Position numbers and translations under genes: made by a program
Part shown: positions 1 through 64,000 of the stretch, one piece after another
Layout of the letters: each line of letters starts with the position of its first letter
Numbering within the stretch: position 1 is the stretch's first letter
The notes under the pieces: model-generated
Database searches by the model: none
What the model saw: only the letters and a program-made list of their open reading frames with translations
Told to the model about the DNA's origin: nothing
Assembly: GCF_001563225.1 (NCBI RefSeq)
Contig: NZ_CP014206.1
Span: forward strand, 3,406,001 to 3,470,000
From: Pseudodesulfovibrio indicus
GTDB taxonomy: Bacteria > Desulfobacterota > Desulfovibrionia > Desulfovibrionales > Desulfovibrionaceae
Direction of reading: 5' to 3'
Length of the DNA: 64,000 nucleotides

Positions 1-631
1 AGGAACCGACCAGGGAACGGTACAGGGCGGGCTGGGCGATGCGCTGATTGAAGATCAACGGCACGTTTTCCAGGTCGGTGATGTCCACCACTTCCCGCTC
101 GGCCAACGGGTGCCCTTCGGGCAGGGCCAGGACATACGGCTCGCGCAGGAAGGTCATGGAATTGAAGCCCGACGTGTCGTGCCCGAACAGACGCACGAAA
201 GCGATGTCCAGCCGGTCGCCGCGCAGCAGCGGGAGCTGCTCCGAGGTGGACTGGGCCGAGAAGTCGAGCCGGATGTTCGGATTGCGCTCGCGGAAGGCGC
301 GAATGGCCTGGGGCAGCTTGGACAGCGACGCCGGGCCGATGAAGCCCACGCAGAGCATGCCCTCCAGCCCCTTGGACATGTCCTGCACATGCACGATGGC
401 CGCGTGCAGCCGGTCGCGGATATCCCGGCAGCGGCGGAGAAACTCCTTGCCCTCCGGCGTCAGGGCCACCCGGCGGCTGGTCCGCTCCAGGAGCGTGACC
501 CCCAACTCGTCCTCAAGACGCTTGATCTGCTGCGACAACGGCGGCTGGGCGATATGGCACCGCTCTGCCGCGCGACCGAAATGCAGCTCCTCAGCCACGG
601 CGATGAAATAGGTGATCTGTCTCAGTTCCAT
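1..631 (-). CDS. LysR-family transcriptional regulator (C-terminus cut off by window edge)
   Basis: The reverse-strand frame starting with ATG at 631 encodes 210 residues of a LysR regulator and runs off the window. The N-terminus (MELRQITYFIAVAEELHFGR) is a typical winged helix-turn-helix, followed by the usual PLSQQIKRLEDELGV recognition-helix region and the beginning of the periplasmic-binding-protein-like effector domain. Family members are about 300 residues, so roughly a third is missing. It is divergent from the small secreted protein at 728, with a 10-bp inverted repeat in between, so it probably controls that gene and itself. The effector is unknown. Confidence 0.9.
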   Translation of the reverse strand, partial: MELRQITYFIAVAEELHFGRAAERCHIAQPPLSQQIKRLEDELGVTLLERTSRRVALTPEGKEFLRRCRDIRDRLHAAIVHVQDMSKGLEGMLCVGFIGPASLSKLPQAIRAFRERNPNIRLDFSAQSTSEQLPLLRGDRLDIAFVRLFGHDTSGFNSMTFLREPYVLALPEGHPLAEREVVDITDLENVPLIFNQRIAQPALYRSLVGS

Positions 632-642
632 TATTCAGAGCT

Positions 643-674
643 AATACATATTAATCTTCGTGTAAATATGTATT
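643..674. promoter_or_regulatory. Inverted repeat between divergent LysR gene and secreted protein
   Basis: AATACATATT at 643-652 is matched by its exact reverse complement AATATGTATT at 665-674, with a 12-base spacer. The position in a 96-base divergent intergenic region fits a LysR operator, and the AT-rich sequence stands out from the GC-rich surroundings. Binding is inferred. Confidence 0.5.
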
Positions 675-727
675 GGACATATTGATGGCCGATTTCTACC
701 CTGTCTCCAACACAAGGAGACGTAATC

Positions 728-1177
728 ATGCAGGGTTGTTATCGCGCAAGAATAATGTTGTTGATCTTTATATTGTCTTTACTGCTGGCCGGGCAGGCCT
801 GGGCGGGCGACTCGGCGCGGCTCTGCTCCGGGCTGGCCGAACCGGACGGCCTGGTCATGGACAACCGGGGCAACGTCTACACGATCTGCCGGGGCGACGG
901 GGTGGTCTGGTGCGTGCCGCCGGAAGGGGAGCCCGTGGCGTTCGCCCGGGTGGATGCGCCCACCTGCCTGACCGTGGACCGGCTGCGCACAGTGTTCGTG
1001 GGCACGGCGTCCGGGGACATCTTCGCCATCACGCCGGACGGGGTTGCCGACCGAATCCACCGCTGCCGCACCGGCCTGACCGGGCTGACCCTGGACCGGG
1101 ACGGCAACCTGGTGGCGGCCACGGCCGACGGAATGATCGTCCGCATAGCGCGCGAGGATTTCCGCTGGGAAGACTGA
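728..1177 (+). CDS. Small exported NHL/SMP-30-like beta-propeller fragment protein
   Basis: 149 residues beginning at an ATG preceded by AAGGAGA. Residues about 8-27 form a signal peptide (hydrophobic core LLIFILSLLLAGQAWA, likely cleavage after AWA). The mature part holds three short repeats of the type GL..PDGLVMDNRGNVY, PTCLTVDRLRTVFVG and GLTLDRDGNLVAA, which resemble NHL/SMP-30 beta-propeller blades. Only about half a propeller is present, so it either oligomerises or is a degenerate relative. A GC-rich hairpin at 1190-1212 follows but has no T-run. Divergent from the LysR gene, which may regulate it. The specific function is unknown. Confidence 0.7.
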   Translation: MQGCYRARIMLLIFILSLLLAGQAWAGDSARLCSGLAEPDGLVMDNRGNVYTICRGDGVVWCVPPEGEPVAFARVDAPTCLTVDRLRTVFVGTASGDIFAITPDGVADRIHRCRTGLTGLTLDRDGNLVAATADGMIVRIAREDFRWED

Positions 1178-1308
1178 GCCAGCCGCAGCCGGGCGGAACG
1201 TCCTGCCGCCCGCCAAGGCCCGGCCCGCCTTACCTCCGGGGGATTTCCGCCAAGGCATGCGCCTTGCAGGAATCCGGGACCGGCAGAATATTCCGGCAAG
1301 GAGGAACG

Positions 1309-1890
1309 ATGATCAATCCGGTCGCCCAAGGCTACGGCATACAAACGATTCCGCAGACCACGAAGTCCGCCCCGCAGGGAGCCGAAACGCGCTTAGGCGC
1401 GGGCGGCGACAAGGTGACCATCTCCGAGGAGGCGCGGGCCATGAGCGCCGCCGCCTCGGACCGATCGTCCGAAGGGCTGGGCCTGCTCCAGAACGAGATG
1501 CCTCTTCTGAATGCCGATGAGCTTGAAAATCTGACCGAGGACGTCTCCGGCCGCATCACGGCCCTGCTGCTGGAAAACGACATCCCCACCAGCCCTCCTG
1601 CCGAGCTCTACGTGGATTCGGCGGGGGCGGTCCGGGTCAAGGGCAACCATCCCAACAAGGAACGGATAGAGCAGGCGCTGGCCGAGGACGAGGAATTGTC
1701 CAACGACTTCCGGCAGGTCTCGGCCCAGACCTCCATCCAGGAGGCCGGGAAACGGCACACGGAGTTTGCCCGCGCCTACGAGATAGACCCCGATGCGGCC
1801 GTGGCCCGCTTCGCCTCTCTGTTCGACGACATTCCGGACGACCCGTACACCATGACCATCGGCGGCGAGGCCTCGGCCGGAAACGGCTAG
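1309..1890 (+). CDS. Hypothetical protein with DKVTISEEAR motif
   Basis: 193 residues from ATG 1309, chosen because AAGGAGG lies 5-11 bases upstream; the reading frame stays open further upstream but without a better start. The N-terminal third is low in structure and contains GGDKVTISEEARAMSAA, a short stretch often seen near the start of flagellum-associated regulators in this group of bacteria; the rest is acidic and probably helical (LAEDEELSNDFRQVSAQTSI). No recognised domain, no signal peptide. Its stop overlaps the stop of the convergent TPR gene by 3 bases. Confidence 0.7.
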   Translation: MINPVAQGYGIQTIPQTTKSAPQGAETRLGAGGDKVTISEEARAMSAAASDRSSEGLGLLQNEMPLLNADELENLTEDVSGRITALLLENDIPTSPPAELYVDSAGAVRVKGNHPNKERIEQALAEDEELSNDFRQVSAQTSIQEAGKRHTEFARAYEIDPDAAVARFASLFDDIPDDPYTMTIGGEASAGNG

Positions 1891-2750
1891 AAACTGAGGT
1901 CGTGTGATTTCTTGGCTGCGCCGGGCTTGGCCTTGGCGGAGCTGAAGATCTTGGGCTCGGCCTGCTTCATGAGCTTGGCAGCCTCTGCATTGAGGGGGTT
2001 GCGGTCGTAGGCGGCCTTGGCGTTGTTGAACACCTCCCCCCACTCGCGCTTTTCCAGGTGCAGCTTGGCCATGCGCAGGTAGAGGTTCTCGCTGGGGCCG
2101 AGCCAGCGCATGGCGTCCTTGATGGCGGCCATGGCCTTTCCCGACTCGTGCAGCCCCTCATAGCAGAGGATGAGCGCGTTGTGGGCGCGCACGTCGGTGT
2201 TCTGGGTCTCCAGCGCCTTCTGAAGATACGGCACGGCCTCCTGGAACAGGCCGAAGGTGGTCAGCCGGTTGCCGATGTCGGACTGGATGCCCTCGATATC
2301 CTGGAAATATTCGGCGATCTTGGAGTAGAGCTTGCGCGCCTCCAGGGGATTGCCCGCCTTGATCAGCTGGGCGGCCTTGATCAGGTTGTCGTCCAGCACG
2401 CCCAGCCGCTTGCGCAGCCTGGCCACCCGCGCCTTCTCCATGGCCTCGCCGAGCTTGGCGTGGAGGCGCATGAGGGTCTGGAAGAACGCCTTCTCCCTGC
2501 CCTTCTGGTACTTCAGCCCGTCCGGGAAGAGCTTGCGGATCATCTTCATCTTGTTCAGGTCCCGCAGGGCCTCGTCCAGATGCGCCTGGATCTCGAACTT
2601 CTCCGCCCCGAAAACCTGGCTCGTGACCATGCCCCGAATGGCGCTGGCCAGACTCTTGAGCGTCCGCAGATAATCGTTCTTTTTGGCGTAGGCGCGCGCC
2701 CGGGCGATATCTTCGCGAATGTCCTTGGCGGTCATGGGGGTGGCTGGCAT
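1887..2750 (-). CDS. TPR-repeat protein
   Basis: 287 residues, cytoplasmic, rich in helices. The N-terminal 130 residues are basic and helical; residues about 130-265 contain at least three tetratricopeptide units (for example AGNPLEARKLYSKIAEYFQ, LFQEAVPYLQKALETQNTDV and SENLYLRMAKLHLEKREWGE). TPR arrays act as protein-binding scaffolds; the partner is unknown. It is convergent with the gene at 1309 and divergent from the protease gene at 2954. Start ATG at 2750; a second ATG five codons later is also possible. Confidence 0.75.
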   Translation of the reverse strand: MPATPMTAKDIREDIARARAYAKKNDYLRTLKSLASAIRGMVTSQVFGAEKFEIQAHLDEALRDLNKMKMIRKLFPDGLKYQKGREKAFFQTLMRLHAKLGEAMEKARVARLRKRLGVLDDNLIKAAQLIKAGNPLEARKLYSKIAEYFQDIEGIQSDIGNRLTTFGLFQEAVPYLQKALETQNTDVRAHNALILCYEGLHESGKAMAAIKDAMRWLGPSENLYLRMAKLHLEKREWGEVFNNAKAAYDRNPLNAEAAKLMKQAEPKIFSSAKAKPGAAKKSHDLSF

Positions 2751-2879
2751 GGTCCTTCCCGGGTCTAAAAAAACACTAAAACTTCATCCACTCACTAATA
2801 CAGGCCCGCAAATTTGGCAAGTACGAGCCCGTTTGTCCCGCTTTTTCGAGCCACTAGCAACGACTTTTCCGGCCCCCGG

Positions 2880-2907
2880 TTGACGTGCGCATCGGATACC
2901 GTATAGC
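2880..2907 (+). promoter_or_regulatory. Sigma-70-like promoter for the M48 protease
   Basis: TTGACG at 2880-2885 and TATAGC at 2902-2907 are separated by 16 bases, about 45 bases before the protease start. The match is good by eye; no start-site data exist here. Confidence 0.5.
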
Positions 2908-2953
2908 GTAGCCGACCATTGCGGTCCCGTCTCACCTCATCCCGGAGAGCCCC

Positions 2954-4207
2954 TTGAACGTCTATCTCGCCGTCATCATCGGTTCCCTGCTCGCGGCCTG
3001 GCTGCTCGGCGTCCTGTCCGACCTGCTCAACGCACGCGCCATGCGGCCCGAACCGCCCGCGGAGCTGGCCGACTCCTTCGACGCGGAGACCTACGCAAAA
3101 TCGCAGGCATACACCAGGGAATCAATGATTTTTTCCTCCGTGGCCGACACCTTCAACACCGTGGTGACCATCACCGTGGTGCTGGCCGGGGGGTTCAACC
3201 TCCTGGACAACATCGTGCGCGGCGCCGGATTCGGTCCGCTGGCCACCGGGCTGCTCTACATCGGCGCGCTCGGCCTGATCTCCGGCACCCTCTCCCTGCC
3301 CTTCGAGGCCTACCACACCTTTGTCCTGGAAAAGCGGTTCGGCTTCAACACCACCACCCCCGCCACCTTTGTCCTGGACCGGGTCAAGGGCATGGGACTG
3401 ACCGCGCTCATCGGCACCGTGCTGGTGGCCGCCATCCTGCTCTTCCTGCGCGAGGCCGGACCCTACGCCTGGCTCCTGTGCTGGGGGTTCTCCGTGGTCG
3501 TGTCCCTGGCCCTGACCTACGTGGCCCCCACCTGGATACTGCCCCTGTTCAACAAATTCACCCCGCTGGAGCCGGGCGAGCTGCGCGACAAGCTGGAACG
3601 GTACGCGGCCCGCGAAGGGTTCGAGCTGTCCGGCATCTTCGTCATGGACGGTTCCAAACGGTCCACCAAGGGCAACGCCTTCTTCACCGGGTTCGGCAGG
3701 CGGCGGCGCATCGCCCTGTTCGACACGCTCATCCGCGACATGACCCCGGACGAGATCACCGCCGTGCTGGCCCACGAGGTCGGCCACGCCAGGCTCGGCC
3801 ACATCCGCAAGCGGCTGGTCACGGGCATCCTCAAGGCCGGGGCCATCTTCTGGCTCATGTCCCTGTTCCTGGATTCCGCCCCCCTGTTCGCCGCCTTCGG
3901 CATGGAGCACCATTCCATCTACGCGGGGCTGGTCTTCTTCGTCCTGCTCTACACGCCGCTCTCCCTGGTCTTGTCGGTCGCGGCCAACCATGTCTCGCGC
4001 AAGCACGAATTCCAGGCCGACGCCTTCGCCGCCCGGACCACCGGCCGGGCCGGGGACATGATCTCCGCCCTCAAGAAGCTCTCGGCCTCCAACCTGTCCA
4101 ACCTCACGCCCCACCCGCTCACGGTCTGGCTCGAATACGGCCATCCGCCGGTGCTGGACCGGGTGCGCGCCCTGTCCGCCGATCCCGGGCGGACGACGGC
4201 ACAATAA
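2954..4207 (+). CDS. M48-family CAAX-type membrane metallopeptidase
   Basis: 417 residues with the layout of Ste24/CAAX prenyl protease 1: an N-terminal multi-helix membrane domain (hydrophobic spans near residues 1-20, 65-85, 92-110, 140-165 and 172-195) followed by a zinc protease domain. The HEVGH zinc motif is at residues 274-278, and the third-ligand region RKHEFQADAFA follows about 80 residues later, between two further membrane spans. The start is TTG at 2954, 8 bases after GGAGAG. Bacterial members are thought to act in membrane-protein quality control, since bacteria lack prenylated CAAX proteins; that role is inferred. Confidence 0.88.
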   Translation: MNVYLAVIIGSLLAAWLLGVLSDLLNARAMRPEPPAELADSFDAETYAKSQAYTRESMIFSSVADTFNTVVTITVVLAGGFNLLDNIVRGAGFGPLATGLLYIGALGLISGTLSLPFEAYHTFVLEKRFGFNTTTPATFVLDRVKGMGLTALIGTVLVAAILLFLREAGPYAWLLCWGFSVVVSLALTYVAPTWILPLFNKFTPLEPGELRDKLERYAAREGFELSGIFVMDGSKRSTKGNAFFTGFGRRRRIALFDTLIRDMTPDEITAVLAHEVGHARLGHIRKRLVTGILKAGAIFWLMSLFLDSAPLFAAFGMEHHSIYAGLVFFVLLYTPLSLVLSVAANHVSRKHEFQADAFAARTTGRAGDMISALKKLSASNLSNLTPHPLTVWLEYGHPPVLDRVRALSADPGRTTAQ

Positions 4208-4231
4208 AAGGCGCGCCCCTCGGGACGCGCC
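4204..4231 (-). terminator. Terminator of the dCache chemoreceptor gene
   Basis: Stem 4210-4219/4222-4231 (GGCGCG, mismatch, CCC paired with GGG, mismatch, CGCGCC). On the reverse strand it is followed by CCTTTTATT, which fits rho-independent termination of the gene at 4244; it also lies just after the convergent protease gene. Confidence 0.65.
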
Positions 4232-4243
4232 CCGTTCCATGGA

Positions 4244-6154
4244 CTAGAACCGTTCGAACTCTTCTGCCGAGCCTCTCGGCAGACGCCCCCCGACCTGCGG
4301 AGAGTCCGACACACCCCGGGCCGAGGGCCGGGCCTTCCCGCTTTCCGATCGCTCGGCCACCCGAAAGAAGCTCACCGCCCGCTGGAGCTGAGTGGCCTGG
4401 GCCGACATCTCCTGGGACGTGGCGGCCAGCTCCTCGGAAAAGGAGGCGCTGCGCTGGGTGACGACTTCCAGTTGCTGTACGGCCGAGGAAACCTCCTCGG
4501 CAGAGGCGTACTGCTCCTTGTTCGCCTCGGCGACCTCCAGGGCCAGCCTCTCGTTGACCCGGATGTCTTCGACCACCCGGGTGAGCATGTTCCCGGCCAG
4601 TTCGGCCACCTCCAGGCTGCTGCCGGTCAGGTCGCTGATCTCCGAGGCCGCGATTCCCGACCGCTCGGCCAGCTTGCGGACCTCGGCGGCCACCACGGCG
4701 AACCCCTTGCCGTGCTCGCCCGCGCGCGCCGCCTCGATGGCCGCGTTCAGGGCCAGCAGGTTGGTCTGGCGGGCGATTTCCTCGATGATGCCCGTGCGCT
4801 CGGCAATGTCGCGCATGGCCTGCAGGGTCTTTTGGACGGCCTCGCCGCCCTGCTCCGCATCCTTGGCCGTCTTGACCGCGATCCTGCCGGTCTCCTGCGC
4901 CTTTTCCATGTTCTCGCGGATGCGCCCGGCCATCAGTTCCATGGACGCGGTGATCTCGGCCACGGCCGAGGCCTGCTCGGTCGCGCTCTCGCTCAACTGC
5001 GCGGCGGAGGAGGCGATCTCCGTGCTGCCCGTGGACACGTTGGTCGCACCGTTCATGACCTCGTGCACCACTTTCCGCAGGGACACTACCATGCTCCCGA
5101 GGGAGCGCATCATCCGGCCCAGTTCATTGGGCGCCTCGCTGGAGATGTCCCTGAGCAGATCGCCCCGGGCCATGCCCTCGGCCAGCCCCATGCCCTCGCC
5201 CACCGGATTGACCACCAGGCGACGGAGAAAAACGACCACGATGCCGATGACCAGGACAAGGATGGCCGCTCCGATGCCGGAGAGCACGTAGGCCTGGTGG
5301 ATGGCCCCGGCGGCCAGGTCGCTGGTGTAGGCGGTCACGACCACGATCCAGCCGGTCAGATCCTCCCTTTCGAAGATCATGATCCTGTCGTTTCCGCCCT
5401 CTTCCACATGCGTGATTCCCTGCTTCGTCGCGGTGACATCCCTGTAGTAGGGGCTGTTGCTCACGTCCGACAGGATCAGGGACTTGTCCTTGGGGTGATA
5501 GCCGATCCGGCCCGCGCCATCGATGATGAAGCCGTACCCCTCCTTGCCGAGCACCAGCGAATCGATAAAGTTGCCGCAGAACCGGTTCCAGTCGCAAAAG
5601 ACCGCCAAGCCGCCGAGCAGCGCCCCATCCGGCCCGTGAACCGGGACGCAAATGGCGAACACCAAATCCTCTCCGCCCTTCACCTTGAAGACCGACTGGG
5701 ACACGTAGCTGTCGTACTCCCCGCTGAGGACGCCCCGGACGTACTTTCGCGAGGACAAATCCGCGCCGATCATGGACTTGCCGTCCGCGCTGCCGCCGGC
5801 AATGATCTTTCCGCTCAGGTCGAACACGCCGCCGCCCTGAAGGGTTGCATTCTTCCCGGCATAGTCGAGGATGAAGTCGTGAGCCGGACCGGCATCGCCG
5901 TTTTGAAGCGCGTTCACTATCTCCGACCGGCTGCTCAAGGCCAGGGTGGAGACGAGGTTGTCCTCGATGAACAGGTGCAGGGCGTCCGTGATCCCCTCCG
6001 CCTGGGCCGATGCCGATGCCGTCTCGCTCTCCAGCGTCATGCTGTAGGAAGAGTTATTGACGTAATATACGAGTGCGCCGACTCCGAGGGCGATGGTCAG
6101 CGTGCACGGCAACAAGATGGCTCTTGAGAGGCTTTTCGTGATCCAATTCAACAT
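4244..6154 (-). CDS. Methyl-accepting chemotaxis protein with periplasmic dCache-type sensor
   Basis: 636 residues. Membrane span near residues 12-32, a periplasmic sensor of about 250 residues of the Cache type ([20 protein letters not shown] region), a second membrane span near 285-310, a HAMP linker, then the cytoplasmic signalling domain with the invariant hairpin tip [21 protein letters not shown]. No C-terminal NWETF-like pentapeptide is present. It should report a small periplasmic ligand to CheA/CheW. Transcribed alone, with a terminator just after it. The ligand cannot be told from sequence. Confidence 0.93.
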
Positions 6155-6264
6155 GCGAGACTCCTCAAAACCTATGATTAGGTGAGTATTGATTGATCAT
6201 TCAAACATACCGATGAGTAGTCGAAACTGTGCTTCCCTCAAAATTCTCTGTCCATTATATTGTC

Positions 6265-6282
6265 TAACATGACAGCATGTTA
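6265..6282. promoter_or_regulatory. Inverted repeat in the 331-base gap between divergent chemoreceptor and cNMP genes
   Basis: TAACATG (6265-6271) and CATGTTA (6276-6282) form a perfect palindrome with a 4-base spacer, in an AT-rich stretch between divergent genes (6155-6485). This could be an operator for either gene. I see no gene elsewhere in the gap. Confidence 0.4.
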
Positions 6283-6485
6283 TAGAATAACCGCCACAAA
6301 AAACACTCAGGCAATACGCGAACTCCGAACCGCCTGAGATCGCCCCGGCACCAGTGGGGTTTTCCTGTTCGAGCACCGGGCCGGGCCGAAATCGGCTCCC
6401 GGCGGACATTCCGCAAACCGTTCCTTTTTCCCGAACCCTATGGCAATGTGGGGCAAGGTCCCCAACTCCAACAGCGAGCGACACC

Positions 6486-6980
6486 ATGCGAGAAGTGCCC
6501 TTCGATCCGGAAAACGACGACCTCATGCAGCGGCTCCGGAACGTGCCCGTCTTCGACAGCCTGCCCGAAAGCCATATCCGCGAGGCCATGCGCGCCGCAT
6601 CCATCCGGCGCTACGAGGCCGGAGAAACAATCATCAGCGAAGGGGAATACGACGAACAGGTCTTCTTTCTCATCTTCGGCAAGCTCGCCATCCAGGCGGG
6701 CGACGTGCAGGTGGGAACCCTGCAACGGCTCGGCGACGTGTTCGGGGAAATGGGCATCATCGACGACAGCCCGCGCTCGGCCACCATCAGCGCCGAGCGG
6801 ACGTCCCTGGTCATCAGCCTGGACAAGAAGGCCATCGGCAAGCTGGGCGACACCAGCAAGATCTTCACCCAGGCCGTCATGTACCGGATCTTCGCCGAAG
6901 TCCTGGCCGTGCGCCTGCGAGAAGCCAACTGCGCCATCATCCGTCTTGAAGACGAACTCTGCAAGTTGCGGGGGAAGTAG
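6486..6980 (+). CDS. Single-domain cyclic-nucleotide-binding protein (CRP-like sensor, no DNA-binding domain)
   Basis: 164 residues. Residues about 12-130 form a cNMP-binding beta-barrel; the phosphate-binding cassette is intact in form ([18 protein letters not shown], with the conserved Gly-Glu and Arg). The C-terminus is a helix with no helix-turn-helix, so unlike CRP/FNR it should not bind DNA and more likely acts through a partner. Start chosen at ATG 6486, where homology begins; the ribosome site is weak. It precedes a chemoreceptor gene by 166 bases, in the same direction, so a link to chemotaxis signalling is possible but inferred. Confidence 0.8.
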
Positions 6981-7146
6981 CCGGATCCGTCTTTCCCCTC
7001 CCCTCCAACGGCGGGCCCTCACCGGTCTCGCCGTCCGACAGGAACCGTGGCCGTCCCGAATAATAATTACCTCAGGGAGCCACAGGGGCTATGCTTCCCG
7101 GTATTCTCCGGAAGCATCCGCTCAATCCGGAGGGGGAGGGAATCCG

Positions 7147-8958
7147 ATGCGCGTCAAATACAAAGTGACGACTTTGGGAGGCATCATCGCTTCCGCCTGT
7201 GCCGCGAGCTTCATCTCCGTCATCTACTGGAAGACGGCCGCACCCGGCCAGGAGGCCGAGTTGCGGATCTGGGGCTGGTGCCTGGGCGTCGGCTGGCTGG
7301 CCGCGGCGATTCTGGCCGGGCTCGGGCTGGGAAATGCCATCACCGCGGCGGTCATGCGCGTGGCCGAAGTCCTCAAACAGCTCAACCTGGGCAACCTCGA
7401 CGTGGAGCATATCCCCATGGGCAAGGCCGTGGACTGCGGTGACAAGGTCGGCTGCAACAACCCCGATTGCCGCTCCTACGGCAAGGACTCCCACTGCTGG
7501 GTCGAGGCCGGATCCTTCAACGCCGATCCACAATGTCCCAAGGCCGTCCAGGGATTGGATTGCCGGGACTGCAAAATCTACAAGCACGCCGTGAACGACG
7601 AGTTCGAGGAGCTCGGCTCGGTCCTCAACACCATGGCCGACCGGCTGCGCACCCTGGTGGGCGATATCCAGACCTCGGCCGCAGGCGTGGCCGCGGGCAG
7701 CCTCGAGCTGTCCACCTCGGCAGAGACCATGAGCCAGGGCGCCGTGGAGCAGGCGGCCAGCGTCGAGGAGACCATGGCCTCCATGGAACAGATGACCGCC
7801 AACATCGTGCATACGGCCGACAACGCCAAGCGGACCTCGGACGTGGCCGCAAAGGCGGCCGCCGAAGCCTCCGAGGGCGGCCGGTCCGTAGCCCGCATGG
7901 TCGAGGCCATGCACGTCATCGCCAACAAGATCACCATCATCGAGGAGATCGCCCGACAGACGAACCTGCTGGCCCTGAACGCGGCCATCGAAGCGGCCCG
8001 GGCCGGGAAGCACGGCAAGGGATTCGCCGTGGTCGCTGCCGAGGTGCGCAAGCTGGCCGAAAAATCGGGCCAGGCCGCCGCCGAGATCGGCGAAGTCTCC
8101 GCGGACAGCCAGGCCATCGCCACCAGCGCCGGGGAAATCCTCGAACGGATGGTCCCGGACATCACGGCGACCTCCGACCAGCTTCAGGAAATCTCGGCCT
8201 CCAGCGACGAACAGCGCAGCGGCACCGACCTCATCTCCCACGCCATCAGCCAGATGGACACCGTGGTCCAGCAAAACGCGGCGGCCTCGGAGGAGTTGGC
8301 CTCCACCGCCGAGGAGCTTTCGGCCCAGGCCGTGGAATTGCAGCGGGCCATCGGCTATTTCCGCACCACCCGGGTGCGGGCCGAAGCCGAACCGTTCCAC
8401 CAGCCCGCTCCCCGCCCCGCCCCTGCCCGACCCGCGCCCAAGGTGGTCCGGCCTCCGGCCAAACCCCTGCCCGCCAAACCCGCTCCTTCCCGACCCGCTT
8501 CCTCCGGGCCGCCCCCGGCCAGACCCGCAGGCACCTCGGGCGCACAGCACAAGGACCTGGTGGCCTGGGACCAGTCCTTCATCCTCGGCATCGAGGAGAT
8601 AGACAACCAGCACCATACCCTGGTGGACCTGGTCAACTCCCTGTACCACGCCATGCAGGAGGGACGCGGCCACGACTCTCTCGGCGAGCTGCTGGAGCAA
8701 CTCAAGGATTACACCGTGAACCACTTCGGCACCGAGGAGGAGCTTTTCCGCAAAACCGGCTACAAGGGGGCCGAAGGACACGAGGAAATCCACCGGGACC
8801 TGGTGAACACGGTCCTGGAGTTCGAACAGAAGTTCAAAAGCGGCGAGGCGACCATCACCCGGGAGCTGATGACCTTCCTCCGGGACTGGTTGCAGAACCA
8901 CATCAAGAAGGTCGACAAGGCCTACGTCAAGCACATGCACGGCGCAGGCGTCCACTGA
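7147..8958 (+). CDS. Methyl-accepting chemotaxis protein fused to bacteriohemerythrin, with Cys-rich N-terminal module
   Basis: 603 residues; start ATG 7147 just after GGAGGGGGAGGG. Two membrane spans (about 9-27 and 42-65) enclose only a short periplasmic loop. Residues about 98-140 hold six or more cysteines ([27 protein letters not shown]), a pattern like the two-CW module of delta-proteobacterial receptors, perhaps binding metal or a redox centre. The signalling tip [21 protein letters not shown] follows, then an Ala/Pro-rich linker (about 425-465) and a C-terminal hemerythrin domain with the di-iron ligands [18 protein letters not shown] and a late HIKKVD. Oxygen or redox sensing for aerotaxis is the likely role, as known for DcrH of Desulfovibrio. 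Confidence 0.93.
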
Positions 8959-8975
8959 CCGGCGACGACACGAAA

Positions 8976-8997
8976 AAGCCCCCGTCACCGGGGGCTT
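8976..8997. terminator. Bidirectional terminator between convergent genes
   Basis: AAGCCCCC at 8976-8983 pairs with GGGGGCTT at 8990-8997 around a six-base loop. The reverse strand continues into a T-run (five A residues at 8973-8977 on the + strand), so it best serves the gene at 9025, but it also closes the chemoreceptor gene. Confidence 0.75.
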
Positions 8998-9024
8998 CAT
9001 CATAGGAGCATCAGGGGCCCCGGC

Positions 9025-11472
9025 CTAGCCCGCCGCGCGGGCCGCGACCTTGGCGGCTTCCTCACCCTTGCCCTGGGCTTCGAGGGCCTCGACGAGGGTA
9101 TCCCAGTAGGCGTCCACGCCCGGAGACAGGGCCGAGGACTGGCGGGCCAGGACCTCGGCGATCTGCGGGTCTTCGCCCTGGTCGAGATAGAGCTTGGCGA
9201 GCATGTGCATGGCCTGGTGGTCGTTGTGGTCGGCGTTGAGGGCCAGGTGCAGGTATTCGCGGGTCGCCTCGATGTCGCCCCGGCGGTAGGCCACGCGCGC
9301 CAGGGGGCGCAGGACCATGCGTTCGCCGCCGGGCTGATCGGCGGCCTTCTTGTAGAGATTCGCCGCTTTCTTCAGGTGGTTGGCCTTCTCCTCGATGGAG
9401 CCGAGGCGCATGAGGGAATAGACGTGGCCGGGCTCGGCCTTGAGGCATTGGCGGTAGGACTTCTCGGCGGCCTTGAGGTCGCCCAGCCGGTGGTTGGCCC
9501 AGCCCAGGTTGTAGAGGGCGAGGACGTCCTTCCTGTCCAGCTCCACCACCCGCTCGAACTCGTGGCGCGCCTCCTGGAAACGGCCGAGCTGAGCGTAGCA
9601 GATGCCGAGCGAGTTGCGGGCCAGGAGGTTGTTGTCGTCGTCGAGCAGGGCGAGCTTGAACTCCTCGATGGCCCCGTAGATGTCGCCGTCCATGAACCGG
9701 CGGTCGGCGGACAGGTTCAGGGAGATGGAGTCGAACACGGCCACGCGCGGCTCGGGCAGGAGCATGGCGTGCTCCAGCGCCTTGCGGCAGTTGTCGAGCA
9801 TGTCGGCGCGGTCGAAATTGAGGAAGGGGTAGCGCGAGGAGCCGACGGAAATCTTGATGTCCAGGGTCTCGGAGGCCATGCGCTCCAGTTCCAGGGAACG
9901 GTCCATGAGGGTCTGGCGGTCCACGCCTTCGGAAAAGATGATCATGCCGTTGAGGCCGAACCGGCCGCCGGTGGCGTTTTCGCCGAACACGCCGCGCGCC
10001 AGCCGGGCCACGTCGCGGGCCATGTGGTCCATGCCGTCCTGGTAGCGGTCGCTCTCGTCGGGCTGGTCCAGGATGCGGACCAGGGAGAGGCCGAAGGATT
10101 CCGGCTTGAGCCGGGCCTTGGAGAACCAGGTAACGAATTCGCCGTAGCGGAGAAGCTGGGTCGCGCCGTCGTGGCTGGGCATGGAATCGTCCTTTATTTC
10201 CTGCGCCTCGGAGAACAGGCTCTCGTCGCCCTCGATGAGGTTGAGGCGGTCGCCCGGCTCCACGGACCAGGCCGCGTCGCCCAGGTGCAGGGCCTCGGCA
10301 AAGGCGATATCGTCCTGGACCTCGACCAGGACCACCTCTCCCTTGTACATGGCCGGATAGCGGCCGGAGATGCGCTCGTCCTCGGTCAGGGTCGCGGAGG
10401 CCATGCCGCCGGACTTGGGCGAACGGACCAGGAACCGCTGGCCCACCTTGGCCCCGGACGCCTCGCCCAGGGACACGACCATGCGGTTCATGGGCAGGGT
10501 CTCGAGCACCCGGCCGCCCTTGGACAGGATGTCGGCGTAGCCGAACACCCGGTTGCGCCCCTGGTCCTTGGCCACGGCCACGCCCTTGCGCGCCTTGCGC
10601 ACGAGCATCCGCGCCTGTTCGGACGGGGTGCGGCGGAACTGCGCGCCCTCCAGCCCCTGCGGATAGCAGACGTAGCCGAGGCTGCCGGTGACGGTGATGG
10701 TGTCGTTGGTGATGTCGTCGGTGTAGGAGAGCTTGCTCAGCCCGGACCGGATGACCTCGGACAGCTGGAAACAGGCGCGCGGCTTGGCGTCGGGCACGAG
10801 GATGGCGAACTTGTCGTTGGCGAAGCGGGAGACCGTGGTGTACTTGGGGCAGACCAGGGAGAGCAGCCGACCGACCTCGCTCAGGATGTCGTCGCCCTTG
10901 AGATACCCGTACCGCTCGTTGATGGGCTGGAAGGTATCGAGGTCGAGGAAGATGACCCCGAAGGTGCCGGAAAAGCTGACCTCCGGCTCGCGGCCGTCGC
11001 CGCCGGGGCGGCAGTTGCCCGCAGCCAGGCAGCCCTGGACCTGGTCGATGGCCTGCTCCAGCTCGTCGAAGAAGAAATTGCGCGAATACAGGCCGGTCAG
11101 GGGATCGGTGACCGCCTTCTTGTACAGGGCCAGCTTCTCGAGCACGGAACCGGCCAGGGCCATGAGATACTTCGGCGCGGTGGACGGGGCCTTGAGCCGC
11201 ACGCCCTTGGCGATGAAGTAGCACATCATCTCGCCCTTGAAGACCAGCGGCAGGATCAGCTCGTTGTCCTCGGGCCGGAACTCCGGCTCCGGGATCACCG
11301 CCGTCTTCTCCCTGGGAAAGAACAGGCTGTAGGAGGTGAAGGGAACGAACTCCGCCATGCAGTCCTTGATGGTGTGCTCGAAATCGATCAGCTCCTGGGG
11401 AGTGAGCGAAGCGGCCCCGTCCGAGAAGATGTCCTTGTTTGTCCTCATAATGCGGCACGGTACAACGGGCAT
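9025..11472 (-). CDS. TPR protein with two degenerate GGDEF-like domains
   Basis: 815 residues, no membrane span. Residues 1-115 are an N-terminal sensor-like region; 120-300 match a GGDEF diguanylate cyclase fold (DPLTGLYSRNFF, FGVIFLDLDTFQPINERYGY) but the active-site motif is ANDKF (218-222) instead of GGDEF. A second GGDEF-like domain at about 440-580 ends in SVGSSRYP-type sequence and has GLNGM where the signature should be. Residues about 590-800 are TPR repeats (LDRKDVLALYNLGWANHRLGD). It is therefore probably not a cyclase; it may bind c-di-GMP or GTP, or act as a scaffold. Start ATG 11472; an alternative ATG at 11448 is equally plausible since neither has a clear ribosome site. Confidence 0.85.
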   Translation of the reverse strand: MPVVPCRIMRTNKDIFSDGAASLTPQELIDFEHTIKDCMAEFVPFTSYSLFFPREKTAVIPEPEFRPEDNELILPLVFKGEMMCYFIAKGVRLKAPSTAPKYLMALAGSVLEKLALYKKAVTDPLTGLYSRNFFFDELEQAIDQVQGCLAAGNCRPGGDGREPEVSFSGTFGVIFLDLDTFQPINERYGYLKGDDILSEVGRLLSLVCPKYTTVSRFANDKFAILVPDAKPRACFQLSEVIRSGLSKLSYTDDITNDTITVTGSLGYVCYPQGLEGAQFRRTPSEQARMLVRKARKGVAVAKDQGRNRVFGYADILSKGGRVLETLPMNRMVVSLGEASGAKVGQRFLVRSPKSGGMASATLTEDERISGRYPAMYKGEVVLVEVQDDIAFAEALHLGDAAWSVEPGDRLNLIEGDESLFSEAQEIKDDSMPSHDGATQLLRYGEFVTWFSKARLKPESFGLSLVRILDQPDESDRYQDGMDHMARDVARLARGVFGENATGGRFGLNGMIIFSEGVDRQTLMDRSLELERMASETLDIKISVGSSRYPFLNFDRADMLDNCRKALEHAMLLPEPRVAVFDSISLNLSADRRFMDGDIYGAIEEFKLALLDDDNNLLARNSLGICYAQLGRFQEARHEFERVVELDRKDVLALYNLGWANHRLGDLKAAEKSYRQCLKAEPGHVYSLMRLGSIEEKANHLKKAANLYKKAADQPGGERMVLRPLARVAYRRGDIEATREYLHLALNADHNDHQAMHMLAKLYLDQGEDPQIAEVLARQSSALSPGVDAYWDTLVEALEAQGKGEEAAKVAARAAG

Positions 11473-11596
11473 TGTTTTTTCTCAAATAAAAGTTTGAGTA
11501 ATGGGCCGGGACAACACCGGTTTTCCTCTCCCCGGCGGTCGCCCGCCGCACCGCGCCGGGCGCACTATATCAATACATCCAGATATAAACATTTTG

Positions 11597-11615
11597 TTTG
11601 ACTCCACTGGTCAAA
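11597..11615. promoter_or_regulatory. Inverted repeat upstream of panC
   Basis: TTTGAC (11597-11602) and GTCAAA (11610-11615) form 6-base arms around 7 bases, 37 bases before the panC start. A possible operator of the panC-panD-metK unit; no regulator can be named. Confidence 0.3.
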
Positions 11616-11651
11616 TCTGTCAGGTGTTCAACCTAGCTTTCGAGGCGAACA

Positions 11652-12500
11652 ATGAAAATCATCACCGAACCAGCAGAACTGCAACGCCAATGCCTGGCCT
11701 GGCGGCGGCAGGGCCTTACCATCGGCCTTGTCCCGACCATGGGCTATCTTCACGCCGGCCACGCCGCGCTCATGGACCGCGCCCGTCCGGAATGCGACCG
11801 CCTCGTGGTCACCCTCTTCGTCAACCCGACCCAGTTCGGGGAGAACGAAGATCTGTCCACCTATCCGCGCAACCCCGAGGGCGACGCCGCCACGGCCGAA
11901 AGCCACGGCGCGGACCTGCTCTTCGCCCCGGAGCCGGGGACCATGTACGCGGACAACCACGCCACCTGGGTGGAAGCGCCGAGGCTCGGCGTCCATCTGT
12001 GCGGGGCCACCCGGCCCATCCACTTCCGGGGCGTGTGCACGGTGGTCACCAAACTGTTCATGCTCAGCCAGGCGGACGTGGCCGTGTTCGGAGAGAAGGA
12101 CTGGCAGCAGCTGGCCATCCTCCGGCGCATGGTCCGCGACCTGAACATCCCGGTGAAGCTCATCGGCCACCCCATCGTCCGCGAGTCCGACGGCCTGGCG
12201 CTCAGCTCCCGCAACGCCTATCTCTCGGAGGAGGAGCGCGCGGCGGCCCCGGCCATCCGCCGGGGACTGGTCAAGCTGGCCGAAAAGGCCCGGGCCGGAG
12301 AACGCGACTGCGCGGCGCTGAAGCGGTTCCTGGCCGCCGAGTATGCGGCCGAGCTGCCCATGGGCGAACCGGACTACATCGAGATAGTCCACCCCGACGA
12401 GATTGAGCCGCTCGACGCCATCGACGGACCGGCCCTGGCGGCCGTGGCCGTGCGCATGGGAAAGGCCCGGCTCATAGACAATATATTGATAGAGGTGTAA
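11652..12500 (+). CDS. panC: Pantothenate synthetase (pantoate--beta-alanine ligase)
   Basis: 282 residues, the usual family length. It joins pantoate and beta-alanine with ATP to give pantothenate, the CoA precursor. The nucleotidyltransferase HxGH signature is seen in TMGYLHAGHAAL (about residues 29-40), and the second conserved block in VFGEKDWQQLAILRRM and SRNAYLSEEER. Starts 5 bases after GAGGCGA. It is followed within 5 bases by panD, which makes its beta-alanine substrate, so the two are co-expressed. Confidence 0.97.
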   Translation: MKIITEPAELQRQCLAWRRQGLTIGLVPTMGYLHAGHAALMDRARPECDRLVVTLFVNPTQFGENEDLSTYPRNPEGDAATAESHGADLLFAPEPGTMYADNHATWVEAPRLGVHLCGATRPIHFRGVCTVVTKLFMLSQADVAVFGEKDWQQLAILRRMVRDLNIPVKLIGHPIVRESDGLALSSRNAYLSEEERAAAPAIRRGLVKLAEKARAGERDCAALKRFLAAEYAAELPMGEPDYIEIVHPDEIEPLDAIDGPALAAVAVRMGKARLIDNILIEV

Positions 12501-12505
12501 CCCTA

Positions 12506-12883
12506 GTGGCCCAAAGATGTTTTTTGAGCGCCAAGATTCACGGCGCGACCATCACCTGCGCGAACCTGGAATACCGGGGCAGCATATCCATCGACACCAA
12601 GCTGATGAAGACGGTGGGACTGCTCCCCTACGAGCAGGTGGATGTCTACAACCTTGACAACGGAGAACGGCTGACCACTTACGCCATCCCCGGCGGCCCC
12701 GGCGAGATATGCCTCAACGGCGCCGCCGCGCACAAGGGATCGGTGGGACAGCGCGTGATCATCGCCGCCTACATGTGGCTTGACGAGAACGAGGCCAAGA
12801 CCCGCAAACCGCGAGTCGTGGTCGCCGACAGCAACAACTCCGTCGACGAAATCATTGAGTGCGACCTGATCTCTGATTTCTAG
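12506..12883 (+). CDS. panD: Aspartate 1-decarboxylase precursor
   Basis: 125 residues with a GTG start at 12506, five bases after panC. It decarboxylates aspartate to beta-alanine. The self-cleavage site is present in EYRGSIS, predicted between Gly25 and Ser26, which creates the pyruvoyl cofactor; the downstream [11 protein letters not shown] block and Tyr/Asn residues of the active site are intact. Product feeds panC. Confidence 0.96.
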
Positions 12884-12917
12884 ACGACATTTTGAAGCAT
12901 CCCTGAAGGAGGGTCCG

Positions 12918-14087
<1,170 letters not shown>

Positions 14088-14109
14088 ACGCGACAGCAAC
14101 AGTCTCGAC

Positions 14110-14144
14110 AAGGGGTGGAAGCGGCTGCTTCCGCCCCTTTTTTC
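14110..14144 (+). terminator. Rho-independent terminator after metK
   Basis: AAGGGGTGGAAGC (14110-14122) pairs with GCTTCCGCCCCTT (14127-14139) with one T:G or bulge position, four-base loop, followed by a run of T. Confidence 0.88.
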
Positions 14145-14343
14145 TTACCCTCCGGCCGCACAGCGCGGCAATCCCCGGCCCCTCTCCGGTTCGTCCCGCC
14201 CATCCCGTAATTACGTTTTTGTAGCATGATTGTTATCAAAAATGGCATTCTTTGGTGACTTTCCAACCCTTTCCTGCTACGGGTTCCACCTTTGCTGCAT
14301 ACATCCTCAATTTCAACCTACCTTCACCTTTTCTGGAGATCGC

Positions 14344-15972
14344 ATGAACACATACGCTAAAAGCAACGACGTAATCGGCAGCGTCAACCGGGGGAACGCC
14401 ATCGAATCGGGCCTGTGCACCCTGTGCCGGGCGGACTGTCAGGGCAAGTGCGAGACCTGGCTCTCCTCCCTGCGCGGCCGTGAAATCCTCTACCCCCGCG
14501 ACTTCGGCCTGGTCACAGCGGGCAGCGGCAACACCTGCCATGTGGGCGTTTCCTACAACTCCCTGCGCATCCAGGGGCTGAACTACGGAGCCATGGGAGC
14601 CGCCGACACCAACGCGGACCTCCTGTTCACCGACGTCAGCCTGGAAACCTCCTTCGGCGCGCGCGAAATCACCAAGTGCAAGGTTCCGTTCATGACCGGC
14701 GCGCTCGGCTCCACCTTCATCGCCGCCAAATACTGGGACTCCTTCGCCGTGGGCTGCGCCCTGGTGGGCGCGCCCATCGTGGTCGGCGAAAACGTGGTCG
14801 GCGTGGACCGCGAGGCCGAATTCAAAAACGGCCGCGTCTGCAAGGCCCCCGAACTGGAGCGGCGCATCGAGACCTATATGCGCTACTACGACGGCTTCGG
14901 CGCGATCATCGTCCAGCTCAACGTCGAGGACACCCGCAACGGCGTGGCCGAATACGTGGCCGAGAAATACGGCGACAAGGTCATCATCGAGCTCAAGTGG
15001 GGACAGGGCGCCAAGAACATCGGCGGCGAGATCGAGGTCTCCAGCATCGAGTACGCCCAGTTCCTGAAGAAGCGCGGCTACCTCGTGGACCCCGACCCGG
15101 ACCGGGAAGAGGTCAAGGAGGGATACGCCAAGGGGTCGGTCAAGCATTTCGCCCGGCACAGCCGCCTCGGCTACACCAACCTGTCCACCTACGATCAGGT
15201 CCGCGACGAATTCATGAACTCGGTCAAGTACCTGCGCGAGCTGGGCTTCAAGCGCATCTCCCTGAAGACCGGCTCCTACGGCATGGAGGCCCTGGCCATG
15301 GCCATCAAGTTCGCCTCCGAGGCGGAACTCGACCTGCTGACCATGGACGGCTCGGGCGGCGGCACCGGCATGAGCCCCTGGAACATGATGGAAAGCTGGG
15401 GCGTGCCCTCCATCCTGCTTCACGCCAAGGCGCACGAATACGCCTCACGGCTGGCCGCGCGCGGCAAGCGCGTGGTGGACATGTCCTTCGCGGGCGGCTT
15501 CGCCAAGGGCAGCAACATCTTCAAGGCCCTGGCCCTGGGCGCTCCCTTCGCCAAGATGATCTGCATGGGCCGCGCCATGATGATCCCCGGCTTCCTGGGC
15601 GCGAACATCGAGGGCGCCCTCTTCCCCGAGCGGCGCGCGACCGTCAGCGGCAATTGGGACAAGCTCCCGGCCGCCGTGACCCGGTACGGTCAGGTCCCGG
15701 AGGAGATATTCGCCTGCTACCAGGACGTGGCCAAGCACGTGGGCGCGGCGGAGATGAAGCACATCCCCTTGGGCGCGGTGGGCATCTGGAGCCTGGTGGA
15801 CAAGCTGTCCGCGGGGTTGCAGCAGCTCATGTGCGGCGCGCGCAAGTTCCGGCTCCGGGACGTGGCCCGCGAGGACATCGCCTCGGGCAACCGCGAGACC
15901 GAGCGGGAGACCGGCATCCGGTTCATCACCGACATCATGGACGAGACCGCCAAACGGATTCTCGACAGCTAA
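14344..15972 (+). CDS. FMN-binding glutamate synthase family protein (GltB central/FMN domain, stand-alone)
   Basis: 542 residues. It corresponds to the ferredoxin/FMN part of glutamate synthase without the glutaminase domain, as in archaeal-type GltS proteins. FMN/glutamate-site sequences include LLTMDGSGGGTGMSPWNMM and MSFAGGFAKGSNIFKALALGA. The N-terminus has a cluster of cysteines (GLCTLCRADCQGKCETW) that could hold an iron-sulfur centre. Start ATG 14344 chosen over upstream in-frame starts because TCTGGAGATCGC precedes it and homology begins there. Whether it makes glutamate or acts as another amidotransferase partner is open. Monocistronic, with its own terminator. Confidence 0.88.
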   Translation: MNTYAKSNDVIGSVNRGNAIESGLCTLCRADCQGKCETWLSSLRGREILYPRDFGLVTAGSGNTCHVGVSYNSLRIQGLNYGAMGAADTNADLLFTDVSLETSFGAREITKCKVPFMTGALGSTFIAAKYWDSFAVGCALVGAPIVVGENVVGVDREAEFKNGRVCKAPELERRIETYMRYYDGFGAIIVQLNVEDTRNGVAEYVAEKYGDKVIIELKWGQGAKNIGGEIEVSSIEYAQFLKKRGYLVDPDPDREEVKEGYAKGSVKHFARHSRLGYTNLSTYDQVRDEFMNSVKYLRELGFKRISLKTGSYGMEALAMAIKFASEAELDLLTMDGSGGGTGMSPWNMMESWGVPSILLHAKAHEYASRLAARGKRVVDMSFAGGFAKGSNIFKALALGAPFAKMICMGRAMMIPGFLGANIEGALFPERRATVSGNWDKLPAAVTRYGQVPEEIFACYQDVAKHVGAAEMKHIPLGAVGIWSLVDKLSAGLQQLMCGARKFRLRDVAREDIASGNRETERETGIRFITDIMDETAKRILDS

Positions 15973-15998
15973 GGCCGCCTTCGGCCCCGAAAAAACAG

Positions 15999-16027
15999 AG
16001 GGAGGACCGCTTGGTCCTCCCTTTTTT
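15999..16027 (+). terminator. Rho-independent terminator
   Basis: AGGGAGGACC (15999-16008) pairs perfectly with GGTCCTCCCT (16013-16022), loop GCTT, followed by TTTTT. Confidence 0.9.
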
Positions 16028-16053
16028 GTGCGCAAGGCCCGAATCCGGAACCG

Positions 16054-17298
16054 CTAGAGGCATCCCCCGTCGATCTCGCGCGACATGTCCACGCACAGGA
16101 TGCGGTGCCTGCCGCTGCTCTTGTGGTAGAAGACGTGCGAGATGGTGATGCACAGGTTGCCCGAGGCCAGCGAGATGTACGGGCGGGTGGTGAACTTCTC
16201 CAGCCCCGCCTGGATGGGCAGGAAATATTCCTTGAGCGAGTGGTCCGCCCCGATGGTCGCGGGTTCGTACAGAAACCGCTTGCTGGTCTTGAGCCGACCG
16301 GGATCGCAGACCGTGTCGGAAATCTGGGTGCCGCGCATGTCCAGGACGTAGAGGCACTCCACGCCTTCGTAGCTTTCCACGAAGGCGGACAGGGCCTGGC
16401 CCATATCCTTGGCCTGAGTCTCGGCCAGACCCTGGCACATGGTCAGCACGGTCAGGTCGTAGCTGGAATAGAGCCGCTTGTCGTCCGCGATCTGCTGGGT
16501 GCGGTTCTCGCGGTGCCGTTCGGCCAGGGCGTCCACCTTGGTGGCCATGCCCGGGACCGCGTCCAGCCCCGGCGCGGGCCGGGCGAAATAGAACCCCTGG
16601 AAGACGTCCACGCCGTTGCTGAGCAGGCACATGGCCTCCTCGGCGGTCTCCACGCCCTCGGCCAGCACCAGGCAGCCGAGGCGGTTGGACATCTGCACGA
16701 AGCTGCGGACCACCTCCAGCTTGTGGAATTGCTCGTTCACGCCCTTGATCAGCCCGCGGTCCAGCTTGATGACGTCCGGCTTGATGAGCGGGATGCGGTC
16801 GAGGTTGGAGAACCCCGCTCCCACGTCGTCCAGGGCGATGAGGAAGTCGTTCTGCCGGTAGAAGTTGACGAAGGACATGAGCGCGTCCGTGTCCTCGCAC
16901 CGGGACTCGATGATCTCGATGATCACGTTGCTGGGGCTGATGCCGCAGCGGTTGACCAGGTTGAGCAGGTGATTGGAGCCGCGCGTCTCCTCGTTGATGC
17001 AGGAGGCGTCGATGTTCATGGAGAGCATCAGGCTCTTGTCTTTTCTGTGCAGGGCGGCGAAGGATTCCGCTGCGTTTGTTCGGCAGGCCCGGTCCAGGGC
17101 GAGCCGGGATGCCTTGTCCCGGGCCTGCGCGAACAGCAGGGTTGGAGGTATGATTTCTCCGCTTTTGGGGTCGAATCCTCTGCTCAGCGCCTCCAGCCCC
17201 ACCACGGCCTTCCTCTTGAGGGAAACCTGCGGCTGGAAGTGCGTGACCAGAAAACGGTTTTCAATGATCTCTTGTATGTCTGGCACTGTGGTCAACAC
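16054..17298 (-). CDS. EAL-domain cyclic-di-GMP phosphodiesterase with C-terminal sensor domain
   Basis: 414 residues. The EAL domain fills residues about 5-250 and keeps the catalytic set: EALSR (36-40), Asn in LMLSMNIDAS, Glu in NVIIEIIES, ALDDVGAGFSNLDRI, Lys in DVIKLDRGL, and the late AEGVET and QGFYF motifs, so it is probably active and breaks c-di-GMP to pGpG. Residues about 265-400 form a Cache-like sensor similar in position to the C-terminal domain of Bacillus YkuI. No membrane span or signal peptide, so the signal is cytoplasmic. Transcribed downstream of, and in the opposite order to, nothing obvious; it starts 125 bases before the end of glnK on the same strand. Confidence 0.9.
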   Translation of the reverse strand: MLTTVPDIQEIIENRFLVTHFQPQVSLKRKAVVGLEALSRGFDPKSGEIIPPTLLFAQARDKASRLALDRACRTNAAESFAALHRKDKSLMLSMNIDASCINEETRGSNHLLNLVNRCGISPSNVIIEIIESRCEDTDALMSFVNFYRQNDFLIALDDVGAGFSNLDRIPLIKPDVIKLDRGLIKGVNEQFHKLEVVRSFVQMSNRLGCLVLAEGVETAEEAMCLLSNGVDVFQGFYFARPAPGLDAVPGMATKVDALAERHRENRTQQIADDKRLYSSYDLTVLTMCQGLAETQAKDMGQALSAFVESYEGVECLYVLDMRGTQISDTVCDPGRLKTSKRFLYEPATIGADHSLKEYFLPIQAGLEKFTTRPYISLASGNLCITISHVFYHKSSGRHRILCVDMSREIDGGCL

Positions 17299-17368
17299 GG
17301 AAATACCTTGGACTGCCCGATGGCCGTTTTGCTTTTCAACCCAGTGCCTGCCAGTCCTGCGACATAAG

Positions 17369-17398
17369 GCCGGGGCGGTGCGGTCGCGCCGCCCCGGC
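17369..17398 (-). terminator. GC-rich hairpin after glnK
   Basis: GCCGGGGCGG (17369-17378) pairs with CCGCCCCGGC (17389-17398). It lies just after the glnK stop on the reverse strand; the following T-run is weak, so it is either a terminator or an mRNA-stabilising hairpin. Confidence 0.5.
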
Positions 17399-17422
17399 GC
17401 TTATATGCTTGTCGCAATCCGT

Positions 17423-17755
17423 CTAGAGGATGCCGTCCTCGCCGGTCCTGATCCGCAGGGCCTTGTTCAGCTCGGTGACGAAGATCACGCCGTCACCTTC
17501 GGAGCCGGTCTGGCCGGAAGACAGGATGGCATCGATGGCTTTGGCTTCGAAGTCGTCGTTCACGCCGATCTCGAGGCGGACTTTCTTCAGGAGGTTCACC
17601 TCCATCTGCACGCCGCGGTAGGTCTCGGTGAATCCCTTCTGGCGGCCGGAGCCGAGGACGTTGGTCACGGACAGGGAGTATATCTCCTTGGAGTAAAGCG
17701 CCTGCTTCACGTCGTTCAGCTTTTCGGGCCTGATGTATGCTATGATGAGCTTCAT
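17423..17755 (-). CDS. glnK: P-II nitrogen regulatory protein of the ammonium transporter operon
   Basis: 110 residues, the normal PII length. PII trimers sense 2-oxoglutarate and ATP/ADP and block AmtB by inserting the T-loop. The T-loop here reads [17 protein letters not shown]: aligned on E. coli GlnB without gaps, residue 51, the uridylylated Tyr, is Met. The ATP-site block [11 protein letters not shown] and the C-terminal RIRTGEDG are intact. It therefore should sense metabolites but not be controlled by GlnD uridylylation. It lies 40 bases after amtB and is co-transcribed. Confidence 0.95.
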
Positions 17756-17795
17756 TGTATATTCTCCTTAATGATCTCTGGTTGCTGCGCTTCGA

Positions 17796-19154
17796 CTACT
17801 CGTTGCTGAAGAGCTGGAAGCCGTTGTAGGACTCGGAACCGTGCTCGGCGATATCCAGACCCTTGAGCTCCTCTTCCTTGGTGACGCGGATGCCGAAGAC
17901 GCCCTTGATGATGGACATCAGGATGAAACCGGCGCCGAAGGCCCAGACGAAGAACACGCCCACGCCGATCAGCTGCACGCCGAGCTGGCCCATGCCGCCG
18001 CCGAAGAACAGGCCGCCGTCGGTGTTGAACAGGCCGCAGGCGATGGTGCCCCAGGCACCGCAGACGCCGTGGACGGAGGCGGCACCGACCGGATCGTCGA
18101 TCTTCAGGACCTTGTCGATGAATTCGATGGACAGGACGACCAGCACGCCGGCGACCAGACCGATCAGGATGGAGGGGCCGGGGGTGACGGTGGCGCAGGG
18201 CGCGGTGATGCCGACCAGGCCGGCCAAGGCGCCGTTCATGGTCATGGAGATGTCCGGCTTGCCGAAGCGGAACCAGGAGAAGACCATGGCGGCGAGGGTA
18301 CCGCCGCAGGCGGCCAGGGAGGTGTTCATGGCGATCAGGCCGATGGTGTCGTCGGCGGTGGTGGTGGAACCGGGGTTGAAGCCGAACCAGCCGAACCACA
18401 GGATGAAGACGCCCAGACCGGCCAGCGGGATGTTGTGGCCCGGGATGGCCTTGGCCTTTCCGTCCTCGGAGTACTTGCCGAGGCGCGGGCCGAGAACCAG
18501 GGCGCCGGCCAGGGCGATCCAGCCGCCGACGGAGTGAACGACGGAGGAACCGGCGAAGTCACAGAAGCCGAGGGCTTCCAGCCAACCGGCGCCGTCGTCG
18601 CCCAGCCACAGGGAACCCCAGGCCCAGTGGCCGGAGATGGGGTAGATAAGACCGGAAATAACGATGGAGACCAGGACGTAGCTGCCGAACTTGGTGCGCT
18701 CGGCCATGCCGCCGGAGACGATGGTGGCGGCGGTGGCGGCGAACACGGACTGGAAGAACCAGAAGGTGTAGGTCCACATCATGTCACCCTCGGCCACGCC
18801 GGACAGCGCGTAGCCGGAAGTGCCGATGAAGCCGCCGGCGTCCAGGCCGAACATGACGGCGAAGCCGAACAGGAAGAAGACGATGGAACCCGCTGCGAAA
18901 TCCAGGAAGTTCTTCATCATGATGTTGCCGGCGGATTTGGCGCGGGTGAAACCGGCCTCGACGCAGGCGAATCCGGCCTGCATGATCATGACCAGGCAGG
19001 CGGCGATCAGAGTCCAAAGGAGGTTCGCATTGGACTGGGTGAGGTACTCCACATCCTGAGCAAAGGCAAAGGTGGGGGCAAGGGCTGCTACCAAAGCGGC
19101 CGCGCCTATGGCGAGCCTCTTGGAAACATGGGTCGGGGACTTTCTCGAAAACAT
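17796..19154 (-). CDS. amtB: Ammonium transporter, Amt/AmtB family
   Basis: 452 residues from ATG 19154, which has GAGGAG in front; an open frame extends 22 codons further but without a ribosome site. A cleavable signal peptide (to AFAQ, about residue 33) is followed by eleven hydrophobic spans. Family blocks include ACLVMIMQAGFACVEAG, GSSVVHSVGGWIALAGAL (first pore His) and DDPVGAASVHGVCGAWGTIA (second pore His). Imports ammonium at low concentration; regulated by the downstream GlnK and by a sigma-54-like promoter. Confidence 0.96.
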   Translation of the reverse strand: MFSRKSPTHVSKRLAIGAAALVAALAPTFAFAQDVEYLTQSNANLLWTLIAACLVMIMQAGFACVEAGFTRAKSAGNIMMKNFLDFAAGSIVFFLFGFAVMFGLDAGGFIGTSGYALSGVAEGDMMWTYTFWFFQSVFAATAATIVSGGMAERTKFGSYVLVSIVISGLIYPISGHWAWGSLWLGDDGAGWLEALGFCDFAGSSVVHSVGGWIALAGALVLGPRLGKYSEDGKAKAIPGHNIPLAGLGVFILWFGWFGFNPGSTTTADDTIGLIAMNTSLAACGGTLAAMVFSWFRFGKPDISMTMNGALAGLVGITAPCATVTPGPSILIGLVAGVLVVLSIEFIDKVLKIDDPVGAASVHGVCGAWGTIACGLFNTDGGLFFGGGMGQLGVQLIGVGVFFVWAFGAGFILMSIIKGVFGIRVTKEEELKGLDIAEHGSESYNGFQLFSNE

Positions 19155-19203
19155 TGCAATACTCCTCTTTGAATGGAATGCGTTTCTAACCTGCCCTCCT
19201 CTT

Positions 19204-19220
19204 ATCAAGAGTCGTGCCAA
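19204..19220 (-). promoter_or_regulatory. Sigma-54-type promoter of amtB-glnK
   Basis: Reading the reverse strand from 19220 down to 19204 gives TTGGCACGACTCTTGAT. This matches the -24/-12 consensus (TTGGCACG, four bases, TTGCT) at every consensus position except the C of the GC doublet, which is A. It is about 50 bases before the amtB start, the right distance. Nitrogen control by RpoN and an NtrC-like activator follows by inference. Confidence 0.7.
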
Positions 19221-19332
19221 ACCCGGTTTTCATTGCAAATGGCGTAAAACCGCCACCTCCAGCCCATGTAGACATTGCGCTTTTTTTCATTTTTGTGATA
19301 AAGTACAATTTTGCAGCCTAATAATTACCTCA

Positions 19333-19361
19333 AAATTGTCAAAATGTAAAAAATTGTCAAA
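19333..19361. repeat. Direct repeat AAATTGTCAAA upstream of amtB
   Basis: The 11-base sequence occurs at 19333-19343 and 19351-19361, 18 bases apart, 115-140 bases upstream of the sigma-54-like promoter in an AT-rich region. The position fits an enhancer-binding activator site, but the sequence is not the classical NtrC palindrome. Confidence 0.35.
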
Positions 19362-19421
19362 TACGCCAAAAAGTGACCGCCGGTCGCAGGTTTTTCTCCG
19401 TTTTTGCCTATCTATATGAAA

Positions 19422-19468
19422 TATAATAGAATCTTTTTGTTGACATAAACACCCTCCCGGTGTAGCTC
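19422..19468 (+). promoter_or_regulatory. Candidate promoters of the aromatic amino acid operon
   Basis: Two candidates lie before the leader ORF. TATAAT at 19422-19427 is a perfect -10 box but lacks a good -35; it would give a leader RNA starting near 19434. TTGACA at 19440-19445 is a perfect -35 box, with TAGCTC 17 bases later (19463-19468) as a poor -10; that would start the RNA almost at the leader ATG. The first fits translation of the leader better. Confidence 0.4.
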
Positions 19469-19476
19469 TATTCCCC

Positions 19477-19572
19477 ATGAACTCCACCACTGTTTCCACC
19501 GCATACTTTTCCAACTTTTACTTTTGGTATTGGTATAACCACGCTCGCGGGCTTGGAAGAGGTGCAGTGTAA
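19477..19572 (+). CDS. Aromatic leader peptide (attenuator) of the chorismate-Phe-Tyr-Trp operon
   Basis: A 31-residue ORF, ATG 19477 to TAA 19572. Residues 10-20 read YFSNFYFWYWY: four Tyr, three Phe and two Trp in eleven positions. Such a cluster is the hallmark of ribosome-mediated attenuation, and here all three aromatic amino acids made by the downstream operon are sensed at once. The ORF ends 132 bases before the first operon gene and is followed by competing hairpins (19611-19658). No strong ribosome site is seen, which is a weakness. Not long enough for routine gene finding, so likely to be unannotated. Confidence 0.75.
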   Translation: MNSTTVSTAYFSNFYFWYWYNHARGLGRGAV

Positions 19573-19610
19573 CCAGGTGGTGGTTCACACAAGCTGAAAA
19601 AAACTTCTTC

Positions 19611-19658
19611 AAGGGCCGCGGGCGAAAGCCGGCGGCCCTTGCCTTTTACGGCCGCCGG
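19611..19658 (+). promoter_or_regulatory. Attenuator: overlapping terminator and competing hairpin
   Basis: Hairpin A: AAGGGCCGC (19611-19619) pairs with GCGGCCCTT (19632-19640), with an inner GGC-GAAA-GCC helix, followed by GCCTTTTA. Hairpin B: CCGGCGGCC (19629-19637) pairs perfectly with GGCCGCCGG (19650-19658) and would break A. A third pairing, CGCGGGCTT inside the leader ORF (19546-19554) with AAGCCGGCG (19626-19634, one mismatch), could also open A. Hairpin A is the likely terminator. Which pairing is favoured when ribosomes stall was not computed. Confidence 0.6.
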
Positions 19659-19704
19659 ACTTCGGCCCGGCTCCTTGGGGGAAAACCTTCAAAGGAGAGA
19701 GAAC

Positions 19705-20502
19705 ATGCACATCGGTAAAGCCATCAGGCTGGAGCGGATCTTCAACCGAAACACCGGCCGGACCATCGTGGTCCCCATGGACCACGGCGTGACCGTCGGC
19801 CCCATTGACGGACTTGTCGACATGCGCGAGGCCGTGGGCCGGGTCGTGGACGGCGGGGCAAACGCCGTCATCGAGCACAAGGGGCTGGTCCGCTGCGGCC
19901 ACCGCGCCGAAGGCAAGGACATCGGGCTCATCGTCCACCTGTCCGCCTCCACCTCCCTGTCCCCCTTCCCCAACGCCAAATCCCTGGTCGCCTCCGTGGA
20001 GGACGCCATCCGGTTGGGCGCGGACGCCGTGTCCATCCACTGCAACCTCGGCGACGAAACCGAGGCGTCCATGCTGAACGATTTCGGCAAAGTCTCCTCC
20101 GAGGCCGCCAACTGGGGCATCCCGCTGCTGGCCATGGTCTACGCGCGCGGTCCCAAGGTGAAGAACGAATACGCCCCGGAGATCGTGGCCCACTGCGCCC
20201 GCGTGGGCACCGAGCTGGGCGCGGACGTGGTCAAGGTCAACTACACCGGCGACATCAAGTCCTTCACCCACGTCACCGACTCCTGCTGCGTGCCCGTGGT
20301 CATCGCCGGGGGGCCGAAACTTGACAGCACCGAGGCATTCCTTCAGATGGTGCATGATTCCCTGGAGGCCGGAGGCGCCGGATTGTCCGTGGGACGCAAC
20401 GTCTTCCAGCACGAGAACCCCACCCGACTGGTGGAGGCCCTGAACATGATCGTCCACAACGACGAGACCGTCGAGGCCGCCCTGAACCATCTCAACGGAT
20501 AG
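19705..20502 (+). CDS. 2-amino-3,7-dideoxy-D-threo-hept-6-ulosonate (ADH) synthase, archaeal-type first shikimate step
   Basis: 265 residues, class I aldolase fold. It belongs to the MJ0400-type family, which condenses a 6-deoxy-5-ketofructose phosphate with aspartate semialdehyde and replaces DAHP synthase. Family blocks seen are [18 protein letters not shown] near the N-terminus and the Schiff-base lysine region [12 protein letters not shown], then [11 protein letters not shown] 19705 follows AAAGGAGA. First gene of the operon and 9 bases before the type II dehydroquinate synthase, its pathway partner, which supports the assignment over fructose-bisphosphate aldolase. Confidence 0.9.
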
Positions 20503-20511
20503 AAGAGAGCC

Positions 20512-21495
20512 ATGAAGAAAGTCATTTTCAAATCCGTCCCCTTTGACAAGGTCCTGGTCACCCTGGCGCTGGAATCCGGCGTGGACGCGGTGATGGTCGA
20601 GAAGGACAAGGTCGCGGACGTCCGGGCGCTGGGCCGGGTCAAGGTCATCACCCCCGAGGACATGCCCGTGGTCGAGCTGACCAAGAAGGCCGACGAGGAA
20701 GTCGCGGTCAAGGCGATCAAGGCGGGCAAGGACGTGGTCCTCAAAAAGGGCTGGGAGATCATCCCCGTGGAAAACATCCTGGCGCAGGTGGACACCCTGG
20801 CCCTGGAATGCGAAAGTCTGGACCGCGCGGTCCTGGCCGCGGGCATCCTGGAGCGCGGCTGCGATACGGTCGTGGTCCTGCCCGAAGGGGGCGCGGACCT
20901 GAAGCAGATCGTCGCCGAACTCAAACTCTCCCAGGGAACCATGGAACTGCAAACCGCCACCGTCACCGCCATCGAGCCCGCCGGGCTGGGCCACCGCGTC
21001 TGCGTGGACACCATCTCCGTACTCAAGCGCGGCCAGGGCATGCTCATCGGCAATTCCAGCGCCTTCTCCTTCCTGGTCCACGCCGAGACCGAATCCAACC
21101 CCTACGTCGCGGCCCGGCCGTTCCGGGTCAACGCGGGCGCGGTTCACGCCTATGCCCAGATGCCCGGCGACAAGACCACCTACCTGGACGAGCTGGCGGC
21201 GGGCACGGACGTGCTCATCGTCGGGGCCGACGGGGCCACCTCCCTGGCCACCGTGGGCAGGGTCAAGGTGGAGGTCCGGCCCATGCTGCTGATCACCGCC
21301 GAGGTGAAGACCGCAGGCGGGACCAAGACCGGCCAGGTCTTCCTCCAGAACGCCGAAACCATCCGCGTGGTCTCGGACAAGGGCGAACCTGTGTCCGTGG
21401 TCACCCTGAAGGTCGGCGACAAGATCCTGGTCAGGACCGACGAGGCGGGCCGCCACTTCGGCATGCGCATCAAAGAGGACATCAAGGAGGGCTAA
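20512..21495 (+). CDS. 3-dehydroquinate synthase type II
   Basis: 327 residues, matching the MJ1249-type family, which converts ADH to 3-dehydroquinate by NAD-dependent oxidative deamination and cyclisation; it is unrelated to classical AroB. Recognised from overall sequence (N-terminal KKVIFKSVPFDK, central GLGHRVCVDTISVLKRGQGM, SNPYVAARPFRVNAGAVHAY). Start ATG 20512 after AGAGAG. Translationally close to the ADH synthase; together they supply dehydroquinate. Dehydroquinase, AroE, AroK and AroC are not in the window. Confidence 0.92.
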   Translation: MKKVIFKSVPFDKVLVTLALESGVDAVMVEKDKVADVRALGRVKVITPEDMPVVELTKKADEEVAVKAIKAGKDVVLKKGWEIIPVENILAQVDTLALECESLDRAVLAAGILERGCDTVVVLPEGGADLKQIVAELKLSQGTMELQTATVTAIEPAGLGHRVCVDTISVLKRGQGMLIGNSSAFSFLVHAETESNPYVAARPFRVNAGAVHAYAQMPGDKTTYLDELAAGTDVLIVGADGATSLATVGRVKVEVRPMLLITAEVKTAGGTKTGQVFLQNAETIRVVSDKGEPVSVVTLKVGDKILVRTDEAGRHFGMRIKEDIKEG

Positions 21496-21517
21496 CCCCC
21501 TCCATCGGAGCAAGACC

Positions 21518-22630
21518 ATGGCCGACAAGACCGACGCCCCAGACGCAACCGACATCCCCGACCTCGGCGAGCTGCGCGAAGCCATCGACGCGCTGGACAC
21601 GAGGATCGTGGACCTGCTCAACGAGCGGGCCAAGCTCTCCCTGAGCGTGGGCCGCTACAAGGCCGCCAAGGGCGAGCCCATCTACAAGCCGTTCCGCGAG
21701 CAGGAAGTCATGGACAAGATCGCGGAATCGAGCCCCGGCCCCCTGCCGGACAAGCACCTGCGGACCATCTACCGCGAGATCATGAGCTCGTCGCGGCATT
21801 TGCAGCGGCCCGAGCGGGTGGTCTATCTCGGCCCGGAGGGAACCTTCTCCTACTTTGCGGCCATCGAGCACATGGGTTCTTCCGCCGCCCTGACCCCCAA
21901 GTCCAACTTCGAGGAGATTTTCCGGGCCGTGGCCGAGGAAGGCGCGGAGCTGGGCGTCATCCCCCTGGAGAACTCCATCGAGGGGACCGTGGGCCAGGTG
22001 GTGGACCTGTTCATGAAGTACAAGGTCTACATCCAGGCCGAGGTCTTCAGCCGCATCAGCCATTGCCTCATCTCCCACGCCGCCAAGGTCGAGGACGTGG
22101 AGGTCATCTACTCCCACCCGCAGCCCCTGGGCCAGTGCCGGGACTGGCTGCGCACCCACCTGCGCGACGTGCCGACCATCCCCATGGAGTCCACGGCCGA
22201 GGCCGCGGAGGTGGTGGCGGGCAAGAAAGCCGCCGCCGTGGTGGGTCACGTCAGGCTGGCGGACATGCACGGCATGAACGTCCTGGCCGAATCCATCGAG
22301 GACATGCCGGACAACTGGACCCGGTTCCTGATCATCGGCGCGGCCCCGTCCCAGGAGGACCGCCGCGACAAAACCTCAATTTTGTTCACCACGCCCAACC
22401 GCCCCGGGGCCCTGGCCCGGGTGCTGACCACCCTGGCGCACCAGGGGATCAACGTGACCAAGCTCGAATCCCGTCCCTTCCGGGGCGAGAAATGGAAATA
22501 CGTCTTTTTCGCCGACTTGGGCTGCGACCTGAGCGGCGGACGGTACGAGGACGTCCTCGCGGACATCCGCAACCAGTGCCATACGCTGCGCGTGCTGGGC
22601 ACCTACCCGACCCAGGAGGAACTGCAATGA
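21518..22630 (+). CDS. pheA: Bifunctional chorismate mutase / prephenate dehydratase (P-protein)
   Basis: 370 residues. Residues about 12-95 are an AroQ-type chorismate mutase (LREAIDALDTRIVDLLNERA with catalytic Arg/Lys positions). Residues about 97-275 are prephenate dehydratase starting at VVYLGPEGTFSYFAA and ending in the catalytic Thr-Arg-Phe (DNWTRFLII). Residues about 285-365 form an ACT domain with TPNRPGALARVL and ESRPF, which binds Phe for feedback inhibition. Its stop codon overlaps the aroA start (ATGA). Confidence 0.96.
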   Translation: MADKTDAPDATDIPDLGELREAIDALDTRIVDLLNERAKLSLSVGRYKAAKGEPIYKPFREQEVMDKIAESSPGPLPDKHLRTIYREIMSSSRHLQRPERVVYLGPEGTFSYFAAIEHMGSSAALTPKSNFEEIFRAVAEEGAELGVIPLENSIEGTVGQVVDLFMKYKVYIQAEVFSRISHCLISHAAKVEDVEVIYSHPQPLGQCRDWLRTHLRDVPTIPMESTAEAAEVVAGKKAAAVVGHVRLADMHGMNVLAESIEDMPDNWTRFLIIGAAPSQEDRRDKTSILFTTPNRPGALARVLTTLAHQGINVTKLESRPFRGEKWKYVFFADLGCDLSGGRYEDVLADIRNQCHTLRVLGTYPTQEELQ

Positions 22631-23967
22631 CCCAGGACCCGATCATCATCAACGCTCCGGCCAGCAAATCCCTCTCTCACCGCACCCTCATCGCCGCCGC
22701 GCTGGCGAACGGCGTGTCCGAGATATCCTCGGCCCTGCGTTCCGACGACATCACCCGCACCCGCGACTGCCTCACGGCCTGCGGAGCATCCATAGAGGAA
22801 AAGGGCGACCTGCTGGTGGTCACCGGCATGGAGGACGGACCCAAGGGCGGCAATGCGGACGGCAAGCACAAGGACGAAGCGCCCCACGAGCTGTTCATGC
22901 ACGAGTCCGGCACCACCTGCCGGCTGATGACCGGCGTGGCCGCGGCGGGCAAGGGAACTTTCCGGGTGCACGGCGCGGAGCGCATGCACGAGCGCCCCAT
23001 GGCCGAGCTGGTCTCGGCCCTGTCCGGGCTGGGGACCAAGTTCGCCTTCGAGGGCAAGGAAGGGTTCCTGCCCTTTGTCATGACCGCAAACGGCTACAGG
23101 AAGAAGAGTGCCGAGATCACCCTGGAGGAGAGCAGCCAGTACCTGTCCGGCCTGCTCCTGGGTGCGCCGCTGGCCGACCACGAGATCACCATCAGCGTGA
23201 CCGGCAAGAAGGCCGTGTCCTGGCCCTACGTGGCCCTGACCCTGCGGATCATGGAGGATTTCAAGGCCGAATTCGAGGTCGAGGTCAAGGAAGGACGCGT
23301 CTGGAAAACGGTCCCCTGGCGCTCGGTGAAGAACGCCACCCCCGGCAAGATCCGGTTCATCGTCAAGCCCACGGGCTACGACGCCACGGGCTACCGGGTG
23401 GAGGGCGACTGGTCCAACGCGAGCTATTTCCTGGCCGCCGGTGCCGTGGGCAAGCGGCCGGTGCTGATCAAGGGCCTGGCCGCGGACTCGCTCCAGGGCG
23501 ACCGCGCCATCATGGACATCCTCAGCCAGATGGGGGCGTCCATCAAGGTGACCTTCGAGGGCATCCTGGTGGAGCCGAGCCGGTTGCGCGGCATCCAGGT
23601 GGACATGGGCCGCTGCCCGGACCTGGTCCCCACCGTGGCCGCAGTGGCCGCCTTCGCGTCCACGCCCACGACCATCGGCAACGTGGCCCATCTGCGCCTC
23701 AAGGAGACGGACCGGCTGGCGGCCTGCGCCACCGAGGTGGCCCGCACCCAGTGCGAGACCGAGACCACCAGCGACTCGCTGATCGTCCGCCCCGCCCGGT
23801 TGCCCAGGGGGCACGCCGTGTCCTTCAAGACCTACAACGACCACCGCATGGCCATGTCCATGTCGCTGTTCCAGCTGGCGGGCCTGGACGTCACCCTTGA
23901 CAACCCCGCCTGCGTCGGCAAATCATTCCCGGGCTTCTGGGACGAGTGGAAGAAAATCACCGGATAG
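22627..23967 (+). CDS. aroA: 3-phosphoshikimate 1-carboxyvinyltransferase (EPSP synthase)
   Basis: 446 residues from ATG 22627, which overlaps the pheA stop; an open frame continues upstream but is a shadow inside pheA. Joins shikimate 3-phosphate and PEP. Motifs: NAPASKSLSHR (PEP/S3P-binding Lys, Ser, Arg), ESGTTCRLMTG in place of the usual LGNAGT, LKETDRLAACATE and NDHRMAMS. The divergent second motif suggests a class other than the E. coli enzyme, with possible lower glyphosate sensitivity; that is speculative. Confidence 0.94.
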   Translation: MTQDPIIINAPASKSLSHRTLIAAALANGVSEISSALRSDDITRTRDCLTACGASIEEKGDLLVVTGMEDGPKGGNADGKHKDEAPHELFMHESGTTCRLMTGVAAAGKGTFRVHGAERMHERPMAELVSALSGLGTKFAFEGKEGFLPFVMTANGYRKKSAEITLEESSQYLSGLLLGAPLADHEITISVTGKKAVSWPYVALTLRIMEDFKAEFEVEVKEGRVWKTVPWRSVKNATPGKIRFIVKPTGYDATGYRVEGDWSNASYFLAAGAVGKRPVLIKGLAADSLQGDRAIMDILSQMGASIKVTFEGILVEPSRLRGIQVDMGRCPDLVPTVAAVAAFASTPTTIGNVAHLRLKETDRLAACATEVARTQCETETTSDSLIVRPARLPRGHAVSFKTYNDHRMAMSMSLFQLAGLDVTLDNPACVGKSFPGFWDEWKKITG

Positions 23968-23982
23968 GGGATCGGCGGAACC

Positions 23983-24753
23983 ATGGCAGCAGGAATCTAC
24001 AGAGTCGCCGTAATGGGCGCCCAGGGCCAGATGGGGAGCCGCTTCACGGCGGACTTCCGCCGTCTCGGCCTGAAGGTCGCCGAGCTGGATCGCGCCTCCT
24101 CGGAGGATGACGTCCGCTCGGCCCTGGACGGCTGCCATCTGCTCATGCTCAGCGTCCCGGTGACCGCCATGGAAGCGGTCCTGGACCGGGTCCTGCCCCA
24201 TCTCGCGCCGCCGACCATCCTGTGCGACGTCGGCTCGGTGAAGGTCCTGCCGCTCAAGGCCATGACGGACCGCTATCCCGGCCCGGTGGTCGGCACCCAC
24301 CCGCTGTTCGGACCGGTGATCCCCGAGGGATTCACGCCCAGGGTGGCGGTCATGCCGGGCCACGAGGACGACGTGGACGCCGCCGCCGACGTGGCCGGGC
24401 TGCTCAAGCGGTGCGGCTACCGGTCCTTCGCGTCCACGCCCCAGGAGCACGACCGCGCCATGGCCTACATCCAGGGGCTGAACTTCACCTCCACCGTGGC
24501 TTTCCTGGCCGCGGCCCGCGACCTGGAGGGAATCGAGAATTTCGTGACCCCCTCCTTCCAGCGCAGGCTCGATTCGGCCGCCAAGATGCTGACCCAGGAC
24601 ACCGAGCTGTTCGAGGTCATCTCCGAGGCCAACCCGTTTCTCCAGGAAGTGAACCGCAAGTTCCTGTCCTACCTGAGCCTGGCCGCCGGCGGCGACCTGG
24701 AGCTCCTGGCCGACAGGGCCCAGTGGTGGTGGCGCGACGAGACGGCATATTAA
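23983..24753 (+). CDS. tyrA: Prephenate dehydrogenase
   Basis: 256 residues. N-terminal Rossmann fold with VAVMGAQGQMGSRF as dinucleotide loop, followed by GTHPLFGP, the conserved His-Pro-Leu-Phe-Gly-Pro block, and a helical C-terminal dimerisation region. Converts prephenate to 4-hydroxyphenylpyruvate. No ACT domain, so feedback by Tyr must act differently, perhaps through the operon leader. Sixteen bases after aroA. It is followed by a hairpin that may separate it from the trp genes. Confidence 0.93.
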   Translation: MAAGIYRVAVMGAQGQMGSRFTADFRRLGLKVAELDRASSEDDVRSALDGCHLLMLSVPVTAMEAVLDRVLPHLAPPTILCDVGSVKVLPLKAMTDRYPGPVVGTHPLFGPVIPEGFTPRVAVMPGHEDDVDAAADVAGLLKRCGYRSFASTPQEHDRAMAYIQGLNFTSTVAFLAAARDLEGIENFVTPSFQRRLDSAAKMLTQDTELFEVISEANPFLQEVNRKFLSYLSLAAGGDLELLADRAQWWWRDETAY

Positions 24754-24754
24754 T

Positions 24755-24827
24755 GGGTGCGGCCTTTGGCCCGGCACGCGACATTTCTCGCAACCAAAGC
24801 CGCACCCCACCCAAGGGTGCGGCTTTA
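24755..24827 (+). promoter_or_regulatory. Intra-operon hairpin with competing arm between tyrA and trpE
   Basis: CCGCACCC (24801-24808) pairs with GGGTGCGG (24816-24823), extended by AAAG/CTTT, giving a terminator-like stem ending in CTTTATTA. The upstream stretch GGGTGCGGCCTTTGG (24755-24769) can instead pair with CCAAAGCCGCACCC (24795-24808), with one bulged base, and would prevent the terminator. No aromatic-rich leader ORF lies here. The rest of 24828-24998 contains a small hairpin GCAACG/CGTTGC at 24935-24954 and nothing else seen. Confidence 0.5.
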
Positions 24828-24998
24828 TTACATTCAGGAGACCCAGTGATGAACGGAACGTGAAAGAAATCGGAAAACCGCAAGAAACTGAAGGGATGGC
24901 AGGTCATTCCAAGACCCTATCATTAACCACACCCGCAACGTAACGGACCGTTGCGCCCGGCGCGGACGCGCCAGGCTCCGGCCCGCAAGGACTCAAAC

Positions 24999-26448
<1,450 letters not shown>

Positions 26449-26468
<20 letters not shown>

Positions 26469-27021
26469 CTTCGACTCCTTCACCTTCAATCTGGTGCAGG
26501 CGTTCCAGCAGCTCGGGGCCGATCCGGTGGTCATCCGCAACGACCGCGAGTCGCTGCTCGACCTCGCAAGCGGCGGCGAACTCACCCGGGTCTGCCTCTC
26601 CCCCGGCCCCAGCAACCCGCAGAACGCGGGCTACTGCCTGGAGTTCCTGGCCCGGCTGCCCAAGGAGATCCCGGTGCTCGGCGTCTGCCTGGGCCACCAG
26701 ACCCTGGGCCACTTCGCGGGCGCGCCCGTGGAGCGCGCGGCCCGCATCATGCACGGCAAGGTCTCGGAGGTGGTCCACGAGGGCCGGAGCGTGTTCGCGG
26801 GACTCCCCTCCCCGTTCACGGTCTGCCGCTACCACTCCCTGATCGTCCCGGCCGAAAAGGCTGCGGACAGGATCGAGGTCACGGCCCGCACCGCCGAGGG
26901 CGAGGTCATGGGGCTCCAGTACAAGGACCGCCCCTGGCACGGAGTGCAGTTCCACCCGGAATCCATCCTCACCCCCGAAGGACCGAAACTCCTCCAGAAC
27001 TTCCTGAACATCAAAGGATAA
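26449..27021 (+). CDS. trpG: Anthranilate synthase component II (glutamine amidotransferase)
   Basis: 190 residues, class I glutamine amidotransferase. Catalytic Cys in VLGVCLGHQTLG, His/Glu in GVQFHPESILT. Supplies ammonia to TrpE. Not fused to TrpD. ATG 26449 lies inside the end of trpE and is preceded by AGGGAGG. Confidence 0.96.
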
Positions 27022-27025
27022 CGCC

Positions 27026-28037
27026 ATGACGATACCCGAAATACTCGAAATACTGGCCCAGAAGAAACCCCTGTCCGACGAACAGGCGGACTTCATGTTC
27101 GAAGAGCTGATGACCGGCAACCTGAGCGAGGCCCAGGCCGGGGCGTTCCTCATGGGGCTGCGGGCCAAGGGCGAGGACTCCACCGACCTGGCCGCGGGCG
27201 TGCGCGCCTGCCTGCCTGGCCCACGCCCGGACCATCCCCGGCATCAAGGCCACCCCGGACAACCCGATCTTCGACACCGTGGGCACCGGCGGCGACGGCC
27301 AGCACTCCTTCAACAACTCCACCGCCGTGTCCCTGTTCCTGGCGGACATGGGCTACACCGTGGCCAAGCACGGCAACCGCGCCCTGTCCTCCTCCTGCGG
27401 CTCGGCGGACGCGCTGGAAGGGCTGGGCATCCCCCTGGAGCAGACCCCGGAAGAGGCCCGCGACGGGCTTGAGAAATACCACTTCGCCTTCCTGTTCGCC
27501 CCGGCCTACCACCCCGCCTTCAAGTTCATCATGCCCGTGCGCAAGCAGCTCGGCATCCGCACCCTGTTCAACTTCATGGGCCCGCTGCTCAACCCGGTCC
27601 GTCCCTCCCACCAGCTCATCGGCGTGGGCGACCCGGACCGCCTCTTCCTCATGGGCGAGACCCTGCTCCTGACCGGCGTCAAACGCGCGCTGATCTTCGC
27701 GGGCGGGGGCGGCTTCGACGAACTGACCACCTGGGGCGTGAACCGGGGCTACGTCCTGACCGACGGGCGCATGGAGAAGACCGTGGTCGATGCGGCCACC
27801 CTGGGCTTCCCCCGGCACAGCCCGGACCAGGTGCGCGTCTCCGGCAAGGAAGACGCCATCGCCACCCTGCGCACCATCCTCGACGGCAAGGGGCCGGAAC
27901 CCATGATGGACATGGTGGCGCTGAATCTGGCAGGGTGCCTCCATCTCCTGGACAAGGGGACCATGGCCGAATGCGCCGACATCGCCCGAGACGTGGTTCA
28001 CGCGGGCCTGACCAAAGGAATTCCCTATGCTGGATAA
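27026..28037 (+). pseudogene. trpD: Anthranilate phosphoribosyltransferase, interrupted by a 4-base GCCT repeat expansion
   Basis: The gene begins in one frame (MTIPEILEILAQKKPLSDEQ, to residue Ala-Cys-Leu near 27214) and continues in another (LAHARTIPGIKATPDNP, then DTVGTGGDGQHSFNNST onward to 28037). The break falls in GCCTGCCTGCCT, three copies of GCCT at 27206-27217. Removing one copy restores an uninterrupted 335-residue TrpD, the normal length, with the PRPP loop GTGGDG and KHGNRALSS intact. As written, translation would read 148 residues and stop at 27472, giving no enzyme. This could be real slippage, a programmed shift or a sequencing error. Overlaps trpC by 11 bases. Confidence 0.9.
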
Positions 28038-28794
28038 ATTCAGAGAGGCCAAGCAGCTCGAAATCGAGTCCCTGCGAAAAGACTTCATGGAGGGGCGCAT
28101 CCCCGCCGTGTACCAGGGCGAACGCCCGTCCTTCACCGAGGCCATCAAGGCCAAGGGGCCGGGCGCGATCATCGCCGAGTTCAAGCCCGCCAGCCCGAGC
28201 AAGGGCGTGCTGCGCGAGAACCTGAACCCCCTGGACTACGCGGACGCCTACGCCAAAAACGGCGCGGCGGCCATCTCCGTGCTCACCGAACACAAGTACT
28301 TCAAGGGGACCCCGGACTTCCTGTTCATGATGAACGGAACCGGGCTGCCCCTGCTCAGGAAGGACTTCATCTTCGACCCGCTCCAGGTGGCCATGACCGC
28401 GTCCAGCCCGGCCTCGGCCGTACTGCTCATCGCCCGCATGTGCGACGACGCAGGGCACCTCAAGCAACTCATCGACATCGCCCGCATGCCGGGCCTGGCC
28501 CCGGTGGTCGAGATATTCGACCAGGCGGACCTGGACCTGGCGCGCCACGCCGGGGCGGACATCATCCAGGTCAACAACCGCGACCTGGACACCCTGACCA
28601 CCACCCTGGACCAGGGCCGCAAGTTCATCAAACAGAAGCGGGACGGCGAGCTCTGGATCTGCGCCAGCGGCGTGTCCGAACGCGCCCAGGTGGAGGAAAT
28701 GGCCGGACTCGGCTTCGACGCCGTGCTCATCGGCACCTGCCTCATGGAGGCCGATGACCCCGGAGCCAAGCTGGCCGAACTCACGGGAGCCTGA
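28027..28794 (+). CDS. trpC: Indole-3-glycerol-phosphate synthase
   Basis: 255 residues, TIM barrel, not fused to TrpF. Ring closure of CdRP to indole glycerol phosphate. Family blocks: IAEFKPASPSKGVLRE, ISVLTEHKYFKGTPDFL, LLRKDFIFDPLQV and INNRDL in the form VNNRDLDTLTT. Starts inside the end of trpD and ends 3 bases before trpF. Confidence 0.95.
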   Translation: MLDKFREAKQLEIESLRKDFMEGRIPAVYQGERPSFTEAIKAKGPGAIIAEFKPASPSKGVLRENLNPLDYADAYAKNGAAAISVLTEHKYFKGTPDFLFMMNGTGLPLLRKDFIFDPLQVAMTASSPASAVLLIARMCDDAGHLKQLIDIARMPGLAPVVEIFDQADLDLARHAGADIIQVNNRDLDTLTTTLDQGRKFIKQKRDGELWICASGVSERAQVEEMAGLGFDAVLIGTCLMEADDPGAKLAELTGA

Positions 28795-28797
28795 TCC

Positions 28798-29424
28798 ATG
28801 CAACGCCCCCTGGTCAAAGTCTGCGGCATGACCCGCATGGAAGACGTCAAGCTCTGCGTCGATCTCGGCGTGGACCTCTTGGGCTTCATCTTCCATCCGA
28901 GGAGCCCGCGCAACGCGGACCCGGATTTCGTCGCCTCGGTCAAGACCGGCAAGGTCACCAAGGTCGGCGTGTTCGTCGACCAGACCGCCGACGAGGTCAT
29001 CGAGATCATGGACCGCTGCGGACTGCACGCGGCCCAGCTGCACGGCGGCCAGGACTCGGTCTACTGCTGGAAGATCGGCCCGGACCGGGTCATCCGCGTC
29101 TTCTGGCCCGACACCTACGGCTCCCCCGGCGCCCTCGTGCGCGACCTGGAGGACTACGCCGAGGTCTGCGGCCATTTCCTGCTCGACGCGGGGACCAAGG
29201 GCCAGGGCGGCACCGGCAAGTCCATTAATTTAAAGATACTGCAAGATATTGAAATACAAACACCTTGGTTCCTTGCAGGGGGTCTCGGACCGGACAACGT
29301 CAGGCAGGCCCTGGCCGTCAATCCGTCCGGTCTGGACTTCAATTCCGGCGTGGAGAGCGCGCCCGGCATCAAGGACCCAGCCAAGCTGCGGGAAGTCTTT
29401 CGGATTCTCGCGGAAATGGAATAA
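28798..29424 (+). CDS. trpF: Phosphoribosylanthranilate isomerase
   Basis: 208 residues, TIM barrel. Starts MQRPLVKVCGMTRMEDV, with the catalytic Cys in KVCGMT; the catalytic Asp lies in GVFVDQT and the phosphate-binding C-terminal part in GLDFNSGVESAPGIKD. Isomerises PRA to CdRP. A short AT-rich segment (29221-29265) interrupts the GC-rich coding pattern without breaking the frame. Confidence 0.94.
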   Translation: MQRPLVKVCGMTRMEDVKLCVDLGVDLLGFIFHPRSPRNADPDFVASVKTGKVTKVGVFVDQTADEVIEIMDRCGLHAAQLHGGQDSVYCWKIGPDRVIRVFWPDTYGSPGALVRDLEDYAEVCGHFLLDAGTKGQGGTGKSINLKILQDIEIQTPWFLAGGLGPDNVRQALAVNPSGLDFNSGVESAPGIKDPAKLREVFRILAEME

Positions 29425-29433
29425 GGAACAATC

Positions 29434-30597
29434 ATGAAAAAAGGATACTTCGGCGATTTCGGCGGGCAGTTCATCCCCGAGCTGCTCATGCCGCCGCTCA
29501 TAGAGCTCGAAGAAGCCATGGCCACCATCCTGCCCACCGAGGAGTTCCAGACCCGCTTCACGAACATGCTCAAGGAAAACGTGGGCCGCCCCTCGGCCAT
29601 CACCTACTGCCCCAACCTGTCCAAGGACCTCGGCCTGGACCTCTGGCTCAAGCGCGAGGACCTCAACCACTCCGGGGCGCACAAGATCAACAACACCCTG
29701 GGCCAGGGACTGCTGGCCAAGATGATGGGCAAGGACGTGCTCCTGGCCGAGACCGGCGCGGGCATGCACGGCGTGGCCACCACGGTCGCCGCCGCCATGC
29801 TCGACATGAAGGCCGTCATCTACATGGGCGCCACCGACGTGGTGCGCCAGGCCCCCAACGTGAACCGCATGCGCCTCATGGGCGCGGAGATCGTGCCCGT
29901 CGAGTCAGGCACCAAGACCCTCAAGGACGCCATCAACGAGGCCCTGCGCCGCTGGCTGTCCGACCAGGAGACCACCCACTACTGCTTCGGCACCGCCGCC
30001 GGGCCGCACCCCTTCCCCACCCTGGTCCGCGAGTTCCAGCAGATCATCTCCAAGGAAGCGCGCCAGCAGTTCATGGACCGCAACGCGGGCAGGCTGCCCG
30101 ACGTGGTCGTGGCCTGCGTGGGCGGCGGCTCCAACGCCATCGGCATGTTCCACAACTTCGTGCCCGACGAGTCCGTGGAGCTGGTCGGCGTCGAGGCCGC
30201 GGGCACCGGCGAGCCGGGCTGCTACAGCTCCGCGCCGCTGGACCACGGCACCGACGGCGTGCTGCACGGCATGCTCACCAAGCTGCTCCAGACCGTTGAC
30301 GGCCAGATCGAACCGTCCCACTCCGTGGCCCCAGGCCTGGACTATCCCGGCGTCGGCCCGGAACACGCGCACCTGCACGCCACCGGGCGCGGCCACTACG
30401 TGACCATCAACGACGAACAGGCCATCAATGCCTTCAAGGTCCTGTCCCGGCGCGAAGGCATCATCCCGGCCCTGGAATCGTCCCACGCCGTGGCCTACGC
30501 CATCGAGAACAAGGACAGGCTCCAAGGCAAATCCGTGCTCGTCTGCCTGTCCGGGCGCGGCGACAAGGACCTGGGGATACTGGACCAGATATTATAA
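29434..30597 (+). CDS. trpB: Tryptophan synthase beta subunit
   Basis: 387 residues, PLP enzyme of the TrpB1 type. PLP lysine in LKREDLNHSGAHKINNTLGQ, phosphate-binding CVGGGSNAIGMF, and the C-terminal SGRGDKDL. Starts with KKGYFGDFGGQFIPELL, typical of beta subunits that pair with TrpA. Nine bases after trpF. Confidence 0.97.
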   Translation: MKKGYFGDFGGQFIPELLMPPLIELEEAMATILPTEEFQTRFTNMLKENVGRPSAITYCPNLSKDLGLDLWLKREDLNHSGAHKINNTLGQGLLAKMMGKDVLLAETGAGMHGVATTVAAAMLDMKAVIYMGATDVVRQAPNVNRMRLMGAEIVPVESGTKTLKDAINEALRRWLSDQETTHYCFGTAAGPHPFPTLVREFQQIISKEARQQFMDRNAGRLPDVVVACVGGGSNAIGMFHNFVPDESVELVGVEAAGTGEPGCYSSAPLDHGTDGVLHGMLTKLLQTVDGQIEPSHSVAPGLDYPGVGPEHAHLHATGRGHYVTINDEQAINAFKVLSRREGIIPALESSHAVAYAIENKDRLQGKSVLVCLSGRGDKDLGILDQIL

Positions 30598-30603
30598 GAG
30601 ATA

Positions 30604-30678
30604 TGCCTCCGGCGGCTTAAGAACCTTTTGAAAAAGGTTCTTAAAAATCTCCAAAACTTTTTATGTGCGCTTCGCGCA
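30604..30678. repeat. Intergenic hairpin repeat, copy 1 (between trpB and trpA)
   Basis: Consists of TGCCTCCGGCGGC, a perfect 13-bp stem TTAAGAACCTTTT (30617-30629) with AAAAGGTTCTTAA (30632-30644), the link CAAAACTTTTT, and a small TGCG/CGCA hairpin (30666-30678). The same order of parts recurs after trpA (31469-31585), so this is a repeat family rather than a plain terminator. Confidence 0.65.
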
Positions 30679-30704
30679 AGGGGGCGCATGAAAAGGTGAT
30701 AGAA

Positions 30705-31466
30705 ATGAATCCGATGCAGATAAAGATAGAAGAGGCAAAGGCCAAAGGAAAGGTCGGGTTGATACCCTTCCTGCCCGCAGGGTTCCCGGACCGGGAACAG
30801 TTCTGGACCGAACTCGCGGAGCTCGACGCGGCGGGCGCGTCCGTCATCGAGATCGGCATGCCGTTCTCCGACCCCGTGGCCGACGGCCCGGTGGTGGAGA
30901 AAGCGTCCCTCAAATGCCTGGCCGACGGCATCAACCTGGCCTGGATTCTGACCGAGCTCAAGAAGCGCAAGGGGCAGTTCAAGGCCGCCCTGCTGCTCAT
31001 GGGCTACCTCAACCCGGTCTACCAGTACGGCCTGGACAAATTCGGCAAGGACTGCGCCGAGGCGGGCGTGTCCGGCCTGATCATCGCGGACATGCCCCTT
31101 GAGGAGTCGCAGTTCGTCAAGGACGCCATCGCCCCGCACAACGTCGCCCTGGTCCCGCTCATCGGCCTGAACACCACCAAGGAACGCATGAAGCTCTACG
31201 CCGACGGCGCGCAGGGGTTCTGCTACTTCGTGTCCGTGCTCGGCACCACCGGCCAGCGCGAATCCCTGCCCGCGCGCATCAAGGAAAAACTGGCCGAGGC
31301 CAAGGAAGTCTTCGACATCCCCGTCGCGCTGGGCTTCGGCATCAAACACCCCGACCAACTCGCCGAGTTCGAAGGACTCATGGACGCCGCCGTGTTCGGC
31401 TCCGCCCTCATCTCCCACATCCAATCCGGCAACTCCAGCGCCTCCTTCATGGAGCCCTGGAAGTAG
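30705..31466 (+). CDS. trpA: Tryptophan synthase alpha subunit
   Basis: 253 residues from ATG 30705 (weak AAAGG upstream; another in-frame ATG three codons later). TIM barrel; catalytic Glu in VIEIGMPFSDPVADGPVV and Asp in LIIADMPLEE. Cleaves indole glycerol phosphate and channels indole to TrpB. Separated from trpB by 107 bases containing a hairpin repeat, unusual for this otherwise tight operon and likely to lower or modulate its expression. Confidence 0.95.
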   Translation: MNPMQIKIEEAKAKGKVGLIPFLPAGFPDREQFWTELAELDAAGASVIEIGMPFSDPVADGPVVEKASLKCLADGINLAWILTELKKRKGQFKAALLLMGYLNPVYQYGLDKFGKDCAEAGVSGLIIADMPLEESQFVKDAIAPHNVALVPLIGLNTTKERMKLYADGAQGFCYFVSVLGTTGQRESLPARIKEKLAEAKEVFDIPVALGFGIKHPDQLAEFEGLMDAAVFGSALISHIQSGNSSASFMEPWK

Positions 31467-31468
31467 GT

Positions 31469-31585
31469 TGCCTCCGGCGGCCGGGGGAAGGGGGAGAAAA
31501 ACCCTTTGAAAAGGGTTCTTTCTCCCCCTTCCCCCGGACCCCCATCCCCCTCTTTTCCCAAACTTTTTGGTGCCGCCTTCGGCGG
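31469..31585. repeat. Intergenic hairpin repeat, copy 2 (after trpA)
   Basis: Same plan as copy 1: TTGCCTCCGGCGGCC, then a long stem (31481-31504 with 31513-31537; AACCC-TTTGAAAA-GGGTT at the tip), CAAACTTTTT, and CCGCC-TTC-GGCGG (31573-31585). It may also end the trp operon, though there is no T-run right after the stem. Confidence 0.65.
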
Positions 31586-31603
31586 GGACCGTCGATAGCG
31601 CTA

Positions 31604-31900
31604 CTGTCTCATTTTCTGGAGCGCCTTTGAGGCGCAGCCTCGAACAGCGGCTCTCTCCCCCGCCCTCGGAATAGGCTTTGATTCGCCCCGTCCCGGGGCT
31701 CACCCCTTCGGGGCGTTGCGGAAAGACCGCAACGTCCAAATCCGCTGTCCTGCGGATTTGCCGAGAGTGGGGCAGCAGTGCATTTTTTAGTGGATTGTAG
31801 GCGAGTCTTCGAGCCGTACAAAATCTTATGCCTTAGGTACTTCCGGGGGCTTGCACCGCAGCGTAGCTGTCTACGTGAGGATGAAAGCCCCCCGGAAAAA
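31604..31900. other. Non-coding region with a series of hairpins
   Basis: No gene is visible in 31467-31978. Successive perfect stems occur: GCGCC/GGCGC (31621-31635), GCCCCG/CGGGGC (31685-31699), CCCC/GGGG (31703-31713), GTTGCGG/CCGCAAC (31715-31733) and AAATCCGC/GCGGATTT (31738-31759). A longer closing stem TTCCGGGGGCTT (31841-31852) with AAGCCCCCCGGAA (31885-31897) encloses CGTAG-CTGT-CTACG (31862-31875). It could be a structured RNA or a mosaic of repeats. Confidence 0.45.
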
Positions 31901-31978
31901 ATGTGCGGATGGCCCGCTATCGGAAGCCGCCCCCCGCCCGCTTGCCACCTCCCCCGAATAATATACTTCATTCCGGTT

Positions 31979-33565
31979 ATGACCATGCCCCGCGACACCT
32001 ACTCACCCCGCTACGATCTGGTAGCCCTTTTCATCATCCTGGCGTCCTTTGGCCTGCGCTACTGGTTCGTGGCCTCGGGCCAGCTGAACCTGGTGCAGGA
32101 CGAGGCGCAGTATTGGGATTGGATTCGCAGGCCGCAGCTTTCCTATTATTCCAAGGGGCCGCTCATCGCCTGGGTCATCACGTTGTGGACGCAGGTCTTC
32201 GGGAACACCGAGCTGGGCGTGCGGTTCGGGTCGGTGCTCGGCATGACCGGCATTCTGGCCGCGCTCTACGTCGGGGTGTCGCGGGTCTGGCGCGAATACC
32301 GGATGGCCGTCTTCGTGCTCTTTGCGGCGGCGACCATGCCGCTCCTGAACGGGCTGGGCATCCTGGCCACCACGGACTGCCCGCTGATCTTCTTCTGGAC
32401 CGTGGCCTTCTTCGCCCTGGCCGCGGCCACGCGCAACGAACCGGACCGGGCCGTCACGAAGTGGCCCTTCGTGGTCCTCGGCGCGTGCATGGCCTTCGGC
32501 ATCCTGGCCAAGTACATGATGCTCGCCTTCTTCGGCCTGGCCCTGATCCACGCGATCATCCTGCAATGCCGGGGACAGCTCCCGGAACGGTTCTGGTCCC
32601 GCTTCCTGCTGGCGTCCGTGGCTGGCTCTGCCCTCGGCCTGGCCCCCATCGTGCTCTGGAACACGGACAACGGCTGGGTGGCCTACAAGCACGTGGCCAA
32701 GCTCTCCGCCGGCGTGGGCAACGGGACCGGATTCGCCCTGCGCCCCGGCCCGTTTTTCGAGATGCTCGGCGCGCAGATCGGCCTGCTCGCCCCCTGGTGG
32801 CTCGCGTTCATCCTGGTCGGCACGGGCGCGGCCCTGCGCAAGGCGTGGATCGGGCCGGTGGGCCGGTTCGACGCGGGCTACCGACGCGACCTCATGACCC
32901 TGCTCTACTTCTGGCCCCTGTGGGGACTGATCACGGCCAAGGCGCTCTTCTCCAAGGTGGAGGCCAACTGGACCGCCGCCGCGTTCATGGCGGGCGCCAT
33001 CCTCGCGGGCATGGCCCTCAAAAACTGGTGGGACGCGCCCAAACGGCGCACCCGGGGCCGCGCCATCCTGGCCGGAACCGCCCTGTTCCTCACCCTGGCC
33101 ATCTACGTCTCCCCCCTGCTGCCCCTGCCGGGCAACCTGAACCCGACCATGCGTCTCAAGGGCTGGGCCGACCTGGGCGTTAAGGTCGACGAGCTGATGC
33201 GCTCGGAGTTCGACGACCCGTCCAGGGTCTTCGCCATGTCCGACAACTACGGCTTCACCTCGGAGCTGGCCTTCTACATCCCCGGCCAGCCCATCACCTT
33301 CTGCACCTGGACCGAGGACCGGCGCATGAACCAGTACGACCTCTGGCCCACCCCGGTGGACGGCAAGCTCGGCTGGGACGCGATCATGGTCCGCAAGCGG
33401 TTCCGCAACTCCCCGGTGCCGGAGCTGGACAAGATGTTCGAATCCGTGTCCGAGCCGATCTTCTACGAGTCCTCCTTCCACGGCGGCGAAGGGCGCAGGT
33501 TCACCCTGATCCTCTGCAAGGGGTTCACCGGGTACTGGCCCAAACGCGGACTCGGGGAATTCTAG
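31979..33565 (+). CDS. Glycosyltransferase family 39 / ArnT-like membrane protein
   Basis: 528 residues with about ten to twelve hydrophobic spans. The first periplasmic loop contains LNLVQDEAQYWDW, the acidic motif of the PMT_2/ArnT group, which uses polyprenyl-phosphate sugars to glycosylate lipids or proteins in the periplasm. A soluble C-terminal region of about 120 residues follows the last span. Start ATG 31979, or ATG 31985 two codons later; ribosome site poor. No sugar-pathway neighbours are present, so donor and acceptor are unknown. Confidence 0.82.
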   Translation: MTMPRDTYSPRYDLVALFIILASFGLRYWFVASGQLNLVQDEAQYWDWIRRPQLSYYSKGPLIAWVITLWTQVFGNTELGVRFGSVLGMTGILAALYVGVSRVWREYRMAVFVLFAAATMPLLNGLGILATTDCPLIFFWTVAFFALAAATRNEPDRAVTKWPFVVLGACMAFGILAKYMMLAFFGLALIHAIILQCRGQLPERFWSRFLLASVAGSALGLAPIVLWNTDNGWVAYKHVAKLSAGVGNGTGFALRPGPFFEMLGAQIGLLAPWWLAFILVGTGAALRKAWIGPVGRFDAGYRRDLMTLLYFWPLWGLITAKALFSKVEANWTAAAFMAGAILAGMALKNWWDAPKRRTRGRAILAGTALFLTLAIYVSPLLPLPGNLNPTMRLKGWADLGVKVDELMRSEFDDPSRVFAMSDNYGFTSELAFYIPGQPITFCTWTEDRRMNQYDLWPTPVDGKLGWDAIMVRKRFRNSPVPELDKMFESVSEPIFYESSFHGGEGRRFTLILCKGFTGYWPKRGLGEF

Positions 33566-33794
33566 ACTCCCTTCTTCGAAATCCACGATTGATGGATTCA
33601 GACGACCTGACCGTGGCCGGATAATCCACATTTTGTAGACACCCTCCCGCCATGCGGCAAGGTGGTGATTTTGCGCATCCTTCGGCCCCCAAGGGCTGCC
33701 GGGGCTCCCGCCCGTTTCCCCCGATTGTGGCAGGCTTCTTGCTCTATCCCGCGCAGGGTGGAGCCGGAACCATCACCTGGGGGGGAAGGCAAAA

Positions 33795-34598
33795 ATGATG
33801 AAGTTGAAATTGGTTGTCATAGTATCGGTTATCTTCCTATTGCCGGGGTGTGCCGCGGTGCCGTTCGGCATCGGGCTCATCCCCGGCGCACCGGCCTACT
33901 TCTCGTCGATCATCGGCGGCAGTCAGTCCATCTACGCCACGGCCATGGATGAACGGACCACCGAGCAGCAGATGCTCGACGCGATCATCGCGGGCCACGC
34001 GCAAGCCGAACTCTATAAGAACAAGGACATCCGTCCGGACCAGATCACCACGCACTGCTATTTCGGCAAGCTGTATCTCGTGGGCGAATACGACTCGCAG
34101 GAGCAGTTGCGGACCATTTACGAGTGCGTGGACAAGGTCGAGGGCAAGCGGGCGGTGATCAGCCGCCTCTATCTCCACGAAGAACAGGAAGACAGCGATT
34201 TCTTCAGCGAGCAGGCGCAATACGCCGAGTTGCAGACGCAGCTCATGGCCGACTTCGAGGTCGTCAGCTCGCCCATCGAGGTAGAGATCGTCCAGGGCGA
34301 CATCATCCTCCTGGGCGTGGTCCACGACAAGGAGGAGCGCGACCGGGTGATCGCCCACGCCATGAGCCTGGAGGGCGCGAACCGGGTGGTCTCCTACCTC
34401 TATCACCAGGAAAACGCCGGGCCGGAGCCGCAGATCATGACCGCCGAGCTGGCCCCGCCGCCCGTGCCGACCGTGGAGATTCCGCCCCCGCCCAAGACCA
34501 AGCCCATAAGCAAAAAGTCACGGCCCAAGGTCGAGGCCAAGACCAGGCGGACGGAGCAGCCGGTGCTGGCCGTCTCCAACCCGGACCGGGGTAGATAA
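33795..34598 (+). CDS. BON-domain lipoprotein
   Basis: 267 residues. Lipoprotein signal with lipobox LLPGC, cysteine at residue 19, so it is lipidated and probably sits at the outer membrane. Two BON domains follow (about 55-125 and 130-205, with GKLYLVGEY and GDIILLGVV as core strands), which bind phospholipid surfaces in OsmY/DolP-type proteins. The C-terminus is Pro- and Lys/Arg-rich, perhaps contacting the cell wall. Followed by a clean terminator. Confidence 0.85.
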   Translation: MMKLKLVVIVSVIFLLPGCAAVPFGIGLIPGAPAYFSSIIGGSQSIYATAMDERTTEQQMLDAIIAGHAQAELYKNKDIRPDQITTHCYFGKLYLVGEYDSQEQLRTIYECVDKVEGKRAVISRLYLHEEQEDSDFFSEQAQYAELQTQLMADFEVVSSPIEVEIVQGDIILLGVVHDKEERDRVIAHAMSLEGANRVVSYLYHQENAGPEPQIMTAELAPPPVPTVEIPPPPKTKPISKKSRPKVEAKTRRTEQPVLAVSNPDRGR

Positions 34599-34635
34599 TC
34601 CGCCGAACGCCGGACCAAAGGCCTGTCCCGAGAAG

Positions 34636-34660
34636 CCGCCCGCCCCTGCGGGCGGTTTTT
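34636..34660 (+). terminator. Rho-independent terminator
   Basis: CCGCCCGC (34636-34643) pairs perfectly with GCGGGCGG (34648-34655), loop CCCT, then TTTTT. Confidence 0.92.
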
Positions 34661-34693
34661 CTTTGCTGGGAGAAGTGCGGAATCGGACGCGGG

Positions 34694-35476
34694 CTAGGAG
34701 TTCCACCAGCGCATGATCTGCTGGCCGTAAAGCAGATAGATCAGGCAGCCCAGGCTGAGAAACGGGCCGTAGGGGATACGCCCCCGGACGCCGCCCTTGC
34801 CGGGGCGGACCGTATAGATCACGGCCCCCACGGCCCCGGTCAGGGAGCTGACCAGGATGGTCAGGGGCAGCCCGGCCAGGCCGGTCATGGCCCCGATCAT
34901 GGCCATCAGCTTGATGTCCCCGGTGCCGAGCCCCTCCTGGCCGCGCCACAGCCGGTAGAGCTGCTGCAATATCCAGAACAGGAGCGCGCCCACGGCCGCG
35001 CCGAGCAGGGCGTCCTGCCAGCCCGGCCCTTCCTCGAGCACGAAGGAGGCGGCCAGGGCCAGCCCCGCGCCGCCCAGGGTGATCCGGTCGGGCAGCAGGA
35101 AGGTCTCGAAATCGATGACGCTCCCGGCGATGAGCATGACGCCCAGGACCAGGTACACCGGCCACTCCGGCGACAGCCCGTAGGCGTGGGCCGCGGCCAG
35201 GGACCAGGCCATGCAGGACAGCTCCACCAGCAGGTACTGCGCGCCGATGCGCTCCCCGCAATGGCGGCACCGCCCCCGCAGCAGCAGGAAGCTCAGGAGC
35301 GGGACGGTGTCCCGCCAGCCGAGCGATTTCCCGCAGGACGGGCAGCGCGAGCCGGATGGCTTGAGGATGGGCTGCTCGTCGATCCAGCGCTGGATGAAGA
35401 TGGTGGCCAGGCCGCCCAGCTCCAGGCCGAGCACGGCGGCGGCGAGGTAGAAGGCCCAGGTGGGGATGGCGTCCAT
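34694..35476 (-). CDS. Prepilin peptidase / N-methyltransferase (PilD type)
   Basis: 260 residues from ATG 35476, preceded by AAGG. N-terminal cytoplasmic zinc-type region with CPSC and CRHC, then about seven membrane spans. The two catalytic aspartates are in GSVIDFETFLLPD and EGLGTGDIKLM. It cleaves and methylates type IV prepilins or type II secretion pseudopilins. No pilus genes are near, so its substrates are encoded elsewhere. Divergent from the CoA ligase at 35610. Confidence 0.93.
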   Translation of the reverse strand: MDAIPTWAFYLAAAVLGLELGGLATIFIQRWIDEQPILKPSGSRCPSCGKSLGWRDTVPLLSFLLLRGRCRHCGERIGAQYLLVELSCMAWSLAAAHAYGLSPEWPVYLVLGVMLIAGSVIDFETFLLPDRITLGGAGLALAASFVLEEGPGWQDALLGAAVGALLFWILQQLYRLWRGQEGLGTGDIKLMAMIGAMTGLAGLPLTILVSSLTGAVGAVIYTVRPGKGGVRGRIPYGPFLSLGCLIYLLYGQQIMRWWNS

Positions 35477-35609
35477 AAATAACCTTGCGCTTGAAGATTC
35501 GCTACTTTTGCTGCATGAATACCGCTGGGCGCAGCATCCGTGGACGCTACCGGATTTCACCTTCCGGCACAAGGGACGCGCCCCGCCACACGCATCAAGG
35601 GAGCCGCAG

Positions 35610-36899
35610 ATGGACCACCGTTTCATACCGAATTTGACCGAGGAACAGATCGCCGACATCCAGCTCAAAGGGCTGCGATGGACCGTGGGCCACGTCCACG
35701 CCAACAGCCCCTTCTACCAGGAGCGGTTCAGGGACGCGGGCTTGGAGCCCGGCGACGTCAAGACCCTCGACGACCTCCGGAAGCTCCCCTTCACCACGGC
35801 GGAAGACCTCAAGGACGGCTATCCCCTGCCCCTGCTCTCCGTGCCCGAACGGGACGTGGTCCGCATCCACGGCTCCAGCGGCACCACCGGCAAGCGCAAG
35901 ATCCTGTCCTACACCCAGAAGGACATCGACGACTGGAAGGACATGTTCGCCCGCTGCTACGAGATGGCCGGGCTGACCGTCGAGGACCGGGTCCAGATCT
36001 GCGTGGGCTACGGACTGTGGACCGCGGGCAGCGGTTTCCAGCTCGGCTGCGAGCGGTTCGGGGCCATGGCCCTGCCCGTGGGCCCCGGCCTGCTGGAAAT
36101 CCAGCTCCAGATGCTCACGGACCTCAAGTCCACCTGCATCTGCTCCACCGCCTCCATGGCCCTGCTCATGGGCGAGGAGGTCCAGAAACAGGGCCTCGCG
36201 GACAAGATCCGGCTGCGCAAGGCGATCTTCGGCTCCGAGACCCACACCCCCAAGATGCGCCGCCAGTTCGAGCAGGCCCTGGGCCTGGAGGACAGCTTCG
36301 ACATCATCGGCATGACCGAGCTGTACGGCCCCGGCACGGGCCTCGAATGCGAGGCGCACGACGGCATCCACTACTGGGCCGACTACTACATCACCGAGAT
36401 CATCGACCCGGAGACGCTGCAACCCGTGGCCCCCGGCGAGGTGGGCGAGATGGTCGTGACCTCCCTGCGCAAGGAGGCGTCGCCGCTCATCCGCTACCGG
36501 ACCCACGACCTGACCCGGTTCATCCCCGGCCGATGCGGTTGCGGCGTGAACCTGCCCCGCCTCGACAAGATCATGGGCCGCTCGGACGACATGTTCATCT
36601 TCCGGGGCGTGAACATCTACCCCGGCCAGATCGGCTCGGTGCTCGAACATTTCAAGGAGCTGTCCGCCGAATACCGCATCTTCCTCAGCCGCAAGGACGG
36701 CCTGGACCACATGGCCGTGCACGTGGAGCGCGCACCCGGCGCGCAGGCGAGCTCCGACGCGGACCTGGCCCGCGCCCTGGCCGCGGAGATCCGCAAGCAC
36801 ATCCTGGTGCGCGGCGAGGTGACCATCCTCGGCCCCGGCGAGCTGCCGCGCAGCTTCTCCAAGACCAAGCGGGTGGAAGACTCGCGCGGGGAAGAGTAG
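35610..36899 (+). CDS. Phenylacetate-CoA ligase family protein
   Basis: 429 residues, ATG 35610 after AAGGGAG. AMP-forming ligase of the PaaK type: HGSSGTTGKRK is the phosphate loop, SETHTPKMR and GMTELYGPG match the second core, and DDMFIFRGVNIYPGQI precedes the C-terminal domain. PaaK relatives in this group of bacteria often activate aryl acids, including indoleacetate or phenylacetate formed from aromatic amino acids; the true substrate is not shown by sequence. 12 bases before the BNR-repeat gene, same operon. Confidence 0.87.
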   Translation: MDHRFIPNLTEEQIADIQLKGLRWTVGHVHANSPFYQERFRDAGLEPGDVKTLDDLRKLPFTTAEDLKDGYPLPLLSVPERDVVRIHGSSGTTGKRKILSYTQKDIDDWKDMFARCYEMAGLTVEDRVQICVGYGLWTAGSGFQLGCERFGAMALPVGPGLLEIQLQMLTDLKSTCICSTASMALLMGEEVQKQGLADKIRLRKAIFGSETHTPKMRRQFEQALGLEDSFDIIGMTELYGPGTGLECEAHDGIHYWADYYITEIIDPETLQPVAPGEVGEMVVTSLRKEASPLIRYRTHDLTRFIPGRCGCGVNLPRLDKIMGRSDDMFIFRGVNIYPGQIGSVLEHFKELSAEYRIFLSRKDGLDHMAVHVERAPGAQASSDADLARALAAEIRKHILVRGEVTILGPGELPRSFSKTKRVEDSRGEE

Positions 36900-36911
36900 C
36901 CGGGGGTCCCC

Positions 36912-38453
36912 TTGCCAAGCCTGTCCGGCCTTGAAGACCGCCACGTGGTCATCGACCGACGGGACGGGGTCTACCTCGCCTTCCCGGACGTGATCCGGGC
37001 CAAGGACGGTTCCCTGGTGGTCGTCTACAACGAAGCGGACCGCCATGTCCGGCCCACGCGGCGGGTCATCGTCGCCAGCCGCAGCACGGACGGGGGCAGG
37101 ACCTGGTCCGCGCCGTCCTACCCGGACTCGGCAGCGAGCCACAGCCCGCGCCTGCAAGAGCTGGCCGACGGCACCCTGCTCGTCTCGGACAGCTCCCGCG
37201 TCTTTTTCGAGAGCCCGGATGACGGGCACACTTTCCTCCCCTTCCGCGCCGAGGGGCTGACCCACGACATGCACGACCGAATCCTGGTCCTGCCCGACGG
37301 GGCCTGGCTGACCGCCGGGCACCGCCACGTGGGCGAGGAGCATCCGGCCATCCGCCAGCCCCCCGCCGAGCAGGCCGTGTTCCGGTCCGGCGACCGGGGC
37401 CGGTCCTGGGAGCGCATCGCCACCATGGCCGCCCTGCGCAACCTGGTGCTGTGCGAGGCGTCCATGACCCGGCTCCCCAACGGGCGCATCCTCGCCCTGC
37501 TGCGCGAGAACAGCTTCGTGTTCGAGCCCATGTACTGCTGCCGCAGCGACGACGACGGCGCGACCTGGGCCGCCCCGGTCCCCACGCCGCTCATGGGCCA
37601 CCGCCCGACCATGGGGCTGCTGCCCGACGGGCGGCTGCTGGTCACCTACCGCAACACCGGCCCGGACTGGGGAACCTGCGCCTGGGTGGGAACCCCGGAG
37701 GAGCTGTGCTCCGGGTTCCGCGTCCACGGGCGGGCCGCCGACCAGGCCAATCCGGTCTTCACGCCCGAGGGCATGCGCGTGCGAAACGGAGCCGGCAACG
37801 GTTCCGTGGTCCGCTTCGCCCTGCGCCCCATGACCGACCCGCGCACGGCCTCGGCCACGCTCGAAACCGAGGTCCGGGTGGACGAGGCCGGGAAGAACGG
37901 GTGCGCGGTGCGCGTGGGCGTGTGGTGGCGGCTGTACCCGGACCGCATGGTCCCGGACGTTGAGGGCGCTGCCCCCATCCCGCTCGAACCGGGCCGGTTC
38001 AACCGGCTGCGCCTGACCTACGCAGACGGACGCGTCAGGCCGTTCGTCAACGGCGGGGAGCGCGCCTCCATCGCGGTGGACCCGGACCATGCGGACACCC
38101 GTCCCATCCTGTTCGGCGCGCCCTACCCCTTTGAAGACAACGCGGTGGACTGCACCTGGCGGTCCGTTTCCCTGCGGGTCCTTGAACCCGCCTTCGACCG
38201 CGTGTATGCTTGGAACTGGACCTCGGCGGACGGCATGCCGGACCGCTGGGTCCGCGACAACGTCCTGGAGCTGCGCAACGACCGCCATGCGGCGGCCCCG
38301 GACTTCGGATATTCCGGCTGGGCACCCCTGGGCGGCGACCGCTTCTTCTGCGCCTACCACCACGGCGGCGGCGCGGAGCCGGGCTACGAACCGCTGATGA
38401 CCGCCCATGTGGCGGGCACCTTTTTCTCGCTGAACGACTTCAACCGGAGGTGA
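36912..38453 (+). CDS. BNR/Asp-box repeat protein, sialidase-like, with lectin-like insert
   Basis: 513 residues, TTG start 12 bases after the ligase. Three Asp-box repeats (SRSTDGGRTWSAP, FRSGDRGRSWERI, CRSDDDGATWAAP) mark a six-bladed sialidase-type propeller. Residues about 290-450 look like a jelly-roll lectin insert between propeller halves, after which the propeller resumes (YSGWAPLGGDRFFCAYHH). No signal peptide, so it is probably cytoplasmic. Not proven to be a sialidase; an Arg triad cannot be confirmed by eye. Confidence 0.75.
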   Translation: MPSLSGLEDRHVVIDRRDGVYLAFPDVIRAKDGSLVVVYNEADRHVRPTRRVIVASRSTDGGRTWSAPSYPDSAASHSPRLQELADGTLLVSDSSRVFFESPDDGHTFLPFRAEGLTHDMHDRILVLPDGAWLTAGHRHVGEEHPAIRQPPAEQAVFRSGDRGRSWERIATMAALRNLVLCEASMTRLPNGRILALLRENSFVFEPMYCCRSDDDGATWAAPVPTPLMGHRPTMGLLPDGRLLVTYRNTGPDWGTCAWVGTPEELCSGFRVHGRAADQANPVFTPEGMRVRNGAGNGSVVRFALRPMTDPRTASATLETEVRVDEAGKNGCAVRVGVWWRLYPDRMVPDVEGAAPIPLEPGRFNRLRLTYADGRVRPFVNGGERASIAVDPDHADTRPILFGAPYPFEDNAVDCTWRSVSLRVLEPAFDRVYAWNWTSADGMPDRWVRDNVLELRNDRHAAAPDFGYSGWAPLGGDRFFCAYHHGGGAEPGYEPLMTAHVAGTFFSLNDFNRR

Positions 38454-38456
38454 TCC

Positions 38457-38756
38457 ATGGAACGCGCCGACATCGAACGGATTTTCGAGACCTTTTTCGA
38501 GAAGTACAAGAAGACCGAGGGCGACCGCACCTCCTGGTCCGCCTTCTGGGCCGACGTGTCCGACAAGGGGACCTTGGAGATCAACATGACCAAGTGCCCG
38601 CGCGGGACCATCTTCAAGATATTCGTGGACAAGAAGAAGGTCGCGGAGGTCTCGGGCTGGGACGAATTCTTCAAGGCGGCCAAGGACCTGGAAGCATCCC
38701 ACCCCGGACTCTACGACGAGGACCGGTTCTTCGGCGAAATGGAGTTTGTTATCTAG
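38457..38756 (+). CDS. Small conserved hypothetical protein
   Basis: 99 residues, starting 3 bases after the BNR gene with AACCGGAGGTG in front, so it is the third gene of that operon. Mixed alpha/beta, acidic C-terminus, single Cys (MTKCPRG). No domain recognised. Co-occurrence with a CoA ligase and a propeller protein suggests a shared but unknown pathway. Confidence 0.75.
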   Translation: MERADIERIFETFFEKYKKTEGDRTSWSAFWADVSDKGTLEINMTKCPRGTIFKIFVDKKKVAEVSGWDEFFKAAKDLEASHPGLYDEDRFFGEMEFVI

Positions 38757-38994
38757 GAGACATTCCTGCCTGAATGATTTTTTCCTTGACGTAAGCCCCT
38801 CTCCCCAAGTAAGGGCCTCTACTACAGTAGTCGGCGGCGTCCACGGGGATGCGCCCGGCCCCCGGCCGGTATCGTCGGCGAACGGTGGAATGGCTCTACG
38901 ATTCCGAAGGCTTGCGCTCTCCGTTTCCTCGATCTTGTTTCACCAGGCGTTTATCGCCGTTTTTTTCACTATTTTTTTTGGAGTTTTATTCGAA

Positions 38995-39258
38995 ATGGCT
39001 AAGAACATCTATGTGGGCAACCTGCCCTGGAGCGCCACGGAAGAGGAAGTACGAGCAGCATTCGAGACCTACGGTGAAGTCATCTCCGTCAAGCTGATCA
39101 ACGACCGCGAGACCAATCGTCCGCGCGGCTTCGGTTTCGTCGAAATGGAAGATCAGGGGGCGCTCGCCGCCATCGAAAGCCTGGACGGCACCGACTTCGG
39201 CGGCCGCAACCTCAAGGTCAACGAGGCCCGCCCCCGTCCCGAGCGCCCGCGCTGGTAG
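38995..39258 (+). CDS. RRM-type RNA-binding protein
   Basis: 87 residues: one RNA recognition motif with RNP-2 IYVGNL (4-9) and RNP-1 RGFGFVEM, then a short basic-Pro tail (ARPRPERPRW). Such small proteins are cold- or stress-induced RNA chaperones in bacteria. ATG 38995 chosen at the domain start, with TTGGAG upstream; the 238-base leader 38757-38994 is T-rich near the start and holds no gene, and may be a regulatory 5' UTR. Ends with its own terminator. Confidence 0.9.
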   Translation: MAKNIYVGNLPWSATEEEVRAAFETYGEVISVKLINDRETNRPRGFGFVEMEDQGALAAIESLDGTDFGGRNLKVNEARPRPERPRW

Positions 39259-39292
39259 CGCAGGCTGTCTCGAACATAAGAAGCATTGATCC

Positions 39293-39320
39293 AGCCCGCC
39301 CTCATCAGGGGCGGGCTTTT
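39293..39320 (+). terminator. Rho-independent terminator after the RRM gene
   Basis: AGCCCGCCC (39293-39301) pairs with GGGCGGGCT (39309-39317), followed by TTTT. Confidence 0.88.
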
Positions 39321-39352
39321 CCCGTCGCCTGTAACAGGAGGTAAAGTAATAA

Positions 39353-39571
39353 ATGGCTAAAGAAGAAGGAATTGTCGTCCAGGGCGTCGTTGAAGAGGCC
39401 CTGCCCAACGCCATGTTCCGCGTTGAACTTGAAAACGGCCACACCGTGCTCGCCCACATTTCCGGCAAGATGCGCAAGTTCCGCATCCGCGTGATGCCCG
39501 GCGACACCGTGACCGTGGAACTCTCCCCCTACGATCTCACCCGCGGCCGCATCACCTTCCGTCCCAGGTAG
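39353..39571 (+). CDS. infA: Translation initiation factor IF-1
   Basis: 72 residues, the exact family length. S1/OB-fold protein that binds the 30S A-site. Family core: [39 protein letters not shown] and [12 protein letters not shown] 39353 follows AGGAGGT. Between an RRM protein and a DEAD helicase, all acting on RNA. Confidence 0.97.
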
Positions 39572-39768
39572 GCCAGCCACCGGTTACTGATAGAGGCGCG
39601 GGCATGAAGGTCCGCGCCGGGGCGTCGCAGCCCCGCTTCGTGACGGCTGCCAGCGGCCGGCCCGTTCACTATTGCTTTCCCCATCCCACGGGGCCGCACC
39701 GCCCGCGCACGCCCTTGCGTGACGCCGATTCCGGCCGCCGGGCAACTTTTCACACAAGGCATACATAC

Positions 39769-41427
39769 ATGACCACTTTCCAGGAACTGGGGCTCTCCGG
39801 ACCCACTCTGGACGCCCTGAAGACCAAGGGGTTCATCGACCCCACTCCCATCCAGGCCCTGACCATTCCCCGGCTGCTGTCCGGGGACAAGGACATCGTG
39901 GGCCAGGCCCAGACCGGCACCGGCAAAACCGCCGCCTTCGGCCTGCCGGTCATCGAGGCGGCCAAGGAGGGCGCACGCCGCGTGCAGTCGCTCATCCTGA
40001 CCCCGACCCGCGAACTCGCCATCCAGGTGGCCGAGGAGCTGGACTCCCTCAAGGGCGGCAAGCGCATCCGCGTGCTGCCCGTATACGGCGGCCAGGCCAT
40101 CCACATGCAGCTCAAGGCCCTCAGACAGGGCGCGGACGTGGTCGTGGGCACGCCGGGCCGGATCATGGACCACCTGGAGCGCGGCTCCCTGCGCATCGAC
40201 GAGCTGTCCTTCTTCATCCTCGACGAGGCGGACGAGATGTGCAACATGGGGTTCGTGGACGACGTCCGGGCCATCCTGGCCTCGGCCAATCAGGACCGCC
40301 GCACGCTCATGTTCTCGGCCACCATGGACCGCGAGGTCCTGGCCATCGCCCGCGAGTTCATGGGCGACTACGAAGTCCTGACCGTCAAGCCCGAGACCTC
40401 CGACGTCCCCCTGACCCGCCACATCTTCCACGAGATGGCCGATTCCGACCGCTTCGAGGCCCTGTGCCGGGTCATCGACGCCCACGCCGACTTCTACGGC
40501 CTGGTCTTCGTGCGCACCCGCGCCGACGCCGACCTCGTGGCCGCGCGCCTGGGCCAGCGGGGCTATCCCTCCGAGCCGATCCACGGCGACTTGAACCAGC
40601 CCCAGCGCGAGAAGATCCTGGCCTCGTTCCGCGACCGGAGGGCGACCATCCTGGTGGCCACGGACGTGGCCGCACGCGGCATCGACGTCCCGGACCTGAC
40701 CCACGTGGTCAACTTCGCCCTGCCCCAGGACCCGCAGACCTTCGTGCACCGCACCGGGCGCACGGGCCGCGCGGGCAAGCAGGGCGTGGCCATCACCCTC
40801 ATCGCGCCCGGCGAATTCCGCAAGCTCATGTACATCTCCAAAAGCTCCGGCATCGAGATCGCCAAGGAGCCCCTGCCGCGCATCGAGGACGTCATCCACT
40901 CCAAGAAGCGCAAGGTCACGGCGGAGCTCGAAGCCATCCTGGACGGCGGCGACCACAGCGGCTACCTCGCCATGGCCGGTGAGCTGCTGGAGGACAAGGA
41001 CGCCGTCGAGGTGGTCGCGGCCCTGCTGCGCAACGCCTTCGGCGACGAGCTGGTGGAATCCGGCTACCGCAAGATCGCGCCCGTAGGACCGGAAAACCGG
41101 GGCCGCGCCGACCTGGTCTGCGCCCTGGGCAGGACCCACGGCATGACCCCGCCCAAATTCGTGGACTTCGTGGCCTCGGCCGCGCACCTCAAGCCGTGGG
41201 CCATCCAGCACGTCCGGGTCATGGGCGACCGGACCACCTTCACGGTCCCGGCAGCCGAGGCCGAGCGGGTCATGAACAGCATCAACAGCCGCCAGGGCGA
41301 GGCCCTTGTCATGCGCGGCCAGCCCACCGGACAGAAACCGGGCGGCCGGAGCTTCCCCAAGAAGGCGAACCGTCCCTACGGCAAGCCGCCGCGCAGAAAA
41401 ACCTTCAAGCCGCGCGGCGAGGGCTAG
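39769..41427 (+). CDS. DEAD-box ATP-dependent RNA helicase
   Basis: 552 residues from ATG 39769 (AAGG upstream; the open frame before it, over 39604-39768, has no ribosome site). All helicase motifs are present: Q motif, AQTGTGKT (47-54), PTRELA, TPGR, DEAD (152-155), SAT, then HRTGRTGRAG. The C-terminal 150 residues contain a DbpA-type RNA-binding domain (RGRADLVCALGRTHGMTPPKFV) and a basic tail. Cold-shock helicase CsdA/DeaD type is likely; it remodels ribosomal or mRNA structure. Confidence 0.93.
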   Translation: MTTFQELGLSGPTLDALKTKGFIDPTPIQALTIPRLLSGDKDIVGQAQTGTGKTAAFGLPVIEAAKEGARRVQSLILTPTRELAIQVAEELDSLKGGKRIRVLPVYGGQAIHMQLKALRQGADVVVGTPGRIMDHLERGSLRIDELSFFILDEADEMCNMGFVDDVRAILASANQDRRTLMFSATMDREVLAIAREFMGDYEVLTVKPETSDVPLTRHIFHEMADSDRFEALCRVIDAHADFYGLVFVRTRADADLVAARLGQRGYPSEPIHGDLNQPQREKILASFRDRRATILVATDVAARGIDVPDLTHVVNFALPQDPQTFVHRTGRTGRAGKQGVAITLIAPGEFRKLMYISKSSGIEIAKEPLPRIEDVIHSKKRKVTAELEAILDGGDHSGYLAMAGELLEDKDAVEVVAALLRNAFGDELVESGYRKIAPVGPENRGRADLVCALGRTHGMTPPKFVDFVASAAHLKPWAIQHVRVMGDRTTFTVPAAEAERVMNSINSRQGEALVMRGQPTGQKPGGRSFPKKANRPYGKPPRRKTFKPRGEG

Positions 41428-41521
41428 CACCCATCTTGGATCAGCAGCCGGTTCGACGGTGTTTTATCATTGATTCTTTTGCCCCGCGTTTGTACTTTGC
41501 TTCCTGCCCTCAGGAGAAAGC

Positions 41522-43780
41522 ATGCAAGGCGACCATCGCAAGACCAAGAATCAACTGATAGACGAATTGGACCGGCTCCGGTCCGAGCTTGACGGTTTGC
41601 GGAAGGACGCCGACGGCGGGGCCGAATGCGACAGCGCCGAGATGCGCAAGGTCGAGGAGGCCCTGCGCTCCAGCGAGAGTCATTACCGCACCCTGTTCGA
41701 GACCACGGGCACGGCCATGGTCCTGCTCAATCCGGACGGGATCATCAAGAGCTGCAACTCCCAGTTCACCATCCTTTCCGGCTGCGCCCGCGAGGACATC
41801 AACGGCAAGCTCGGCTGGGCCGACTTCGTGGTCCCGGAAGAACTGGAGCGAATGACCCGCTACCACGAAGGCCGCACCAAGGGCGAGCGGACCAGCCCCC
41901 GGGACTACGAATTCACCTTCCGGCGCAAGGACGGCACCCTGAAGCGCATCCACGTCTTCGTCCGGCTCCTGCCCGGCACCGAGGACCGGGTCTGCTCCCT
42001 CATCGACGAGACCGAACGGTACGAGGCCCTCAGAGCCCTGCGCGAGAGCGAGGAACGCTACCAGCTCATGGCGCGCGGCGCCAACGACGGCCTGTGGGAT
42101 TGGGACCTGGAGACCAACCAGGTCTTCTACTCGCCCCGGTACCGTGAAATTCTCGGCTACGCCGAGGATGAATTTCCGAACACCGCCGACGCCTGGCTGG
42201 ACAGCCTCCACCCCGACGATCGCGACCGGGTCCTGGCCGCCAACAGGGAGTGCATCGAGGGCAAGGTGGACCAGTTTCAGGTGGAGTTCCGCCAGTTCCA
42301 CAAGGACGGCTCCACCCGCTGGATACTCGGTCGCGGCGGCAGCTCCAAGGATGAGAACGGGCGGGTCTACCGCATGTCGGGCTCCCACACGGACATCACC
42401 GCCCGCAAGTTCAACGAACGGACCACCCAGGCCCTGTACGCCATCTCCACGGCGGTCAGCACCACCCGGAACCTCCAGGACCTGTACCAGACCATCCACT
42501 CGATCATCGACGAGGTCATCGAGGCCAAGAATTTCTTCATCGCCATGCTGGACGAGGAAGCCGACATGCTCCGTTTCGTCTATTTCCAGGACGAGATGGA
42601 CGACTACTTCGACATCCCCAACATCAGCGATCCCGGCCAGTCGAGCCTGTCCATCCACGTCTTCCGCACGGGCGCTCCCCTGTTCCTGTCCCAGGCCGAC
42701 CCCGACGTGGACGCGAAGCTCGAAGCCATCGGCGTCATCGGCACCCCCCCGGCGGTCTGGCTGGGCATCCCGCTCCGCCTGGGCGGTCGCGTGGTGGGCG
42801 CCATGGCCGTGCAGGACTATAAAAACCCGACCCTCTACTCCGACCAGGCCATCTCCTTCCTGTCCGCAGTGTCCGAGCAGGTGGCCATGGCCATCGAACG
42901 CAAGACCATCGAAGAGGCGCTGACCCGGCTCAACGAGGAGCTGGAGCACAAGGTCGAGCTGCGAACGGCCGAGATCGAGGCCCGCAAGGCGGAGCTGGAA
43001 GAGGCCAACCGGCGGCTGACCAAACTCGACGAGATCAAGTCCGCCATGGTCTCGTCCGTGTCGCACGAGCTGCGCACCCCACTGACCTCCATCCGAGGGT
43101 TCGCCAAGCTCTGCGCCAAGGACTTCGCCCGCTACTTCCAACCCCTGGCGGCCAGCGAACTGCTGGACAAGAAGGCCGAGCGCATCCGGGGCAACCTGGG
43201 GATCATCGACACCGAGGGCGAGCGGCTGACCCGGCTGATCAACGACTTTCTGGACATCAACCGCATCGAGTCGGGCAAGGCGTGCTGGAACGACAACTTC
43301 CTCAACCCGTGCGAGGCGATCCGCAATGCCGTGGCCGCGGCCCGGGGCGGCTTCCAGTCGCGCCGGGGGGTGGAGCTGCTCCTGGACCTGCCGTCCAGCT
43401 CGCGGCTGATCCACGCCGACCCGGACAAGATCCAGCAGGTGCTCATCAATCTCCTGAACAACGCCTGCAAGTTCACGCGCCAGGGCAAGGTCACGGTCTC
43501 CCTCCGGGACAACGACGACATCCTGACCGTGTCCGTATCCGACACCGGCCCGGGCATCCCGGCCGCGGACCTGGGGTACATCTTCGAGAAATTCCACAAG
43601 TCCAGCCTGGGCGACACCATCTGCACCGAGCAGAAGGGCACCGGCCTGGGGCTGGCCATCTGCAGGGAGATCGTCGAGCACTACGGCGGCTCCATCTGGG
43701 TGGAGTCCACCCTGGGCCAGGGCAGCTCCTTCCACTTCTCCCTGCCCGCCGTCCCCGGCACCGAGAACGCCTGCTCCTGA
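41522..43780 (+). CDS. Cytoplasmic PAS-PAS-GAF sensor histidine kinase
   Basis: 752 residues, no membrane span. N-terminal coiled coil (5-45), two PAS domains (about 50-175 and 180-300), GAF domain (305-460), a coiled coil, HisKA with SHELRTPL (His515) and HATPase_c with N box LINLLNNACKF and G boxes DTGPGIP and GTGLGLA. It should phosphorylate a response regulator encoded elsewhere, since none is adjacent. Ligand unknown; no heme or flavin-binding residue could be identified with certainty. Confidence 0.93.
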   Translation: MQGDHRKTKNQLIDELDRLRSELDGLRKDADGGAECDSAEMRKVEEALRSSESHYRTLFETTGTAMVLLNPDGIIKSCNSQFTILSGCAREDINGKLGWADFVVPEELERMTRYHEGRTKGERTSPRDYEFTFRRKDGTLKRIHVFVRLLPGTEDRVCSLIDETERYEALRALRESEERYQLMARGANDGLWDWDLETNQVFYSPRYREILGYAEDEFPNTADAWLDSLHPDDRDRVLAANRECIEGKVDQFQVEFRQFHKDGSTRWILGRGGSSKDENGRVYRMSGSHTDITARKFNERTTQALYAISTAVSTTRNLQDLYQTIHSIIDEVIEAKNFFIAMLDEEADMLRFVYFQDEMDDYFDIPNISDPGQSSLSIHVFRTGAPLFLSQADPDVDAKLEAIGVIGTPPAVWLGIPLRLGGRVVGAMAVQDYKNPTLYSDQAISFLSAVSEQVAMAIERKTIEEALTRLNEELEHKVELRTAEIEARKAELEEANRRLTKLDEIKSAMVSSVSHELRTPLTSIRGFAKLCAKDFARYFQPLAASELLDKKAERIRGNLGIIDTEGERLTRLINDFLDINRIESGKACWNDNFLNPCEAIRNAVAAARGGFQSRRGVELLLDLPSSSRLIHADPDKIQQVLINLLNNACKFTRQGKVTVSLRDNDDILTVSVSDTGPGIPAADLGYIFEKFHKSSLGDTICTEQKGTGLGLAICREIVEHYGGSIWVESTLGQGSSFHFSLPAVPGTENACS

Positions 43781-43792
43781 CCCCGCGAAAAA

Positions 43793-43818
43793 GGCCCGCC
43801 CTCGAACGAGAGCGGGCC
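43793..43818 (-). terminator. Terminator of the chemoreceptor-hemerythrin gene
   Basis: GGCCCGC (43793-43799) pairs with GCGGGCC (43812-43818). On the reverse strand the stem runs into CCTTTTTCG, so it ends the gene at 43846; it also lies after the convergent kinase gene. Confidence 0.75.
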
Positions 43819-43845
43819 CTGATCCCCTTGATATGACCGCTGCGC

Positions 43846-45603
43846 CTAGCGCACGCCCGCCTTCTTGAAGCAGGACACGTACTCCGCGTCCGTCCCCAGA
43901 ATGTGCTCCAGGAGCCAGTTCTTGAGGAACTGCATGACGTCCATGGAGACCGTGGCCTTGCCCCGGCGCAGGGCGTCCTTGAATTCGGTCACCTGGGCCA
44001 CGAACTCGCGGTGCACCGCCTTGTGCGCCTGGGCGTCGGGATAGCGGTGCTGGGCAAAGAGCTTCTCCTCGAAGGCGAAGTGCGTGCCCACGTACTCCTC
44101 CAGCCCCTGGACGATCTTGAGCATGGTGTTGCCGGACCTGTGGCTGACCATGGCCTGGTGCAGCTCGTTGATCAGGTCCACCAGCCTGCGGTGCTGCGAG
44201 TCGATGGACCCGATGCCCAGGGCATACTTGCTCGACCAGGGGATGAGCACGCTCCCGTCGGCCACTTCGCCCGCGGCCAGCTGCTTGATCATGCTGTCCA
44301 GCTGGTCGATCAGCCCGGATATGCTGGCCAGGTTGGAGGCGGACCGCAACATGCCTTCGGCCGTCTCCGAGGCCACCCGGTTGACGTCGGTCACGGCGCG
44401 GTTGATCTCCTCGGAGGTGGCGGACTGCTCCTCCGAGGCGGTGGCGATGGAGTCCACCTGGCCCGAGGTCTCCTCGACGATGGCCACGATCTCCTCCATA
44501 AACCGCCCGGCTTCGTTGGACGCCTGGGTGCTGTGGGAAATATCCTTCGCGGCCTCCTCGACGGCGGCCACGTTCTCCTTGGCCGCCACCTGGATGGACC
44601 GGATGGCGTCCTCCACCTCCTTGGTGGCGGACATGGTCTTTTCGGCGAGCTTGCGGACCTCGTCCGCGACCACGGCAAACCCCCGGCCCGCCTCGCCCGC
44701 GCGCGCCGCCTCGATGGCCGCGTTCAGGGCCAGCAGGTTGGTCTGGTCCGCGATGTCGGAGATGACGTTCAGGACCGCGCCGATGGAGGCGGCCTGGTCG
44801 CCCAGGCGGCCCATGGTCTCCTTGAGCAGGTGAATCCGCTTCTCGATGCCGCCGATGGAGGCCACGGCGTCCTTCACGCCCTCGGCACCGATGATCGCCT
44901 TTTCCTTGGACTCGGTGGCGTTGACCGCCGCGTGTGAGGCGTTTCTGGCCACCTCGGCCACGGTGGCGGTCATCTCCTCCATGGCCGTGGCCGTCTCGGC
45001 CATGCGCTCGCGCTGAATCTCGACGCCGCCGGTGACCTGGTCCACCTCGCGGGACAGGTCGCCCACGGCGGCCAGCACCTTGCGGGAAATATCCTCGGCC
45101 CGGTGGGAGGTGCGCTGGGCCGACTCCAGCAGGTCCGACAGCCGCTTCTGGTTCTCCCCTGCCTCATGCAGGGCGGACTGGGCCTCGGCCCGCTGCTTCT
45201 CGGCCTTGCGCGCCCGCGCCTCGGCCTCGCCGGTCCGCTCCGCCTGGGCCGCGACCAGGGCCGCGACGGACTCGGACAGCGCCGCCAGTTCAAACCGCCC
45301 CTCTTCCGCGAAGGGCTGGCCGTCCTTTCCTTCCGCTTCCCGGCGGACGGATTCCGCCAACCGGCGCATGGGGGCCAGCAGGAGGCTGCTCAGCCCGGCC
45401 GCCACGACCGCGCCCACGAGCAGGAACCCCGCCGCCATGAAGATCAGGAGGATGCGCGCCGTGGAGAGCGCCTGCTCAACGCCGGCCGGCCCGCTCCCGA
45501 CCTGTCCGGCCCGGTAGACGTAAAAGGCGACGCCCACAGCAAGAAGGCACGCGCCAAGAGCGGAAATACGCAGTATCAGGACGCTGCGAATTGAACTGGA
45601 CAT
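43846..45603 (-). CDS. Methyl-accepting chemotaxis protein fused to bacteriohemerythrin (second copy)
   Basis: 585 residues from ATG 45603. Two membrane spans (about 8-28 and 52-75) with almost no periplasmic domain, a long helical linker, the receptor tip [21 protein letters not shown], and a C-terminal hemerythrin domain with [29 protein letters not shown] and HILGTDAEY as di-iron ligands. It senses oxygen or a redox change inside the cell. It differs from the copy at 7147 in lacking the Cys-rich module and the Pro-rich linker, so the two arose separately or diverged long ago. Confidence 0.93.
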
Positions 45604-45686
45604 AATGGGAAGCCTACCGATTCTGGATGGTTGCAGGAATGGACTCCGGAGAAGACTCTCTCCTTTTATCACACTGATAATTGGTT

Positions 45687-45715
45687 TTGATATTGAAATT
45701 TACGATCGATATTAT
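45687..45715 (+). promoter_or_regulatory. Sigma-70-like promoter upstream of the DUF362 gene
   Basis: TTGATA (45687-45692), 17 bases, TATTAT (45710-45715); each box is one base off consensus, in an AT-rich island. It would give a 270-base 5' leader before 45990. That leader (45716-45989) holds no clear gene; its function is unknown. The gap 45604-45989 also must hold the promoter of the divergent chemoreceptor. Confidence 0.55.
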
Positions 45716-45989
45716 ATTAAATATCAATTCTTACCCCCCCTGCGCGAAAAACTGACCCGGAGTATTCTTCGCCGTAGCGCAATCTTCGGTTTGAACATCC
45801 CCGCTTCTGGGTGTAGGATCAACCCTTGCGGCAGCGGGTCCTTCCGCGACCATGGGCCCTTCGGCCGCTGTTGCGCTCACCCCCTCGCATGCGAACGATT
45901 CCTGCGGGGGCGACCCGCCGTACGGCGAGCGTCGGTATGGATACGACAAACGAAACTAGCCAACTACCATCCAAGAAAGAGGGAACAGC

Positions 45990-47123
45990 ATGGAAAAGGC
46001 AACAGTCTTTTTTACGGATTTCAGGACCAAAGCCTTCGGCGACGGTCTTCCCAGCAAATTGAAGAAGATGATCAAGAAGGCCGGAATCGGCGAGATCGAG
46101 TTGGATGGCAGATTCGCCGCCATCAAGCTCCATTTCGGTGAGTTGGGCAACATCAGCTACCTGCGTCCCAACTACGCCAAGGCCGTTGCGGACGTGATCA
46201 GGGAGCTGGGCGGCAAGCCGTTTCTGACCGATTGCAACACCTTGTATCCCGGCAAGCGCAAGAACGCCCTCGAACACCTCGAATGCGCCTGGGAAAACGG
46301 CTTCACGCCGCTGACCGTGGGCTGTCCCATCCTCATCGGCGACGGCCTCAAGGGGACCGACGACGTGTTGGTCCCGGTACAGGGCGGCGAGTACGTGAAG
46401 GAGGCCAAGATCGGACGGGCCGTCATGGACGCCGACGTGTTCATCAGCCTTACCCACTTCAAGGGTCACGAAATCACCGGCTTCGGCGGCACCATCAAGA
46501 ACATCGGCATGGGCTGCGGATCCCGCGCGGGCAAGGCCGAACAGCACAGCGACAGCAAGGCGACCATCGACCCGGAGCTGTGCAAGGGTTGCCGCACCTG
46601 TTACAAGGAGTGCGCCAACAACGCCCTGGAGTTCGACGAAGAGGCCAAGATGATGAGCGTCAACCAGGACAACTGCGTGGGCTGCGGTCGCTGCCTCGGC
46701 TCGTGCAACTTCGACGCCATCTCCTTCGGGTTCGACGCCGCGGTAAAATCCCTGAACTGCCGCATGGCCGAGTACGCCAAGGCCGTCCTGGACGGTCGTC
46801 CCAACTTCCACATCTCCCTGGTCGTGGACGTCTCCCCCAACTGTGACTGCCACGGCGAGAACGACGTGCCCATCCTGCCCAACCTCGGCATGTTCGCCTC
46901 CTTCGATCCCCTGGCCCTGGACCAGGCCTGCGCGGACGCCTGCCTCGCGGCCAAGCCCCTGCCCGGCAGCCAGTTGGCCGACAACCTCGCCCAGCCGGGC
47001 TTCAGGGACCTGAACGACCACTTCTGCAATTCCACCCCTGAATCCGAGTGGAAGACCTGCCTGGAGCACGCCGAGAAGATCGGGCTGGGCACCAGGGAGT
47101 ACGAACTGGTCGTGGTCAAATAG
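45990..47123 (+). CDS. DUF362-family protein with two 4Fe-4S clusters
   Basis: 377 residues. N-terminal DUF362 domain (LHFGELGNISYLRPNYA, DCNTLYPGKRKNALEH, FISLTHFKGHEITGFGG) and a ferredoxin-like insert with CKGCRTCYKEC (about 195-205) and CVGCGRCLGSC (about 230-240), each able to bind a 4Fe-4S cluster. Cytoplasmic. Common in anaerobes, where it is thought to be an electron-transfer or redox enzyme; the substrate is unknown. GAGGGAA precedes ATG 45990. Confidence 0.9.
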   Translation: MEKATVFFTDFRTKAFGDGLPSKLKKMIKKAGIGEIELDGRFAAIKLHFGELGNISYLRPNYAKAVADVIRELGGKPFLTDCNTLYPGKRKNALEHLECAWENGFTPLTVGCPILIGDGLKGTDDVLVPVQGGEYVKEAKIGRAVMDADVFISLTHFKGHEITGFGGTIKNIGMGCGSRAGKAEQHSDSKATIDPELCKGCRTCYKECANNALEFDEEAKMMSVNQDNCVGCGRCLGSCNFDAISFGFDAAVKSLNCRMAEYAKAVLDGRPNFHISLVVDVSPNCDCHGENDVPILPNLGMFASFDPLALDQACADACLAAKPLPGSQLADNLAQPGFRDLNDHFCNSTPESEWKTCLEHAEKIGLGTREYELVVVK

Positions 47124-47165
47124 CCGCAGGCCAACACCCCCCTTCCTCTTTATAGCCAACAAAAA

Positions 47166-47193
47166 AGCCGACCGGACGGACGTCCGGTCGGCT
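47166..47193. terminator. Bidirectional terminator between convergent genes
   Basis: AGCCGACCGGAC (47166-47177) pairs perfectly with GTCCGGTCGGCT (47182-47193). On the reverse strand a T-run follows (A-run at 47160-47166), best serving the LysR gene; on the forward strand it closes the DUF362 gene. Confidence 0.85.
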
Positions 47194-47267
47194 CTTCCGT
47201 TGCGGAGCGGGGCCGCTGGCTGCGCGCCGCGAGCACCGCTTCGAGCGCGCCTCCCGGGCAGAGGCCG

Positions 47268-48152
47268 TCAGGCCGGGGCGTGGTCCAGGATGTGGTCCAT
47301 GAACAGCCGGACCCTCCGGGGCAGCTGGCTGGAGCCGGTGACCATGCTCACGTCGTGCACGAACCCGCCGCTCCAGTCCGGCAGCACGCGCACCAGCCGC
47401 CCGGATTGTTCCGCCGATTCCGCATCCCTGCCCCGGATCATGCCCACGCCGTGTCCGGCCAGGGTGAAATCCAGGCAGACCCCGACCGAGCTGAAGCTGT
47501 ATTGCGGCTGGACCTCGACGAGCACCTGCCGCTCGCCGTTGTGCATGGGCCAGCGACAGCCGAACCGTTGCAGGACGATGCACGGCAGCCCGCGGAGGTC
47601 GCCCGGCTCCCTGGGCAGGGGGTATTGCTCCAGCAGCGACGGCGCGGCGTAGAGATGCGGTTCTATGGTCGTCAGTTTCCGGGCGACCAGCGACGGGGCG
47701 ATGTTCGAGCCGATGAGGAAAGCCACGTCGTACGGGTCCGTGCGCATGTCCACGGGATGCTCCACAAAGGTCAGTTCCATCTGGATGTCCGGCCAGGTCG
47801 CCGCGAAATCGAGGATCGCGTCCTTCAGCAGCCGCTCGTAGAGGTCGCGGAACATGCAGACCCGGATCAGCCCGGACGGCTTCTGCATGTTCCCGACCAC
47901 CGAGTCGTAGGCCTTCCGGGTCTCGTCCAGGATGAACCCGCAGCGGTCCAGAAGATACGCGCCGTTGTCCGTCAACTCGACGTTCCGGGTGTCCCGGTAA
48001 AAGAGCAGTACTCCCATCCGCTCTTCCAGCAGCTTGATGCGCCGCGACAGGGTCGAGACGCCGATCCCCAACGACTCCGCAGCCTTGGTGAAGCTCTTTC
48101 GCCGAGCCACCTCCACCAGCAGGGGGACGTCATTCAAGAATTCCTGCACCAT
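47268..48152 (-). CDS. LysR-family transcriptional regulator
   Basis: 294 residues from ATG 48152, or 297 from GTG 48161. N-terminal helix-turn-helix (FTKAAESLGIGVSTLSRRIKLLEERMGV) and a C-terminal effector domain with the SFSSVGVCLDFTLAGHGVGM region. Divergent from the DUF169 gene with an 8-bp inverted repeat in between, so that gene is the likely target. Effector unknown. Confidence 0.92.
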   Translation of the reverse strand: MVQEFLNDVPLLVEVARRKSFTKAAESLGIGVSTLSRRIKLLEERMGVLLFYRDTRNVELTDNGAYLLDRCGFILDETRKAYDSVVGNMQKPSGLIRVCMFRDLYERLLKDAILDFAATWPDIQMELTFVEHPVDMRTDPYDVAFLIGSNIAPSLVARKLTTIEPHLYAAPSLLEQYPLPREPGDLRGLPCIVLQRFGCRWPMHNGERQVLVEVQPQYSFSSVGVCLDFTLAGHGVGMIRGRDAESAEQSGRLVRVLPDWSGGFVHDVSMVTGSSQLPRRVRLFMDHILDHAPA

Positions 48153-48160
48153 TATGCCCA

Positions 48161-48208
48161 CCCATGGAAAAGAGTTTTCCGTTTACCGTGGTTTATTTTG
48201 TCCATGGG
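48161..48208. promoter_or_regulatory. Inverted repeat between LysR and DUF169 genes
   Basis: CCCATGGA (48161-48168) and TCCATGGG (48201-48208) form an inverted repeat with a 32-base spacer in the divergent gap. Candidate LysR binding region. Confidence 0.4.
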
Positions 48209-48288
48209 CATGGTATGAAAAGGCAAGTCCAAAGGCAACCCGCCCGTCTTCCAAGCGGGAAAACGCTGACCCCTCAAAGGAGAACGAC

Positions 48289-49134
48289 ATGACCATGCAA
48301 TCCCTACTCGACGGCACCGCCACCTTTCTGGACCACCTCGGCCTGGGAGAAGCCCCCTTCGGCGTCCACTATTCCGATACCCTGCCGGAGAACGCCTACG
48401 GCCCGAAAAAAGGCGCGCCCATCTCGCGCGAGCTGGAGGATGCGCGGGCGCTGGACATGCAGGAAGTCATGAAGACCTTCTCCTGCGTCATGGGCAACGT
48501 CTGGCTGGCGCGGAAAAAGGGCGGCGCGGCGTACATCTCGTCCGAGGAGTACGGCTGCGTCGGCGGCGCGTACTACTGCTCCATGATGAAGCCCCACCTG
48601 CGCTTCATCGAGCACTACGTGTCCACCGGGTACGAGGGCACGCCCCTGCACGGCGAGCGGTACATGCCCGATCCCGACGCCATGCGCGCATTCATGGAAG
48701 AGGTGAACCCCCGCGAGGCCCCCGGCAAGTACTGCATCTTCAAGCCTCTCTCCCTGTTCACCGACGAGACCAAGCCGGAATTCGTCATCTTCTTCGCCCG
48801 GCCCGAGGTGCTGTCCGGCCTGTTCACCCAGGCGGTGTTCGCCACCGGGGACATGGATTGCGTGGTCTCCCCCTTCGGCGCGGGCTGCACCAATATGGTC
48901 AGCTGGCCCCTGTACTACAAGGGCAAGGGGCTGGAGAAGGCCGTCATCGGCGGCTTCGATCCCTCGGCCCGGAAGTTCATGAAGACCGACGAGCTGACCT
49001 TCACGGTCTCCCTGGACCTCTACGAAAAGATGCTGGCCGCCCTGCCGGAATCCATGTTCACCCACGAGACGGACTGGAAGGGAGTGCGCAAGAAGGTCGC
49101 GCGCAGCGCCAAGGCGTGGGGCGAGGCGGACTAG
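48289..49134 (+). CDS. DUF169-family protein
   Basis: 281 residues from ATG 48289, after AAAGGAGA; upstream in-frame starts lack a ribosome site. Recognised from the overall pattern: LGLGEAPFGVHYSDT, CVMGNVWLARKKGGAAYISSEEYGCVGGAYYC and SPFGAGCTNMVSWPLYY. Conserved cysteines (in CVMG, YGC and GAGC) suggest metal or cofactor binding. The family is widespread in anaerobes without a firm function. Probably controlled by the divergent LysR. Confidence 0.85.
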   Translation: MTMQSLLDGTATFLDHLGLGEAPFGVHYSDTLPENAYGPKKGAPISRELEDARALDMQEVMKTFSCVMGNVWLARKKGGAAYISSEEYGCVGGAYYCSMMKPHLRFIEHYVSTGYEGTPLHGERYMPDPDAMRAFMEEVNPREAPGKYCIFKPLSLFTDETKPEFVIFFARPEVLSGLFTQAVFATGDMDCVVSPFGAGCTNMVSWPLYYKGKGLEKAVIGGFDPSARKFMKTDELTFTVSLDLYEKMLAALPESMFTHETDWKGVRKKVARSAKAWGEAD

Positions 49135-49180
49135 CCGGGATCAAGCCCCCTTCTTCCCGAACACGGTTCAAGCACCTTGC

Positions 49181-49211
49181 GCGGGCCGCCGGACGGTGTC
49201 AGGCGGCCCGC
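49181..49211 (+). terminator. GC-rich hairpin after the DUF169 gene
   Basis: GCGGGCCGCC (49181-49190) pairs with GGCGGCCCGC (49202-49211), strong stem but no T-run. Confidence 0.5.
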
Positions 49212-49315
49212 CTGCCGTCCGGGGGCGGATGAACAGTGCAATCGGTCATTGAAAAACCGGCCTGCATGGGGGACACTCCCCTTGCCCGGCACAATGCGGG
49301 CAGAGGAGATTATTG

Positions 49316-50194
49316 ATGAATACCGACATCGGCCGCAACGACCCCTGTCCCTGCGGGAGCGGCAAGAAATTCAAGAAATGCTGCATGGGCAAGCCCGAAG
49401 GCGCGCGCATGCTGCTGCCCCAGGCCTATCTCAAGCGGTACGGCATCCGCATCAAGACCCCGGAGCAGATCGAGGGCATACGCCGCTGCGGCGAACTGGT
49501 CATGCGCACCTTCGACGCCATCCAGGACCTGATCCGCCCCGGCACGGTCACCGAGGAAATCAACCGGGCGGTGCACGACTTCACGGTGGCGAACGGCGCG
49601 CGGCCCGCGCCCCTGCATTACAACGGGTTTCCGAAGAGCGTCTGCGTCTCGCCCAACGAGGTCGTGTGCCACGGCATTCCGGGCCCGAACGCCCTGAAAA
49701 GCGGCGACATCGTCAACGTGGACATCACCAGCGTCCTGGACGGCTACTACGCGGACTGCAACCAGACCTTCTTCGTGGGCAAACCGTCCCCGGACGCGGC
49801 CAAGATCGTGGCCGTGACCCGCGAATGCCTGCGCCTGGGGCTGGAGCAGGCCCGTCCGGGCAATACCCTGAACGACGTGGCCGGGGCCATCCAGGATTAC
49901 GCCGAAGGCCAGGGCTGCTCCGTGGTGCGCGAATACATGGGCCACGGCGTGGGCCTCGACTTCCACGAGCCGCCCCACGTCCCGCACTTCCGCTCCCGGC
50001 TGGGCAATGTTCCCCTTGCGCCGGGCATGGTCCTGACCGTCGAGCCCATGATCAACCTCGGGGCCAAGGAAGTGGACGTGCTCGACGACGACTGGACCGC
50101 CGTCACCCGCGACGGCTCCCTGTCCGCCCAGTTCGAGCAGACCATCGTCATCACCGACCACGGCTACGAGAGCCTGACTCCGTTCGAACTCTAA
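49316..50194 (+). CDS. map: Type I methionine aminopeptidase with SEC-C zinc motif
   Basis: 292 residues from ATG 49316 after GAGGAG; a TTG just before is also in frame. Residues 8-25 are a SEC-C motif ([13 protein letters not shown], Cys 11, 13, 22, 23) that binds zinc and likely docks on the ribosome. The pita-bread enzyme follows, with metal ligands in [30 protein letters not shown] and LTVEPMI, and the last Glu in FEQTIVIT. Removes initiator methionine. It is the last host gene before the integrated element. Confidence 0.95.
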
Positions 50195-50222
50195 CCGCCC
50201 GCCTCTCCCTGCAAACAGACAA

Positions 50223-50254
50223 AAGGCCTTGGAGTCCTGCAACTCCAAGGCCTT
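50223..50254. terminator. Terminator next to the tRNA-Arg fragment
   Basis: AAGGCCTTGGAGT (50223-50235) pairs perfectly with ACTCCAAGGCCTT (50242-50254). The reverse strand continues TTTTGT, fitting termination of the ancestral tRNA transcript; it may also close the aminopeptidase gene. Confidence 0.8.
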
Positions 50255-50262
50255 GATCTCTC

Positions 50263-50312
50263 TGGTGCCCCCAGCGCGATTCGAACACGCGGCACCAGGA
50301 TTAGGAATCCTT
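50263..50312 (-). tRNA. tRNA-Arg(CCT) 3' fragment, attachment-site remnant
   Basis: Read on the reverse strand, the segment contains part of an anticodon stem, the loop TTCCTAA with anticodon CCT, variable loop, T-arm GCGTG-TTCGAAT-CGCGC and acceptor strand TGGGGGC-A with encoded CCA (50263-50265). Upstream of the anticodon stem the sequence turns into an unrelated AT-rich run (CAATAAAAAA), so D-arm and 5' acceptor strand are missing. This is the half left behind when an element integrates into a tRNA gene; the intact gene should be at the element's far end. 50313-50563 holds no gene. Confidence 0.85.
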
Positions 50313-50526
50313 TTTTATTGCAAATTGCTACCATTAGACTCAACCAAGAAAACTACGTGCAAGTCGATCAAAATACCTATTTAAAATACTTTTACTGCCT
50401 GTTGCCACTCATTGCAAAATCCCGCAGGCCAGTACATTGTTCTTACTGATTCGTATCCAATTCGTGACCAAAGGCGTCCCCCTCGCGACCTCAATAAAAG
50501 TCTTGCTTTTCTCGGCTGCAATCAGT

Positions 50527-50553
50527 ATGTACAACTTGTACATTTTAAGCATG
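50527..50553. promoter_or_regulatory. Palindromic operator 1 of the element
   Basis: ATGTACAACTTGTACAT (50527-50543) is a perfect palindrome around a central C. The following TTTAAGCATG keeps matching a second copy at 51122-51148: 23 of 27 positions are identical. It ends 10 bases before the GTG start of the first HTH gene. Confidence 0.65.
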
Positions 50554-50563
50554 GAATGCAAAA

Positions 50564-51103
50564 GTGGAATTCACCATTACCGACATCGAACGACTTTGCG
50601 AGATAGACCGCAACCGCCTCTACCAGTGGATGAGAGAGGGCTACATTGGGCCGTCCGTCCAAAAGGCTAGCGGGCATGGCACTAAGAACGTGTGGTCCTT
50701 CGCAGATCTCGTCCGCATACAAACTTTTCAAATGATGGTTGCTACTGGATGGAAACGAGAGGCCGCATCAAGGGTACTCAACTCACCGAGATGTTATGCA
50801 TCTCTTGGCTTATTCCCAGACAAAGCCGACATCACCTGGCACGACTCAGCGGAAGAGCAACATCGGGCTGTTACCCAACACACTGAAGGTTATCGCTTCA
50901 ACCTGGTATATTTAAAATATCTCGGTCGAAGCTTGGTGGTCTCATTTTGCACAGTAGCCGAGCATTATTCTAACGCGATAGCCATTTTGCTTAAAGCCCT
51001 TGAGAATGACCTCAGTGAAGAGAATCATCCGCACCCCCACCCCGTTGAGATGTACTCAATTGATGCTACCCCAATCGTCCTCGGGCTAGCCCAGCGGATA
51101 TAA
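50564..51103 (+). CDS. MerR-like helix-turn-helix regulator
   Basis: 179 residues with a GTG start at 50564. Residues about 1-70 fit a MerR-type winged helix (ITDIERLCEIDRNRLYQWMREGYIGPSV, then VWSFADLVRIQTFQMMVATGW). The C-terminal 100 residues (LVYLKYLGRSLVVSFCTVAEHYSNA) are not recognised. Probably the regulator that binds the two copies of the palindrome at 50527 and 51122, one in front of its own gene. Ribosome site is weak, so translation may be low. Confidence 0.7.
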   Translation: MEFTITDIERLCEIDRNRLYQWMREGYIGPSVQKASGHGTKNVWSFADLVRIQTFQMMVATGWKREAASRVLNSPRCYASLGLFPDKADITWHDSAEEQHRAVTQHTEGYRFNLVYLKYLGRSLVVSFCTVAEHYSNAIAILLKALENDLSEENHPHPHPVEMYSIDATPIVLGLAQRI

Positions 51104-51121
51104 TTTTTTTTGGCACATCTA

Positions 51122-51148
51122 ATGTACAACGTATACATTATAAGGATG
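51122..51148. promoter_or_regulatory. Palindromic operator 2 of the element
   Basis: Begins ATGTACAACGTATACAT, an imperfect palindrome, and continues TATAAGGATG. Aligned without gaps it matches operator 1 at 23 of 27 positions. Here the AAGGA part doubles as ribosome site for the gene at 51155. Confidence 0.65.
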
Positions 51149-51154
51149 CATGAC

Positions 51155-51361
51155 ATGGAAAAACGATTCTTATCGGTTCCGGAACTTGCCGACCTCCTCG
51201 GCATCTCAAGATCAACCATCTACCACCGCTGTGCCCGTGGTGCTGAAAACCCCTTCCCGATCCCGTCTAAACGTATCGGGCGACTCGTGCGCTTTGATCG
51301 CCGTGACGTGGAAGAATTCATGGGGAATAGCCGTGCAAATAGGAGCGATCACCACCACTGA
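51155..51361 (+). CDS. Small excisionase/AlpA-like DNA-binding protein
   Basis: 68 residues, ATG 51155, eight bases after TAAGGA. Almost entirely one winged helix: FLSVPELADLLGISRSTIYHRCARG, then IPSKRIGRLVRFDRRDVEEFM, the excisionase-family pattern. Could direct excision or regulate early genes. It overlaps the GTG start of the polymerase-like gene (51333) by 29 bases, so the two are translationally linked. Confidence 0.82.
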   Translation: MEKRFLSVPELADLLGISRSTIYHRCARGAENPFPIPSKRIGRLVRFDRRDVEEFMGNSRANRSDHHH

Positions 51362-52751
51362 CAGGGTTGGGCGCGACCACGAGAATCTCGAATACTCCGT
51401 GAAACTCGATGTATACCGCCTAGAGCAAAACTCGGGCGTTGGTGGTGCCATTGAAGACGTGTGGAGCCTTGTCGAAGGAGACGTGGGCAAACGAGACAGA
51501 CAGACACACCGAAGGCATCTCGCAGTCCTACTGGCAAACCTCTTCGTAGCCTGGAAAACCAAGGGCAACCCCTTTGTGGCAGTCATCCTCGGGGAGAAGT
51601 ACTACGCAAAAGGGACTCGCCTCCACTCCCTACACCTTAGACGCGCACCGATGGCTTGGGGAATCGAGCAACTTCGAATGTCTGGATTGGTCGAACATCA
51701 CCCTGGCGTCCAGTTCCAAAACATCTCCCGCTGCACCCGTATAAGGGCCACCACTGAGCTTATCGACATCTTCATCACAAACAGATTGCGCCTCATCGAT
51801 TTCTCCATCGAACGTGGAGATGTAGTCGAACTGCGGGCCAAGAAGGAGTCCTCGGACAAGGGCCAAGTCATCGACATCTCCCGAGGCTGTCTCGCAAAGC
51901 AGGCGAAGGTTTTCCGGGAACCGCTCCACAAGCTCAATGAGTTTATCGTCAAACACCATTTGCGGCTGTTCATCGACGAAGAGTCATTTATCGAGCATTT
52001 CATTAACTGCCCAGAGCACAAGAAAAAGCCTTGTTCGCCTCCAAACCCCTTGGCCGTAAAACTCCATCGAGTCTTCAACGTCACGTTCGAGTGCGGGGGA
52101 AGATTTTATGGGACCTGGGTCCAGAACATCCCCAAGGCATTGAGGCGGCACATTCGGATAAACGGCGTCCCCGTCCAAGAGATTGACTACGAGAGCCTCC
52201 ACCCCAGTTTGCTATACGCAGCGACCGGAACTAGATTGGACTTCGACCCGTATGTTCTCCCCGGGTATGGACGTGCATATCGCCCCCTCTTCAAGTTGCT
52301 CCTGCTCGTAGCAATCAACGCAGAGAATGACGAGAAGGCCATTCAGGCAACGCGAAAATCGATAAGGGATTCAGTCAAACTGCTTTCGTCATTCCGAGAC
52401 TGCCTGACCGACAAGTGGTTATATGAAGCCCTGCACGCACTCAAAAATTACCATCTCCCGATAGCCGAGCATATCGCCTCGGGGGCCGGCTCCCGCCTTC
52501 AGCGTATCGACTCTGACATGGCGGAGACGATCATGCTGGATCTCATGGAACAGGACATCCTCGCCATCCCGATACACGACTCTTTCATCGTCCAGAATAT
52601 CCATGAGTGTGAACTCTCGACAGCCATGCGGGAGTCCTCAATCCGACATGCGGGTATCCCAATCCGCACAGAATTGAAGTACCCCGAAAACAAGCCTTTT
52701 CACTCTCCCAACATGCAGTCTTCATTGGATATAAGCACTAACTATCTCTAG
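51333..52751 (+). CDS. Compact family-A DNA polymerase-like protein
   Basis: 472 residues, GTG start at 51333 with GGGGA in front. Residues 256-300 match the block before and including motif A of family-A polymerases: GRFYGTWVQNIPKALRRHI, then EIDYESLHPSLLY with Asp285. RPLFK (Arg317, Lys321) matches the R-x3-K of motif B, LQRIDSDMAETIML (389-402) resembles the MQGTAADIIKRAMI region of E. coli Pol I, and IPIHDSF (His415, Asp416) matches motif C, with Ser for the usual Glu. Motif A to B is only 32 residues, so the fingers are much reduced. The N-terminal 250 residues are not recognised; no exonuclease motif is seen. Likely element replication polymerase; the activity is inferred. Confidence 0.65.
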   Translation: MQIGAITTTDRVGRDHENLEYSVKLDVYRLEQNSGVGGAIEDVWSLVEGDVGKRDRQTHRRHLAVLLANLFVAWKTKGNPFVAVILGEKYYAKGTRLHSLHLRRAPMAWGIEQLRMSGLVEHHPGVQFQNISRCTRIRATTELIDIFITNRLRLIDFSIERGDVVELRAKKESSDKGQVIDISRGCLAKQAKVFREPLHKLNEFIVKHHLRLFIDEESFIEHFINCPEHKKKPCSPPNPLAVKLHRVFNVTFECGGRFYGTWVQNIPKALRRHIRINGVPVQEIDYESLHPSLLYAATGTRLDFDPYVLPGYGRAYRPLFKLLLLVAINAENDEKAIQATRKSIRDSVKLLSSFRDCLTDKWLYEALHALKNYHLPIAEHIASGAGSRLQRIDSDMAETIMLDLMEQDILAIPIHDSFIVQNIHECELSTAMRESSIRHAGIPIRTELKYPENKPFHSPNMQSSLDISTNYL

Positions 52752-52826
52752 TAATGGAGGGGGCGGGTGCTGGTGGTGTGGTCTTAGGGTTCCGTATTGG
52801 GTCTGAGTTTGAGACTGGAGGTTGTA

Positions 52827-53009
52827 TTGTCTAGGCAGGTGTTCACCTTGTTGGAAATTTCCAAGTTAACAAATGAAACACCCGGCACCGCTGCCGCCGA
52901 CATTCTTGGCGGGCGGCTCTGGGCGTGCCCGTTGAGCAAGACACACTTTCATGCCGCCGAGGCCGAACTCCGCAGATACATCGGTCAAGTGATTCGGAGG
53001 CAGTCATGA
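52827..53009 (+). CDS. Small hypothetical protein coupled to the next gene
   Basis: 60 residues, TTG start at 52827 chosen because GGAGG ends five bases before it; the frame is open from an earlier TTG at 52797. Its stop TGA overlaps the next start (ATGA at 53006), which argues for a real gene. Acidic/helical (FTLLEISKLTNETPGTAAADI, AEAELRRYIGQVI); no domain recognised. Confidence 0.6.
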   Translation: MSRQVFTLLEISKLTNETPGTAAADILGGRLWACPLSKTHFHAAEAELRRYIGQVIRRQS

Positions 53010-53641
53010 ATAAAACCGGAAGGCCAGAGATCTTGCGGGACTCCCACGTCCGCGACATCCAAGACCGTCTCAATCGCGGCCAACTTCATGGTTACATCGC
53101 TACCTGTTACGGGTGTAATCCCAAGACCGTGAGCCGGTTCATTCGTCGGCACCATCTTCGCCGGGACAATACTCACCTGAATGAGACACGAGACAACTTG
53201 AAGATGTTGACTGCGTACTCCCACAGGTACGCTAAACGACACTTCAAGATTCTTCGCGCTCAGAGGTTTTATGGGGTCGAGTACGAGGAACTCCTCTCGC
53301 GGTTTAATGCGCTAATCCCGGATGTACTCCGCATGTTCGTCCCCGGTTTTCTCAAGGGCGGGCAGGACAAGCCCGCGTGCCTCAGGACCTATTTCTATTC
53401 AGCGTGCCAGAACGCGGCCCAAGACTACCGCCAGGAGCTCGTGGACGAACTCGACGATCAAGGCTTTGTCTCTGAGCATGAAATCGTGCCCCCCTCGAAG
53501 AAACCAGCTACATATTCGTCCCAGTGCCATGACTGTGGGGTTGAGTGGAGTTGGTCCTGGTTCCCTCTAACTGTGCGGCGTGGCGAGTGTCCTTATTGCC
53601 ACGGCACTAATGGAAGGCGACTGATGAAACCACGAACCTAG
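53006..53641 (+). CDS. DNA-binding protein with HTH, sigma-like middle and C-terminal zinc ribbon
   Basis: 211 residues, ATG 53006. N-terminus: helix-turn-helix (LHGYIATCYGCNPKTVSRFIRRHHL). Middle: about 60 residues (EELLSRFNALIPDVLRMF, then LRTYFYSACQNAAQDYRQEL) that resemble sigma-70 region 2. C-terminus: zinc-ribbon Cys pairs CHDCG and CPYCHG. It could be an element-encoded regulator or sigma-like factor; the sigma resemblance is only by eye. Confidence 0.6.
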   Translation: MNKTGRPEILRDSHVRDIQDRLNRGQLHGYIATCYGCNPKTVSRFIRRHHLRRDNTHLNETRDNLKMLTAYSHRYAKRHFKILRAQRFYGVEYEELLSRFNALIPDVLRMFVPGFLKGGQDKPACLRTYFYSACQNAAQDYRQELVDELDDQGFVSEHEIVPPSKKPATYSSQCHDCGVEWSWSWFPLTVRRGECPYCHGTNGRRLMKPRT

Positions 53642-53698
53642 CGCAACTTGAACGGTATAAAAAAGACACCACGGCTGCATTGGTTACTGTTTGGTTCA

Positions 53699-53737
53699 TG
53701 CTTACTGAGTGAGCAGGGGGTGCTTACTGAGTGAGCA
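53699..53737. promoter_or_regulatory. Tandem palindromic operators upstream of the nuclease
   Basis: TGCTTACTGAGTGAGCA occurs at 53699-53715 and again, identical, at 53721-53737. Each copy is a near-palindrome (arms TGCTTACT/AGTGAGCA, one mismatch). Start-to-start spacing is 22 bases, two helical turns, so both would face the same side of DNA. Located 141 bases before the nuclease start. Confidence 0.65.
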
Positions 53738-53877
53738 CCCATGCCCTTCCGCCAAGGACACCCTGAAATAAAGTGCGGGTTAAGCCAGAGCCTAGGGACC
53801 CCAGACGCTTTCCTCTTCAGTGAATCTCTTCCAATCGTCGGCTTGCGTAAAATGCGCCCCATGGAATATTGGAAGTC

Positions 53878-54696
53878 ATGCCTCGACTAATTTCCATTTT
53901 CATGTGCCTGGCTCTGGCTGTTGCCCCAGCAATCGCGTGGGAAGGCACGGGAGTCATCGTTGACACCCAGGGCGTTGCCTTGGTCCAATTCCATACCATT
54001 TACGGGCTACCCATCGGCACTCCCGAGACAAACACTCTTATAGCCCGCCCCATTTACTGCCTGTCCAACAATCGAGAAACCAAGTTTGCTGATTGGGTGG
54101 CTTACAGGGTGGACGCTCAAACCGTGTCGGGGAATTCGGTCACGAAAAGGAATTGGAAGGCCGATCCAGACCTGGCCGAAGACGAAACACTTGAGCCGGA
54201 TGATTACCGGGGGGCAAGCGACAAGCTCAATACGGATCGTGGCCACCAAGCGCCGCTGGCTTCATTTAAGGGGACCGACTATTGGTATATGACCAATTAT
54301 CTCTCCAATATCACCCCACAGAAGAAGGACCTGAACCAAGGGGCATGGAAGGCTGTTGAGGACCAGGTGCGAGAGTTGGCGCTGAAACAACCTGTGTACG
54401 TCGTGACCGGCCCTCTCTACGAACGTGAGATGGAAGCCCTTCCGGGAGCAGACGAGCCGCATAGGGTGCCCTCTGGATACTGGAAAATTGTTGCTGTTCA
54501 AAACCATGGGGAGTTCCCCCTCCTCGTGACCGCCTACATCTTCGACCAAGCGACGGGGCGGAAATCCACAATCACAGAACATGTCGTAACGGTGGATGAG
54601 GTTGAACGGCGTGCTGGCTTAGATTTCTTTTGGACGCTGCCGGATGACATAGAGTCCGTAGTTGAAAGCTCTATTTCGCCTAATGTCTGGCAGTAA
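53878..54696 (+). CDS. Secreted DNA/RNA non-specific endonuclease (NUC1 family)
   Basis: 272 residues from ATG 53878; the frame also allows TTG 53869. Signal peptide about residues 1-20 (LISIFMCLALAVAPAIA). The beta-beta-alpha metal motif DRGH (120-123) in DRGHQAPLAS is intact, with SNITPQKKDLNQGAW supplying the Mg-binding Asn. Cleaves DNA and RNA in the periplasm or medium; on a phage-like element it may degrade competing DNA or provide nutrients. It follows the tandem operators. Confidence 0.88.
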   Translation: MPRLISIFMCLALAVAPAIAWEGTGVIVDTQGVALVQFHTIYGLPIGTPETNTLIARPIYCLSNNRETKFADWVAYRVDAQTVSGNSVTKRNWKADPDLAEDETLEPDDYRGASDKLNTDRGHQAPLASFKGTDYWYMTNYLSNITPQKKDLNQGAWKAVEDQVRELALKQPVYVVTGPLYEREMEALPGADEPHRVPSGYWKIVAVQNHGEFPLLVTAYIFDQATGRKSTITEHVVTVDEVERRAGLDFFWTLPDDIESVVESSISPNVWQ

Positions 54697-54709
54697 TAGG
54701 AGGTTAAAC

Positions 54710-54931
54710 GTGGCTCTTTTCAGAAACAAGAAGAACGGCAATTTATATTTCGCCCTGGACACCGTGACAAACGCGACCAACGCCCAGGACGATCAAGAAA
54801 TGGTTCTGTATCGCCCGGTCAAAAGCGAAAGATTGTTCTGCCGGGAAAGGGATGAATTCTATCAGAAATTTGAAAGCGTTGATGCTGACGAGATTGTTTG
54901 CTTGCTCGGCCCGATGAAGAGTAATTCATAG
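54710..54931 (+). CDS. Small DUF1653-like protein
   Basis: 73 residues, GTG 54710 preceded by AGGAGGT. The sequence pattern (FRNKKNGNLYFALDTVTNATN, then MVLYRP, LFCRERDEFYQKF) resembles DUF1653 proteins. Its end overlaps the end of the convergent KilA-N gene. Function unknown. Confidence 0.6.
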   Translation: MALFRNKKNGNLYFALDTVTNATNAQDDQEMVLYRPVKSERLFCRERDEFYQKFESVDADEIVCLLGPMKSNS

Positions 54932-55164
54932 AAGCTCACGCCCAAGGCGATCTGCCAGTGTGCCCAAGTGCCGCCGTGCTGACCGCGACGCTGTTCCAAA
55001 ACATGCATTTTTGCACATTTGATGGACAGGCCCGCCATCAACTCTTTTGCGTTGTCCGTCCTCAGCCACTGCGCGGGAGCCTTCTTGGCGTTACTTCCGG
55101 TCGCCTTCCACATATCCGTGAGACAAATCATCTCATCGTCGTGGAGCCGAATGTCGTGGCCCAT
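54862..55164 (-). CDS. KilA-N-domain protein, probably truncated
   Basis: 100 residues. N-terminal part fits KilA-N (LHDDEMICLTDMWKATGSNA, APAQWLRTDNAKELM, GGTWAHWQIAL), a phage DNA-binding domain. After QIAL, where homologues continue with the rest of the domain, the sequence becomes unrelated and ends antisense to the DUF1653-like gene, suggesting a deletion near 54945. Third gene of a reverse-strand unit with the HNH gene 5 bases before it. Confidence 0.72.
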   Translation of the reverse strand: MGHDIRLHDDEMICLTDMWKATGSNAKKAPAQWLRTDNAKELMAGLSIKCAKMHVLEQRRGQHGGTWAHWQIALGVSFYELLFIGPSKQTISSASTLSNF

Positions 55165-55169
55165 GATGA

Positions 55170-55910
55170 CTATGATTCCCCGGCCTCTTCAAGCAACTCC
55201 CTTTTTCTCGCTGACGCCTTCGCTTTGAGTTTGGCTGTCAGCCGTATTGTTCTTCTCAATTCTGGGGGCGCGCTGTCGTGCTTAAGCAGGCTCATAAATA
55301 AACTCTCTGTACGCGTGAATAGATCTATATTTTCGAGGGTGCAGTTTAATTTGTCACCATCAAGGAAACGTAGGCAATACCCCTCAGGCACCGGGCCATT
55401 AGCATCCTCCCAAATGGCTCTATGCTTGTGACGCTGCATCGTCTGCCCACCTCTGTATGGATTGGGTTGAGAAACCTTCAAAACTACGAATCCCGTGGTG
55501 GGACAAATACGCTCTGCCCCGATCTCTTTTGTCCAATTTAACCGCATTCCGGGCTCTCTTTCGCCGTAAAGACCATGCGATTTAACGGCCCCTTGAATCG
55601 CGAGTTCGGAACGATTCTCCCCAAATTGATCGTTAAAAGCAGCTGTGAGCGTGTGAAAGTCCATCGACCGATACCCTTCACGGAGAAACTCTTTTTGCTC
55701 TTTTGTGTACCGACTACACCTCAAATACTTAGAGGGATCGACTCTTCCCTTTCCTGTGAACCTATAATAATTGAGTAAGCTGTGAATACTCATCTCGCTT
55801 TTACGTAGCTTGTATTTAATATTAAATGCCTTCGTAAGCTGAGGTACGGTCATTGTTTTGAAGTTGTCCCGCAAAAACGCAAGCTGCTCATCCGAATAAT
55901 CCCTTGCCAC
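55170..55910 (-). CDS. HNH endonuclease, phage type
   Basis: 246 residues. Two helix-turn-helix-like repeats in the N-terminal half (YSDEQLAFLRDNFKTMTVPQ and YTKEQKEFLREGYRSMDFHT) and a C-terminal HNH core (QRHKHRAIWEDANGPVPEGY, then RFLDGDKLNCTLENIDLFTR). Homing-type or packaging nuclease. 2 bases after the 78-residue gene, 5 before KilA-N. Confidence 0.85.
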   Translation of the reverse strand: MARDYSDEQLAFLRDNFKTMTVPQLTKAFNIKYKLRKSEMSIHSLLNYYRFTGKGRVDPSKYLRCSRYTKEQKEFLREGYRSMDFHTLTAAFNDQFGENRSELAIQGAVKSHGLYGEREPGMRLNWTKEIGAERICPTTGFVVLKVSQPNPYRGGQTMQRHKHRAIWEDANGPVPEGYCLRFLDGDKLNCTLENIDLFTRTESLFMSLLKHDSAPPELRRTIRLTAKLKAKASARKRELLEEAGES

Positions 55911-55912
55911 GA

Positions 55913-56149
55913 CTATTCCCCCTCCAACATTCTCGGCAACTTCGCATTCCCCAACATATCCCGTTCAACCGCGATGTTGGCCTGAAGCACAAGGCTAGCA
56001 TTTCGGATTATCTGCTCGGCAACCCTAGTCACGGCCCAAGATCGATGTATCTCCTCGGCTAAGGCCTCTCCTTTCAGGTCTTCATCACTTAGGCGCTCGA
56101 GTTGGGCAAACAGATGGTTGTTGAGGTCGGACAGTTTGTTTAGTGCCAT
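55913..56149 (-). CDS. Small phage-type hypothetical protein
   Basis: 78 residues, ATG 56149 after AGGAGA. Helical, of the type found next to early genes in Mu-like and related prophages (LNNHLFAQLERLSDEDLKGEALAEEI). First gene of the HNH/KilA-N unit. Confidence 0.7.
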   Translation of the reverse strand: MALNKLSDLNNHLFAQLERLSDEDLKGEALAEEIHRSWAVTRVAEQIIRNASLVLQANIAVERDMLGNAKLPRMLEGE

Positions 56150-56239
56150 AACATAGTCTCCTATGGTGATTTAGAATCCGAAACATAGGAAAACAACATA
56201 ATTGTGGCAATAGGCTATATTCGCTTAGCGGGCTGCAAC

Positions 56240-56264
56240 AAAAAGCGGGAGCCGAAGCCCCCGC
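56240..56264 (-). terminator. Terminator between two reverse-strand units of the element
   Basis: GCGGG-A-GC (56245-56252) pairs with GC-C-CCCGC (56257-56264), loop CGAA; the reverse strand continues TTTTTGTTG. It separates the gene at 56292 from that at 55913. Confidence 0.7.
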
Positions 56265-56291
56265 CTTTGATTGTTGCCGAGTTATGTGTGG

Positions 56292-56543
56292 TTACTGCTC
56301 CGTGGGCGCTTCCGCCTTGCCCTGGTTGTTTATGCCCATGGCAAGCGCGGCATGGTCTATGAAGTCGGCACCGACTACCACCCTCCTTTCGGCGGCTTCA
56401 ATGGCCGTGGTAAGGTTATCAACGAACGCACAAAGGGGGATCTGCTGGTCTGAGGGCATCCACTCCAGCAAGCCCAAGAGGATGCGGAACGGGTCCAGGG
56501 ATTCTTCCATCAACTGCCGGGCAACGCTTCTTTCCTCGGTCAT
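56292..56543 (-). CDS. Hypothetical protein
   Basis: 83 residues, ATG 56543 overlapping the stop of the previous gene (ATGA) and preceded by GGAGGGGG. Helical; no domain recognised. Co-transcribed with the gene at 56540. Confidence 0.65.
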   Translation of the reverse strand: MTEERSVARQLMEESLDPFRILLGLLEWMPSDQQIPLCAFVDNLTTAIEAAERRVVVGADFIDHAALAMGINNQGKAEAPTEQ

Positions 56544-56971
56544 TGTGCGCCCCCTCCGGTCTGCTCGGGGGCAAGCTGTGAGAAGTGGTGTTGCAACTCA
56601 ACCATGCTCTTGAGTTGATCTGCATGGTACCCGCCCGCAGTGAGGACGCGCTGGACCATTCCCATGGTGTCGTTGTCCGTGATCTCCTGAGGCGGGGTGT
56701 TCGGGATCGGCGGGGTTGTCGATTTCAGAGTAAGGAGCCGTTCCGCTTCTTCCAGATCCTCGGCTGCCCCTTCCATTTCGTGACCCAGGGACCGGAGGAT
56801 TTGTTCCAGCCCGTACTCTTCGGCCAAGGCAAGAAACTCTTCCATCTTGCCGAGGGCGCACCGGATGTCGCCATAGATGACTTGCGCCCTGCAAACAACT
56901 TCCTTGGCTTCCTGGGTCACTTTAACGGGGATTACTTTTTCCGTGCCATTTGCTACAGTCTGTTCAGCCAT
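56540..56971 (-). CDS. Hypothetical protein
   Basis: 143 residues, ATG 56971 with AGGAGG eight bases before. Mostly helical, acidic (LGKMEEFLALAEEYGLEQIL, EMEGAAEDLEEAERLL), with a Pro-rich linker (TPPIPNTPPQE). Likely a phage-type accessory protein; function unknown. Confidence 0.65.
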   Translation of the reverse strand: MAEQTVANGTEKVIPVKVTQEAKEVVCRAQVIYGDIRCALGKMEEFLALAEEYGLEQILRSLGHEMEGAAEDLEEAERLLTLKSTTPPIPNTPPQEITDNDTMGMVQRVLTAGGYHADQLKSMVELQHHFSQLAPEQTGGGAQ

Positions 56972-57051
56972 TTCGTACCTCCTGTGTACGTTTGTGGTTA
57001 GGCCCGTCACAGTGCTCCACCACCTTGACGGGCCGTTTCTATGAGTCACAG

Positions 57052-57624
57052 CTACTCTTGCTGTTCCCTCCGCATATAGTCGTAAACGACCTGTCTACTT
57101 ACCCCGAACTCGCGGGCAAGGGCTGCCTTCGACTCCCCAGCCAAGGCCCGCTCGACAAGAGCCTTGCCTTGAGCATCGTCCAACGACCGTTTCCGGCCCT
57201 TGTACTTCCCGGCCTTCTTCGCAAGCTCAATCCCCTCACGTTGCCGCTCTAGGATCAACTCTCGCTCAAACTCGGCAAACGCTCCCATCATGTGAAGCAT
57301 GAGCTTCGTCATGGGGTTGGTCTTGCCATTCGCCTTGAGATCGAGTCCCTCCTTCTCGAATCGGACGTGAACGCCCTTTTCCACCAGGCCAGAAACAATG
57401 TCTTGAAGGTCTCTCAGGTTTCGAGCCAGCCGATCTATGGAATGGATATGGAGGGTATCCCCGGCTCGCAGGTAGTCGAGGCACTCACCCAAAGCGGGGC
57501 GCTTGGTGTCTTTTGCACTGACCTTGTCCGTAAAAATCTTGTCGAGCTGCACCCCATCAAGCTGCCGCTCCGTATTTTGGTAGAGCGTGCTGACTCTGAT
57601 GTATCCTATGTGCTCACCGGCCAT
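57052..57624 (-). CDS. Serine recombinase (resolvase/invertase family)
   Basis: 190 residues from ATG 57624, after GGAGG. Catalytic domain with HIGYIRVSTLYQN (catalytic Ser12), IHSIDRLARNL (Arg pair) and long helix E (MGAFAEFERELILERQREGI), then a C-terminal helix-turn-helix (ALAREFGVSRQVVYDYMRR). Could invert or resolve DNA inside the element. It sits between two phage-like groups and may itself be a separate insertion. Confidence 0.92.
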   Translation of the reverse strand: MAGEHIGYIRVSTLYQNTERQLDGVQLDKIFTDKVSAKDTKRPALGECLDYLRAGDTLHIHSIDRLARNLRDLQDIVSGLVEKGVHVRFEKEGLDLKANGKTNPMTKLMLHMMGAFAEFERELILERQREGIELAKKAGKYKGRKRSLDDAQGKALVERALAGESKAALAREFGVSRQVVYDYMRREQQE

Positions 57625-57802
57625 GAAACTATCCTCCGCTAGTCGTTCGCGACGAATAGACTCTATGAGATATGCAGACAATCTGTCAAGAAAATAAAAA
57701 AGACACCCAAAACAGACGCTTTTCGCTGTCATTTCGGGTGTCTGGATGGGGTGTAGCCTATTTATGCACAACAGGGATTAACGGAAGGTCCGTCCTGGGT
57801 GA

Positions 57803-59275
57803 TCACCCGTGACTCTCCGGGGGGACGATAGGAACAAGCCTTTCAGAAAGGTCGAGCAACCGCACCACATTGTCTATAAGGTGGACGCCTCGTTGCTTAA
57901 AAAAGTACACTGCTAGGCGAACATCATCCTCGAACGCACTGTGTCTACCGACAGTCGCATTCATATCGTAATCCCCCTGCTCGTACTTATGCTTCAATCT
58001 GCCCCAGAGGTGCATCGCGCTAGGATTCAATCCAGGAAAGTTAGCTGAAAACTCCAAAGGTAGCTTCTCTGGGATATCTCCGTTTTCAACAATTTGCTTG
58101 AAATAATCAGCACTCAGTTCTCGCATAAAAATAAAGTGGGGCCAAAAGGTACAGTCTCCAAAGCATTGGTATGGCTCAATCCCCCCCATCAGTATCGAAC
58201 CGCGTAAGAAAGCTTTTTCAATGGTTCGCAATGAGTAGTATTGAGCAATCATGCTGAATTCATTGATGAATGTCTGTGCCCCATGACGCGAATATGAACT
58301 ACTAAACACTGGATAATCTTGAAAGCCGTAGGAGTGAGCTAGATGTTGTATAAACCGGACTTTATCAGGATCAGGTATACGGTACTCGAGATCGATGAAT
58401 CGTCTGAGATAACCATCGGCATCGATCCCGTCACCGTACGCGGCCTTAACGGAATGACCAAGTTGTTCCCGGTCTAGAGAAAGGACAAAGATGATGCCGC
58501 TTGTCTCGAAGAGATGCTTCACTGCCTCCAGCAATTCCACCGCATAAGTCGGTTTACAGCGGTCCAGTTCATCCACGAAAAAGAACAGAGGACCATGGTC
58601 GCCCAGCGCGCTCACAACAGCTTCGAGCTGTTGCCGAAAATCCTGAACCAGCTTCTTTGTACTCGAGTGCCCTTCCAAAACCTCGCTGGCATACCCCTCT
58701 AGGGAGTCTCCCGCGAGCTGCGTCAGTGCGGCGCAGATGTCTTTAGCCGCCTTACCGTCTCCTCCAAAAAGCTCTTTCCCCAACTTTTCGAAATCCACAG
58801 AGATGCCCAGGCCCGTCTTGACGCCAATAGATAAGAGCCGAGGGAAAAGCTTCTTGCCTATTTTCTTAACTCCATCAAGAGCGGTCCTAAGTGCCCTGGT
58901 ATCCCGCTTATTTAATGCCTCCAGTTGCTCGCACATCTCGGCAATGAAGGTCAAAAACGGGTTGTCTGCGTAGTCGTTTTGCCACGCGTTAAATAGGATG
59001 CAAGTTCGGCCTCGATATTCTAGATAGGCCTTCCACATCCGCATAAAGGTCGTCTTACCGGTCCCCCACGGAGAGCTCAGAGTGAGAACAAAGCTACCCT
59101 CAGTGGTCAACATAAGGTCTGTGATAGCGTTGACGTGTGCCCCTCTATCCAGTTGGTCTGAAGCAAACCATGGATTAGTCTCCCCATCCCTCTCACGTTT
59201 TTTAAGTTCGTCGCTTGAAAAATTTAATTCAATATTTCGTTTGAGCATATTCATCCCCGTATTTTGCAGCCTCAT
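57803..59275 (-). CDS. KAP-family P-loop NTPase
   Basis: 490 residues; ATG 59275, with alternatives at 59254 and 59248 (the last has GGGG nearby). Walker A SPWGTGKTT with Lys74, where the first Gly of the usual pattern is Ser; Walker B in FFFVDELDRCKPTYAVELLEAVKHLF, the typical KAP sequence. No membrane spans obvious. KAP NTPases include the T7-excluding PifA, so a phage-defence role is plausible. Lower GC than its neighbours; divergent from the AT-rich lipoprotein. Confidence 0.82.
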   Translation of the reverse strand: MRLQNTGMNMLKRNIELNFSSDELKKRERDGETNPWFASDQLDRGAHVNAITDLMLTTEGSFVLTLSSPWGTGKTTFMRMWKAYLEYRGRTCILFNAWQNDYADNPFLTFIAEMCEQLEALNKRDTRALRTALDGVKKIGKKLFPRLLSIGVKTGLGISVDFEKLGKELFGGDGKAAKDICAALTQLAGDSLEGYASEVLEGHSSTKKLVQDFRQQLEAVVSALGDHGPLFFFVDELDRCKPTYAVELLEAVKHLFETSGIIFVLSLDREQLGHSVKAAYGDGIDADGYLRRFIDLEYRIPDPDKVRFIQHLAHSYGFQDYPVFSSSYSRHGAQTFINEFSMIAQYYSLRTIEKAFLRGSILMGGIEPYQCFGDCTFWPHFIFMRELSADYFKQIVENGDIPEKLPLEFSANFPGLNPSAMHLWGRLKHKYEQGDYDMNATVGRHSAFEDDVRLAVYFFKQRGVHLIDNVVRLLDLSERLVPIVPPESHG

Positions 59276-59361
59276 TTATGGTCAAACAAGCTATAGCCAT
59301 CCTTTTCAAGGCTCAGTTTTTAATATAGTCATTCAACAAAATGAACAATAGAGGAGTGACG

Positions 59362-60051
59362 ATGAAAAATACGATAACGATACTTCTCGTGGTATTTCTT
59401 TGCGGATGCGTCGAAAAAACGATTACCCCCGAGGAATCGGCAGCTAAAGGGCGAGGTAACGATTATTGTTGGATTTATAAGAATACTCTTGGCTTCGAGC
59501 TGCCAAATGGGTGGAAACTGGTCAGAGGATCACGAGAAGGCTACTATAGAAGAATAACTGGCGGAGCACATTACGTCATAATTAGGGCCGACAGCGAAAA
59601 GGCCGAAACTCCTATTATTGTTATACGCTCTGATAATATAAAAACGATATTAAGCAAGAATACAATTCAAGAGCAGGTGGCTGTCAAAAGTAATATTGAT
59701 GACTTGCTACACAGTATGGGGATTAATAAATACAATTTAACAAGCATGGAATACTCAAAAGAGAATAATATTTTCACATGGAGCGCTGACTACAAAATTC
59801 AACATCAAGAGTACATGTACAATGGACTGTCCACATATGAACAACTTAAGATGCAATATCTTGGAATACCAAGATACAGAGAGGTAACTTCAGAAGTGTA
59901 CCTCAATAAGGCGCATTTTTTTATTGATAAGTATGAAGTCCAATTTACACTAGTTGATGGGCTTACATATTATTCCGACACCCCAGCGCGATACGAGGCC
60001 AAATACGTGGACGATTTTAACACCATCGTTAGTTCTGCAAAATTCAAATAA
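59362..60051 (+). CDS. AT-rich lipoprotein of unknown function
   Basis: 229 residues from ATG 59362 after GAGGAG. Lipoprotein signal with FLCGC as lipobox (Cys about residue 15). The rest is beta-rich and highly charged, with many Lys/Asn/Tyr/Ile, and its base composition is the most AT-rich of the window, pointing to recent transfer. Position next to the KAP NTPase suggests a cargo pair, such as superinfection exclusion; not proven. Confidence 0.7.
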   Translation: MKNTITILLVVFLCGCVEKTITPEESAAKGRGNDYCWIYKNTLGFELPNGWKLVRGSREGYYRRITGGAHYVIIRADSEKAETPIIVIRSDNIKTILSKNTIQEQVAVKSNIDDLLHSMGINKYNLTSMEYSKENNIFTWSADYKIQHQEYMYNGLSTYEQLKMQYLGIPRYREVTSEVYLNKAHFFIDKYEVQFTLVDGLTYYSDTPARYEAKYVDDFNTIVSSAKFK

Positions 60052-60129
60052 AAGCGGACCCCCGACACGCTGTCGATGGCCCGCCTTGTAATCTGTCATT
60101 AGAGACCCTGTCTCTCGTCCATAGGGTCA

Positions 60130-60155
60130 GAAACAACCCGTGAAGGGGGTGTTTC
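60130..60155. terminator. Hairpin between convergent genes
   Basis: GAAACAACCC (60130-60139) pairs with GGGGTGTTTC (60146-60155), one mismatch. Between the lipoprotein and the reverse-strand gene; T-run is weak. Confidence 0.4.
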
Positions 60156-60496
60156 TATTGATCCTGGGAACGCTCGGCCTTGGGGATGGTCGCCCCCTTT
60201 CTGTTTGGGTTGGTTCCCATGCGGAACGGGTAGAGGGAGCAGTCTTTCAGCTCACACTCGGCAACGCGCTTCCGCTCATCGCCGCAACAGTCCAGGCATC
60301 TACGCCGAATTGCCCTTAGAACGCTCCTGATCTTGCCATCATTCCTGCCAAAACGGATTGGGTGAACGTCACAGCTCGATGACGAGCATTTGCGGACGTA
60401 AGTCACATCGCCATTGGTGCAACTGAGACAGTGAAGCCGTACGGCTCGCAGGGGAGTTAATTTCTTCAGGGTGTACTTCCTTGTACGATCCATCAA
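60155..60496 (-). CDS. Cys-rich protein with a duplicated zinc-like motif
   Basis: 113 residues from TTG/ATG near 60496; the frame stays open upstream (AIDRTL) without a clear start. Two copies of one motif: LRAVRLHCLSC ending in HPIRFGRN, and LRAIRRRCLDC ending in YPFRMGTN, each with four Cys (CxxC plus C-x4-C or so). Likely binds zinc. Found in phages but not assigned. Confidence 0.65.
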   Translation of the reverse strand: MMDRTRKYTLKKLTPLRAVRLHCLSCTNGDVTYVRKCSSSSCDVHPIRFGRNDGKIRSVLRAIRRRCLDCCGDERKRVAECELKDCSLYPFRMGTNPNRKGATIPKAERSQDQ

Positions 60497-60591
60497 CGTC
60501 CTGTCGATGGCTTGAGGTATGAGGCAGCCCTCTCCGGCTTCCTCCAGGGCGTCGGCAAGTATGATAAGCCGACTTGCTTACTCGCCAGCAA

Positions 60592-61599
60592 TTACGCCCT
60601 CCCCATGCTTACGGGCCACCACCATGGCACCCCGTCGCTCCCGTAATTGTCACTGGTTGGGGCCTCTTTACGCGCCGTTATTCCCAAGCTGTTCAGCTTT
60701 GCCGCAGTGTTTACCGAACCGAGGGCTTGCCCAACCAATCCAACAGGTGCGCCCGTAGCGATAGAAAGTGCAGCAGACGGAACGGCTGACAAAAGGCCGG
60801 TTGGACTCGTACCAGTGTATCCGCTGGCTATCTCTGAAAAATAGTCAGGCTGCGCGGTCCTTCCGCCCTTCCACATTGATGCTCCGGTGACGCCACCAAC
60901 GGTCAGCGCCGCCGGAATACTCCCGGTGTAGTCGTAGGCTTTCTTGGCCGCCATCTGGGACACCGGGGCGGCTGTGATCGAGGACAGAAAGCCCACCGGA
61001 TTCATCGGCCCCCATCCAATGGTGTTTCCTTGTTTGTCCATGTGGCCACTTGCCTGGAGGTCGGCGCGGTCTTCATAGGAGGTCTGAACGTCGTCGCTCT
61101 TGGTGTCGAACATCCCGCCCCATATCCCGCCGATATTGTGAGTCTGGCGCATCGAGGAAGGCTTCCCTAGGTAGCCCTCAAGCTCACCCAAAGCGCCACG
61201 GTTTAGGGCCTTGACCCCCTGTATCCGATCGAACTCGGACAATTTCCCGCGTGAATATGCATCGGCCAGGCTTTGAAGGTCGGCAATCTCAGCCGCCCGC
61301 TTTTGGGCAGCCCTTTCGCGTATCGCGTTCTGCCTGGCTGTGTAGTCCAACTGCTTGTAATAGGCTTCCACGTCGTCGGCAGCCGTGCCCATCATGGAGA
61401 ACCCTAGGCCGCTGCCCAGGATGCCGCGCTGTTGGGCCTCCGTGAACCGATTTACACGAGGATCGCTCAATCCAGAGCTGTTGCCACCCGTCTCGTGACC
61501 CAAGCCAGTACCGTTGCCCCAACCGTTGTCGGCGTCCATGCCGGGGTCGGAAGTCCAACAATTCGCGCACTCGGGAATGACACGTTTTCCGTATGCCAT
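60592..61599 (-). CDS. Putative phage virion/tail-associated protein
   Basis: 335 residues, ATG 61599, six bases after AGGAGGG. N-terminus Gly/Asn-rich, a coiled-coil-like stretch (KQLDYTARQNAIRERAAQKR), and an Ala/Gly-rich hydrophobic C-terminal region (about 215-320). The composition suggests an internal virion or DNA-injection protein; no firm domain. Confidence 0.5.
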   Translation of the reverse strand: MAYGKRVIPECANCWTSDPGMDADNGWGNGTGLGHETGGNSSGLSDPRVNRFTEAQQRGILGSGLGFSMMGTAADDVEAYYKQLDYTARQNAIRERAAQKRAAEIADLQSLADAYSRGKLSEFDRIQGVKALNRGALGELEGYLGKPSSMRQTHNIGGIWGGMFDTKSDDVQTSYEDRADLQASGHMDKQGNTIGWGPMNPVGFLSSITAAPVSQMAAKKAYDYTGSIPAALTVGGVTGASMWKGGRTAQPDYFSEIASGYTGTSPTGLLSAVPSAALSIATGAPVGLVGQALGSVNTAAKLNSLGITARKEAPTSDNYGSDGVPWWWPVSMGRA

Positions 61600-61610
61600 G
61601 ATCAACCCTC

Positions 61611-61874
61611 CTACTGTTTCGGGGCTGGGGTACAGGCTTCGCCCGGTTCTTTACGCTCGGCCTTTTGAGCCTCCAATGCATCCAGCCATACAAGCCGGGG
61701 GAGGTGGTCTGACTGATCCGAGGCCAGTAAAGTGACCGAGACCTCCCGGCCCCTGACCAAGTTCCGGTAGGCTCCCATCTGTTCGTAGTCGTTAGCGAGA
61801 ACGACAACCTTATCAAGGTGGGTAGAAATCTCTTCGTTGAGAGGGGCTGCATAAACGATTTCGTAGACAAGCAT
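61611..61874 (-). CDS. Hypothetical protein
   Basis: 87 residues, ATG 61874, after GGAG; ends 12 bases before the next gene. Compact alpha/beta (YEIVYAAPLNEEISTHLDKV); no domain recognised. Confidence 0.6.
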   Translation of the reverse strand: MLVYEIVYAAPLNEEISTHLDKVVVLANDYEQMGAYRNLVRGREVSVTLLASDQSDHLPRLVWLDALEAQKAERKEPGEACTPAPKQ

Positions 61875-62021
61875 TGTGTATGCTCCGTTTGTTACCGCTG
61901 CCTTCCGTGGCTACGGGCTAGAGTGTGTATGAATAGGCGGGGGAGGAGGGGGGGATATCCGGTGCTTGCAGGCAAACTTCTACGCTACCCGTCTTTTCCC
62001 CGGACCAAATTTCAAAAAGGC

Positions 62022-62438
62022 TTAGTTGATGCCAAGGGCTCGGTTGGCCTGTTCGTTGGCTTGGTCAAAGAGGTGGTAGACGTTGGCTGTAGACTGCCCA
62101 GTGAGTAGGCGCTCCTTGTCGAAGTCCACGCCCTGGCAGACCGAGAGGGAGTGATACAGGCTCTTGAGTTCATGGGCGGTCATGCCCTCAACGCCGCGCT
62201 TGCGGAGTTCGGCGAGGATATCGAAGCGAAGGGAAGCCGCACTCGATTGCAGGGCCGTGAGGAAACTCGCGTGGTTTTGCTTGAAGTACTCGGCTGCGGC
62301 CAGCTCCTCTTGGTGCTTGTCGAGGAAGCGGCCCACGGTTGCCTTGTGAACGCCTTGCACTCTGGCGATCTCCGCGTTGTTCAATCCACTGGCGGCAAGC
62401 TCAATGGTCCTGCCGGGGTCTAGCTTGGTCTTGCTCAT
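62022..62438 (-). CDS. HTH protein, terminase-small-subunit-like
   Basis: 138 residues, ATG 62438 after AGGAG. N-terminal helix-turn-helix (GLNNAEIARVQGVHKATVGRFL), remainder helical (AASLRFDILAELRKRGVEG). Resembles in plan a phage small terminase or a transcription factor; the 62439-62650 gap before it has no convincing gene. Confidence 0.65.
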   Translation of the reverse strand: MSKTKLDPGRTIELAASGLNNAEIARVQGVHKATVGRFLDKHQEELAAAEYFKQNHASFLTALQSSAASLRFDILAELRKRGVEGMTAHELKSLYHSLSVCQGVDFDKERLLTGQSTANVYHLFDQANEQANRALGIN

Positions 62439-62650
62439 TGTTTCTCCTATGGGTGGGGGTGGGGGTCTGTGTGCTGGGTGGGGTGTCTCGGAAGTGTCCC
62501 CGCCCGATCCACGTATCTAAACCTAGCCGACTCTCCCCAAGCCGCAGCAAAAGGGGCCGGTGGAGGTGTTCGATCGGTGGCTCTGACGAGGTGTTTTTCT
62601 GAGAGGCTGGGACTCCTGCGCGAAAATGCGCGGAGCTGGGTAAAAGGCGG

Positions 62651-63120
62651 TTAGATTTTAACTTCGACGCTTGGCCCGTCCTGCGAGACTTGGTCCTCGA
62701 CGGGCTGGTCATTGGCTTTGGTGGGTTTGGCCTGTTCTTCAGGCAGCACAATATTGACTGTGATACCGCTCTCGCCCGCCTCTTCTCCCTTGGCGATCTT
62801 ATCAATCAGGATGCCGAGGTTGACGGTTCCAGTCCTTGCGAGGTCTTTCAGGAACGACGCGCCTTGCTTGTCCAGCTCTTCTGGGGGAGTCTTTCCAATG
62901 CGTTGTAAATCAGCTCCATTTGCTTCGAGAGGAGCATTTCGAGCGCTTCCCTTTTCCTGTCGCCCCGAACACGCTCAAGCTGTTCTGTGGCGGTTTTGGC
63001 CTTCTGAAGCGCTCGCCATAAGGTTGTCCGGTGGACTCCGGCGGCCTCGGCTGCGTCCTTCATGGGCATACCGCCTTTGACGGCATGCATTGCTACTTCT
63101 GTCATGGGCTTCTTGCTCAT
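62651..63120 (-). pseudogene. Phage HTH/packaging-like protein, split by a -1 frameshift at a C5 tract
   Basis: The first part (ATG 63120) encodes a helix-turn-helix (MKDAAEAAGVHRTTLWRALQ) to about residue 80, then would stop. A second frame continues without a start as PEELDKQGASFLKDLARTG, then LGILIDKIAKGEEAGESGI, to a stop at 62651. The switch falls at five C (+ strand G, 62883-62887); a -1 shift or one extra C joins them into a 156-residue protein. Could be a mutation, a sequencing error, or programmed frameshifting as in some phage genes. Confidence 0.75.
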
Positions 63121-63211
63121 ACCATATCGCCTTTATCTAATTGTTTTATTTTATGCCGTGATGTGATACTGAAATGTATCTTCCGCAGACTTGATACTAA
63201 AAGGAGTTTTT

Positions 63212-63490
63212 ATGCCTGTTTATCTAGTGACCTACGATCTAAACTCGCCGGGGCAGAACCACGCGAAGGTGCTTGAAAAAATAAAGTCCTTTGGTGACTG
63301 GAGGCGCTTATCGGAATCCTCATATGCGGTACTTTCCACAATATCTGCTAAGAGTATATATGATGGACTCGAGCCCCTAATTGATAAGAACGACAGGCTT
63401 CTTGTAATCCCCATGCATAAGCCGTATTGGGGTTATCATGACAAGGGCGTGATTGATTGGCTTTCTAATCACCTTTCAACATGCAGCTGA
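63212..63490 (+). CDS. SinR-like protein with Cas2/VapD-type ferredoxin fold
   Basis: 92 residues, ATG 63212 after AAGGAG. Begins MPVYLVTYDLNSPGQ, the beta1-loop-alpha1 start shared by Cas2 and its solitary relatives; the middle SYAVLSTISAKSIYDGLEPL and NDRLLVIP complete the fold. No CRISPR array or cas1 nearby, so this is a stand-alone member, perhaps a nuclease or toxin-like protein. Its end overlaps the convergent 45-residue ORF. Confidence 0.75.
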   Translation: MPVYLVTYDLNSPGQNHAKVLEKIKSFGDWRRLSESSYAVLSTISAKSIYDGLEPLIDKNDRLLVIPMHKPYWGYHDKGVIDWLSNHLSTCS

Positions 63491-63602
63491 CGGGTTCCAC
63501 GAGTCCACGAGGAAGACCCTCAATGAATTTTTCGAGGACTAGTTCTTCGCTTGGGGCTTCTGGTTCAAGGATGTAGCCACTGACTGTTTTGATTGTTTTC
63601 AT
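63465..63602 (-). CDS. Small protein coupled to the Cro-like regulator
   Basis: 45 residues, ATG 63602 overlapping the previous gene's stop (ATGA) and preceded by GGAGG; too short for routine gene calling. Sequence begins MKTIKTVSGYILEPEAPSEE. Acidic; function unknown. Its 3' end runs 26 bases into the convergent SinR-like gene, which may matter for regulation. Confidence 0.6.
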   Translation of the reverse strand: MKTIKTVSGYILEPEAPSEELVLEKFIEGLPRGLVEPVSCMLKGD

Positions 63603-63817
63603 TGTATTACCTCCTGCTCAACTAACTTTTCCAACTCCCGAAATTTAGCCTCAATATGATCTGGGGTCCCCGTGAAGCCATTTACAATCTGTGCAATGCG
63701 ACCAGGGGATACGCCGCAAAATCGACCTACGACGTGGTAGGGGATTTGCCATTCACGGAAACGAGCATGCCAAGGCGACTTGACCGGCCTGTACCGCTCC
63801 AAAGATGCACACATCAT
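63599..63817 (-). CDS. Cro/XRE-like helix-turn-helix protein
   Basis: 72 residues from ATG 63817 (or the adjacent ATG 63814), after AGGAGG. Helix-turn-helix IPYHVVGRFCGVSPGRIAQIVNG fits a small repressor. It may control the SinR-like protein or the next gene. Confidence 0.7.
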   Translation of the reverse strand: MMCASLERYRPVKSPWHARFREWQIPYHVVGRFCGVSPGRIAQIVNGFTGTPDHIEAKFRELEKLVEQEVIQ

Positions 63818-63860
63818 GTGGGCCTCCTGTGATGGATTATGGTTTAGACGGAAGGGGATA

Positions 63861-64000
63861 ATGAACGCCCTGGGCCGGGCGCTGAGAAGTCTGGAACAGC
63901 CTTCTCACCATCTTATACTGAGCGGACAAAACCTCAAATTTCAGCATGGATTTTGCCTTTTTGCCGCCAAGGGGTTAGGTTGGCACATGGCTATTCTCGC
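63861..64000 (+). CDS. Possible start of a gene, cut by window edge
   Basis: ATG 63861 after GAAGGGG opens a frame with no stop through 64000 (46 codons; MNALGRALRSLEQPSHHLIL). Divergent from the Cro-like gene. Too short to identify. Confidence 0.35.
   Translation, partial: MNALGRALRSLEQPSHHLILSGQNLKFQHGFCLFAAKGLGWHMAIL

Follow-up and report, generated by a model that had tools for sequence, protein, structure and literature searches.

The 64,000-nucleotide stretch of the Pseudodesulfovibrio indicus genome analyzed here (the window) carries, on the forward strand, a short open reading frame (ORF) followed by an operon of twelve genes that extends to 31466 and encodes chorismate-pathway steps together with phenylalanine, tyrosine and tryptophan synthesis. 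In order, these are the genes for 2-amino-3,7-dideoxy-D-threo-hept-6-ulosonate (ADTH) synthase (19705–20502; NCBIfam TIGR01949, 394.7 bits against a cut-off of 299.45), 3-dehydroquinate (DHQ) synthase II (20512–21495; NF002628, 566.4 bits against 508), the chorismate mutase-prephenate dehydratase PheA (21518–22630; NF008865 and TIGR01807, both above cut-off), 3-phosphoshikimate 1-carboxyvinyltransferase (EPSP synthase, aroA; 22627–23967; TIGR01356, above cut-off), a TyrA-like prephenate dehydrogenase (23983–24753; Pfam PF02153 above cut-off, NCBIfam matches below), and trpE, trpG, trpD, trpC, trpF, trpB and trpA (24999–31466). TyrA, TrpE, TrpC and TrpF fall under the curated NCBIfam cut-offs, yet their top matches carry those names, and gene order and family matches together bear out the chorismate-Phe-Tyr-Trp operon that a preliminary description of this DNA had read from the sequence.

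Two side observations concern the distal end of the operon. The trpD gene (27026–28037) is frameshifted at about 27206–27213, where a short repeat contains a surplus GCCT unit of four bases; this unit is absent from three aligned relatives (L061, L062 and L065), and it is either a real lesion or an assembly error. Directly after trpA lies a near-perfect long inverted repeat (31476–31543; −57.8 kcal/mol for 31470–31560), which likely marks the end of the operon and which draws chance miRNA matches in Rfam.

Leader ORF and its conservation

The short ORF (19477–19572, forward strand) has 31 codons, ends 132 nt upstream of the ADTH synthase gene, and encodes MNSTTVSTAYFSNFYFWYWYNHARGLGRGAV, a predicted product without a Pfam match. 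Its codons 10–20 (19504–19536; YFSNFYFWYWY) comprise three Phe codons, all TTT, four Tyr codons (two TAT and two TAC) and two Trp TGG codons, so that the ORF and residue cluster singled out in the preliminary description are both present. To gauge how exceptional such an ORF is, we scanned 4.08 million strand-bases, covering the window and a further 155 loci on both strands, for ATG-initiated ORFs of 12–60 codons with at least 7 aromatic residues in 12, and within the window the leader ORF was the sole one. Across the whole set there were 139 aromatic-dense ORFs; 126 of them are leaders, namely 120 mapped in front of the operon, four Phe leaders in front of the paralog, and one each at L138 and L235, and the other 13 are not. 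The leader ORF is thus not a product of chance.

Taxonomically, the leader was followed through two samples of Desulfovibrionales. The first held 60 loci chosen by best ADTH synthase matches (34 from the genus and 26 from others) plus the window, with one of the 36 genus genomes, G024, lacking a copy of the operon; the second held 75 loci from a wider set of genera, picked by DHQ synthase II. An aromatic leader precedes the ADTH synthase gene at all 61 loci of the first sample and at 69 of the 75 in the second, making 130 of 136. Among the other six, all from the second sample, L237 and L244 have ADTH synthase and no aromatic leader was found, L220 and L235 are ambiguous (L235 has a leader-like ORF in the scan described above), and L208 and L227 have no ADTH synthase within the fetched stretch. 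In the best 12-residue window of the 130 leaders, Phe, Tyr and Trp occur together in 114, and Phe and Tyr in the remaining 16. Thus the aromatic cluster, whose loss in relatives would have spoken against the preliminary description, is kept, and its proposal that one leader combines all three aromatic amino acids gains support from these 114 leaders. Over 19300–19720, no Rfam family, amino-acid leaders and T-box included, reached its gathering score, nor was there a curated-score match in 9 and 8 relatives' loci; membership in an Rfam family was rejected, the only matches being sub-threshold and of chance type.

Terminator and antiterminator

Between the leader and the first gene lies a predicted intrinsic terminator, as expected of a ribosome-mediated attenuator. 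Its stem (19610–19641) has a folding energy of −29.5 kcal/mol (shuffle z −4.9), which confirms the hairpin with a terminal T-run noted earlier, and is formed by strand 3 (19603–19624), serving as the 5′ arm, and strand 4 (19628–19641), the 3′ arm. The 3:4 helix has 98.2% of its cells paired in the genus alignment and 97.9% in that of the order sample, and so the terminator, like the aromatic cluster, holds up in relatives. Of 348 genomes of the order, 244 contain an exact form of the terminator motif, not always at this locus, and 10 contain a reversed control pattern. A generic terminator scan did not include this hairpin in its list. The stem is followed by a short U-run (CCTTTTA, 19642–19648); 26 of 35 genus sequences have 6–8 T here, and the longest T-run is 4 in the window genome, also 4 in four other genus sequences, and 2 in L079. 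Given this short U-run and the frameshifted trpD, the window genome may be a poor working example of the system.

The structure that would compete with the terminator is an antiterminator formed by strand 3 with strand 2 (19542–19563), which lies in the last third of the leader ORF, at its end. Among 34 distinct genus sequences, 91.0% of the cells of the 2:3 helix are paired, and among 60 distinct sequences of the order sample the figure is 84.4%; slid controls give 41–53%. One of its pairs varies as T:A in 58 loci, C:G in 43, T:G in 5 and A:T in 3, without a mismatch among the 109 loci assigned (a score filter left 3 of 112 unassigned). In the window, this covarying base sits in a G.G mismatch inside the terminator and is paired in the antiterminator. 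We regard this pair as the best single proof, at the level of sequence comparison, of 2:3, and hence of a putative antiterminator that overlaps the end of the leader ORF, is mutually exclusive with the terminator, and covaries. Upstream of both, strand 1 (19503–19517), part of the control-codon stretch, is able to form a protector helix (1:2) with strand 2; this helix is paired in 84.8% of cells in the genus, with two-sided changes in 2 of its 13 pairs.

Predicted behavior of the switch

To place the ribosome on this RNA, we used a model in which its footprint reaches 14 nt beyond the first base of the codon in the A site. For the window's leader, the modeled probability of the antiterminator, P(2:3), lies between 0.91 and 0.56 while the A site is on codons 8–20, and drops to 0.15 on codon 21 and 0.00 on codon 22, so the antiterminator is lost two codons beyond the aromatic block of codons 10–20. 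Folding the region in stalled and unstalled states, as the preliminary description had suggested, gives an antiterminator on the aromatic codons that disappears past codon 21. A strict terminator motif is present at 112 of the 130 loci, and at each of these an upstream ribosome allows the antiterminator to form. The modeled boundary precedes the last aromatic codon by 0 or 1 codon at 75 of the 112, lies earlier at 2 and comes 3–10 codons later at 35; these counts depend on the rule chosen for the last aromatic codon, and each change of 3 nt in the assumed footprint moves the boundary by one codon. When the ribosome occupies the last aromatic codon itself, P(2:3) is 0.5 or more at only 25 of the 112 loci. 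In silico, then, a stalled ribosome would leave strand 2 free and a ribosome at the stop codon would mask it.

Energetically, the terminator is always favored in the model at equilibrium once strand 4 is present, and the switch must therefore be kinetic. Before strand 4 emerges, P(2:3) is 0.91 even with no ribosome on the RNA, and for that reason the model does not support an action of the protector helix, which is thus only partly supported, by its conservation.

Taken together, the conserved leader, terminator and antiterminator support the leader peptide with attenuator proposed in the preliminary description, and comparison among loci establishes, at that level, the ORF, its codon content, both mutually exclusive helices and the tracking of genes by codons described below. 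We infer from this arrangement that the leader is translated from the start site discussed below and that the ribosome stalls in response to each of the three amino acids, and we consider it very probable that one leader peptide senses scarcity of any of them through ribosome-mediated transcription attenuation. RNA polymerase would start at or next to the leader ATG, as promoter spacing suggests, with a ribosome trailing it. When charged tRNA-Phe, tRNA-Tyr or tRNA-Trp is short, the ribosome would halt on codons 10–20 and leave strand 2 free to pair with strand 3 as it emerges, blocking the terminator so that the operon is transcribed; when all three are plentiful, the ribosome would run on and cover strand 2, allowing 3:4 to pair and transcription to terminate. 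The leader would thereby act as an OR gate for scarcity, in which a shortage of a single product is enough to turn on all three branches through one signal, and this poses a question of control in its own right. Such a switch, if true, would explain how aromatic synthesis is regulated in sulfate reducers that use the archaeal-type ADTH route.

Leader codons and gene content

In codon usage, the leaders differ from the genes that they precede: at 125 of 130 loci, a larger share of Phe and Tyr codons ends in T in the leader than in the ADTH synthase gene behind it, and in the window the TTT:TTC ratio is 3:0 in the leader versus 9:116 in eleven operon genes. The leaders also differ with gene content. 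In the second sample, counting Trp anywhere in the leader, a Trp codon is found in 30 of 30 leaders of trp-containing operons versus 22 of 34 without trp (Fisher p=0.0002, without correction for kinship). In the first sample every leader, 61 of 61, contains a Trp codon, and trpE was seen in 55 of these 61 operons, the contigs of the remaining 6 ending earlier. A strict rule, by which Trp codons vanish when trp genes leave, was rejected, as 22 of the 34 operons without trp retain one.

Where trpE lies elsewhere in the genome (20 genomes), an upstream ORF with 3 or more Trp within 6 residues is present in 14, as compared with 51 of 600 control segments, although the upstream segments measured 806–2021 bases against 870 for the controls and the longer ones favor matches. 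Five of the 20 had only 2 Trp in 6, a pattern that we set aside as uninformative because 283 of 600 control segments have it too, and L257 had none. The separate trp operons of L261–L265, L248–L252, L254–L256 and L260 have Trp-rich leader-like ORFs, and inspection by eye shows hairpins with T-runs after these ORFs.

Extra copies of ADTH synthase extend the series. In one clade of a lone extra ADTH synthase (at least 82% mutual identity), a Phe-rich, Trp-free leader is present in all 8 Pseudodesulfovibrio genomes examined and is followed, by eye, by a hairpin with a T-run; the leader is absent from the other extra copy in Pseudodesulfovibrio (7 of 7), and four extra copies of other genera have none, within an inspection of 38 hand-selected loci. 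The window's own genome holds two further copies, L121 (C1:2321816–2322601) and L122 (C1:794204–794986), one of them alone after a Phe-rich leader and hairpin and the other without a leader, so that its three ADTH synthase isozymes are apparently under different control. As judged by these comparisons of sequence, the codon content of the leader tracks the content of the genes downstream. Fused, split and orphan operons thus make up a natural series relating leader codons to regulated genes, in which the evolution of attenuation specificity becomes testable.

Tandem hairpins outside the Desulfovibrionales

Outside the Desulfovibrionales, in Desulfobacterales and other Deltaproteobacteria, an aromatic leader precedes the ADTH synthase gene at 28 of 30 loci with at least 300 nt upstream, the two without one being L028 and L032. 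Structure was examined at 27 loci hand-picked from L016–L058 (leaving out contigs with less than 200 nt upstream, L017, L028, L032, and loci belonging to the order or to other taxa), and 24 of these carry a pair of hairpins in tandem, with a T-run after each. In an alignment of these 24 sequences, four successive helices are paired in 94.8% (2:3), 95.3% (3:4), 97.5% (4:5) and 96.7% (5:6) of cells versus 23–60% for slid versions, a comparison that favors the helices, which were drawn on one of the 24. Two hairpins with T-runs are also seen by eye in the trp leaders of L261–L265, a Desulfobacterales group.

Mechanistically, these six strands could work as a ladder: a ribosome stall would let 2:3 form and leave strand 4 free, strand 4 would then pair with strand 5, and the second terminator, 5:6, would be disarmed, such that one stall would open two gates in series. 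If true, this would be a compact coupling of two terminators to a single ribosome event. The other reading is that the second hairpin is a duplicated fail-safe terminator and that 4:5 complementarity is a by-product, for strand 3 resembles strand 5 and strand 4 resembles strand 6, and a duplication would provide 4:5 pairing automatically; this resemblance is what makes the ladder likely rather than proved. Thermodynamically, 4:5 is predicted to form a hairpin of −8 kcal/mol or better in all 24 sequences, with a mean of −17.2 compared with −15.8 for 5:6, and equals or exceeds 5:6 in stability in 15 of the 24, falling below it in 9, the latter being in keeping with a simple duplicate. Two points weigh against the duplicate, however: an unconditional second terminator would hold the operon off, and in the related loci L019 and L047 a change that breaks a 5:6 pair is matched in strand 4, the same base keeping its 4:5 pair by a two-sided change from A-U to C-G, probably in a single event. 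We therefore hold the fail-safe duplicate to be possible, if on the doubtful side, and give about an even chance to the broader proposal, namely a modular attenuator family spanning Desulfovibrionales and Desulfobacterales, with the codon set rewired to the genes (Phe, Tyr and Trp for the supraoperon, Trp-rich for trp, and Phe-rich for the orphan ADTH synthase) and with a six-strand ladder in Desulfobacterales.

Alternative readings of the leader

For the Desulfovibrionales leader itself, three other readings were weighed. The first is that it senses mainly Trp, its Phe and Tyr codons being incidental, and this would suit the Trp codons found throughout the first sample and in the trp-containing operons of the second, as well as the position of both TGG codons near the modeled control boundary. 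It is quite unlikely, though, considering that 16 of 130 leaders have Phe and Tyr but no Trp in the cluster, that the 130 clusters hold 475 Phe and 376 Tyr codons versus 172 for Trp, and that the orphan ADTH synthase has Phe-rich leaders.

Some leader peptides act through their own sequence, with TnaC and SecM as examples of peptide-specific ribosome arrest. If the leader worked in this way, or as a functional microprotein, its amino-acid sequence would itself be selected, and the tail after the cluster (HARGLGRG) does look conserved in much of the genus. However, the codon overlapping the covarying base of 2:3 is mainly Cys, Arg or Ser, matching the base, so this tail residue varies as RNA pairing needs, and a requirement of the pairing rather than of the peptide would best explain it. 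The order and composition of the cluster, moreover, differ across genera, and the peptide lacks a Pfam match, all of which makes selection on the peptide very unlikely.

Finally, the preliminary description had taken as the alternative structure a hairpin of strand 4 with strand 5 (19629–19637 with 19650–19658), and while this hairpin exists, with 9 pairs in the window, is part of the minimum-energy fold of 19530–19665 (2:3 plus 4:5) and exceeds shuffled sequences in its pairing at 44 of 114 loci (p<0.05; for the genus, 20 of 33), it is hardly credible as the antiterminator, because strand 5 lies 3′ of the U-run and is transcribed only after it, such that the hairpin would form after the termination decision, and because its cells are 76.8% paired with two-sided changes in 0 of 9 pairs. 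The antiterminator is better sought in 2:3.

Comparison with described attenuators

The E. coli trp and pheA attenuators (trpL and pheL) have one amino acid per leader. Like them, the system described here combines a leader ORF that carries control codons with two alternative helices, 2:3 and 3:4, and a terminator before the first gene; unlike them, it has codons for three amino acids and precedes a supraoperon for common-pathway steps and all three branches. Leaders that read several end products are known from branched-chain synthesis, where the E. coli ilvGMEDA leader has codons for several of them. That operon is named in PMC1183508, and C. glutamicum ilvBNC has a multivalent branched-chain leader whose transcript begins a single nucleotide away from the start codon of the leader (PMC11857589). 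Both resemble the present case in having a single leader with codons for several end products and differ in that these are branched-chain rather than aromatic, and the source passages contain no tandem-terminator ladder. With regard to initiation, the nearly leaderless C. glutamicum ilvL and the trpL of Sinorhizobium meliloti, whose attenuator RNA has the leader ATG at its 5′ end (PMC7298713), resemble the predicted leaderless start here; trpL differs, in the passages concerned, in its 14-residue leader and its trp genes alone.

Closest in place is the aroA'-aroB'-aroQpheA-aroF-tyrA-trp supraoperon of D. vulgaris, for which a putative attenuator was listed in 2005 by automatic prediction (PMC1173090, Table 7) and which has the same operon type and position as the leader here; the text of that paper has no words beginning "leader", and its passages on this operon gave no leader peptide, codon content, antiterminator or comparative evidence. 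In Acholeplasma, the uORFC-13-1 motif upstream of aroF is a proposed Phe-reading ORF with a terminator (PMC8632094), alike in placing both before the first shikimate gene and different, as its source passages describe it, in reading Phe only, in structure and in phylum. The novelty claimed in the preliminary description stands in part, a putative attenuator before this operon having already been listed (PMC1173090). Among the matches listed in open-licence literature there was no trivalent aromatic leader and no such ladder, an absence that weighs little given this scope. That literature gave nothing joining Desulfovibrio, a leader peptide, attenuation and an aromatic amino acid or trp operon, nor the locus tags DVU0460, DVU0461, DVU0464 and DVU0465, and word searches of PMC545781 and PMC2965389 gave nothing on the operon. 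The attenuation mechanism proposed is classical, and the trivalent aromatic leader and the putative ladder are the parts for which we found no description in that literature.

Promoter and start of the leader

Upstream of the leader, a −35 box (TTGACA, 19440–19445, forward strand) precedes by 17 nt a predicted −10 element (TAGCTC, 19463–19468). A TTGAC[ATC] box can be paired with an in-frame start 20–90 nt downstream at 125 of 130 loci, and in 89 of these 125 the distance is 35–39 nt, the pair nearest 37 nt being taken where several were possible. With a 17-nt spacer, transcription would start on the ATG or only a few nt from it, and the leader is therefore predicted to be leaderless. A generic promoter scan listed 19404–19432 as a candidate instead of the box at 19440. 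The Shine-Dalgarno match of the leader is weak in most loci, with a duplex energy of −4 kcal/mol or below in 13 of 61 leaders of the first sample even when the start with the best energy was taken, and promoter spacing offers an explanation. At 31 of the 125 loci, including L187, L188 and L194, the leader lies 42–80 nt from the −35 box. These 31 have a mean Shine-Dalgarno energy of −3.8 versus −2.8 for the 90 at 34–40 nt (p=0.005), with energies of −5 or better in 12 of 31 versus 13 of 90, and it is possible that the same leader switches between leaderless and ordinary initiation from one locus to another.
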